Shown: in pieces, positions 1-29,007 of the stretch | Layout: each line of letters starts with the position of its first letter | How positions within the stretch are numbered: position 1 is the stretch's first letter | IMG/VR virus record: IMGVR_UViG_3300027730_000106 | Location: 1 to 29,007 of that record | Length of the DNA stretch: 29,007 bases | From: a virus | Reading direction: 5' to 3' (one strand) | The notes under the pieces: generated by a model | What the model was told of the DNA's origin: nothing | Database searches by the model: none | What the model saw: the letters and a program-made list of their open reading frames with translations, nothing else | Made by a program: the position numbers and the translations under genes

Positions 1-1
1 G

Positions 2-112
2 AAAGTTGTTGTGTGGTGTGTGCCTGCTACAAATCAGGCAATCACTGCTGTTTCTGGTTACAGTGTAGTATCAGTAAATGAATTGATAGATGTTGTAAGG
101 ACTGCTTTTTGA
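2..112 (+). CDS. 3' end of an unidentified protein (partial)
   Basis: An open frame enters from the left edge and ends at TGA 110-112, giving the last 36 residues (ending ELIDVVRTAF). It is followed at once by a strong terminator, which supports it as the last gene of a transcription unit. The fragment is hydrophobic, with alternating valines that would suit an alpha/beta fold. I do not recognise the family, and too little is present to assign a function. Confidence 0.6.
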   Translation, partial: KVVVWCVPATNQAITAVSGYSVVSVNELIDVVRTAF

Positions 113-120
113 TATAATAT

Positions 121-148
121 AGAGACCTCTTTGCGGGGTCTCTTTTTT
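121..148 (+). terminator. Rho-independent terminator
   Basis: AGAGACC at 121-127 pairs with GGTCTCT at 137-143 (7 bp, 9-nt loop), followed by a run of T to 148. It closes the gene ending at 112 and separates it from the HNH gene. Confidence 0.85.
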
Positions 149-154
149 CATAAT

Positions 155-162
155 AATAAATA
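155..162 (+). promoter_or_regulatory. Possible late promoter (AATAAATA)
   Basis: AATAAATA differs by one base from the T4 late motif TATAAATA and lies 8 bases before the HNH start codon. In such AT-rich DNA the octamer can occur by chance, and the spacing leaves almost no leader, so this is weak support only. Confidence 0.25.
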
Positions 163-169
163 ATGACAA

Positions 170-553
170 ATGCTTTCCTACATGGAACTCTACAATTCGT
201 CCAAAGATTATTTGTTTCATTTGCAAACAACTTCATCGGCAGACGCAAAACGAATGTGGAGACAATCAATCAAAGACAAATGGAATCATAAATGTGCATA
301 CTGTGGAGACACAGAAAATCTTACCATCGATCACATCATTCCACAATGTAAAGGTGGGAGTGATTTTCTCACAAATGTAGTGTGCTGTTGTAGGTTTTGT
401 AATAACTCAAAATCTCATACAGACTGGGAAGAGTGGTATTATAATCAGGGCTTCTTTACAGAAGATAGATTTGATGCTATAATTGATTGGATGAAACCTA
501 AAAAAAATCCAAATCTATATACTTATGGATCTAGAAAAAATAATGTATCTTAA
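170..553 (+). CDS. Free-standing HNH endonuclease
   Basis: A 127-residue protein with an HNH nuclease domain in its middle. A first zinc pair CAYC (residues 43-46) is followed by LTIDHIIPQCKGG, holding the catalytic DH, then an asparagine and a second zinc pair CRFC followed by NNSK. This order (CxxC, DH, N, CxxCN) is typical of McrA-type HNH nucleases, which make metal-dependent DNA cuts; many phage examples are homing endonucleases. It begins at ATG 170; an ATG at 182 is an alternative and neither has a clear ribosome binding site. The gene stands alone between two terminators (121-148 and 572-597), as expected of a mobile cassette. Target site and mobility cannot be judged from sequence. 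Confidence 0.88.
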   Translation: MLSYMELYNSSKDYLFHLQTTSSADAKRMWRQSIKDKWNHKCAYCGDTENLTIDHIIPQCKGGSDFLTNVVCCCRFCNNSKSHTDWEEWYYNQGFFTEDRFDAIIDWMKPKKNPNLYTYGSRKNNVS

Positions 554-571
554 TGGAAATTGAAAGTATTA

Positions 572-597
572 ATCTCCAATCATTTTTTGGAGGTTTT
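572..597 (+). terminator. Rho-independent terminator
   Basis: ATCTCCAA (572-579) pairs with TTGGAGGT (587-594), 8 bp including one T-G wobble, with a 7-nt loop and a short T tail. It lies just downstream of the HNH stop codon. Confidence 0.75.
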
Positions 598-640
598 ATC
601 ATCGCACATCTATCAATCATCATACCGATTTTACTTATAT

Positions 641-648
641 TATAAATA
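641..648 (+). promoter_or_regulatory. Late promoter, exact TATAAATA
   Basis: An exact match to the T4 late promoter octamer recognised by the gp55 sigma factor with gp33. It lies 12 bases before the speD TTG start and after the HNH terminator, so it plausibly starts the speD-glutaredoxin unit. Not tested experimentally. Confidence 0.6.
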
Positions 649-659
649 TAATTTCAGTT

Positions 660-1022
660 TTGGTAATATATGAGTTGGAAAAATTAGGAAATCATTACAT
701 ATTAGAAATTTGTAATGCAAATCAAATTTATTTAAATTCTAAAGAGCATATTATGATTTCTTTAAGAGAAGCAATCATAATATCTGGAGCAACTCTATTA
801 GAAGAAATTGCAATTGAGTTTACTCCACAAGGAATTACCGCAGTTTGTTTATTATCAGAATCACATTTAAGTATTCATACATGGCCTGAAAAAAATTATG
901 CTGCTGTAGATGTATTTACTTGTGGAGAACATACTAATCCACAATCTGCTTGTGATTTTTTAATAAACGCATTCGAATCTAAAAAACACCGTATAACAAT
1001 TATAGAACGAGGTATTCAATGA
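660..1022 (+). CDS. speD: S-adenosylmethionine decarboxylase proenzyme
   Basis: This pyruvoyl enzyme decarboxylates S-adenosylmethionine to provide the aminopropyl donor for spermidine synthesis. The 120-residue length fits the short prokaryotic class. The signature ESHLSIHTWPE is present: by family knowledge the chain self-cleaves between E67 and S68, and S68 becomes the pyruvoyl group. H73 and C88 (in VFTCGEH) sit at the spacing expected for the processing histidine and proton-donor cysteine. The chosen start is TTG 660; there is no in-frame ATG before the conserved KLGNHYILE, so a TTG at 660 or 675 must be used. The stop overlaps the glutaredoxin start as ATGA. SpeD is a known auxiliary metabolic gene of cyanophages, presumably supplying polyamines during infection. 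Confidence 0.93.
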   Translation: MVIYELEKLGNHYILEICNANQIYLNSKEHIMISLREAIIISGATLLEEIAIEFTPQGITAVCLLSESHLSIHTWPEKNYAAVDVFTCGEHTNPQSACDFLINAFESKKHRITIIERGIQ

Positions 1023-1261
1023 AAAATTTTGTAGTTTATTCTAAAGATGATTGTCCCTATTGCGATAGGATACAAAAAGTTTTAGAACTGACTCAGCAAA
1101 ACTTTGTGCGATATAAACTGGGGGTTGACTTTGAGAAAGAAGAGTTCTATAATGAATTTGGTCAGGGATCAACTTTTCCACAGGTAATTTATGATGGTGA
1201 AATTTTAGGAGGATGCACAGAAACAATACAATGGCTACGAGAACAAAAAGTAATTCAATGA
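1019..1261 (+). CDS. Glutaredoxin
   Basis: An 80-residue thioredoxin-fold protein of glutaredoxin size. The active site CPYC lies at residues 12-15, followed by the conserved cis-proline stretch TFPQVIYDG and the GG-C turn (ILGGCTE) that helps bind glutathione. It probably reduces disulphides, such as those of ribonucleotide reductase, the role of T4 NrdC, though the substrate cannot be told from sequence. The start overlaps the speD stop and its own stop overlaps the next ATG (1258), so the three genes look translationally coupled. Confidence 0.92.
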   Translation: MKNFVVYSKDDCPYCDRIQKVLELTQQNFVRYKLGVDFEKEEFYNEFGQGSTFPQVIYDGEILGGCTETIQWLREQKVIQ

Positions 1262-1617
1262 CAACTTGCACTGAAATCATCTACCTTCTCAATGAAATTA
1301 TGGATGATGTAATTACTCGTAAAAAATTTAATTTTAATTTTTATAATTATTTAAAAGGTGAAAATGTTTCAGCAATTGAAATTGGAATATTTAATCAAAG
1401 TCCTTTTATTGAAGTATTAAAATTTCAAATAGAAGAATTTGAAGATTTTTTAAAGGGTGGAAATCCTTTTTTGAAAGAAGCATATCCAGAATTTAGTAAA
1501 CCAGATGTGAGAAAAATGAAAGATTATTTAACAGAACTTATCAAATCGGCAAAAGAGTATGAGCAATTTAAGAGAAAAAGGAAACCCTATACGAAAAGAA
1601 AAATTTCGAATAAATAG
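1258..1617 (+). CDS. Unknown 119-residue protein
   Basis: I chose ATG 1258, which overlaps the glutaredoxin stop as ATGA; the frame is open further upstream to 1213, but that would bury 45 bases in glutaredoxin. The protein is rich in charged and aromatic residues, probably alpha-helical, and ends in a strongly basic tail (KRKRKPYTKRK). No enzyme motif, signal peptide or membrane segment is visible. Its place in an ATGA-coupled run suggests expression with speD and glutaredoxin. Function unknown; the basic tail could contact nucleic acid, but that is only a guess. Confidence 0.7.
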   Translation: MTTCTEIIYLLNEIMDDVITRKKFNFNFYNYLKGENVSAIEIGIFNQSPFIEVLKFQIEEFEDFLKGGNPFLKEAYPEFSKPDVRKMKDYLTELIKSAKEYEQFKRKRKPYTKRKISNK

Positions 1618-1774
1618 AGGTATAGAACTCATACTTAGAGGAAGAACTCCCCAAAAAGAAATCCCAAATATTATAATATTTGAACTTGACAAATTAATTC
1701 CTTTCTTTAAAAAAGAAATCAACGTTTACTTTAAATTTTCTTTGAATATAAACAAATCACAACTAGAGGAATAG
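1559..1774 (+). CDS. Doubtful 71-residue ORF
   Basis: An open frame overlapping the previous gene by 59 bases and stopping 3 bases before the ATG at 1778. If transcription started at the AATAAATA octamer at 1609-1616, translation would have to begin at a downstream TTG, because there is no in-frame ATG after 1617. The predicted protein is lysine-, isoleucine- and phenylalanine-rich with no recognisable motif. It is listed only because it fills an otherwise empty 160-base stretch in a packed genome. It may instead be leader sequence for the gene at 1778. Confidence 0.28.
   Translation: MSNLREKGNPIRKEKFRINRGIELILRGRTPQKEIPNIIIFELDKLIPFFKKEINVYFKFSLNINKSQLEE
1609..1616 (+). promoter_or_regulatory. 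Possible late promoter (AATAAATA)
   Basis: One mismatch to TATAAATA, placed over the stop codon of the gene ending at 1617. It could drive the small membrane-protein gene at 1778 with a long leader. Weak evidence because of the AT-rich background. Confidence 0.25.
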
Positions 1775-1777
1775 GGT

Positions 1778-2011
1778 ATGGAACTCCTAACTGTTACACT
1801 TACGTTTTCTGTTTTATTTTCAATTTTATCTTTTACTGTAGGCGCACTTGTTGTATGGGTTGCTAGGGATTATATTAAGAAGAGGATTGATGCAAATCTT
1901 TCTATGCATCCGGAAATGTATGACGAAGATGGCAATTTACTTAATGATGGTTTAATTTCTTTTCATTATGATGGTTTTGAGGATTTTAGTCCAGAACTTG
2001 AAGAACCTTAA
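1778..2011 (+). CDS. Small membrane-anchored protein, unknown
   Basis: A 77-residue protein with one clear hydrophobic segment at about residues 3-29 (including LFSILSFTVGALVVWVA), followed by a basic stretch (RDYIKKR) and then an acidic tail (YDEDGNL, FEDFSPELEEP). This fits a single-pass inner-membrane protein with its N-terminus outside and the acidic C-terminal half in the cytoplasm, by the positive-inside rule. The start ATG follows AGGAATAGGG, a usable ribosome binding site. I recall similar small proteins in other T4-like cyanophages, but none with a known function. Envelope action or superinfection exclusion are possibilities only. Confidence 0.72.
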   Translation: MELLTVTLTFSVLFSILSFTVGALVVWVARDYIKKRIDANLSMHPEMYDEDGNLLNDGLISFHYDGFEDFSPELEEP

Positions 2012-2028
2012 TTTTTTTTTAAACTGAT

Positions 2029-2475
2029 ATGATTAAACTTTTAATTTCTGAAATTTTACAGAAAGCGCATAACGCAAAAACAAAACAAGAGAAGATAAAA
2101 ATTCTCCAGGATAATGAAACTGCTGCTCTTAAAAAACTTTTAATTTGGAACTTTGATCCGAATGTTAAAAGTGATATTCCAGCAGGAGAAGTTCCATATA
2201 CAAAAAACGATGCTCCGATTGGCACCGAACATACTCGACTTGATCAACAAGATAGAATGTTTCATAACTTTGTAGAGGGTGGAAACTATGATCTATCAAA
2301 AACAAAAAAAGAACTCATGTTTATTCAAATTCTTGAAGGTATTCATGAGACAGAAGCAGAAGTATTGTGTTTAGTAAAGGATAAAGAACTTGGAAAAAAA
2401 TACAGAATCACGCAAAACGTTGTTGCAGAAGCCTTCCCCACCATCGTCTGGGGAGTCAATAGATCCCCAAATTGA
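2029..2475 (+). CDS. Conserved T4-like protein (resembles DUF6433 family)
   Basis: A 148-residue soluble protein. The N-terminal half is basic and helical (KAHNAKTKQEKIKILQ); the C-terminal half contains ELMFIQILEGIHETEAEVL followed by KDKELGKKYRIT and ends FPTIVWG. This pattern resembles a conserved T4-like family that I recall as DUF6433; the name comes from memory and was not checked. No catalytic motif is visible. It starts at ATG 2029 after a T-rich spacer with no strong ribosome binding site. The next gene overlaps its end in another frame. Function unknown. Confidence 0.75.
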   Translation: MIKLLISEILQKAHNAKTKQEKIKILQDNETAALKKLLIWNFDPNVKSDIPAGEVPYTKNDAPIGTEHTRLDQQDRMFHNFVEGGNYDLSKTKKELMFIQILEGIHETEAEVLCLVKDKELGKKYRITQNVVAEAFPTIVWGVNRSPN

Positions 2476-2785
2476 AATTGAAATCTGGTCAGATTCAGAA
2501 AAAGAATATAACAAAAAAAAAGGTGTTATCATTCTTATAGAAAACTGTAAATCTACTTCAGGTAAAGATAAAACTTTGCCTGTAGATTCTTACATTATTA
2601 ATTATGAATTAAATAATCATTTTAGATATGATATAGTTCGATCTAATTCAAAAGTAAAAATATTTGATGTTTATTATGACAAAATTGGAAACGGAATCAA
2701 ATCCATCGACTGGACTGATGGAAGAAATAATTCAAAAACCTATGGGCAAGAACCATCTAGCGAAACCAACAAAAGACGAAGGTGA
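2390..2785 (+). CDS. Unknown protein with uncertain non-AUG start
   Basis: The frame overlaps the 3' end of the preceding gene by up to 86 bases. From about 2470 on it looks coding: IEIEIWS, then KGVIILIENCKS, DSYIINYEL, KIFDVYYDKIGNGIKSID, a plausible alpha/beta protein. There is no in-frame ATG; candidate starts are TTG at 2390, 2420 or 2423. The residues before 2470 look like a frame shadow of the upstream gene, so the true N-terminus is probably near 2420-2470. It ends 44 bases into the next gene. No function recognised; translation probably depends on coupling to the upstream gene. Confidence 0.55.
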   Translation: MEKNTESRKTLLQKPSPPSSGESIDPQIEIEIWSDSEKEYNKKKGVIILIENCKSTSGKDKTLPVDSYIINYELNNHFRYDIVRSNSKVKIFDVYYDKIGNGIKSIDWTDGRNNSKTYGQEPSSETNKRRR

Positions 2786-2948
2786 ACTTAAGGTTGAGTT
2801 AAATACAGATCATATTGCAGTTATTAAAAAACAATACAAAGAAGTTAAAAAGTATATGCGTTCTCCCATCTATCAAATTCGTGTTATGGATGGGAAAGAA
2901 AAGATTGTAAATGAACTTCTTGATAAATACTACCAGGAAGAACTGTAA
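2742..2948 (+). CDS. Conserved small cyanophage protein, unknown
   Basis: A 68-residue charged helical protein with the striking stretch KKYMRSPIYQIRVMDGKEKI. I recall similar small proteins in other T4-like cyanophages, without a function. ATG 2742 is chosen because the sequence from there looks protein-like (GKNHLAKPTKDEGEL); ATG 2718 is an alternative giving 8 more residues that overlap more of the previous gene. It lies 7 bases before the next start. No motif for enzymatic activity or membrane insertion. Confidence 0.65.
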   Translation: MGKNHLAKPTKDEGELKVELNTDHIAVIKKQYKEVKKYMRSPIYQIRVMDGKEKIVNELLDKYYQEEL

Positions 2949-2955
2949 TTGCGGC

Positions 2956-4023
2956 ATGAAAACTTTTAAGGAATTTATTTTTGAAGAGAACGCAAATAAA
3001 ATTGTACAGTTTAAAAGAAAACTTGCTGGGGCAACTGACCCTGCAGAATCTGAAAGGTTAAAGAAATTAATTGCTGATGCTGAACTTCAAAGTAAACAAT
3101 TAAAAACACCAGAGGTTCCAAAAAAAGCAGGACCAGGAACTCGCGCTGGTGGTTCTAACCAAGTAATTCCTGGTCAACCAAACGTATCTAAAATTCCAAC
3201 ACCAATCAGACAATTGGGAGGATTGGTTATACCTGCTCTTAACGTTGCAGGCGCAGCATATGATACTTATACAGGAACACAAGAACGTCAAGCAAAGGGT
3301 GAGAGATTGAGAACTGCTATTCCAAAATCTGCGGCTGAAGCAGGTGGGGGTGTAGCAGGAGCAACTACCGCAGCAACATTAGCATCAAGAGTTCTTCCTA
3401 AAAACCCACTGGCTCAAATTGGCGGATCTCTTATCGCTGGTACTCTCGGTTATTATGGAGGTAGAACAGCAGTTAGTGATGTTCTTAAAAAAATAGAAGG
3501 TAATGACAGTGATAAAGAATTAGAAAAAAAAGTTCAGAATTATGGTGTACGAAAAGCAAGATCTGGAATGGCGGCATCAAATGTTTATGGTGCTACCAAA
3601 GGTTCTGCATTAACAGGACTTGGTGGTTCAACAAAAGTTGATACTAAAGCAGGTACTTTAACTACTAAAGATAAAACTGTTAAACTTGCATCAACACAAC
3701 TAGTCCGTGATCCTACAACAGGGCAACAGCGTGTAGGAGATCTTGCATATAGAGGTGGTAAAGCAACTTATCTTGCTAGACCATCTACTGCGTCTAGAGA
3801 TTCTAGTGCTTCTCCTGGTGGTGCCTGGAGAAATCTTCAACGGGGTTTAAATTTTGGTGGTCAGAGAGAAAGGGATCAAGCAGCAGCAAAAACTGAATAC
3901 CGAACAGCATTGAAAAATACTCAAACATACAATAAAGGATTGGGTATCACTACCAAATCAGCAACAGCACAAAATCTTCCTGGATATGGAACTGCTCCTG
4001 TAGTAAAACCAAAATCCAAATAA
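2956..4023 (+). CDS. Predicted internal head protein with T4-type capsid-targeting sequence
   Basis: A 355-residue protein starting MKTFKEFIFE. T4 internal proteins begin MKTYQEFIAE, a sequence that directs them into the prohead and is removed by the gp21 protease after an (I/L)xE site; here IFE would be the cleavage site after residue 10. Behind it come a basic charged part (residues 15-50), a Pro/Gly linker, two hydrophobic Ala/Gly stretches (LGGLVIPALNVAGAAYDTYTG, about 85-105, and a longer one about 125-175 with TTAATLASR and GGSLIAGTLGYYGG), and a Gly/Ser/Thr-rich C-terminal half. I infer packaging inside the head and ejection with DNA; the Gly-rich segments could insert into a membrane. 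The frame is open up to 2911, but the motif decides for ATG 2956. Confidence 0.7.
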   Translation: MKTFKEFIFEENANKIVQFKRKLAGATDPAESERLKKLIADAELQSKQLKTPEVPKKAGPGTRAGGSNQVIPGQPNVSKIPTPIRQLGGLVIPALNVAGAAYDTYTGTQERQAKGERLRTAIPKSAAEAGGGVAGATTAATLASRVLPKNPLAQIGGSLIAGTLGYYGGRTAVSDVLKKIEGNDSDKELEKKVQNYGVRKARSGMAASNVYGATKGSALTGLGGSTKVDTKAGTLTTKDKTVKLASTQLVRDPTTGQQRVGDLAYRGGKATYLARPSTASRDSSASPGGAWRNLQRGLNFGGQRERDQAAAKTEYRTALKNTQTYNKGLGITTKSATAQNLPGYGTAPVVKPKSK

Positions 4024-4026
4024 ATA
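4019..4026 (+). promoter_or_regulatory. Possible late promoter (AATAAATA)
   Basis: One mismatch to the T4 late octamer, overlapping the stop codon of the upstream gene and 22 bases before ATG 4049. It would fit late expression of a virion protein. Weak alone. Confidence 0.35.
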
Positions 4027-4048
4027 ATAACAATAAACAAAAAATAAA

Positions 4049-4948
4049 ATGAGTAATCCCTGGACAGAACCATATAAAGAGTTTAGAGAAGAAACAGTTC
4101 TTTCAAAAAAAGATGGTGTGGAGGGTAAACTTGATAAAGTAACTGGTAAATTTACACCCACTCCATTTAGTGCTGAAGATAAAGAGCGTTATGTAAAAAA
4201 TACATCGCCTACAGCACCAATTTTACCACCACCATCTTCATCTGGATCTGTTGCTCCTGTCAGTGCTCCGATTCTTCAACCAAAACCACAGAGACCAATT
4301 CCTACAAATGCATCTCCTGTAACAACATCAACAGCAAATAAGATTAAAGGTGGTTTAAGTAATTATCAATCACAAGTAAAGTCTGGTGATGTTAAAGGTG
4401 CAGAAGAAACAGGAAGATCAACTTTTGCGCTTGCTAATCCAAAACTTGCAGCTGCCCAAGCAGAAAGAGATCGCACCAGAGGAACTTCTCAAACTGATAA
4501 TCCTTTGATGAAGGATATAAAAGATAGAATGCCTATGACTCCTTCAGTTCAAAGTCCAACTCTTGCAACAGATTTGGGAAAAGGTTCTGGAAATCAAAAT
4601 TTATTGGACAATCCTAATGCTTCAATTGGTGCAAAACCAAAACCGGAAATGACTCAAGCAACTAAAACTAAAGTTGCTTTTAGTAACCCTTCATTATTAA
4701 GTCAAACTCTTAAAAAAGAAGAAACTGTAATTACAAGATATCTAGTTAGTCAAGGTTACATATCAGAGAAGAATGATCTTCCTGGTAATCAAGAAAGAAT
4801 TGATGCCAATAAAAATGGTAAAATTGATTCTAATGATTTTAAACTTCTTCGTAATGGAGCAAAAAAAGTAGCAAAAACTGCTGGAGATGTAGTAAAATCC
4901 ACTTTTAGTGGTGAACCTGGAAACGTAGGAAATGTGACAAAGGTCTGA
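4049..4948 (+). CDS. Pro/Ser-rich protein with an EF-hand-like loop
   Basis: A 299-residue protein, mostly low complexity: an N-terminal part MSNPWTEPYKEF, a Pro/Ser/Thr-rich linker (about 50-95), then Lys/Thr/Asn-rich stretches. Near the C-terminus (about 250-265) lies DANKNGKIDSNDF, which fits the EF-hand or dockerin calcium loop (D-x-N-x-N-G-x-I-D-x-x-D). It is directly downstream of the predicted internal head protein, with a late-type octamer between them, so a virion role is plausible but unproven. It ends just before the terminator-promoter element at 4970-5018. No catalytic motif is seen. Confidence 0.68.
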   Translation: MSNPWTEPYKEFREETVLSKKDGVEGKLDKVTGKFTPTPFSAEDKERYVKNTSPTAPILPPPSSSGSVAPVSAPILQPKPQRPIPTNASPVTTSTANKIKGGLSNYQSQVKSGDVKGAEETGRSTFALANPKLAAAQAERDRTRGTSQTDNPLMKDIKDRMPMTPSVQSPTLATDLGKGSGNQNLLDNPNASIGAKPKPEMTQATKTKVAFSNPSLLSQTLKKEETVITRYLVSQGYISEKNDLPGNQERIDANKNGKIDSNDFKLLRNGAKKVAKTAGDVVKSTFSGEPGNVGNVTKV

Positions 4949-4969
4949 TAGTATCTTAATAAAAGATGA

Positions 4970-4998
4970 TTGACAAATCTTAGTCCCTGGTCTATAAT
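4970..4998 (+). promoter_or_regulatory. Consensus sigma70 (early) promoter for thyX
   Basis: TTGACA at 4970-4975 and TATAAT at 4993-4998 are separated by exactly 17 bases, a perfect match to the bacterial sigma70 consensus. Transcription would start near 5005, about 30 bases before the thyX ATG. It probably serves the run thyX to gp59. Confidence 0.85.
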
Positions 4999-5018
4999 AA
5001 GACCAGGGATTTTCTTTT
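4984..5018 (+). terminator. Terminator hairpin overlapping the thyX promoter
   Basis: TCCCTGGTC (4984-4992) and GACCAGGGA (5001-5009) form a perfect 9-bp stem with the 8-base loop TATAATAA, followed by TTTTCTTTT. It would stop transcripts from the genes ending at 4948. Its loop holds the -10 box of the thyX promoter. Confidence 0.85.
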
Positions 5019-5035
5019 GCCCAAAATTACTAAGT

Positions 5036-5728
5036 ATGAATACACAAGTTAAATTAATTACAGTGACACCTGATGCCGAAAAGACAATGGCATATGTTGC
5101 CAGAGTGTCTAATCCTGAAAATCAAAATTCAGAAAACTATTCTAAGTTACTTGCTTACTGTATTCAGCATAATCATTGGTCTGTTTTTGAACAGGCGCAT
5201 ATGACTCTTGAGATTAATACCACTCGTGGTTTGGCGGCTCAAATTTTGAGACATAGATCTTTTACATATCAGGAATTTTCACAGCGTTATGCTGACACAA
5301 ATCTTCTTTCAGAAGAAATCCCACTTCCAGAACTTCGTCGTCAGGATACAAAGAATCGTCAGAACTCTATTGATGATCTTGATGAAGAAGATTTGTTTAA
5401 AATGAACAAAATGATTAGGGAATTGTTTCTTGATGCTCAAGAAGTATATAATCATCTCATATCTCAAGGTGTTGCTAAAGAGTGTGCTCGTTTTGTATTG
5501 CCCTTAGCGACCCCTACACGCCTCTACATGACGGGTTCAGTACGGTCTTGGATACATTACATCAACTTGCGTAGTGAAAATGGAACTCAAAAAGAACACA
5601 TGGATATCGCAGAAGCAGTTCGTTGTATTTTCATCTGTCAGTTTCCTGTTGTATCAGAAGCATTAGGGTGGGTGGCAAATGATGATTGTCCAAAATGCCT
5701 TGATGCCCCATCGATTATTATTCCCTAA
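5036..5728 (+). CDS. thyX: Flavin-dependent thymidylate synthase
   Basis: ThyX makes dTMP from dUMP using methylene-tetrahydrofolate, FAD and NADPH. The family signature RHRx7S is intact as RHRSFTYQEFS, followed by QRY. The C-terminal region contains the conserved ARFVLPLATPTRLYMTGSVR segment, which forms part of the dUMP and flavin site, and SWIHYINLR. At 230 residues it has the usual family length. ATG 5036 is chosen over the open frame to 4970, because the upstream part is promoter and terminator DNA and MNTQVKLITVTPDAE resembles a normal ThyX start. T4 instead uses the unrelated Td enzyme; ThyX is the usual cyanophage solution. It is the first gene after a consensus early promoter. Confidence 0.96.
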   Translation: MNTQVKLITVTPDAEKTMAYVARVSNPENQNSENYSKLLAYCIQHNHWSVFEQAHMTLEINTTRGLAAQILRHRSFTYQEFSQRYADTNLLSEEIPLPELRRQDTKNRQNSIDDLDEEDLFKMNKMIRELFLDAQEVYNHLISQGVAKECARFVLPLATPTRLYMTGSVRSWIHYINLRSENGTQKEHMDIAEAVRCIFICQFPVVSEALGWVANDDCPKCLDAPSIIIP

Positions 5729-5741
5729 ATATTTTGTAGAA

Positions 5742-5757
5742 AAGGAGATTACAATTG
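5742..5757 (+). promoter_or_regulatory. Ribosome binding site that fixes a TTG start
   Basis: AAGGAG at 5742-5747 lies 7 bases before TTG 5755. This strong site supports TTG as the real start of the following gene, whose first residues MPKYPV also fit its family. Confidence 0.75.
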
Positions 5758-5997
5758 CCCAAATATCCTGTTATTAATAAAGAAACTGGTGAGATTAAAG
5801 AACTTGATATGACAATATCAAACTATGAGGAGTGGAGAAAAGAAAATCCCACTTGGGATAAAGATTGGAGTCAGGGTTGTGCTTCTATTGGAGAAGTTGG
5901 AGATTGGCATAACAAATTAAAGAAATCACACCCAGGATGGAATGATGTTTTACATCGTGCTAAAAAAATGCCTGGATCAAACGTAAAAACTTTATAA
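5755..5997 (+). CDS. Small MPxY-type conserved phage protein
   Basis: An 80-residue soluble protein beginning MPKYPVINKETGEIKELDMTI, followed by a helical part with EEWRKENP and a C-terminal part KSHPGWNDVLHRAKKMPGSN. This layout (MPxYxF-type start, a segment naming a residue ladder xxNPxW, and a final HPGWxxVLxxA) is one I recall from small cyanophage proteins related to FmdB-like zinc ribbons. Here no CxxC pair is present (only one Cys), so zinc binding is not expected. It starts at TTG with a strong ribosome binding site. It sits between thyX and phoH in the early run. Function unknown. Confidence 0.72.
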   Translation: MPKYPVINKETGEIKELDMTISNYEEWRKENPTWDKDWSQGCASIGEVGDWHNKLKKSHPGWNDVLHRAKKMPGSNVKTL

Positions 5998-6003
5998 ATT
6001 TCT

Positions 6004-6759
6004 ATGACGACAAGAAGAAAAAAGGATTCTGGACCAGTTGGAATTGGTATGAGTGGTAAACAAATGAGAAGAAAAAAACCAATTAATTTAGATTTTCTTA
6101 TTGATGTTAAACCTTTAACTGAAAATCAAAAATTATTATTTGATGCATATGAAAATGGAAAAATGATTTTTGCTTATGGTGCAGCAGGAACTGGTAAAAC
6201 TTTTATTACATTGTATAATGCTTTAAAAGAAGTTCTAGATGAAATAACTCCTTATGAAAAAATTTATATCGTAAGGTCTCTTGTTGCTACTAGAGAAATT
6301 GGTTTTCTTCCTGGGGATCATGATGATAAGGCAGCACTTTATCAAATACCATACAAAAATATGGTAAAATATATGTTCCAGATGCCAGATGATCCTTCTT
6401 TTGAAATGTTGTATTCTAATCTTAAATCGCAAGAGACTATAAGTTTTTGGTCAACTTCTTTTCTTCGTGGTACAACTTTTAACCGATCAATTATTCTTGT
6501 TGATGAATGTCAGAATTTAAATTTCCATGAATTAGATTCTATTATTACAAGAATTGGTGAAGATTGTAAGATTATGTTTTGTGGTGATGTCATGCAAAGT
6601 GATTTAATTAAAACACATGAACGAGGTGGTATTCATGACTTCATGAAAATTCTTCAAGCAATGCCTGAATTTGAAAGTATTGAATTCGGTGTAAATGATA
6701 TTGTTCGTTCTGGATTAGTCAAATCTTATCTTGTAAATAAAATAAATCTTGGGTACTAA
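6004..6759 (+). CDS. phoH: PhoH-family ATPase
   Basis: A 251-residue P-loop ATPase. Walker A is GAAGTGKT (about residues 59-66) and Walker B is IILVDECQN (about 164-172), followed by the sensor stretch IMFCGDVMQSDL. The N-terminus is basic (TTRRKKDSG, MRRKK). These are the hallmarks of PhoH, a conserved helicase-like ATPase linked in bacteria to phosphate stress and RNA metabolism; its job in phages is unresolved. phoH is very common in marine phages. It is followed by the nuclease gene with a one-base overlap (TAATG), so the two are likely coupled. Confidence 0.95.
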   Translation: MTTRRKKDSGPVGIGMSGKQMRRKKPINLDFLIDVKPLTENQKLLFDAYENGKMIFAYGAAGTGKTFITLYNALKEVLDEITPYEKIYIVRSLVATREIGFLPGDHDDKAALYQIPYKNMVKYMFQMPDDPSFEMLYSNLKSQETISFWSTSFLRGTTFNRSIILVDECQNLNFHELDSIITRIGEDCKIMFCGDVMQSDLIKTHERGGIHDFMKILQAMPEFESIEFGVNDIVRSGLVKSYLVNKINLGY

Positions 6760-7430
6760 TGTTTAATCATGTAAATCATTTAGGTGATATTGACCTAAAA
6801 TCAAGAGAAATAGAAGGAACTCGTTTCTATACGACACCATCTGGCGATTCTTTCCCATCAATAACTTCAGTCACATCTCATAAAAATAGAGAATTCTTTA
6901 TTGGATGGCGTGAACGAGTTGGTGAGGAAGAAGCAAACAAAATTTGTAAACTTGCAACCACTCGTGGAACAAAATTTCATGAAGTATGTCAGGATTACTT
7001 AGAAAATAAGTTGAAAGAAAGTTATGATGAACAGTCTATGTTTATGTTTGATGCTGTTAAGCCTTATCTAGATAAGATTGGTTTAGTTCATGCAATTGAA
7101 AGATCAATGTTTAGTGAAGTTCTTGGCATTGCTGGACGAGTAGATTGTATTGCTGAGTATGATGGTGAACTTGCTGTTATTGATTTCAAAACTTCTACTA
7201 AAATTAAAAGAGAAGAATGGATTGAACAATACTTTGTTCAGGAAGTTGCATATGCATGTATGTACTTTGAATTAACTGGAATTCCAGTTAAGAAATTGAT
7301 TACGATTATGGTAACTCCTGCTGGATCTGTTAAAATATTTGACAAAAGAGATAAAATGTATTATATTAAACTATTAACCGGATACATTAAGGAATTTGTC
7401 TCTGATAAGTTAAAAGTTTATGGAAAATGA
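6759..7430 (+). CDS. PD-(D/E)XK superfamily exonuclease
   Basis: A 223-residue protein with a RecB/Cas4-type nuclease core: RGTKFHEVCQDYL (an early conserved His), then GIAGRVDCIAEYDGELAVIDFKTSTK, in which the D of GRVD and the DFK triplet form the metal-binding PD-(D/E)XK site, followed by a helix with QEVAYA (conserved Q-Y motif). Closest family by eye is the MGME1-like single-strand exonuclease group. It lies between phoH and gp33 in the replication run, so a part in DNA processing or host DNA breakdown is likely; the exact substrate is unknown. ATG 6759 overlaps the phoH stop by one base. Confidence 0.85.
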   Translation: MFNHVNHLGDIDLKSREIEGTRFYTTPSGDSFPSITSVTSHKNREFFIGWRERVGEEEANKICKLATTRGTKFHEVCQDYLENKLKESYDEQSMFMFDAVKPYLDKIGLVHAIERSMFSEVLGIAGRVDCIAEYDGELAVIDFKTSTKIKREEWIEQYFVQEVAYACMYFELTGIPVKKLITIMVTPAGSVKIFDKRDKMYYIKLLTGYIKEFVSDKLKVYGK

Positions 7431-7674
7431 AATTGAAAGTGCTTTAAAGGATAAATTTATGAGTCAAGCAAAATTTTCTTCGGAGATTGAAACTCTTGTA
7501 GAGTCGAGTAGATTAAGTTACATTGAATCTATAGTTCATTATTGCAAAGAAAATAGTATTGAAATAGATACTGTTTCAAAGTTGATTTCTAAACCATTAA
7601 AAGAAAGAATTAGGTGTGAAGCAATTACATTGAATTATTTGAAAAAAACTACTAAAGCTAAACTACCAATATGA
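7420..7674 (+). CDS. 33: gp33 late-transcription co-activator
   Basis: An 84-residue helical protein resembling T4 gp33: FSSEIETLVESSRLSYIESI parallels T4 residues around FIIEKMVEEFGMSYLEA, followed by YCKENSIE (T4: FLEENSIP), K.IS and a final helix with EA...N.L. gp33 links RNA polymerase and the gp45 sliding clamp at late promoters together with the sigma factor gp55. The T4 protein is longer (112 residues) and ends in a flap-binding tail LDFLL; here the end is KAKLPI, so that contact differs. It overlaps the nuclease gene by 11 bases and gp59 by 4 (ATGA). Confidence 0.8.
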   Translation: MENEIESALKDKFMSQAKFSSEIETLVESSRLSYIESIVHYCKENSIEIDTVSKLISKPLKERIRCEAITLNYLKKTTKAKLPI

Positions 7675-8273
7675 CACCGTTTGAGGTGTATTGTTGTTAC
7701 TTATCTCTCAAAAATCATTTTACAAAAAAATCATATGATTATTTTAAATATAGTGGAAAGACTAGAACTACAATAAAGTCCTTTAATAAAAGAAAGGATA
7801 AGTACTTTTTTGAAAAAACTTCTAGACACAAAAATGATAATGAGATATTGCAATATCTTGTTTCTAACTTTATCGAATGCTCTGATCCTCAACGATTGTG
7901 GATTGGAGAAATTATACATTCGGGGGAAACAAATTATACTAATTGGAAAAAAAGAAATCAAAGTTTAACTTACATATTTAAAAATGAAACTGAAGAATTA
8001 TTTTCTGAAAATTCTTTAGATGCAATTTTTGAGTGTAAGAATGGATCTCATCCTATCATACTTAAAAATTTCCTGAGTGGGAAAATTAGTATCGAAACAC
8101 TGGTCATATACCATAGAATATTCCTGTTCGGGAACACGTTTGATAGCAAACTGTTAGACCCAGTATGGGAATCAGTCAGTCTTAAAATTCAAAAATATTC
8201 ACCTTTTCTAAATATTTCGACAGGTGAATACAAAAAAATAATTCGTGATCAGGTCTTGACACCTGAGCAGTAA
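7671..8273 (+). CDS. 59: gp59 helicase loader
   Basis: gp59 loads the gp41 replicative helicase onto gp32-coated forked DNA. The 200-residue length is close to T4's 217. Matches to T4 gp59 recalled from memory include a YxLYL-like start (FEVYCCYLSLKNHF), a basic segment ending KRKDKYFFEKTS (T4: RRDKYFFQKLS), the WIGEI motif (T4: WIGDI), and a C-terminal domain with VWESVSLKIQKYSPFLNI. It begins in ATGA overlap with gp33. Its last codons contain the -35 box of the gp32 promoter. The gp33-gp59-gp32 order matches T4 linkage. Confidence 0.92.
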   Translation: MTPFEVYCCYLSLKNHFTKKSYDYFKYSGKTRTTIKSFNKRKDKYFFEKTSRHKNDNEILQYLVSNFIECSDPQRLWIGEIIHSGETNYTNWKKRNQSLTYIFKNETEELFSENSLDAIFECKNGSHPIILKNFLSGKISIETLVIYHRIFLFGNTFDSKLLDPVWESVSLKIQKYSPFLNISTGEYKKIIRDQVLTPEQ

Positions 8274-8284
8274 CCTGTTAGAAT
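8256..8284 (+). promoter_or_regulatory. Sigma70-type promoter for gp32
   Basis: TTGACA (8256-8261), a 17-base spacer and TAGAAT (8279-8284, one mismatch to TATAAT). The element overlaps the end of gp59; the start of transcription would be near 8291, about 35 bases before the gp32 ATG. The -35 box sits inside a short inverted repeat CAGGT/ACCTG. Confidence 0.78.
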
Positions 8285-8294
8285 AAACAAGTAA

Positions 8295-8312
8295 ACACAT
8301 CGTACACATCGT
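8295..8312 (+). repeat. Tandem 9-bp repeat in gp32 leader
   Basis: ACACATCGT occurs twice in direct tandem, covering almost all the leader between the predicted transcription start and the ribosome binding site CGGAG (8316-8320). It could be part of a translational operator, since T4 gp32 represses its own mRNA; this is inference. Confidence 0.6.
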
Positions 8313-8325
8313 ATACGGAGAACAC

Positions 8326-9195
8326 ATGTCTTTTGCTGAACTTAAAAAGCAATCTCGTCTAGGCAATCTTACTGCCAAACTGGTCAAAGAAGTTGAAAAA
8401 ATGAACAAGACCAGTTCAATGGGGGATGATCGCTTTTGGAAGATTGAACGCGATAAATCTGGTAATGGTTATGCAGTAATTCGCTTTCTTCCTTCCCCCC
8501 AAGGTGAAGATGATCCTTACGTGCAAGTTTGGAGTCATGCATTTCAAGGGCCTGGAGGATGGTATATTGAAAACTCTCTGACAACTCTTGGGGGTAAAGA
8601 TCCTCTAGGAGAACTTAACACACAACTATGGGCAACAGGAAATAAATCTGATCAAGAAGTTGTTCGTAGTCGTAAACGTAAATTGACATATTTTTCAAAT
8701 ATTTACGTTGTAAAGGATCCTGCTCATCCTGAGAATGAGGGAAAGGTGTTCATATTTAAATACGGTAAGAAAATCTTTGAGAAGATCTCAAGTGCCCTAA
8801 AACCTGAATTTGAGGATGAATCTCCTATTGATGCATTTGATCTTTGGACTGGTGCTAACTTCAAACTTAAAGTTCGCATGGCAGATGGTTATCCAAACTA
8901 TGACAAGTCTGAATTTGAGACGCCATCTGTTCTAGGTGGGTTTGAGGATGAGGATCTTGAAGAACTTTGGAAGAAGTGTAATTCTCTTAAGGAGTTTGTA
9001 AGTCCAGAAAACTTCAAGTCTTATGATCAATTGAAGACTCGTCTTGATACTGTTTTAGGAACCAAAAGAACTCCAGTTGTTAAAACTGATGAATCTTTTG
9101 AAAGTGAAGATGTGTTAAGTGCCCCTACAAGCACATCTGATGATGAGGAAGAAGATGATACGCTTTCATATTTCCAGAAACTTGCTGAAGAGTAA
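8326..9195 (+). CDS. 32: gp32 single-stranded DNA-binding protein
   Basis: gp32 coats single-stranded DNA in replication, recombination and repair and recruits gp59 and UvsY. The 289-residue protein has the T4 layout: a basic LAST-type N-terminus (LKKQSRLGNLTAKL) for cooperative binding, a core with FWKIERDKSGNGYAVIRFLP, WYIEN, TYFSNIYVVKDPAHPENEGK and VFIFKYGKKIFEKI, and an acidic tail (SDDEEEDDTLSYF) for partner binding. The zinc ligands of T4 gp32 (H64, C77, C87, C90) are absent: the stretch after WYIEN has no Cys, so the core seems zinc-free. The ATG is preceded by CGGAG. Confidence 0.97.
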   Translation: MSFAELKKQSRLGNLTAKLVKEVEKMNKTSSMGDDRFWKIERDKSGNGYAVIRFLPSPQGEDDPYVQVWSHAFQGPGGWYIENSLTTLGGKDPLGELNTQLWATGNKSDQEVVRSRKRKLTYFSNIYVVKDPAHPENEGKVFIFKYGKKIFEKISSALKPEFEDESPIDAFDLWTGANFKLKVRMADGYPNYDKSEFETPSVLGGFEDEDLEELWKKCNSLKEFVSPENFKSYDQLKTRLDTVLGTKRTPVVKTDESFESEDVLSAPTSTSDDEEEDDTLSYFQKLAEE

Positions 9196-9218
9196 TTTCA
9201 AAATAGGTTTTTAAAACC

Positions 9219-9253
9219 AAAAATGGTGGGAAAAATATTCCCGCCATTTTTTT
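9219..9253. terminator. Bidirectional terminator between gp32 and gp53
   Basis: AAAAATGGTGGGAA pairs with TTCCCGCCATTTTT (14 bp, one T-G wobble, 5-base loop), with an A run on one side and T run on the other. It can stop transcripts from both converging directions. Confidence 0.9.
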
Positions 9254-9266
9254 GTCTGTAGGTTTT

Positions 9267-9911
9267 TTAGGAAAATCTAGGATTATAAGTCTTAATAGTT
9301 TTCTGATCTACAAATTCAGAAGATTGCTCGTATTTAAATATTCTCTTAAGATCTTTCTCTACAACTTTTACAAATTCTGGTCTTAAAATAATAATATTTC
9401 TTTTTTCTTCATTTAAGTAATTTTCATAATCAAAGTTACTTACGGATAACAAGGATGAGTATGTTGTTGTTGCTCCAGAATCATTATATCTAAAAGTGAA
9501 ATTTGAATCTACTATCAATTTTCCGGGTAACACCAATTCACCTAAAGAATTTCTTACTTCTCTAGTTTCATAGTGATGAATTTCTACTAATTGTTGATCT
9601 GTATATTTTTCTGTTAGAAATTTACTCAAATCAGATTGGGACATGGGCCAATCTGTTCTTACATTCTGTATATTATTGGTTATAAGAATTAACCAATCAT
9701 ACTGAGAATCATTGTATATCTTCTCGGATACACTATCCGGTCTTTCATCACCCACAATTGAATATTTTTCAAATGCAGTGAATACATTTAAAAAATCATC
9801 ACGTAACTTTGCTCGTTTGAACAAATTTTTAATTTTTATATAATCAAAAGAGGATATATCCTTTTTTAATGATGGGTATAATACATCGGGTAATCTTTTG
9901 AAGTATGCCAT
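9267..9911 (-). CDS. 53: gp53 baseplate wedge subunit
   Basis: A 214-residue protein of the outer baseplate wedge, the part that lets six wedges join around the hub. The N-terminal region matches the gp53/LysM-like family: YFKRLPDVLYP, then RDDFLNVFTAFEKYSIVGDERPDSVSEKIYNDSQYDWLILITNNI, in which RPD...A..IYG...YWVLLM.N is the T4 pattern. It is the last gene of the minus-strand block and ends 13 bases from the two-way terminator. It starts one base after the gp48 stop, indicating coupling. Confidence 0.9.
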   Translation of the reverse strand: MAYFKRLPDVLYPSLKKDISSFDYIKIKNLFKRAKLRDDFLNVFTAFEKYSIVGDERPDSVSEKIYNDSQYDWLILITNNIQNVRTDWPMSQSDLSKFLTEKYTDQQLVEIHHYETREVRNSLGELVLPGKLIVDSNFTFRYNDSGATTTYSSLLSVSNFDYENYLNEEKRNIIILRPEFVKVVEKDLKRIFKYEQSSEFVDQKTIKTYNPRFS

Positions 9912-9912
9912 A

Positions 9913-11220
9913 TCAGTATCCTACGTCGTCCTCATCTGGGAATGCTTCTTCCATTTCATTTCTAAAGAGTGGAGTAAGTTCTGCAAATTGCATAACCATT
10001 GATGTTGAAACTGGATGAGAATCTTCATATGCCGCCCATCCCATTCCATCTGGAGTATGATCAATTCCAAAGTTTACTAGGGCACAAATTTTTGGTTGTG
10101 GTAGTGATTTAATTCTTGTATCACCATTCATGTACCGAATGAAAAATACGTTGGGACTGTTAATTAGATTGGAATTTTCTCCTACTGTTGGCAAACATTG
10201 CAATTTCATAAATTTTATAATTTGACGAATTCTTTTTGCATCCTCAGCACTACGACAAGCAAATTTCCATGCAAATTCAAATTCTCTCATGTTTGGACCT
10301 CTAAAAAGAAGTTCCATATTGGGGTTAGAAACTTTACCTGTTGTTCTTGCTAAAATATCACTAGGTTCTATTCCTGTCAAACCAACTGATCCAAGAAAGG
10401 AAGATGAAAGAGATGCTGCTAATATTTCACGATACTCAGCACCACCTGCCCCCAAAAAAGTACCAGACTTTGTTAATGCATCCATAATTTGTTGAAATGC
10501 TTCTCCTGGGTTCCCTCCAGCCGCTGTTATTGCTGGGGCTGCTACAGTACCAACTGCTGCTGCCATGATAGGACTCATTTTTGTCATACTCCAACTAGCA
10601 GATGAGCTATCTTTTACTGCTGTTGGAATTGGGAGAATTATCTCACCCTCATACTCATAGTCTGGTGGTGGCAAATTTGCATTTGCAGATTTAATACCAT
10701 CTTGCACAACAGAAGTAAATCCTTCTTGAGTTCCTCCTTGAGGTGCTTTATATTTTAATGCTCTTATACGAATATGATCTTGAGAACCTGTCCCACTATA
10801 TTGCATATCGACTGGAAATGGGTAAACTTTCCCAGTATTAGTTCCAGATCTATTACTTAAAGTTTTTGGATCAAATGCAGCATTTGCTGCAGGAATTTCA
10901 TTGGTTGTAGATGTTGGAGTTCCTGTTGCAGATTTTTTTATATTTTGATTATAAGCCGGTTCTGCAACAACACCTTGAAGAGTTTTTGTAGATTTTGCTG
11001 CTGTAAGTGCTGCATTAATTTTTGTTGCACTTGTTGTGTTTTGAGAAACCGTAACTGCTTGAGAATGTGTTAGAAAAGTTCCATCTGCGTTTTGTGCAGT
11101 TGTAATAAAACCAACATCAGATCCAGATTTTGAAATGGTTACCTTCCCACCAGTTCCCTTAGGGGTGGTTATTCCCCCAACAGGTATAGTTGTATTTTTA
11201 ATTTGAGTCTGACTTGTCAT
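9913..11220 (-). CDS. 48: gp48 baseplate tail-tube cap
   Basis: gp48 sits on the baseplate hub with gp54 and starts tail-tube growth. The 435-residue protein is longer than T4 gp48 (364). Its first 160 residues are Thr/Ser/Gly-rich and probably flexible. The C-terminal part carries the tube-like fold: MREFEFAWKFACRSAEDAKRI, a typical start of the pairing domain, then SPNVFFIRYMNGD and PKICALVNFGIDHTPDG, and VSTSMVMQFAELTPLFR, matching the T4 series (PCQIQSIRFDKTPNG and TLEITMREI). A GATAAATA late-type octamer precedes it at 11244-11251 on the minus strand. Assignment to gp48 rather than gp54 rests on a better gp54 candidate at 12252. Confidence 0.82.
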   Translation of the reverse strand: MTSQTQIKNTTIPVGGITTPKGTGGKVTISKSGSDVGFITTAQNADGTFLTHSQAVTVSQNTTSATKINAALTAAKSTKTLQGVVAEPAYNQNIKKSATGTPTSTTNEIPAANAAFDPKTLSNRSGTNTGKVYPFPVDMQYSGTGSQDHIRIRALKYKAPQGGTQEGFTSVVQDGIKSANANLPPPDYEYEGEIILPIPTAVKDSSSASWSMTKMSPIMAAAVGTVAAPAITAAGGNPGEAFQQIMDALTKSGTFLGAGGAEYREILAASLSSSFLGSVGLTGIEPSDILARTTGKVSNPNMELLFRGPNMREFEFAWKFACRSAEDAKRIRQIIKFMKLQCLPTVGENSNLINSPNVFFIRYMNGDTRIKSLPQPKICALVNFGIDHTPDGMGWAAYEDSHPVSTSMVMQFAELTPLFRNEMEEAFPDEDDVGY

Positions 11221-11243
11221 TACTTAGACATATCTATCACTTT

Positions 11244-11251
11244 TATTTATC
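11244..11251 (-). promoter_or_regulatory. Possible late promoter for gp48-gp53
   Basis: GATAAATA on the minus strand (one mismatch to TATAAATA) overlaps the stop codon of the upstream gene and lies 23 bases before the gp48 ATG. Confidence 0.45.
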
Positions 11252-11768
11252 ACCCCACCCACACCTTAGCTGGTGATACTTTTTGTCCTTTTTTATCAAC
11301 AAACGATTCGACAATAAATTCTTTACCCGACAATCCAACTATGTCATTATCGGGTACTCTTACCACATTACTCATACCAGTCCTAATATAACTATGTAAA
11401 CAAACATCTGGTACAGTATTTGAACTAATTAACCAACTTTTAACAATACTTTGACGATATGACGGATTTAAATAATGAGTATTAGCACCTAAAACACTTC
11501 CATCACTTTTAACTTCTAATATTTGTGCGAATGGATATCTATCCCAATATGGGTATCTATTTGGAAATTTTGCTGAATATGAAAAGAAATAAAATTTTCC
11601 AACTTGTAAACCAAAACTGTCTATTAAATCTGTCGTGTCTTCTTGTGGTTGATTATTCAAAGCCTCAAACATGGCATTTCTATACCATTCTTGTGAAACA
11701 AATCTACCCCCAAATTCTTTAAATTTTTTTGCTAGTATTTCATCAGAAGCCTTAAGTGCATCTTTCAT
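11250..11768 (-). CDS. Conserved virion-assembly protein, unassigned (gp2-like?)
   Basis: A 172-residue protein between gp4 and gp48. Helical N-terminus (DEILAKKFKEFGGRF, WYRNAMFEAL), then a beta-rich domain: GKFYFFSYSAKFPNRYPYWD, RYPFAQILEV, LGANTHYLNP, followed by VCLHSYI and VVRVPDNDIVGLSG. The order 'YFF-Y...PYWDR-P..  ...G.N.HYL' is one I recall in T4-like proteins sometimes labelled DNA end protector (gp2); I cannot confirm this and T4 gp2 is much longer (274). Gene position beside gp4 would suit a head-completion role. Its ATG overlaps the gp4 stop (ATGA). Confidence 0.65.
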   Translation of the reverse strand: MKDALKASDEILAKKFKEFGGRFVSQEWYRNAMFEALNNQPQEDTTDLIDSFGLQVGKFYFFSYSAKFPNRYPYWDRYPFAQILEVKSDGSVLGANTHYLNPSYRQSIVKSWLISSNTVPDVCLHSYIRTGMSNVVRVPDNDIVGLSGKEFIVESFVDKKGQKVSPAKVWVG

Positions 11769-12208
11769 ATTCCTAGGTCTTCCTCTGTGAGTATTTTAAA
11801 TTCAAGTAATCTATTCGCACAATATTCTTCTGCTGCTTTCCATTTTGCTTGATTTTTAGCATATTCCTTAACTTCATTTACCCAACTTTTAGTTTTTCTT
11901 TTAGGAGTTGCTGTTGGACCTATAACTTGTTTTTTGGGTTTAATTTCAATTAAATATTTTTTTATGTCTCCGGTTTTTTCTTTAACTTTTATATAAAAAT
12001 CTGGAAAATATCTATGAATTTTTCCATCAAGTGGAGACATATAAGGAACAATTATTTCTTCACTACCAAATTCTAAAACATTATCATTATCGTCGCAATA
12101 TTTTAAAAATTTCAATTCCCAAGAAGAGCGATAAATGACGTTTGTGGGATCACCTTTGTACTTTTGATAGTTCTTTACCTTATACTTTCCTTGATAGTAT
12201 TGCCTCAT
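11765..12208 (-). CDS. 4: gp4 head completion protein
   Basis: gp4 closes the filled head before the tail joins. The 147-residue protein has the expected pattern: MRQYYQGKYKVKNYQKYKGD, VIYRSSWELKFLKYCD, VPYMSPLDGKIHRYFPDFYI, IEIKPKK and a C-terminal AKWKAAEEYC. The pieces E (SWE), D (YFPDF) and E-x-K (IEIKPK) form a TnsA/PD-(D/E)XK-like nuclease site that is a known feature of this family, although its activity is not established. It is the first gene of the minus-strand block and faces gp54 across 43 bases. Confidence 0.92.
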   Translation of the reverse strand: MRQYYQGKYKVKNYQKYKGDPTNVIYRSSWELKFLKYCDDNDNVLEFGSEEIIVPYMSPLDGKIHRYFPDFYIKVKEKTGDIKKYLIEIKPKKQVIGPTATPKRKTKSWVNEVKEYAKNQAKWKAAEEYCANRLLEFKILTEEDLGI

Positions 12209-12238
12209 AAATCATATACATATTATGGTTGTATTACC

Positions 12239-12246
12239 TATTTATT
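12239..12246 (-). promoter_or_regulatory. Possible late promoter for gp4 block
   Basis: AATAAATA on the minus strand, 30 bases before the gp4 ATG, in the 43-base gap between divergent gp4 and gp54. On the plus strand the gap has only a poorer match (CATAAATC at about 12207). Confidence 0.4.
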
Positions 12247-12251
12247 GTTAG

Positions 12252-13094
12252 ATGCCCTTCTTTACAGAACCAGATCCAAAAAGATTAACCCGCACAATAG
12301 AAAGTGTAAGGAATACTTTTTCTAAAGTATCTACAACCACATTTTTTAATGTGACATTTCCGATTAATGGTGGATTACGTACTTGGTTGAGTGGAACTGG
12401 TATTTTTGATGCTCAAGAAACTGATGGTCTGGATGGAATGGAAAAGATTGAATTGTTATGTTCCGATGCACTTTTACCAGGACCTGCATTTAAAAAAACT
12501 GAAGTTTTAGGAAATAGACAAGGTATTCGGGAAAGTTATCCTATTTTAAGAGCATTTCCTCAATTATCATTAACTTTTTATGTGGATAAGGATCATGCTA
12601 TAATTAGATTTTTTGAAGGTTGGTGTAATTTTATGAACCCTCTTTCATATGATGGGGATATTATTGAATCTACTAGAAGAGAACAAAATGATAGTAATTC
12701 TTTTGAAAATTCTTCCATTTATAAATTCAAATATCCAAATGATTATTGTCAACATATTCTTGTGACAAAATTTGAAAAGGATTTAGAAGCAGTATCATCA
12801 GCATCTGTTGCTAATTCATCTTATTTAACATATGAATTTATTCAAGCGTATCCATCAGATCTTATCGCATCCCCCGTATCATATCAAGGGTCTCAAGTAT
12901 TAAAATATACTGTTGTTTTTGAGTACATGAGATATATCACAAGAAGAACTCCAGCAGGATTTGTTACGGAAAGAACTAGTCCAAATAGTGGAGAATCTTC
13001 TTTACAATTTTCGAATGGAATATCAGGTTCAACTGGATTAAATTTTGGAATTAATTCAAATATAGTATTATCCGACTTTACTAGAATACTATAA
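12252..13094 (+). CDS. 54: gp54-like baseplate tail-tube initiator
   Basis: A 280-residue protein with the tail-tube fold. Diagnostic parts: KIELLCSDALLPG (the usual first strand of tube proteins), AFPQLSLTFYVDKDHAIIRF followed by FEGWCNFM (T4 gp54 has a similar ELDPLVISFRMD ... MQDWVNSV), and a C-terminal AYPSDLIASPVSYQGSQVL then KYTVVFEYMRY (T4: CIPVSVSSPELSYDGDN then DVTFAYRVM). With gp48 it would form the platform from which gp19 tube polymerises. It starts the plus-strand hub run. gp19-related tube proteins share the fold, so gp54 is the best but not the only reading. Confidence 0.78.
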   Translation: MPFFTEPDPKRLTRTIESVRNTFSKVSTTTFFNVTFPINGGLRTWLSGTGIFDAQETDGLDGMEKIELLCSDALLPGPAFKKTEVLGNRQGIRESYPILRAFPQLSLTFYVDKDHAIIRFFEGWCNFMNPLSYDGDIIESTRREQNDSNSFENSSIYKFKYPNDYCQHILVTKFEKDLEAVSSASVANSSYLTYEFIQAYPSDLIASPVSYQGSQVLKYTVVFEYMRYITRRTPAGFVTERTSPNSGESSLQFSNGISGSTGLNFGINSNIVLSDFTRIL

Positions 13095-13105
13095 TAAATA
13101 GTATT
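13085..13105 (+). promoter_or_regulatory. Late-type octamer inside a perfect hairpin
   Basis: AATACTAT (13085-13092) and ATAGTATT (13098-13105) are perfect inverted repeats around AATAA. The octamer AATAAATA (13093-13100) covers the loop and the start of the right arm and lies 23 bases before the gp26 ATG. The gp54 stop is also inside it. Confidence 0.45.
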
Positions 13106-13122
13106 ATTGAAATTGATTTTAC

Positions 13123-13848
13123 ATGCCATTACCTACAATTGCGACTCCAACTTATGAACTTATTCTTCCCTCCAACGAAAAGAAGATTAAGTTTAGACCA
13201 TTTTTAGTGAAAGAAGAAAAAATACTGATTATTGCTTTAGAATCAAAAGATGTTGGACAAATTACATCTGCGGTTAAACAAGTTATTTCAGATTGTGTTT
13301 TAACGAAAGATATCAAAGTTCAGGAATTACCAATTTTTGATATTGAATATTTGTTCTTAAATATTCGAGCAAAGGCAATTGGGGAATCAATTAACCTTAT
13401 AATTACATGTGGAGATGATGGTGTTACTCAAGTACCTGTAACTATTTACGTTGATGAGATTAAAGTTAATCGAGAAGATGGTCATACTAATAAAATTGAA
13501 ATCCAAGATGGATATACAATTAAACTTAAATACCCATCTTTAGAACAGTTCATCAATAACAATTTTGATTTAACATCCAAGTCATCTGAAAACCTAGAGA
13601 AATCATCTAAATTAATTGCCATGTGTATAGACATGGTTTATAATAAAGATGATTGTTGGGTGGGATCTGATTGTACTGAAAAAGAAATTATGAGTTGGAT
13701 TGATACTCTAAGTCCAAAGGATTATAAGAAGATTGAAAAATTCTTCAAGACTATGCCAAAATTAAGTCATGAACTTAAAGTAGTTAATCCTGAAACTAAG
13801 GTCGAAAATACTCTTGTTTTAGAAGGGTTATCTGATTTTTTCGCCTAG
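13123..13848 (+). CDS. 26: gp26 baseplate hub assembly protein
   Basis: A 241-residue protein matching the T4-like gp26 family: TPTYELILPSNEKKIKFRPF, then LVKEEKILIIALES, the usual start of the family, then EYLFLNIRAKAIGE, a beta domain, and a C-terminal helical part (SWIDTLSPKDYKKIEKFF). gp26 acts in hub assembly in T4. The last codons are GAT TTT TTC GCC TAG, containing the slippery heptamer T TTT TTC. A -1 shift there would bypass the stop and continue into gp51, giving about 299 residues. The start ATG follows a late-type octamer in a hairpin. Confidence 0.88.
   Translation: MPLPTIATPTYELILPSNEKKIKFRPFLVKEEKILIIALESKDVGQITSAVKQVISDCVLTKDIKVQELPIFDIEYLFLNIRAKAIGESINLIITCGDDGVTQVPVTIYVDEIKVNREDGHTNKIEIQDGYTIKLKYPSLEQFINNNFDLTSKSSENLEKSSKLIAMCIDMVYNKDDCWVGSDCTEKEIMSWIDTLSPKDYKKIEKFFKTMPKLSHELKVVNPETKVENTLVLEGLSDFFA
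13836..13842 (+). promoter_or_regulatory. Predicted -1 ribosomal frameshift site (T TTT TTC)
   Basis: The heptamer is in the correct phase of the gp26 frame (GAT TTT TTC). After a -1 slip both tRNAs re-pair with TTT. The -1 frame opens only at this point (its last stop is TGA 13833-13835) and runs on through gp51. A GAAGGG sequence lies upstream at about 13822-13827 and could act as a stimulatory Shine-Dalgarno-like element. I see no strong stem-loop downstream. Confidence 0.7.
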
Positions 13849-14021
13849 CCCTGGCAAAGGAGGATCTGGAGACCTACTTCAGAGTTAATTTTGCCTTGAT
13901 GCAACACCATAAATATTCTTTGACTGAAATAGAAAATATGATTCCTTGGGAAAGAGAAATCTATCTCGAACTTTTGAAACAACACATAGAGGAATTGGAA
14001 GAGAAGAAACAAAATGGCTGA
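13836..14021 (+). CDS. 51: gp51 hub assembly catalyst, probably made as a gp26-gp51 fusion
   Basis: An open frame of about 60 codons in the -1 frame relative to gp26, ending at TGA 14019-14021. Its sequence LALAKEDLETYFRVNFALM, then QHHKYSLTEIENMIPWEREI, resembles gp51, which in T4 acts catalytically in hub assembly and lies next to gp26. No ATG, GTG or TTG occurs before TTG 13896/ATG 13899; starting there would remove about 18 conserved-looking residues. Entry by frameshift from gp26 explains the missing start. The alternative is a CTG start at 13851 without a well-placed ribosome binding site. It overlaps the next gene by 8 bases. Too short and start-less to be found by ordinary gene calling. 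Confidence 0.75.
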   Translation, partial: FFRLALAKEDLETYFRVNFALMQHHKYSLTEIENMIPWEREIYLELLKQHIEELEEKKQNG

Positions 14022-15360
14022 GGTTCAGCAGCAAGAACAAGAAAAACTAAATGTCATTGACATTTCGAAATTTTTTGGTGGAAAAACTTTATCATCTGCT
14101 GATGTGAGAGTTAATAAAAATGAAACTAAAAAAATTAAACCATCATTTATTGCTGCTCCTGAGTTAGCATCTTTACTTGATGTTGTTGCTACAAGTGTTG
14201 AAGATAAAAATAATAGTAATGCAAAAATAAAATCTGTAGAAAAAATTCGTGAAAGGGAAATTGTAGAAAGATCTACTTCGGATTCTAGATTTCAAAGAGT
14301 TCTTAGTGGATTGAGATTTGATATTGATTCAATTTCAACATCTTATACAAATTTAATCAAAAGTTTAGAAACTGATAGAAAAAATAAAGAAAAGGAGAAT
14401 CGTCTTGCTGAGGATTTACAAAAACAAAACGAAACTAGGTTAAGTACACAAAGAGTTGGATCATCTTTAGTAAAACCAACACAAACTATTGCTGGGGAAG
14501 AAGAGACAGCAGAAGAGACAGCGAAAGAAGGATTTGATATAAAGAAATTTCTTGGTGCCGCTGCTGCTGGTCTTGGTGTTGGTAGTATGTTTGGTGGTGA
14601 TGATGAATCTGGAGAAGTGGATCCAAATTACAAACCACCTTCAGGAAAAAAATTTACTGTGGGGCAATTAAAAGAACTGGCATTAAGTGTTGGATTTAAT
14701 GAAAAAAATGCTTCAATTGCTGCTGCTGTTGCAATGGGAGAATCTGGTGGAAACTCAAGTATATTGAATGACAATCCAAAAACTGGTGATCTATCTTATG
14801 GGTTGTGGCAAATTAATATGATTGGTGAAATGGGTCCAGAAAGAAAAAAACAATTTGGATTATCTTCATATAAAGATTTGTATGATCCAGTAACAAATGC
14901 AAGAGCAGCATTTAAACTTTCAGGGGGATCTAATTTCCAACCATGGAGTGTCTACAATGAAAAAACATATTTACCATTTTTAAAAGAAGCACAGACGCAT
15001 AAAAAAGCAGGTACTGTAACTGCAAAACCAGCAGCAGCAACTTCATCATCAACTTCAACTTCAAAACCAGCATCCTCAACTGTAGCAGTAGCACCTGCAG
15101 ATACAGATCCAATGGAAAAAATTTCTTCAAACTCGTCTTCTGTTGCTGTTGCTTCAAGTGGAATGAAACCAGCAGAAGTAACTCCAACCACAACTGGTTC
15201 TCAACTACCACCGATTATGATATCTCAGTCCCCCCCACCAAGATCCTCCGGTGGATCATACGGGGATGAGGAAACTGTAGGTAATGTGCCAGGATTCTCA
15301 TCAACAAATCCAGATAATTTGTATACTGCATATGCTTTAAAGGAATTAAATATAGTGTAG
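14014..15360 (+). CDS. Hub protein with lytic transglycosylase/lysozyme-like domain
   Basis: A 448-residue protein. Residues 70-145 are charged and likely coiled coil. A short Ala/Gly hydrophobic patch lies at about 178-195. Residues 214-325 look like a soluble lytic transglycosylase domain: IAAAVAMGESGGNSSILND with candidate catalytic E243, SYGLWQINM, then a helix-rich end with NARAAFKLSGGSNFQPWSVY. The rest is Ser/Thr/Pro/Ala-rich and ends NLYTAYALKELNIV. It would cut peptidoglycan during injection, the role T4 gives to the lysozyme domain of gp5, which is missing from the gp5-like protein here. Its position in the hub cluster (gp51 before, M23-like after) supports a tail role. Confidence 0.82.
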   Translation: MAEVQQQEQEKLNVIDISKFFGGKTLSSADVRVNKNETKKIKPSFIAAPELASLLDVVATSVEDKNNSNAKIKSVEKIREREIVERSTSDSRFQRVLSGLRFDIDSISTSYTNLIKSLETDRKNKEKENRLAEDLQKQNETRLSTQRVGSSLVKPTQTIAGEEETAEETAKEGFDIKKFLGAAAAGLGVGSMFGGDDESGEVDPNYKPPSGKKFTVGQLKELALSVGFNEKNASIAAAVAMGESGGNSSILNDNPKTGDLSYGLWQINMIGEMGPERKKQFGLSSYKDLYDPVTNARAAFKLSGGSNFQPWSVYNEKTYLPFLKEAQTHKKAGTVTAKPAAATSSSTSTSKPASSTVAVAPADTDPMEKISSNSSSVAVASSGMKPAEVTPTTTGSQLPPIMISQSPPPRSSGGSYGDEETVGNVPGFSSTNPDNLYTAYALKELNIV

Positions 15361-15361
15361 T

Positions 15362-16441
15362 ATGGCAAAAACACTAATTCAAGTGAATACTGATACTGCT
15401 CTAGATTTGTCAAACGAGATAGAACAGTTCAATTCAAGATTTAATAGTTTCATATCATCTCTTCAATCTGATGATAGAGAAAATCATTTAGAGTCAATTA
15501 GTTTAATAAAAAGTAGAAGTCGTCTTGCATATGATAATGATCTTGATTATATTAAAGATCAATTTGCTGCGAATAAAGAGAGTGAAGATATTAATCTAAC
15601 AGCAAAAGGAGAAGAACCACCATTAACACAACCAAAAGCAGAACCAATTACCCCTAAAAAAGAAAAACCTAATATCTTTGAACAAATAGCAACTGCAGCA
15701 ACAGTTGCTGTTACTGCAACTGTTGGAGAATTTATGCCTCCAACAGGTGGATCTGATAATGGAAAATACGCAGAGAGTGATTTTTATGTTGGGCCAACTG
15801 GAGATACTGATGGTCAACAGACTGGATTAAACATGCACCTTCCAGGAGGAATTGGAGCACCCATTTATGCCCCTGTAGATTTAACATATGTGAGTAAAGG
15901 TACAGATGGAAATCCTTCTGTTGGATTGCAAGGAACAGCAGATGTTAGGGGACCTTCTGGAAATGGATTTGGTTATTATGCTTCCTACAGATTTATGAAA
16001 GATGGAAAAAATTATGAAGTATTGATGGGGCACTTATCTAATATGGGATATGTAGGAACTAAAGAATATCAATTAATACCAAAGGGAACGTTAATCGGTT
16101 ATCAAGGTGCTTCTGGTCGAAGTGTTAGGGGTGATGGGTCAAACAAACCTTATGCACATATTTCACTTCATGTTAATGGAATTGGATTTACTGCTAGTAA
16201 TTCTATTCTCATTTGGTTTGCTAATTCTCTTCGTGGTGGTGGACAAAGTACAGTGCAACCTCCAAAACCCAAACCCAAGCCAATAACACCAACATCAACA
16301 CCTAAACTACAAGCACAAGCACAAGCACAACAAAAACCACAATCACAAACAACTCAAGTTGCAAATAGTTCATCTCCTGGTATGTTAAATACTAATAATA
16401 CTTCTCTGACTAGAGAACAACTTTTCTTTGCTACAGTATAA
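15362..16441 (+). CDS. M23-peptidase-like hub protein with degenerate active site
   Basis: A 359-residue protein starting one base after the previous stop. The N-terminal 75 residues are helical, followed by a Pro/Lys linker and a hydrophobic Ala/Thr/Val stretch (about 108-121). Residues 150-290 have the M23 outline: TGLNMHLPGGIGAPIYAPVD, VLMGHLSNMG, IPKGTLIGYQGASG and AHISLHVNG. In active M23 enzymes these are HxGxD, HLS, the GxxG turn and HxHFE. Here the first His and Asp appear replaced (Q/T and N), and HxH reads HIS, so zinc binding is doubtful. The fold may only bind peptidoglycan. The C-terminal tail has PKPKPKP and QAQAQAQQ repeats. Confidence 0.72.
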   Translation: MAKTLIQVNTDTALDLSNEIEQFNSRFNSFISSLQSDDRENHLESISLIKSRSRLAYDNDLDYIKDQFAANKESEDINLTAKGEEPPLTQPKAEPITPKKEKPNIFEQIATAATVAVTATVGEFMPPTGGSDNGKYAESDFYVGPTGDTDGQQTGLNMHLPGGIGAPIYAPVDLTYVSKGTDGNPSVGLQGTADVRGPSGNGFGYYASYRFMKDGKNYEVLMGHLSNMGYVGTKEYQLIPKGTLIGYQGASGRSVRGDGSNKPYAHISLHVNGIGFTASNSILIWFANSLRGGGQSTVQPPKPKPKPITPTSTPKLQAQAQAQQKPQSQTTQVANSSSPGMLNTNNTSLTREQLFFATV

Positions 16442-16445
16442 TTAA

Positions 16446-17699
16446 ATGGCAGAAAATAAATACGCTATTCAAGAATTTATTGTAACCCCAGTAAATCCTA
16501 ATTCGGAATTAAAAAGTATTAATCTTAAACCAGGAATTATTGGTTTGGATTATTATGAGGATATTCTTTCCCCAACAATTACTGCTAAGGTGTTATTTTC
16601 TGCTACAGAAATTGTAACTCAAAACGGTTCTGAAGAAGTTAAATTGGTTGGGGGGGAAACTGTATCTTTTGATATAATTGTCCCAGATTTTGAAAATTTA
16701 AATATTGAAAATATGGTAATTAGAAATATATCTGGTGATAAAACTGGTCGTCAGGGATTATATGTTTTGGAGTTGGTATCAAAAGAATCTGTAGTAAATG
16801 AGACTACAAGAATAGTTAAAAAATTCAATCAAAAAATTAGTGATATTGTGAAAGAAATCATTCAATCTTTAAAAACAAATAAAAATATTAAGTCAGATAA
16901 AACTTTTAATCAATATAATTTTGTTTCTACTACCAAAAGACCTTTTGAAACCATAATTTGGTTATGTCCAAAATCTGTACCCGAAAATAAAGGAACACCA
17001 GGATTTTTCTTTTATGAAACTCAAGATGGGTACAATTTTTTAAGTGCAAATAATCTGTTGACTGGTGGTGGTGGAGAATATAAACAAATATATTCACAAA
17101 AAGAAAACAGAGAAAACCCTGGGAATGAAAAAAATAATTTTAAAATTCTGAGTTCGTCTATACAAAAAAATAATGATATTATGACATCATTGAGAAGTGG
17201 AATGTATTCTAATGAATCTTTGTTTTATAATGCATTCACTCAAGAATTTACTCCAATTAAATTTAATCTTAAAGAAAAATATGGTACTGAAACTAAAAAT
17301 ACTGCTGGAGATTTATCTTCACCAAAATTACCTGATAAATTAGAAAATACTACTTCTAGATATTCATTAAAATTATTAGATCCGGGAGTATTAACTGCAG
17401 CAAATAAATTTGACAATCCTCAAGATTTGCCTAAATATCAAGCGGAGTCTGCTGTAAGGTATAGTTTATTATACTCACAAGTATTAAATATTATCATACC
17501 ATGCAATACTGATTTGAGAGCAGGACAATTGATTGAATGTGAAATACCTAGACCATCATCAAGTAAAAATAAAGATATGGAATCCACTGCAAGTGGTAAA
17601 TATGTTATAGCATCATTATGTCATAGATTCGATCCAAATCGAAAAGCATTTACCAGTTTATCTCTGATTAAAGATTCCTACGAATTCATAACTACCTAA
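16446..17699 (+). CDS. 27: gp27-like central baseplate hub protein
   Basis: A 417-residue protein close in length to T4 gp27 (391), the trimeric ring that joins gp5 to the tube. Visible features: an N-terminal beta domain (FIVTPVNPNSELKSINL, ITAKVLFSATEI, LVGGETVSFDIIVPD), KSVVNET-type helix with FNQKISDIVKEI, the 'FETIIWLCPKS' strand and the 'FFFYETQDGYNFLS' hub segment, then a C-terminal tube-like domain ending FDPNRKAFTSLSLIKDS. The order resembles the gp27/gpD hub fold. Position directly before the CP12-like gene and the gp5-like OB protein matches its expected partner. Confidence 0.85.
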   Translation: MAENKYAIQEFIVTPVNPNSELKSINLKPGIIGLDYYEDILSPTITAKVLFSATEIVTQNGSEEVKLVGGETVSFDIIVPDFENLNIENMVIRNISGDKTGRQGLYVLELVSKESVVNETTRIVKKFNQKISDIVKEIIQSLKTNKNIKSDKTFNQYNFVSTTKRPFETIIWLCPKSVPENKGTPGFFFYETQDGYNFLSANNLLTGGGGEYKQIYSQKENRENPGNEKNNFKILSSSIQKNNDIMTSLRSGMYSNESLFYNAFTQEFTPIKFNLKEKYGTETKNTAGDLSSPKLPDKLENTTSRYSLKLLDPGVLTAANKFDNPQDLPKYQAESAVRYSLLYSQVLNIIIPCNTDLRAGQLIECEIPRPSSSKNKDMESTASGKYVIASLCHRFDPNRKAFTSLSLIKDSYEFITT

Positions 17700-17700
17700 A

Positions 17701-17913
17701 ATGAAAAATATTCAAACACACATTGAAGAAGATACTGAAAAATTAAATGATCCCATGATCAACTCTCAAAGTCGTAGACATTATGAAGAAGAACTATTGG
17801 CGTTAAAAAAATATCAAGAGCGTCATCCACATGATGATCATGATCCAACTAACTTGGAATTATTTTGTGATGAAAATCCAGGTGCAATACAATGTAGGAT
17901 TTACGAGGATTAA
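17701..17913 (+). CDS. CP12-like small protein
   Basis: A 70-residue acidic, probably disordered and helical protein. Its end, FCDENPGAIQCRIYED, has the C-terminal CP12 signature: two cysteines (C56, C65) eight residues apart in CDxNPxAxxCRIY. In cyanobacteria this end of CP12 binds GAPDH, and the CP12-GAPDH-PRK complex turns off the Calvin cycle; phage-borne CP12 has been proposed to push carbon to the pentose phosphate pathway. The N-terminal half (THIEEDTEKLNDP, QSRRHYEEELLALKKYQ) differs from host CP12 and lacks the N-terminal cysteine pair. It is tightly packed between gp27 and the OB hub gene, so it would be expressed late. Binding was not shown; a structural role is the main alternative. 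Confidence 0.7.
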   Translation: MKNIQTHIEEDTEKLNDPMINSQSRRHYEEELLALKKYQERHPHDDHDPTNLELFCDENPGAIQCRIYED

Positions 17914-17915
17914 CC

Positions 17916-19928
17916 ATGTCACTTCTTGATCAATCTTCCACAGATATTAGATTACAATTAAACAAAGCAAACTTTTTAGGGAGAGATGGATTTTCGTGGT
18001 GGATTGGTCAAATCACAGATTTAAAATCTAGTACTGCAGATGAAGTTCAAATCCAAGCAAATGAATCTGGAGATCCTCTCTACTATAATAGAGTAAAAGT
18101 TCGAATTATGGGAAACCATACTGGTGAGGGGAATCAACTTGAAGATAAGAATCTTCCATGGGCTCATGTAATGATTCCTGCAGGAGAACCAAATGGTACT
18201 CTAGGAAATGGAAAGTCTCATCAATATAAAGGTGGTGAAACTGTAATTGGATTTTATCTTGATGGTGATGATGGGCAACAACCAGTTATTATAGGATCAT
18301 TTTATAAGCATTCTGGGGTTGTTTCTAAAACTGACCCAAGTAAAATTAAAAATTCTAAAAGTTCTGGTTATAAACCATTTGAACCTACACGAGTAGATAA
18401 TCCACAGTTACAAAATACTAAATGTCCAGATCCTAAAGGTGGTAAAAATGTTGTAACTAAAGTTGAAACTCCAATCACTTCTTCAGAAGCACAAAAACCA
18501 GGTTTAGAAACAACTGTAGTTGGAAGTAAAACTGGAGAAGTGAAAGACACAAGTCGAGCAGCTTGTGTATTTTCTCAAAAAAGTAATGATTGCACAATTC
18601 CTGTGGAAAAGTGTGAGCAGGACGAAATTAGTAGAATGACACACCAAATAACTGAACTTCAAAAAACACTATTAAAAGTTCAAGAATATCAAGGTAAATT
18701 TGTAAACTATGTTAGTGGTCAAATTATAGATTTAGATAACAAAATAAAAACTCTTGCAACAAAAATTAGTGAAACTATTTCCGGATTAATTAAAGATGGT
18801 CAAAATAAATTATATAAAGAAATTTCAAAAAAAATAAATGAAATGCTTGATAATTTATTTCCAAAAAATAAACAGGCGGAGGCTGGCAAAAAACTTAGAA
18901 CTTTAATCAGCGCATTATATTGCTTGTTTAAAAAAATTATCAAATCCTTGTTTGATTTAGTTTTGAAAATTGTTACAAATTCTTTAGATCAATTATTTGC
19001 AAACTTAACATGCAATATTGATAAATTTATTAATAAAATCTTTGACACAATATTTGGAGTTATTTCTAACTTAATTAATCCAGCAATTTCTGCGATTAAT
19101 TCTTTTTTGGGTGGAAGTTTAGGTTCTGTAAATGGAATTATTAATAGTGTATTAGGAATTGCAAATGTTATTAAATCACTTTTAAATTGCGAAGAATCTG
19201 CTTGTAAATCAAACAATGATAAATTCTGTATGAATAATGGTCCAACAACTTCTTCAATTCCATCTTTCAGTAATGTTTTTGAAAACTCTCCTGAATGTTC
19301 TAATATTTTTAAATGTGGTCCTCCAACTGTTCAATTCCTTGGTGGTGGTGGATTTGGAGCAGTTGCAAATGCAGTTATTAATGATCTTGGACAAGTTCTT
19401 GGATTTGATATTCTTAATGGTGGATCTGGATATAAAGAACCTCCTATCGTAAGTTTGAAAGATTCTTGTAATAATGGATCTGGATCTGTATTTGGTCCTG
19501 CAATTATAGAAAGAGGAGTAGTTGTTGCAGTTCCCATAATCAACCCCGGATCTGGTTATTTAAACACCATTGTTGTTGTAGTTCCCGGAGAACTCCCAAT
19601 TCCACAACCAAATCTAATTACCGAGGATCTAGTTCCAGAAATTGAAATCATTCATATTGATAATGGAGGAATTGGGTATAATTCCAGTGATATTGTTGAA
19701 TCTGGTAATGGTCAGTGGCAAGTTGTTACAGGTCCAAATGGGATTATTATAGGGTTGGATTTAATTAAATTACCAAGTCCAACAGGAACAAGAATTCCTG
19801 ATCTAACAATAAATACTTCTACTGGAGTAGGTGCTATTTTAGTTCCAGTAATTAAATTTGGCAAAATTAAAGATATTCAGATTGATCCTACTAAAATTAT
19901 TCAAGTCATTGATTGTGTGCAAAAATGA
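17916..19928 (+). CDS. 5: gp5-like OB-domain hub protein without lysozyme domain
   Basis: A 670-residue protein. Residues 20-135 match the gp5/VgrG OB fold: FSWWIGQITDL, RVKVRIMGNHTG, LPWAHVMIPAGEPNG, KGGETVIGFYLDGDDGQQPV, IIGSFYKH. There is no lysozyme domain. Residues about 240-430 form a helical, partly hydrophobic region (coiled coil, then IKSLFDLVLKIV, KIFDTIFGVISNL, INPAISAINSFLGG). The C-terminal 200 residues contain Gly-rich beta repeats with NGGSGY, NPGSGY and NGGIGY. There are 13 cysteines, unusual for a phage tail protein. It overlaps the next gene (ATGA), whose product looks like the beta-helix spike that T4 gp5 carries itself. Confidence 0.83.
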   Translation: MSLLDQSSTDIRLQLNKANFLGRDGFSWWIGQITDLKSSTADEVQIQANESGDPLYYNRVKVRIMGNHTGEGNQLEDKNLPWAHVMIPAGEPNGTLGNGKSHQYKGGETVIGFYLDGDDGQQPVIIGSFYKHSGVVSKTDPSKIKNSKSSGYKPFEPTRVDNPQLQNTKCPDPKGGKNVVTKVETPITSSEAQKPGLETTVVGSKTGEVKDTSRAACVFSQKSNDCTIPVEKCEQDEISRMTHQITELQKTLLKVQEYQGKFVNYVSGQIIDLDNKIKTLATKISETISGLIKDGQNKLYKEISKKINEMLDNLFPKNKQAEAGKKLRTLISALYCLFKKIIKSLFDLVLKIVTNSLDQLFANLTCNIDKFINKIFDTIFGVISNLINPAISAINSFLGGSLGSVNGIINSVLGIANVIKSLLNCEESACKSNNDKFCMNNGPTTSSIPSFSNVFENSPECSNIFKCGPPTVQFLGGGGFGAVANAVINDLGQVLGFDILNGGSGYKEPPIVSLKDSCNNGSGSVFGPAIIERGVVVAVPIINPGSGYLNTIVVVVPGELPIPQPNLITEDLVPEIEIIHIDNGGIGYNSSDIVESGNGQWQVVTGPNGIIIGLDLIKLPSPTGTRIPDLTINTSTGVGAILVPVIKFGKIKDIQIDPTKIIQVIDCVQK

Positions 19929-20503
19929 GTAATCAAAAGAAAGAACCGAATGTGGAAATAAATGACTATTGTAGAATAGTTTCTGGAACTTCTATTCCAG
20001 TTCATGGTAAAACTGATTATGGGGTTTTTACAAACAAAGGTCAAGGGTTTGGTTTTTTTGAAGACGGTGATCATGTAGTTGTTTGTGATAAAACGTCATA
20101 TGAATCTGTTGGTAATAATATGCCATCAAATAATGATGGGGATAATCCACTTAATCTCGCAAAATGGATTCATGCAAAAAATGGAGACATTAAAATAGAA
20201 GCACCAAATGGAACAATTCATTTAGAAGCAAGAAATATTCATATTAGTGCAATTGGGGGAGATCCTCATGGAAATATTATTATTAAGGCAAAAAATGAAG
20301 TTCAAATAAATTCAAAAGATACAATAAAATTTAAATGTATAAGTATGGTAATCGATTCATCTTTAGCGATAGATATAAATACACAATTTTTGAATACTGT
20401 AGCACAATTTGCAACTTCTGGAACTTCAATTGATGCTGCTGCTGGAACAATTACTGCTGCTAGTGATCAAATTAAAGGTCTTTCAGATTTACAACTTTCT
20501 TAA
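19925..20503 (+). CDS. Separate beta-helix spike protein (gp5 C-terminal-like)
   Basis: A 192-residue protein; ATG 19925 overlaps the stop of the OB hub gene. The N-terminal part (DYCRIVSGTSIPVHGKTDYG, FFEDGDHVVVCD) looks like a small beta domain. From about residue 85 it shows the alternating pattern of a triple-stranded beta-helix: WIHAKNGDIKIEAPNGTIHL, EARNIHISAIG, NIIIKAKNEVQINSKDTIKF. This is what T4 gp5 carries at its C-terminus and what forms the membrane-piercing needle. I infer that it trimerises as the spike below the OB hub. No histidine-rich iron-binding tip is visible, so a PAAR-like tip is not encoded within it. Confidence 0.78.
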   Translation: MSNQKKEPNVEINDYCRIVSGTSIPVHGKTDYGVFTNKGQGFGFFEDGDHVVVCDKTSYESVGNNMPSNNDGDNPLNLAKWIHAKNGDIKIEAPNGTIHLEARNIHISAIGGDPHGNIIIKAKNEVQINSKDTIKFKCISMVIDSSLAIDINTQFLNTVAQFATSGTSIDAAAGTITAASDQIKGLSDLQLS

Positions 20504-20505
20504 TC

Positions 20506-21396
20506 ATGTCAAATTTTCCTAAAATATCTGCAGAACAATCTTTATTTGTTGGTCCTACAGATCCAACACATAGAATTCCTGGACCTTCTCCAGATTTACC
20601 TGGAATTGCTGCAATCAATGGCCCATTGATTATTGGTGGAAAGTTTGATGGATATGTTTTTGAAAAATATACCACATCAATGATAAGCATACTTCCTGCT
20701 AGCGAAGAAGTTGAAAATAATCCATTAAGTAAAAGTGGAGAATTTTTTGGACCTTTAGCAGACGCCATTACAATTAGTAACCGAGGAAATCCTGAACCAG
20801 GATTTGCAAATAGATACAATGGAGTAGGAATTAGAGTCAACGCAAATGCTCATAAAATTGAAGCTGGTGATTTTATATCTATTTTTTGTGATAAATTAAC
20901 TGAGATTGAATCTAAAGTTAAAACAGTAAGTAAAGGTCCTTTATTTGATATTCAAAATAAAATATTAAAAGTAAATGGAATATCTAAATTTAATAAAGAT
21001 AGCACATTCAATAAAAATGTTAAAATTAATAAAATTTTAGTTCTTTCTGGATGTGGAAATGTTGCTGCGAGAATTAATAGAGCAGATACTTTACCAGCAT
21101 CTGACGAAAAACTTAAAACTAATATAAAACCAATTCAAAATGCATTGAATAAGGTAATATCTCTTAACGGTGTTGAATTTGATTTTATAAACGAAAAGGA
21201 TTATGGATATTTGGGAAAACATCAAGTGGGAGTAATTGCTCAACAAATTGAAACTATTGTACCAGAACTTGTTTCAACTAATTCTGATGGATATAAAGGA
21301 GTTTCTTATCAACATTTAACTGCATTACTTATAGAAGCAATAAAAGAACAGCAAAACCAAATTGAAGAATTGAAAAAAATTATAAAGGAGAAATAA
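20506..21396 (+). CDS. Structural protein with S74 self-cleaving chaperone domain
   Basis: A 296-residue protein. The first 120 residues form a beta-rich domain (FVGPTDPTHRIPGP, LIIGGKFDGYVFEKY). The C-terminal part, from residue 199, is a peptidase S74 intramolecular chaperone: SDEKLKTNIKPI, VISLNGVEFDFI, LGKHQVGVIAQQIETIVPEL, VSYQHLTALLIEAIKEQQNQ. The Ser-Lys dyad S199 and K204 has the spacing known from endosialidase. By family knowledge such domains drive trimer folding of beta-helical fibres and then cut themselves off before the serine. Thus the mature protein should be about 198 residues. Location after the spike gene suggests a baseplate-associated fibre or tip, not a long tail fibre. 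Confidence 0.85.
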   Translation: MSNFPKISAEQSLFVGPTDPTHRIPGPSPDLPGIAAINGPLIIGGKFDGYVFEKYTTSMISILPASEEVENNPLSKSGEFFGPLADAITISNRGNPEPGFANRYNGVGIRVNANAHKIEAGDFISIFCDKLTEIESKVKTVSKGPLFDIQNKILKVNGISKFNKDSTFNKNVKINKILVLSGCGNVAARINRADTLPASDEKLKTNIKPIQNALNKVISLNGVEFDFINEKDYGYLGKHQVGVIAQQIETIVPELVSTNSDGYKGVSYQHLTALLIEAIKEQQNQIEELKKIIKEK

Positions 21397-22104
21397 ATGG
21401 CAACTGAACCTCAAAAAAGTAACCTATTAAATTTATTATCGGATACTGTTTCTTCAAATAAATCTGCAATTGAATCTCTTCAAGAATCATTAATTGAAAT
21501 TGAAGAAATTATTGATTATTTTGAACCATCTTGCATAGGATTTGATTCAGAAATTTTGTCTTTAGTGTCTGATATTAATACAATTAAAGGTGAAATTGTA
21601 ATTCTTAATTCTAATGCTAATGCAGCTGGATGTGGAACCACAGTGGGATTATCTACAATTCGCCAAGATATTGTTAGAACTTTAAGTTATAATATAAGTT
21701 CAGATAATTATGATGGTGAAGATCCATTTGACATAACAATTAGTACTTTGTCAAATGGAAATATTGGATATGGAACATTTTTAACTTATACTCAAAATGA
21801 TGCAACCACTGGGATTGGAACTTCATTTGCAAATATAGGAATTTGTTATGGTTTTCCTTGTATTCCAGCAAACTGTGTTAGTTATGCATCTTCCATTGCA
21901 GCAAAAGAAAGTCAAATTACAGTGTTAAGGAATGAACTTAGTGTGTTAATAAATCCCATTAATATAATTAAGGGGGAAAGAGTTGACTATCAATTAAGAA
22001 GATATGGGGACAAATATAGTATAAGAATATTGACAGAAGAAAATATTAAAGTTAGTATTGCAATAACAACTTTGAATAATCCAATTTATGATCCTTATAC
22101 CTAA
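21397..22104 (+). CDS. Baseplate-region structural protein, unknown
   Basis: A 235-residue protein starting directly after the previous stop, with GGAG just upstream. The N-terminal 75 residues form a likely coiled coil (LLSDTVSSNKSAIESLQES, then EIEEIIDYFE and LVSDINTIKGEI). A Ser/Thr/Gly-rich middle part (NGNIGYGTF, TTGIGTSF) and a helical end (IAAKESQITVLRNELSVLIN, LRRYGDKYSI) follow. Five cysteines occur. I do not recognise a named family. It ends the hub cluster and precedes the tail fibre promoter; a connector or short-fibre role is possible, not shown. Confidence 0.65.
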   Translation: MATEPQKSNLLNLLSDTVSSNKSAIESLQESLIEIEEIIDYFEPSCIGFDSEILSLVSDINTIKGEIVILNSNANAAGCGTTVGLSTIRQDIVRTLSYNISSDNYDGEDPFDITISTLSNGNIGYGTFLTYTQNDATTGIGTSFANIGICYGFPCIPANCVSYASSIAAKESQITVLRNELSVLINPINIIKGERVDYQLRRYGDKYSIRILTEENIKVSIAITTLNNPIYDPYT

Positions 22105-22136
22105 ATATGTCTTCAATTGATGTGCAAAAACTAGAT

Positions 22137-22144
22137 TATAAATA
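22137..22144 (+). promoter_or_regulatory. Late promoter, exact TATAAATA
   Basis: Exact T4 late octamer in the 68-base gap before the tail fibre gene, 28 bases upstream of its ATG. Best supported of the late promoters together with 641 and 28450. Confidence 0.7.
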
Positions 22145-22172
22145 AAAGTAAGAAGAAGTACATGGGATTACG

Positions 22173-25100
22173 ATGCCTTTAAGTCGTTTAGAGAATTTTC
22201 TTAGGAATACTGACGGTAATATTTTATATGTCAATCCTAGTGATCTTGACGCAACAGATTCGATTGAAAATCAAGGAAACTCATTAACAAGACCTTTTAA
22301 AACAATTCAAAGGGCACTTTTAGAAGCAGCAAGATTTTCATATAACATTGGATTAAATAACGATAGATTTGATAGAACTACTATTTTAGTATACCCTGGC
22401 GTTAATTTTATTGATAACAGACCCGGTTATGTTGTAACAAATGCTGGTAATTCATTTTTAGAATTAGACCCAAATCTTTCACCAGCAACAACACCTGCTT
22501 ATGTTTCAGCATCTTTAAATGAACTTTCTTCATCTTCAAATTTTGATATTTTTAGCCCAACAAATGATCTTTACAAATATAATTCAAGTAGCGGTGGAGT
22601 AATACTACCTCGTGGTACTTCTATTATTGGTTTAGACCTTCGTAAAACTAAAATTCGCCCATTATTTGTTCCTGATCCTGAGAATGATTTAATTGTCAGA
22701 TCATCCATTTTTAGAATTACTGGTGGATGTTATTTTAGAGAATTTACTGTTTTTGATGGTGATCCTAATGGTACTGTTTATAAAAACTATAAAACTGATT
22801 TAGTTACACCATCTTTTTCACACCACAAACTTACAGTATTTGAATATGCTGATGGGGTAAATCCTTTAAGTAGGGTAAGTATTGGTTCTACAACATCGGC
22901 ATTTTCTGAACTTCAAATGTATTACATTAAAGTTCAAAAAGCTTATGGGGAAAGTTCTGGTCGAGCAATTGCAGATTATCCAACAACTGCAGATTTAGAA
23001 GTTATAAATCCAGAATTTAGAATTGTTGGTGCTGTAAGTCCCACAGATATTGGAATCAGTAGTGTCACTTCTATAGGAACTCTTGCAACAATTGATACAA
23101 CAACTGCACATGGAGTAATTGTAGATGATCCGATTAATATTGCCGGTATTTCTTCCAATCTTTACAATGGTTCTTTTGTAGTTGCTGGTGTTACTAGTGA
23201 AAGAAGATTCTCATATAAATTAACTGCAGACCCCGCAAATAATGGACCATCACTAACAGGATCTGCTAAGGTTGTTCTTGAAATTGATACAGTTTCTGGA
23301 GCATCTCCTTATATTTTTAATACTTCATTGAGAAGCACATATGGAATGTGTGGTCTTCATGCTGATGGATCAAAAGTATCTGGATTTAAATCTGTAGTTA
23401 TTGCACAATATACTGGAATTGGATTGCAGAAAGATGATAATGCATTTGTTCTTTATGATAAATCAACAGGTTCTTATAAAACTGAATCTCAGATTAGTGA
23501 TCCATCTTTAAAACCTTTACACTTAAATACAAACGCAGTTTATGCAGCAGATTATGAAAACTTTCACATAAAGGTATCTAATAACTCATATATTCAAGCA
23601 GTTTCTGTATTTGCGATTGGATTTGCAAATCAATTTATAACTGAAAGCGGTGGTGATTTAGGACTTACTAACTCAAACTCCAATTTTGGAGCAAAATCTT
23701 TAATATCTAAAGGATTTAGATCAGATGCTTTCTCTAGAGATAATACTGGATACATAACACACGTAATACCACCAAGAGATGAAACTCCAGAAGATACTGC
23801 AGTTTCTTGTTTTAGTTTAAATGTTGGATTAACAACTAATCCTGTTGGTGGGGCAACAACATCTAAATTATATATTTTTGGATTTAATGACGTTGATGTT
23901 CCTCCTAATGAGAATGTGAATGGATTTCGTATTGGATCAAAAAATTCTGATACATTTAATGTTGAAATAAACGATGTTACAGTTACAACTCCAATTTTAA
24001 TGCCAATTCCTGGTACTGGAGATGGACCTTCAGCAAGAAAAGTTTTTACTGTTTCTAGAACTAATAATGCAAATGATATTAGTTCAAATATTTTAACTCT
24101 CACCTCAAATCACAACTTCTTTAATGGAGAAAGTGTTAGAATACTATCAGATGATGGATATGTACCAGATGAACTGGTAAATAATGGATTATATTTTGTA
24201 ATTACAAATACATTTGATGGCAGTCTAACTGCAAATACAATTAAACTTGCAGCAACGTTTAACGATGCAACTGTAGGAACACCATTCCCAGTTACAATCA
24301 CCAATACTGTTGGTGGTATTCTTAGTATTGAAAGTAGAGTAACTGATAAAAAACCAAGTGATCTTGGTCACCCAATTCAATTTGATACTACAAATTCAAA
24401 TTGGTATATTGTAGGATCTGGAACAACACTTCAAAACAAAATTAATCAATCATTCATTGATAATCGATCTTCATTAGGAGACCAGAGTAGTTTAGGTTTC
24501 ATATTAAGAAAACCCGATAACAGATTATTAAATGATAGAATTTATAGACTTAGATATGTAATACCAAAAGAATTTGCAAATGCAAAAGAACCTAGTGTAA
24601 GTTATATCCTCCAAGAAACTTCAACTGTTGGAGTATCAAGTGCTTTAGAATATGGTGCAGTTGGAGACGTAACAAAACAGAGAAATGTAAAGATTATTGC
24701 AAATGCAGTTTATGGATCGAATATTATTACCTTTACCACAGAAAAACCACATGGATTTAATGTATCTGACGCTGTAGTTGTCAATAAAGTAATAAGTACC
24801 GATAATCCTACAGGTGTGGGACAATCTGGTTATAATGAGACTTATACGATTACAAGTGTTCCTACTACTAAAACCTTTAAAGTTACTACAGCAAAAACAA
24901 CTCTTGGTGCATTTGGTAATGAAATTTCGTCAAGGGATGTAAATCTTCCAACAGTTGCTCGTAATCAATATCGAAATACTTACTTGATTAGTAGTGTTGA
25001 TACTATACAACAATATATTTCCGGTGAAAGGGACGGAATATATCATTTAATTTGTTTAGATGGAAGTGTATCTCCATCAACATCTGATGGTACATTTAAC

Positions 25101-28100
25101 AATGAAAAACTACATCAAAACTTAGGAAACTTATATCCTACTATAGATCGGGACAATTATAATTCAGATCCTACAATTGCTAGAAGTTTTGTAATTCCTT
25201 ATAATATTGGTGAAGTTATTGTAAATGATTCTAGAGATAGTATTACAAAAGAAAGTTCTGTAAATTATTATAAGGATAACCGAATTGGATTTGGAATTAC
25301 AAATGCAATTTCAAATTCGAGTGGGATTACAACGGTTTTCACTAATATAGAGCATAATTTAAACACAATCACTACACTTTCAATAACTGCTGCTGGGACT
25401 GGATATGGAGCAGGAATTGCGACTTTCCTTTATAATGTTCCTCTGGTGGGAACTGGTATTACTGGTGATGGTGCTACTGCTAAGATTAGAGTAAGTGCTA
25501 TTGGTGCAGTTACTGCAGTTGAAATTATTGATGGTGGATCTGCTTATGGCGTAGGTAATACTATGCGAGTTGGTGCTGGTGGTAACGCAATTGTTTCTGT
25601 AACTGCAATCAATAGTAACATTGGTAATGTTATAGAAGTAGTTGGAGTAGGTACAACTGCTAATAGATTTAATAGTGGATATAATGGTGTATATCGAATT
25701 ACTGGGATTAATAGCACAAGAAGTGTTACATATGAAATTAAAGGTGGTGCAAACACTGCAATTAATGCGGGTATCTTTACTTCGGTAAATGGATACGAAG
25801 GATTACTATTTGTATCAGATAGATCAGTAGGTGTAAGCACAATTGGTTATGGTAATAGTAGTGTTGGAATAGTTACTGTTACTACTCAATCTGCACATGG
25901 ATTAATACTTGGTAATAAATTTAAAATTGTAGGGGCCGCACAGACAATCTACAATGGAACATATGTCGTTAGAGAAAGAGTTGGATTAAATACATTCTCA
26001 TTTGACATTGGTGCTGGTACTAGCAATCCTGCATTTACTACTAATAGTGGAGTATTTGTACTTAAACAGTCCTTTGCTTCACAGAAATCTGAATTTGAAG
26101 ATAAGTCGGAAAAAATTGCAGGTAGATTAACTCCATTCTATGCTGGTTTATCTACAACTCTTGGAGGATCTCAAACAGGAACTGCAACTACAATTAAACT
26201 TACTTCTCTGACTGGAATTTCTACTGGTGACTATTTACAAATTGATAATGAAATTGTAAGAATTAGTAGCGAATTAAATGCTTCTACTGGAGTTGCAAAT
26301 GTTCTGCGTGGTGTTCTTGGAACTAAAGCAGAATCTCATGAAAATACAGCAGTTGCAAGAGAAGTTAAACCAATTGCAACTGAATTAAGAAGATATTCTA
26401 CTGTTCGTGCATCTGGACATACATTTGAATATCTTGGATTTGGACATGGTAATTATTCTGTTGGATTACCACAAAGACAGTCTAGAGTTCTAACTATTAA
26501 AAATCAACTTCTAAGCCAAGGAAAGCAATCTGACGGTGGATCTGTTGCTTATACTGGTATGAATGATAATGGTGATTTTTATATTGGAAATAAAAGAATT
26601 AGTTCTACAAATGGAGAAGAAGAAACTTTAAACGCTCCTATTCAAAATTTCTTAGGAGAACAAATTTCTTCTTTATCTGTAAATTTTGATGATGTTACCA
26701 TCAAAAATAGTTTAAATGTTCAAGGTGGAAATAGTGGAAGAGTAATTAGTGAATTTAAAGGTCCTGTAAATTTCATTAAAAAAATTACTTCAACTTCAAG
26801 TGATGGGATAGAAGGAATTAAATTTAAGTTGAAAGGTTCCTTATCTCAACCAAGATCCGTGTCTTATGGTGGAGACAATGTACCTTCAAGCTCTCCAGAT
26901 GCTCAAGGTGATATTTTCTTCAATGGTCACGCTACATCTGGACAATATGCTGGATGGATAAACACTGGTAATTCTGCAAACGATTGGAAAAAGTTTGGAC
27001 TAATAAGTAGATCTGCTACAGAAACATTCATAACACCAGATCGAATTGGTATTAATACTTCTGGCCCTGTAAGAGGACTTCCTGCATCTGGAATTACTTC
27101 TGCACTCTTAGATGTTCGTGGTGGTGGAGTTTTTGATGCTCTTCGTGTGATTGGAAATGTTGATTTTGTAAATGGTGCTACATTTGCCTCAATTTCTTTT
27201 GTAGATACTTTTATAACAGGAATCGTTTCTTTTACAGGTACAACAGATTCAACTACTCCAGTAACAGGTATTGTAACTGTTGCTGGTGGTGTTGGAATTA
27301 AGAAAAGTCTTAACGTTGGTGCTGGATTATCGGTAAGTGGTGTTGGTACTTTTGCACAAAGTCTTAACGTTGGTGCAGGATTATCGGTAAGTGGTGTTGG
27401 TACTTTTGCACAAAGTCTTAACGTTGGTGCAGGATTATCGGTAAGTGGTGTTGGTACTTTTGCCGGTATTACTACAGTTACTGGGACTACATTATTTTCT
27501 AAACAACTTAATGTTTCTGGTGTCTCAACCTTTAATGGTATTGTTAAAGTTGGTGCCGCAATTAGTTTATTTCCTTCTACTGGAATTGTCAGTGCGACTT
27601 CATTCTATGGTGATGGTACTAATCTAACTAATACCGGTTCGACTTTAAGTGCTGCTTCTGGATCTCAGAGAGTAGTTGTTACAAGTCAGACAACTGGTAC
27701 AATGACTACTTCAGCAACTGATAGTGATTTAACATTTAATGCCACTACAAATACATTATCTTCCTCGAATATAAGTATTGGAAACTCTCTGGGAGTTACT
27801 GGTGCCACTACACTTACTGGTAATTTAATAGTCACTGCACCATCAACAATTAGTGGAAACGGAACAATTCCAGTTGGTGGAATTATTATGTGGTCTGGAA
27901 CGATTGTAAATATTCCAACAGGTTGGGCACTTTGTGATGGTTCAAATAATACTCCAGACTTAAGAAATAAGTTTGTTATTGGTGCTCATAGTGGTGGTGG
28001 AACTGGTATTACTTCTACTGCTGGTCCTGGATTTAGTATTACTACTGGAGCTTTAAGTGCAAACTATACTCCTGGTAATACTGGTGGTAAGACTGCACAC

Positions 28101-28304
28101 CAACTTACTATTGACGAACTTGCTTCTCATAGTCACACGGTTTCTAATATTTGTACTTTTCCGGGAAGTATTTCAGATCCAGGTGGCGGAGGAAATAGCC
28201 ATGAGAATACATCTTCACGCGGAACTTCTTCAGTAGGCGGCAGCAAATTCCACGAAAACAGACCACCATACTATGCTCTGGCATTCATTATGAGAACTTC
28301 ATAA
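22173..28304 (+). CDS. Very large tail fibre protein with collar-type C-terminus
   Basis: A 2043-residue protein. The N-terminal 300 residues suggest a pectate-lyase-like beta-helix (NGNILYVNPSDLDATDS-type start, FKTIQRALLEAAR, TTILVYPG, GVILPRGTSIIGLDL). The middle holds repeated beta modules with an HG or HN turn near residues 310, 645, 857, 1059 and 1239 (AHGVIVDDPINIAG, AHGLILGNKFKIVG, with YNGSFVV/YNGTYVV) and Gly-rich GxGYG segments. Residues 1712-1764 are an almost perfect triple repeat (see 27306). The end is a tail collar domain: GTIPVGGIIMWSG, GWALCDGSNNTPDLRNKFVIG, LASHSHTV (possible metal-binding His pair) and PPYYALAFIMRTS. It should bind the host surface. An exact late promoter precedes it. 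Confidence 0.92.
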   Translation: MPLSRLENFLRNTDGNILYVNPSDLDATDSIENQGNSLTRPFKTIQRALLEAARFSYNIGLNNDRFDRTTILVYPGVNFIDNRPGYVVTNAGNSFLELDPNLSPATTPAYVSASLNELSSSSNFDIFSPTNDLYKYNSSSGGVILPRGTSIIGLDLRKTKIRPLFVPDPENDLIVRSSIFRITGGCYFREFTVFDGDPNGTVYKNYKTDLVTPSFSHHKLTVFEYADGVNPLSRVSIGSTTSAFSELQMYYIKVQKAYGESSGRAIADYPTTADLEVINPEFRIVGAVSPTDIGISSVTSIGTLATIDTTTAHGVIVDDPINIAGISSNLYNGSFVVAGVTSERRFSYKLTADPANNGPSLTGSAKVVLEIDTVSGASPYIFNTSLRSTYGMCGLHADGSKVSGFKSVVIAQYTGIGLQKDDNAFVLYDKSTGSYKTESQISDPSLKPLHLNTNAVYAADYENFHIKVSNNSYIQAVSVFAIGFANQFITESGGDLGLTNSNSNFGAKSLISKGFRSDAFSRDNTGYITHVIPPRDETPEDTAVSCFSLNVGLTTNPVGGATTSKLYIFGFNDVDVPPNENVNGFRIGSKNSDTFNVEINDVTVTTPILMPIPGTGDGPSARKVFTVSRTNNANDISSNILTLTSNHNFFNGESVRILSDDGYVPDELVNNGLYFVITNTFDGSLTANTIKLAATFNDATVGTPFPVTITNTVGGILSIESRVTDKKPSDLGHPIQFDTTNSNWYIVGSGTTLQNKINQSFIDNRSSLGDQSSLGFILRKPDNRLLNDRIYRLRYVIPKEFANAKEPSVSYILQETSTVGVSSALEYGAVGDVTKQRNVKIIANAVYGSNIITFTTEKPHGFNVSDAVVVNKVISTDNPTGVGQSGYNETYTITSVPTTKTFKVTTAKTTLGAFGNEISSRDVNLPTVARNQYRNTYLISSVDTIQQYISGERDGIYHLICLDGSVSPSTSDGTFNNEKLHQNLGNLYPTIDRDNYNSDPTIARSFVIPYNIGEVIVNDSRDSITKESSVNYYKDNRIGFGITNAISNSSGITTVFTNIEHNLNTITTLSITAAGTGYGAGIATFLYNVPLVGTGITGDGATAKIRVSAIGAVTAVEIIDGGSAYGVGNTMRVGAGGNAIVSVTAINSNIGNVIEVVGVGTTANRFNSGYNGVYRITGINSTRSVTYEIKGGANTAINAGIFTSVNGYEGLLFVSDRSVGVSTIGYGNSSVGIVTVTTQSAHGLILGNKFKIVGAAQTIYNGTYVVRERVGLNTFSFDIGAGTSNPAFTTNSGVFVLKQSFASQKSEFEDKSEKIAGRLTPFYAGLSTTLGGSQTGTATTIKLTSLTGISTGDYLQIDNEIVRISSELNASTGVANVLRGVLGTKAESHENTAVAREVKPIATELRRYSTVRASGHTFEYLGFGHGNYSVGLPQRQSRVLTIKNQLLSQGKQSDGGSVAYTGMNDNGDFYIGNKRISSTNGEEETLNAPIQNFLGEQISSLSVNFDDVTIKNSLNVQGGNSGRVISEFKGPVNFIKKITSTSSDGIEGIKFKLKGSLSQPRSVSYGGDNVPSSSPDAQGDIFFNGHATSGQYAGWINTGNSANDWKKFGLISRSATETFITPDRIGINTSGPVRGLPASGITSALLDVRGGGVFDALRVIGNVDFVNGATFASISFVDTFITGIVSFTGTTDSTTPVTGIVTVAGGVGIKKSLNVGAGLSVSGVGTFAQSLNVGAGLSVSGVGTFAQSLNVGAGLSVSGVGTFAGITTVTGTTLFSKQLNVSGVSTFNGIVKVGAAISLFPSTGIVSATSFYGDGTNLTNTGSTLSAASGSQRVVVTSQTTGTMTTSATDSDLTFNATTNTLSSSNISIGNSLGVTGATTLTGNLIVTAPSTISGNGTIPVGGIIMWSGTIVNIPTGWALCDGSNNTPDLRNKFVIGAHSGGGTGITSTAGPGFSITTGALSANYTPGNTGGKTAHQLTIDELASHSHTVSNICTFPGSISDPGGGGNSHENTSSRGTSSVGGSKFHENRPPYYALAFIMRTS
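27306..27463 (+). repeat. Three tandem 54-bp repeats inside tail fibre gene
   Basis: Units start at 27306, 27360 and 27414; the third is 50 bases before it diverges. Each encodes the 18-residue unit SLNVGAGLSVSGVGTFAQ. Only one base differs (GCT versus GCA for Ala in the first unit), so the expansion is recent. Confidence 0.95.
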
Positions 28305-28430
28305 ATAACTAAAAGTATATCCAAAGGAAATCAAGGAAATCAAGAAAATCAACAACTGTATATTCAATCAATACAACAAGGTATTATTCCTACACAAATA
28401 ACACAATTAAACATTTTAGAATCTGAATAA
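28305..28430 (+). pseudogene. 41-codon open stretch in frame after tail fibre stop
   Basis: Directly after the TAA at 28302-28304 the same frame stays open to TAA 28428-28430. Its translation ends QLYIQSIQQGIIPTQITQLN, then ILESE, which looks like real protein. No ATG, GTG or TTG is present, only CTG; a CATAAATA octamer lies at 28300-28307. It may be a decayed 3' part of a fibre gene, a readthrough tail, or a small gene with an unusual start (ATA or CTG). The call as remnant is tentative. Confidence 0.35.
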
Positions 28431-28449
28431 CTCAATTAAAACTGGATGT

Positions 28450-28457
28450 TATAAATA
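28450..28457 (+). promoter_or_regulatory. Late promoter, exact TATAAATA
   Basis: Exact late octamer, 51 bases before the ATG of the last gene. Confidence 0.65.
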
Positions 28458-28463
28458 AAACAG

Positions 28464-28477
28464 GACTTATATAAGTC
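28464..28477 (+). repeat. 14-bp palindrome in the leader of the last gene
   Basis: GACTTATATAAGTC is a perfect palindrome just downstream of the late promoter, so it would lie at the very 5' end of the mRNA. Such 5' hairpins can stabilise mRNA or mark a protein site; no T run follows, so it is not a terminator. Confidence 0.5.
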
Positions 28478-28508
28478 TTGTCTCTGGTAAATACCGACAT
28501 AAAGCCAT

Positions 28509-29007
28509 ATGGCAACACCTATAATAAAACTTAAAAGATCTTCTGTTCCTGGGAAGAAACCAACTGTAAATGATTTACCTTTGGGGGAACTTGGTCTTAA
28601 TACTTATGATGCAGAACTTTATTCCAGAAGAGAAAGAACTGGAATAGGTACCGATATTGTAAGAATTGGTGCCGGTGCAACAGTTACAAATATTCTTTAT
28701 GTCACAAAAGATGGAAACGATACCAATACAGGAAAAAAACTTGGAGACGCAAAAGCAACCATTGGAGCAGCACTCACAGAATCAACAACAGGAACTGTTA
28801 TTAAAGTTAGTGCTGGAACTTATATAGAAAATAACCCAGTTATTATTCCAGAACAAGTAAGTATTATTGGTGATAGTTTAAGAGAAGTATCAGTATCACC
28901 ACAAAATGCAAATCAAGATTTATTTTATGTTGGAAATGGTGATTATGTTGCAGAGATGTCCTTTACTGGGTCATTAAATTCTGGTAAGGCAATCTTTGCA
29001 TTTAATC
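28509..29007 (+). CDS. N-terminal part of a second tail fibre-type protein (partial)
   Basis: ATG 28509 opens a frame that runs off the right edge (166 codons seen). It begins MATPIIKLKRSSVPGKKPT, then LPLGELGLNTYDAELYSRR; the GELxLNTxDxxLYxxR pattern is the common N-terminal anchor of phage fibre proteins. It goes on with ILYVTKDGNDTNTGKKLGDA and TVIKVSAGTYIENNPVIIP, the start of a pectate-lyase-like right-handed beta-helix like that at the N-terminus of the 2043-residue fibre. I infer a fibre or receptor-binding component. Preceded by a late promoter and a palindrome. Confidence 0.85.
   Translation, partial: MATPIIKLKRSSVPGKKPTVNDLPLGELGLNTYDAELYSRRERTGIGTDIVRIGAGATVTNILYVTKDGNDTNTGKKLGDAKATIGAALTESTTGTVIKVSAGTYIENNPVIIPEQVSIIGDSLREVSVSPQNANQDLFYVGNGDYVAEMSFTGSLNSGKAIFAFN

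Follow-up and report, generated by a model that had tools for sequence, protein, structure and literature searches.

A freshwater T4-like cyanophage encodes a candidate internal head protein with a probable T4-type capsid-targeting sequence at its N terminus

The capsid-targeting tag and the use made of it are known from bacteriophage T4. IPII and IPIII, described as basic proteins (PMC9026906), carry the ten-residue tag MKTYQEFIAE, with FIxE at residues 7–10, whereas IPI starts MKTFKEFTSTTTPVSTITE and has its site moved to ITE at residues 17–19. The T4 internal proteins are basic, with about 300 copies each, and the T4 cleavage motif is L/I-X-E; mutations show that tag residues 4 and 7 govern targeting and residues 8 and 10 processing (PMC9026906). 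Ip1–3 inhibit GmrSD nucleases, which are type IV restriction enzymes (PMC12373910). It has already been suggested that the tag lets T4-like phages load various proteins (PMC9026906). In cyanophages, enzymes have been found recurrently in virions, and the authors could not tell them from contaminants (PMC9602691).

The DNA analysed here (the window) comes from a virus record, as a fragment of 29,007 bases. Its gene order (speD, glutaredoxin, DUF6433 protein, tagged ORF, second ORF, thyX, phoH, exonuclease, gp33, gp59, gp32 and baseplate genes) is that of freshwater T4-like cyanophages, and by its relatives the source phage is one of these, in the Kyanoviridae. The features considered are the following.

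2922..2929, + strand: T4-late-type promoter motif GATAAATA, whose ATAAATA begins 33 nt before the ATG, within the end of the preceding ORF (motif search).
2956..4023, + strand: ORF for a candidate internal head protein of 355 residues, net charge +29 (ORF calling, alignment, charge computation).
2956..2985, + strand: capsid-targeting sequence MKTFKEFIFE, with a predicted cut after Glu10 (between 2985 and 2986) that would leave the mature N terminus ENANKIVQ (alignment).
3205..3495, + strand: residues 84–180, Gly/Ala-rich and weakly hydrophobic, modelled with low confidence as helical; a region present in the family but with little sequence conservation (alignment, hydropathy, model).
3541..3990, + strand: residues 196–345, conserved C-terminal region of about six strands then helices in a low-confidence model, with no fold match outside the family (alignment, model, Foldseek).
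4020..4026, + strand: second late-type motif ATAAATA, 29 nt upstream of the next ORF (motif search).
4049..4948, + strand: downstream ORF of 299 residues with no clear tag (MSNPWTEPYKEFREE) (homologue comparison).

The tagged ORF has its ATG at 2956, and positions 2956–2985 translate to MKTFKEFIFE. ORF calling also gives a longer frame from an in-frame ATG at 2911; the start was set at 2956 because a stop codon lies immediately 5' of the Met of MKTYREFVAE in the DSL-LC02 homologue. The initial annotation had described few differences from the T4 propeptide and a retained (I/L)xE site for gp21. Indeed, the tag differs from MKTYQEFIAE (NC_000866) at residues 4 (F/Y), 5 (K/Q) and 9 (F/A), and the site is present as Ile8-Phe9-Glu10. 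Residues 1–7, MKTFKEF, are identical to those of IPI, in which a cleavage-type site also closes the propeptide. Since that site stands at residues 17–19 in IPI and at 8–10 in IPII and IPIII, the window tag pairs IPI's residues 1–7 with a site placed as in IPIII. Residue 11 is Glu; Ala and Ser are commoner there among tagged proteins, which counts against the cleavage reading. Similarity to IPII and IPIII is limited to the tag, and the mature part is unrelated to that of IPI, a protein of 95 residues as against 355. The annotation's view that the rest of the protein is unlike T4 internal proteins also held: Pfam, PHROGs, NCBIfam and PDB sequence searches gave no match at E 1e-3, nor did PADLOC give a significant one, and T4 is absent from the tblastn matches (E up to 10).

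Among named phages, tblastn found relatives in DSL-LC02, DSL-LC03 and S-SRM01 (the last counted once although it has two records; a fifth match, to a microvirus, had E 6 and was discarded), and searches of viral_contigs gave 5 loci and later 10. With L004–L006 merged, as their protein is identical, and L002 and L262 left out, as they are cut at their 5' ends, there are 15 distinct proteins whose N terminus is complete. All 15 start with MK[TS][FY]..F[ILV].E (for example MKTFKEFISE, MKTYREFVAE, MKTFSQFLLE, MKTFSQFINE and MKSFSQFLEE): position 4 is Phe or Tyr, Phe7 is found in all, residue 8 is Ile, Leu or Val, and Glu10 is invariant. Some members were found with the help of the tag, which was one of the search peptides; the seven that can be found without it (DSL-LC02, DSL-LC03, S-SRM01, L004, L259, L260 and L261) all carry it. 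An alignment of 12 members, which leaves out DSL-LC02 (Tyr4), has 22 invariant columns in the whole protein, including M1, K2, F4, F7 and E10, and in a second set of six the invariant columns include M1, K2, F7 and E10. From the end of the tag to around residue 195 there is hardly any alignment between members, the roughly 180 residues that follow the tag being divergent. The tag positions that are conserved, 4, 7, 8 and 10, are those important in T4 (PMC9026906).

The homologues in S-SRM01 (PQC13_gp270), DSL-LC02 (WJZ48284.1) and DSL-LC03 (WJZ47875.1) share with the window protein the C-terminal-region homology, the type of tag and the late motif; they differ in their variable N-terminal halves and are annotated only as hypothetical proteins. 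Family genes occupy two genomic addresses, one between the DUF6433 gene and thyX (the window, L003, L004, L264 and DSL-LC02/03, with L257 cut off on the DUF6433 side) and one downstream of nrdB (L256, L258, L263, L265 and S-SRM01). Tag and late motif are kept at both.

Late expression of the family is supported by this promoter motif. ATAAATA lies at −25 to −34 in 15/15 members, after T, G or A, and is found 15–45 nt upstream of 22/159 ORFs in DSL-LC02 and 16/156 in DSL-LC03 (ORFs of at least 100 residues; 38/315 together). Across the window the motif is in no clear excess (13 against 10.3 expected on the + strand, 2 against 6.9 on the − strand), and so only its position relative to starts was used as evidence.

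Cleavage of the tag would call for a gp21-type protease. An S77 protease of this type was found in 22 of 28 long records, 21 of them above the Pfam cut-off; the 28 are 25 IMG/VR records with a match to the tag pattern plus DSL-LC02, DSL-LC03 and S-SRM01. It is present in these three carriers of the family, the window itself being only a 29-kb fragment, and the six records lacking it are 81–132 kb long and may be incomplete. In the major capsid protein gp23, GFLSE-A in DSL-LC03 and GILTE-A in S-SZBM1 sit at the place of T4 SFLTE-A; cyanophages therefore probably use the same type of cleavage site, and from sequence position we infer cuts in gp23 at both.

The tag is not confined to this family. 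An IUPAC pattern for MKT[FY][KQE][QE]FIxE, which in T4 as positive control matches ipII, ipIII, gp61.1 and nothing else, matched at least 120 stretches in viral_contigs; a codon-permuted control of equal degeneracy matched none there, and the tag pattern matched once in genome_contigs (257 Gb of bacterial genomes). Hence, its occurrence is not due to chance. The initial annotation had proposed listing the proteins that share the tag and, run as a pattern, this yielded about 100 dissimilar viral proteins among the matches listed: 154 complete proteins of at least 70 residues with MKT[FY]..F[ILMVF].E reduce to 102 with little 4-mer sharing. In an alignment of the 102 only M1, K2, T3, F7 and E10 are invariant, a result imposed by selection. 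Pfam assigns 21 families among these 102, including S-AdoMet_lyase (3), GNAT acetyltransferase (2), DPBB lytic transglycosylase (2) and, once each, ART-PolyVal, Acb1, a zeta-toxin-type kinase, glucosaminidase and CTP_transf_like. Some of the 102 correspond to PHROGs whose names are internal head protein or internal virion protein.

The cleavage site is enriched where it was not required by the search. Among 76 dissimilar proteins starting MKTFK[EQ]F, 31 have [ILMVF]xE at residues 8–10, compared with a mean of 1.5 and a maximum of 6 in shuffles. The other 45 lack the canonical site there, a point against the targeting-and-cleavage reading; 25 of them read F7-x-E9 and in 8 the site is shifted downstream. 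Such a shift can occur inside one family, as in MKTFKEFIQE-SSLSRIKSK and MKTFKEFCSQLDE-SSLSRIKSK.

Published virion proteomes of other cyanophages support this meaning of the tag. The consensus ^M.{1,3}[FYLW]..F[ILMVF].E was written from T4 positions 4, 7, 8 and 10; it replaced a strict MK[TSN] form that matched a single S-CREM2 ORF (P = 0.24). Of five versions tried on S-CREM2, the first was kept unchanged for S-SZBM1 and S-SCSM1. Its sensitivity is incomplete, since T4 IPI, with its shifted site, would be missed. In S-CREM2, where 52/219 ORFs were detected in virions (PMC10665884 Table 3), it picks out five ORFs, every one of them among those detected: SAM hydrolase, ORF13, an APH-like kinase, ORF136 and cytidylyltransferase. 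This gives P = 6.5e-4 (4.4e-5 once the 24 structural proteins are set aside; shuffling predicts 0.11 matches) in a test that was not blind, because the consensus was written after the N termini of the detected S-CREM2 proteins were known. In S-SZBM1 two annotated starts match, of a cytidylyltransferase that was detected and a 105-residue protein absent from the 30 listed (PMC9146016 Table 1), as does one unannotated frame. The two S-SCSM1 matches are an NMNAT labelled virion protein and a 106-residue protein not so labelled, the label applying to 48 CDS by our own count and to 45 in the paper (PMC9602691). Pooled over the three proteomes, of which the strongest was not blind, 7/9 tagged ORFs were detected compared with 130/719 ORFs overall (stratified P = 2.6e-4); S-SZBM1 and S-SCSM1 by themselves give 2/4, which is weak, both detected proteins being from one enzyme family.

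That enzyme family is tagged more widely. The S-SM1 cytidylyltransferase (T4-GC190), reported in virions (PMC3037559), starts MKKFSAFLNEA, and six of seven homologues sampled have a tag, the exception being Syn1, with a split 189-residue gene. The cytidylyltransferase or NMNAT proteins of S-SM1, S-CREM2, S-SZBM1 and S-SCSM1 carry consensus tags (MKKFSAFLNE, MKNFSSFLTE, MRFRQFIIE and MKSFLQFLKE, respectively), the same kind as that of the window protein, and are reported in purified virions for all four phages; they differ in having an enzyme domain after the tag and are unrelated to the window protein. For phages carrying the window-protein family we found no virion proteome, and no mass spectrometry is described in the available text of the paper on S-SRM01 (PMC8557907).

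The tagged proteins of S-SZBM1 and S-SCSM1 that went undetected in virions (SSZBM1_191 and SSCSM1_30, 2/2 proteomes encoding one) belong to one family of 105–109 residues (MKSFNQFLSESVTINGDFNG and similar), seen at S-SZBM1 122311–122628 (−), S-SCSM1 44215, DSL-LC02 155343 (−), DSL-LC03 118339 and in L032. Possibly these are core proteins that the head sheds as it matures. S-CREM2 ORF12 (7704–10313, −), a Cas9/Csn1-like nuclease detected in virions, has a tag-like FASFMAEA at residues 19–26 of the annotated protein rather than at its start; this may reflect a mis-annotated start or an internal tag.

The window protein has a net charge of +29, per residue the most positive among 17 measured proteins of the window, and in 12/12 family members the charge lies between +29 and +59, which resembles the basic character of the T4 internal proteins (PMC9026906). 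The Gly/Ala-rich hydrophobic stretches of the initial annotation are borne out in composition (12.1% Gly, 12.7% Ala) and less so in hydrophobicity, the best 19-residue hydropathy window reaching only 1.07. That value is below the threshold for a confident transmembrane helix. With peaks of 1.07–1.55 over 12 members, a transmembrane role for this part was not adopted. AlphaFold models are poor, with mean pLDDT of 53.8 for the whole protein and 60.9 for the C-terminal part. The sole Foldseek match is the S-SRM01 homologue in BFVD (E 9e-8), and against the PDB there was none at E 1e-3. The simplest reading is a DNA-associated internal protein.

We consider it highly probable that the window protein is targeted to the prohead and cut there. 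The ORF would be expressed late and yield a strongly basic internal head protein; Phe4 and Phe7 would bring it to the prohead core, and Ile8-Phe9-Glu10 would be the site at which the phage's gp21-type (S77) protease removes the tag. The mature protein, starting at Glu11, would stay with the DNA in the virion and, by analogy with T4 internal proteins, be ejected with it. Of what the initial annotation claimed, capsid targeting and gp21 cleavage are strongly supported by sequence, and ejection with an early role in the host is drawn from T4; that the protein is both ejected and active in the host is, by this analogy, slightly more likely than not.

That an ordinary early or structural protein should merely resemble tagged ones at its N terminus, by chance or without function, is very improbable: the motif is short and the evidence for the tag comes from sequence, yet the pattern controls, the conservation in the family, the enrichment of the cleavage site over shuffles and the late motif in 15/15 members all disfavour it. 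Also quite improbable is a real tag on a helper of the prohead core or scaffold that, like much of T4 gp22, gp67 and gp68, disappears or is degraded as the head matures and so never enters the host. Core proteins are cut and mostly removed (PMC9026906), and the undetected 105–106-residue tagged proteins would fit such a fate. However, core proteins are reported to be cut into several fragments, whereas the conserved site here is N-terminal, as in proteins that are retained once their propeptide has been removed; moreover, the family is accessory and sits at two genomic addresses, unlike a core gene, and a charge of +29 fits association with DNA.

Two further alternatives concern what the protein might do. 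After ejection, the Gly/Ala-rich region could insert into the cell envelope and help DNA entry as a pilot or channel, with no cytoplasmic target. Charge-free segments of at least 18 residues in 11/12 members, up to 46 in L263 and L264, would suit this, but membrane helices would be expected to reach a higher peak hydropathy, conservation lies in the C-terminal region and confidence in the model is low; we regard it as unlikely. A protein that condenses or protects DNA in the head, histone-like or anti-restriction as T4 IPI–III block type IV restriction enzymes, is a tentative possibility. Its charge per residue, the inhibition of GmrSD by Ip1–3 (PMC12373910) and the SAM lyase and Acb1 families among other tagged proteins speak for it; against it, neither sequence, domain nor fold searches matched an anti-restriction or DNA-binding family.

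As far as the open-licence literature shows, what is new is the window family as a tagged member, the evidence that the tag occurs widely among cyanophages and further T4-like viruses from the environment, and its presence on enzymes known from cyanophage virions. We found no paper there applying the capsid targeting sequence to cyanophage proteins; in the open-licence text searched, 'capsid targeting sequence' and 'cyanophage' coincide only in PMC9026906, the latter in a reference. It is likely, in our view, that all of the T4 superfamily, with the cyanophages, uses the tag as a general packaging signal for a swappable injected arsenal, and that the enzymes found in cyanophage virions are truly packaged and injected. 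On that reading the arsenal would include cytidylyltransferase/NMNAT, SAM lyase or hydrolase, kinases, an Acb1-type anti-CBASS protein, ADP-ribosyltransferase, acetyltransferases, a Cas9-like nuclease and families like that of the window protein. The virion-found enzymes start with the tag, and its apparent spread may explain how such viruses bring ready-made enzymes into cells. If the tag works as in T4, it provides a one-line test for phage proteins carried into the cell, sequence alone would suffice to list the proteins that abundant marine and freshwater phages inject, and the window protein would be one unexplored member of this arsenal.

Several other loci drew attention. L039, a 14-kb contig, has four tagged genes with unrelated bodies at 7000–9422 (−), as in a cargo gene cluster. 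T4 gp61.1 (NC_000866 18966–19130, −) has the tag MKTFKEFIKE and aligns to gp23 (alignment score 69, shuffle mean 20), and S-CREM2 ORF160 (L250), detected in virions, aligns to the major capsid protein of its own phage (score 95, 21 shuffled). With S-SCSM1 ORF97 (L286; AVGAGGFTGSSAAEGPTAGYDPLM), labelled virion protein, these are small proteins mimicking the mature N-terminal arm of their own major capsid protein. A second recurring N terminus, EAYxxVY followed by Glu-rich residues, is found on proteins adjoining the tagged family (L009 5797, L258 6772, L263 1469, L265 1876, DSL-LC03 84546–86342) and on S-SCSM1 ORF89, which has a start of this type (SLSEAYAAVYSNTVEE) and is labelled virion protein; it is possibly another head-targeting signal.

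Homologues of the downstream ORF at 4049–4948 adjoin the tagged-family gene in L003 and L257 and lie nearby in L256, and it is possible that the ORF encodes a second late cargo or core protein. A second tag at its start (MSNPWTEPYKEFREE) was rejected, the equivalent of position 8 being Arg and the homologues reading PYKDLRE. The ORF gives a weak match to a dockerin/EF-hand-like calcium loop (Pfam E 0.001, below the cut-off) and shares the block LAAAQAERDRTRGTSQTDNPLM with other Synechococcus phage proteins. Just 5' of thyX, at 4970–4998, TTGACA, 17 nt and TATAAT can be read by eye as a putative early promoter of sigma-70 type, which follows immediately on the two genes that carry late motifs.

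Follow-up and report, generated by a model that had tools for sequence, protein, structure and literature searches.

Where a gp26-like gene of a T4-like phage ends in a run of T residues and a second reading frame opens there in the -1 register, the question is raised whether two proteins are encoded or a single protein in two lengths. Such a junction lies in the 29,007-nucleotide stretch analyzed here (IMG/VR virus record IMGVR_UViG_3300027730_000106, positions 1 to 29,007; hereafter the window), and an earlier note, made from the sequence alone, proposed that a programmed -1 frameshift joins gp26 to gp51. The gp26-like ORF (13123..13848, + strand) encodes a 241-aa product that is interpreted as the short form of a tail assembly chaperone, matching PF12322 (E=1e-67) and phrog_150 (E=7e-71) in profile searches. 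Direct reading of its 3' end as GGG TTA TCT GAT TTT TTC GCC TAG agrees with the description in the earlier note; the slippery heptamer T TTT TTC (13836..13842, + strand) lies in the gp26 frame, in the phase that simultaneous -1 slippage requires. At this heptamer the -1 frame opens, as had also been described: a TGA at 13833-13835 stands directly 5' of it, the frame is open from 13836, and its stop is at 14019-14021. With residue 1 taken as the first Phe of this ORF, no ATG, GTG or TTG occurs over 20 codons, the first being a TTG at residue 21, followed by ATG22. In-phase TTTTTTN occurs nine times in the 8,987 codons listed for the window, and only the junction copy falls among a gene's last five codons.

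The segment read after the shift (13842..14021, + strand) comprises 59 codons and a stop, and would form the C-terminal part of the long form. The 61-aa product of the -1 ORF matches phrog_634, annotated as 'baseplate hub assembly catalyst' (E=9e-28), and also positions 231-280 of 282 in the gp26 profile phrog_150; a match to the last 50 positions of that profile implies that phrog_150 already contains single-chain gp26-gp51 proteins. Relatives of the -1 ORF found by tblastn align from residue 1. The predicted fusion is 299 aa long, with the predicted junction peptide ...VENTLVLEGLSDFFR followed by LALAK, and the predicted short form terminates in ...SDFFA (peptide VENTLVLEGLSDFFA).

Relatives were gathered by scanning viral contigs with protein and DNA patterns, and named phages were added; for nearly all loci the scan patterns did not include the heptamer, and a few loci came from a heptamer-containing pattern. 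This yielded 216 distinct gp26/gp51 junctions, which were read mechanically and fall into 88 clusters at 85% identity. An alignment of such junctions had been suggested as a check on the frameshift, and it bears the proposal out: all 216 have their second ORF in the -1 frame, and an in-phase T TTT TTN is present in 213 (187 TTTTTTC, 13 TTTTTTT, 11 TTTTTTA and 2 TTTTTTG). The heptamer is present in Kyanoviridae and in non-Tevenvirinae Straboviridae (KVP40- and Aeh1-type), and junctions from Pootjesviridae carry TTTTTTG or TTTTTTC. The three junctions without it are two from Ackermannviridae and one locus (L173) with a deletion in gp26. L173 was considered as a working junction without a heptamer and rejected, as the internal deletion fuses ...EQLNTKQF to sequence just past the heptamer; the gp26 end of this locus appears to be broken or misassembled. 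In 88/88 clusters a T precedes TTT, though the codon to which it belongs may specify Ser, Asp, Asn or Ala; TTT is likewise used for the first Phe in 88/88 clusters, against a background share of 0.71 among Phe codons. From background codon use, the chance of these patterns is ~10^-11.7 for the preceding T and ~10^-12.7 for TTT, on the assumption of independent clusters, which they are not fully. The slippery site has thus been kept across diverged relatives beyond the constraint imposed by the protein.

The sequence upstream of the heptamer is likewise constrained. In the window a weak Shine-Dalgarno-like element, AGAAGGG (13821..13827, + strand), has its AAGG at 13823-13826, 9 nt before the heptamer; it is weaker than the element of most relatives, whose usual form is GGAGG or GAGG with its end 10 nt from the heptamer. 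Just upstream, 78/88 clusters have four or more bases that match a Shine-Dalgarno sequence, compared with 27% of control windows within gp26. The Glu codon at the element is GAG in 52/62 cases against a background of 29% (p=1e-18), and the Leu codon preceding that Glu favors NTG, a bias in both codons that points to selection on the nucleotides and not on the protein alone. A literature search, of incomplete coverage, found no report of this upstream element.

Downstream of the heptamer, a two-layer stem is predicted in the window (13853..13895, + strand; -18.2 kcal/mol over 70 nt), beginning 10 nt from the heptamer, in which an outer layer pairs GGCAAAG (13853-13859) with TTTTGCC (13889-13895) and an inner layer pairs TCTGGAG (13865-13871) with CTTCAGA (13877-13883). 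RNAalifold returned no single consensus structure across all 88 downstream sequences because the lineages use different bases for the hairpin; per-sequence and synonymous-codon folding tests were therefore used in its place. The first 60 nt downstream are predicted to be more stable than versions recoded with synonymous codons, with z=-3.27 for the window and a mean of -2.05 over the 88 clusters, compared with -0.3 to -0.6 for control stretches of gp26 in the same test. In the commonest class, a 5-nt spacer is followed by a predicted 11-bp hairpin formed by AGTATGGCTCA with TGAGTCATACT; across 19 sequences this register pairs in 73% of cells, as opposed to 30-46% when it is slid, and 0/500 shuffles reached as high a value. 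Other lineages form predicted hairpins at the same place from different bases. At the family level, the junction is therefore consistent with a -1 frameshift cassette that includes a Shine-Dalgarno-like element and a hairpin at set distances from the heptamer.

The relation of these products to the T4 proteins was assessed by profile comparison using hhalign. A fusion profile of 83 cluster members matches T4-type gp51 over its full length (Prob 99.4, 13-290 vs 5-251), the short-form profile matches T4-type gp26 up to its last residues (Prob 99.6), and T4-type gp26 and gp51 also match each other (Prob 98.9). In T2, both gp26 and gp51 match full-length PF12322, with the extension present only in gp51, and gp51 matches both phrog_150 and phrog_634. 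As the fusion is colinear with gp51 and the short form corresponds to gp26, T4 encodes the short and long forms as two paralogous genes, and its gp51 is the natural in-frame equivalent of the fusion. The claim that the -1 ORF is gp51 accordingly needs refining, since the ORF corresponds to the C-terminal ~50 residues of gp51 and it is the whole fusion that is equivalent to the T4 protein; similarly, gp26 and gp51 of T4, described in the earlier note as adjacent and separately started, are paralogous short and long forms sitting on opposite strands. T4 therefore resembles the window's phage in having homologous proteins of a short-plus-long design, and differs in using two opposite-strand genes without slippage where the window's phage has one gene and a -1 shift. 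The T4 gp26 also ends in Phe-Phe (EFF), but the pair is coded TTC TTT (locus L041, 3080-3118; locus L261, 151-777 and 828-1577), so that T4, which has a separate gene (51) for the long form, lacks the heptamer.

Structural information on the short form comes from an AlphaFold2 model of gp26 (pLDDT 82.6). When this model was searched with Foldseek, weak matches were obtained to the HK97 chaperone gp13 (2OB9; prob 0.85, E ~0.8, 62 columns at 2.7 A) and to the chaperone-like structure 3FGX (prob 0.47, E ~3.4), the two which stand out by probability among the PDB matches. A search of solved structures by sequence with the gp26 profile gave chance caspase matches only. Both gp26 and gp51 are listed as hub assembly chaperones, gp51 being essential, of unknown function and absent from the particle (PMC3004832).

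The explanation that is favored, with high confidence, is that gp26 and the -1 ORF constitute one tail assembly chaperone gene whose long form would be produced by -1 slippage on T TTT TTC. The colinearity of the fusion with T4 gp51 and the match of T4 gp26 to the short form indicate a short/long tail assembly chaperone pair, and a G/GT-like arrangement, as first proposed, is strongly supported by the heptamers, the putative stimulators with their synonymous constraint, the frame relation and this colinearity. The main competing explanation has the -1 ORF translated on its own, by termination-reinitiation from an internal start shortly past the gp26 stop; this start would be an ATG at residue 6 in many relatives and TTG21 or ATG22 in the window. 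The GenBank records of P-SSM2 and S-PM2 place the gp51 start at the residue-6 ATG, and an early ATG (residue <=9, most often 6) that could in principle reinitiate occurs in 41/88 clusters, every one of which also has the heptamer; a start at a normal ATG with no heptamer, the situation that would have told against a frameshift, is absent in these close relatives. However, 47/88 clusters lack an ATG within the first 12 residues, yet similarity still runs from residue 1, which means that an internal ATG start is not general, and in the commonest class the early ATG lies inside the predicted hairpin and 24 nt from the GGAGG. Reinitiation would also leave the conservation of the heptamer and of the synonymous sites unexplained, and T4 gp51 has its gp26-like part within the same chain; this explanation is therefore regarded as improbable. 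A CTG start in the window following GGAGG was considered separately and rejected, as the Shine-Dalgarno spacing is too short (2 nt).

Outside the close relatives, a start overlapping the gp26 stop without a heptamer was found only in distant Ackermannviridae and in Vibrio phage D510, and these cases count in favor of reinitiation. In Ackermannviridae (loci L262-L279, L042 and L044), the C-terminal part of the chaperone lies in the -1 frame without a heptamer, and the gp26 stop region carries a conserved ATTTTCATTTAAT with one change in L278; the junction reads TTC ATT TAATT in most and TAATG in three (L276-L278), and that of D510 is TAATG. The TAATT or TAATG in place of a heptamer makes an ATG or ATT start overlapping the gp26 stop likely in Ackermannviridae, possibly involving an ATT start codon or else an unusual slip site. 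Two further explanations were weighed. If the Phe pair were kept for the protein only, the heptamer would be a by-product of AT-rich codon use, and it is true that gp26 terminates in FF family-wide, T4 included, and that TTT is the commoner Phe codon in the background; the TTC TTT of T4, the invariant T preceding the pair over four different amino acids, the invariant TTT and the constraint on the upstream and downstream elements make this scarcely credible. Slippage might also occur without a role, with the long form tolerated and the short form alone acting as the chaperone, which is considered very improbable as the sequence of the extension is conserved and T4 retains a dedicated long-form gene, the gp51 product being essential for hub assembly though not found in the particle (PMC3004832).

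Under the favored explanation of a single chaperone gene with -1 slippage, most ribosomes would terminate at the TAG at 13846 to give the 241-aa short form, and a minority would slip one base back on T TTT TTC to give the 299-aa long form with its 59-residue C-terminal extension, aided by an upstream Shine-Dalgarno-like pull and by the downstream RNA structure. If the parallel with lambda G/GT and P2 E/E' holds, the tape measure would be coated by the short form, and the extension would recruit tail tube subunits. A wider reading, toward which the evidence leans to a lesser degree, combines two proposals: that the marine T4-like chaperone gene carries a full three-part cassette (a Shine-Dalgarno-like stimulator ~10 nt upstream, T TTT TTN, and, ~5 nt downstream, a hairpin in which the one plausible internal start is also hidden), and that related phages arrived at the same short/long pair by three routes, namely slippage, the duplication seen in T4, and probably an overlapping start in Ackermannviridae.

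Upstream of the gp26-like ORF lies a tail tube/initiator-like gene (12252..13094, + strand; phrog_45 tail tube, E=1e-21), and downstream a gene with an SLT/lysozyme-like domain (14014..15360, + strand; SLT_3, E=3e-20) overlaps the end of the -1 ORF and sits where a tape measure gene is usually found. When the downstream ORFs of the window, KVP40-type, Aeh1-type and Agrobacterium phages were compared with T2 gp29 using hhalign, no similarity was found that would identify them as the tape measure. Like a tape measure gene, the downstream gene is variable in length, with 386 to 846 aa in most relatives, and conservation can extend to its N- and C-terminal parts with a differing middle, as if enzyme domains had been swapped; in locus L009, for example, the match covers residues 1-180 and 352-448 only. 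Further along, 17916-19928 encodes a baseplate hub/tail lysozyme-like (gp5) protein whose middle weakly matches several tape measure profiles, and 22173-28304 encodes a 2043-aa fiber-like protein with three near-identical tandem repeat copies reading SLNVGAGLSVSGVGTFA. In GenBank, the -1 extension is unannotated in S-CAM1 (L026), S-H9-1 (L027), ACG-2014d (L028), ACG-2014b (L040), DSL-LC03 (L023) and Aeh1 (L029), and in the records of Mosig (L030) and Melnitz (L039) it begins at an internal ATG, at residue 22.

Among known systems, the locus can be compared with P2 E/E' and lambda G/GT, in which a short form and a -1 frameshifted long form are likewise encoded after the tail tube gene. The P2 heptamer, T TTT TTG, is T-rich, and TTTTTTG is also found in the Rhizobium phage relatives. 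The difference from these pairs is that gp26 is larger (241 aa), and its modeled structure resembles HK97 gp13 only weakly. In E. coli dnaX, a Shine-Dalgarno-like element ~10 nt upstream and a hairpin ~5 nt downstream flank the heptamer, and the same three-part layout is seen at the chaperone junction; however, dnaX is an unrelated gene which uses A AAA AAG to make a shorter product, whereas the window has T TTT TTC and a predicted longer product.

Chaperone genes of T4-like phages have apparently been named by Vladimirov, Gautam and Davidson (Virology 2022, doi 10.1016/j.virol.2021.11.003). Papers that cite this study credit it with the finding that certain T4-like phages have the fusion gene and that others have poly-T slippery signals, and PMC12846349 attributes to it the poly-T slippery signals of short-form genes in T4-like phages. 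Going by these accounts, the core idea is apparently not new, its generalization having been published; the proposal that T4-type hub chaperones join the general scheme is supported by the present analysis, and only as a new idea does it appear to have been anticipated in 2022. The evidence for the stimulators may be new.

Taken together, the sequence data indicate that the marine-type virus of bacteria represented by the window almost certainly produces one tail-building helper in two lengths, short and long, by a one-base slip at a fixed position. Many cyanophage and marine phage genomes omit the -1 ORF or give it an internal start, an annotation that this reading corrects; the reading also puts gp26 and gp51 of T4, hub factors that have long been puzzling, into one chaperone scheme. 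It further offers a natural comparison, in which slippage would yield in most lineages the protein pair for which T4 uses two genes, and the evidence for the stimulators would provide a ready model for Shine-Dalgarno-aided -1 frameshifting beyond E. coli.
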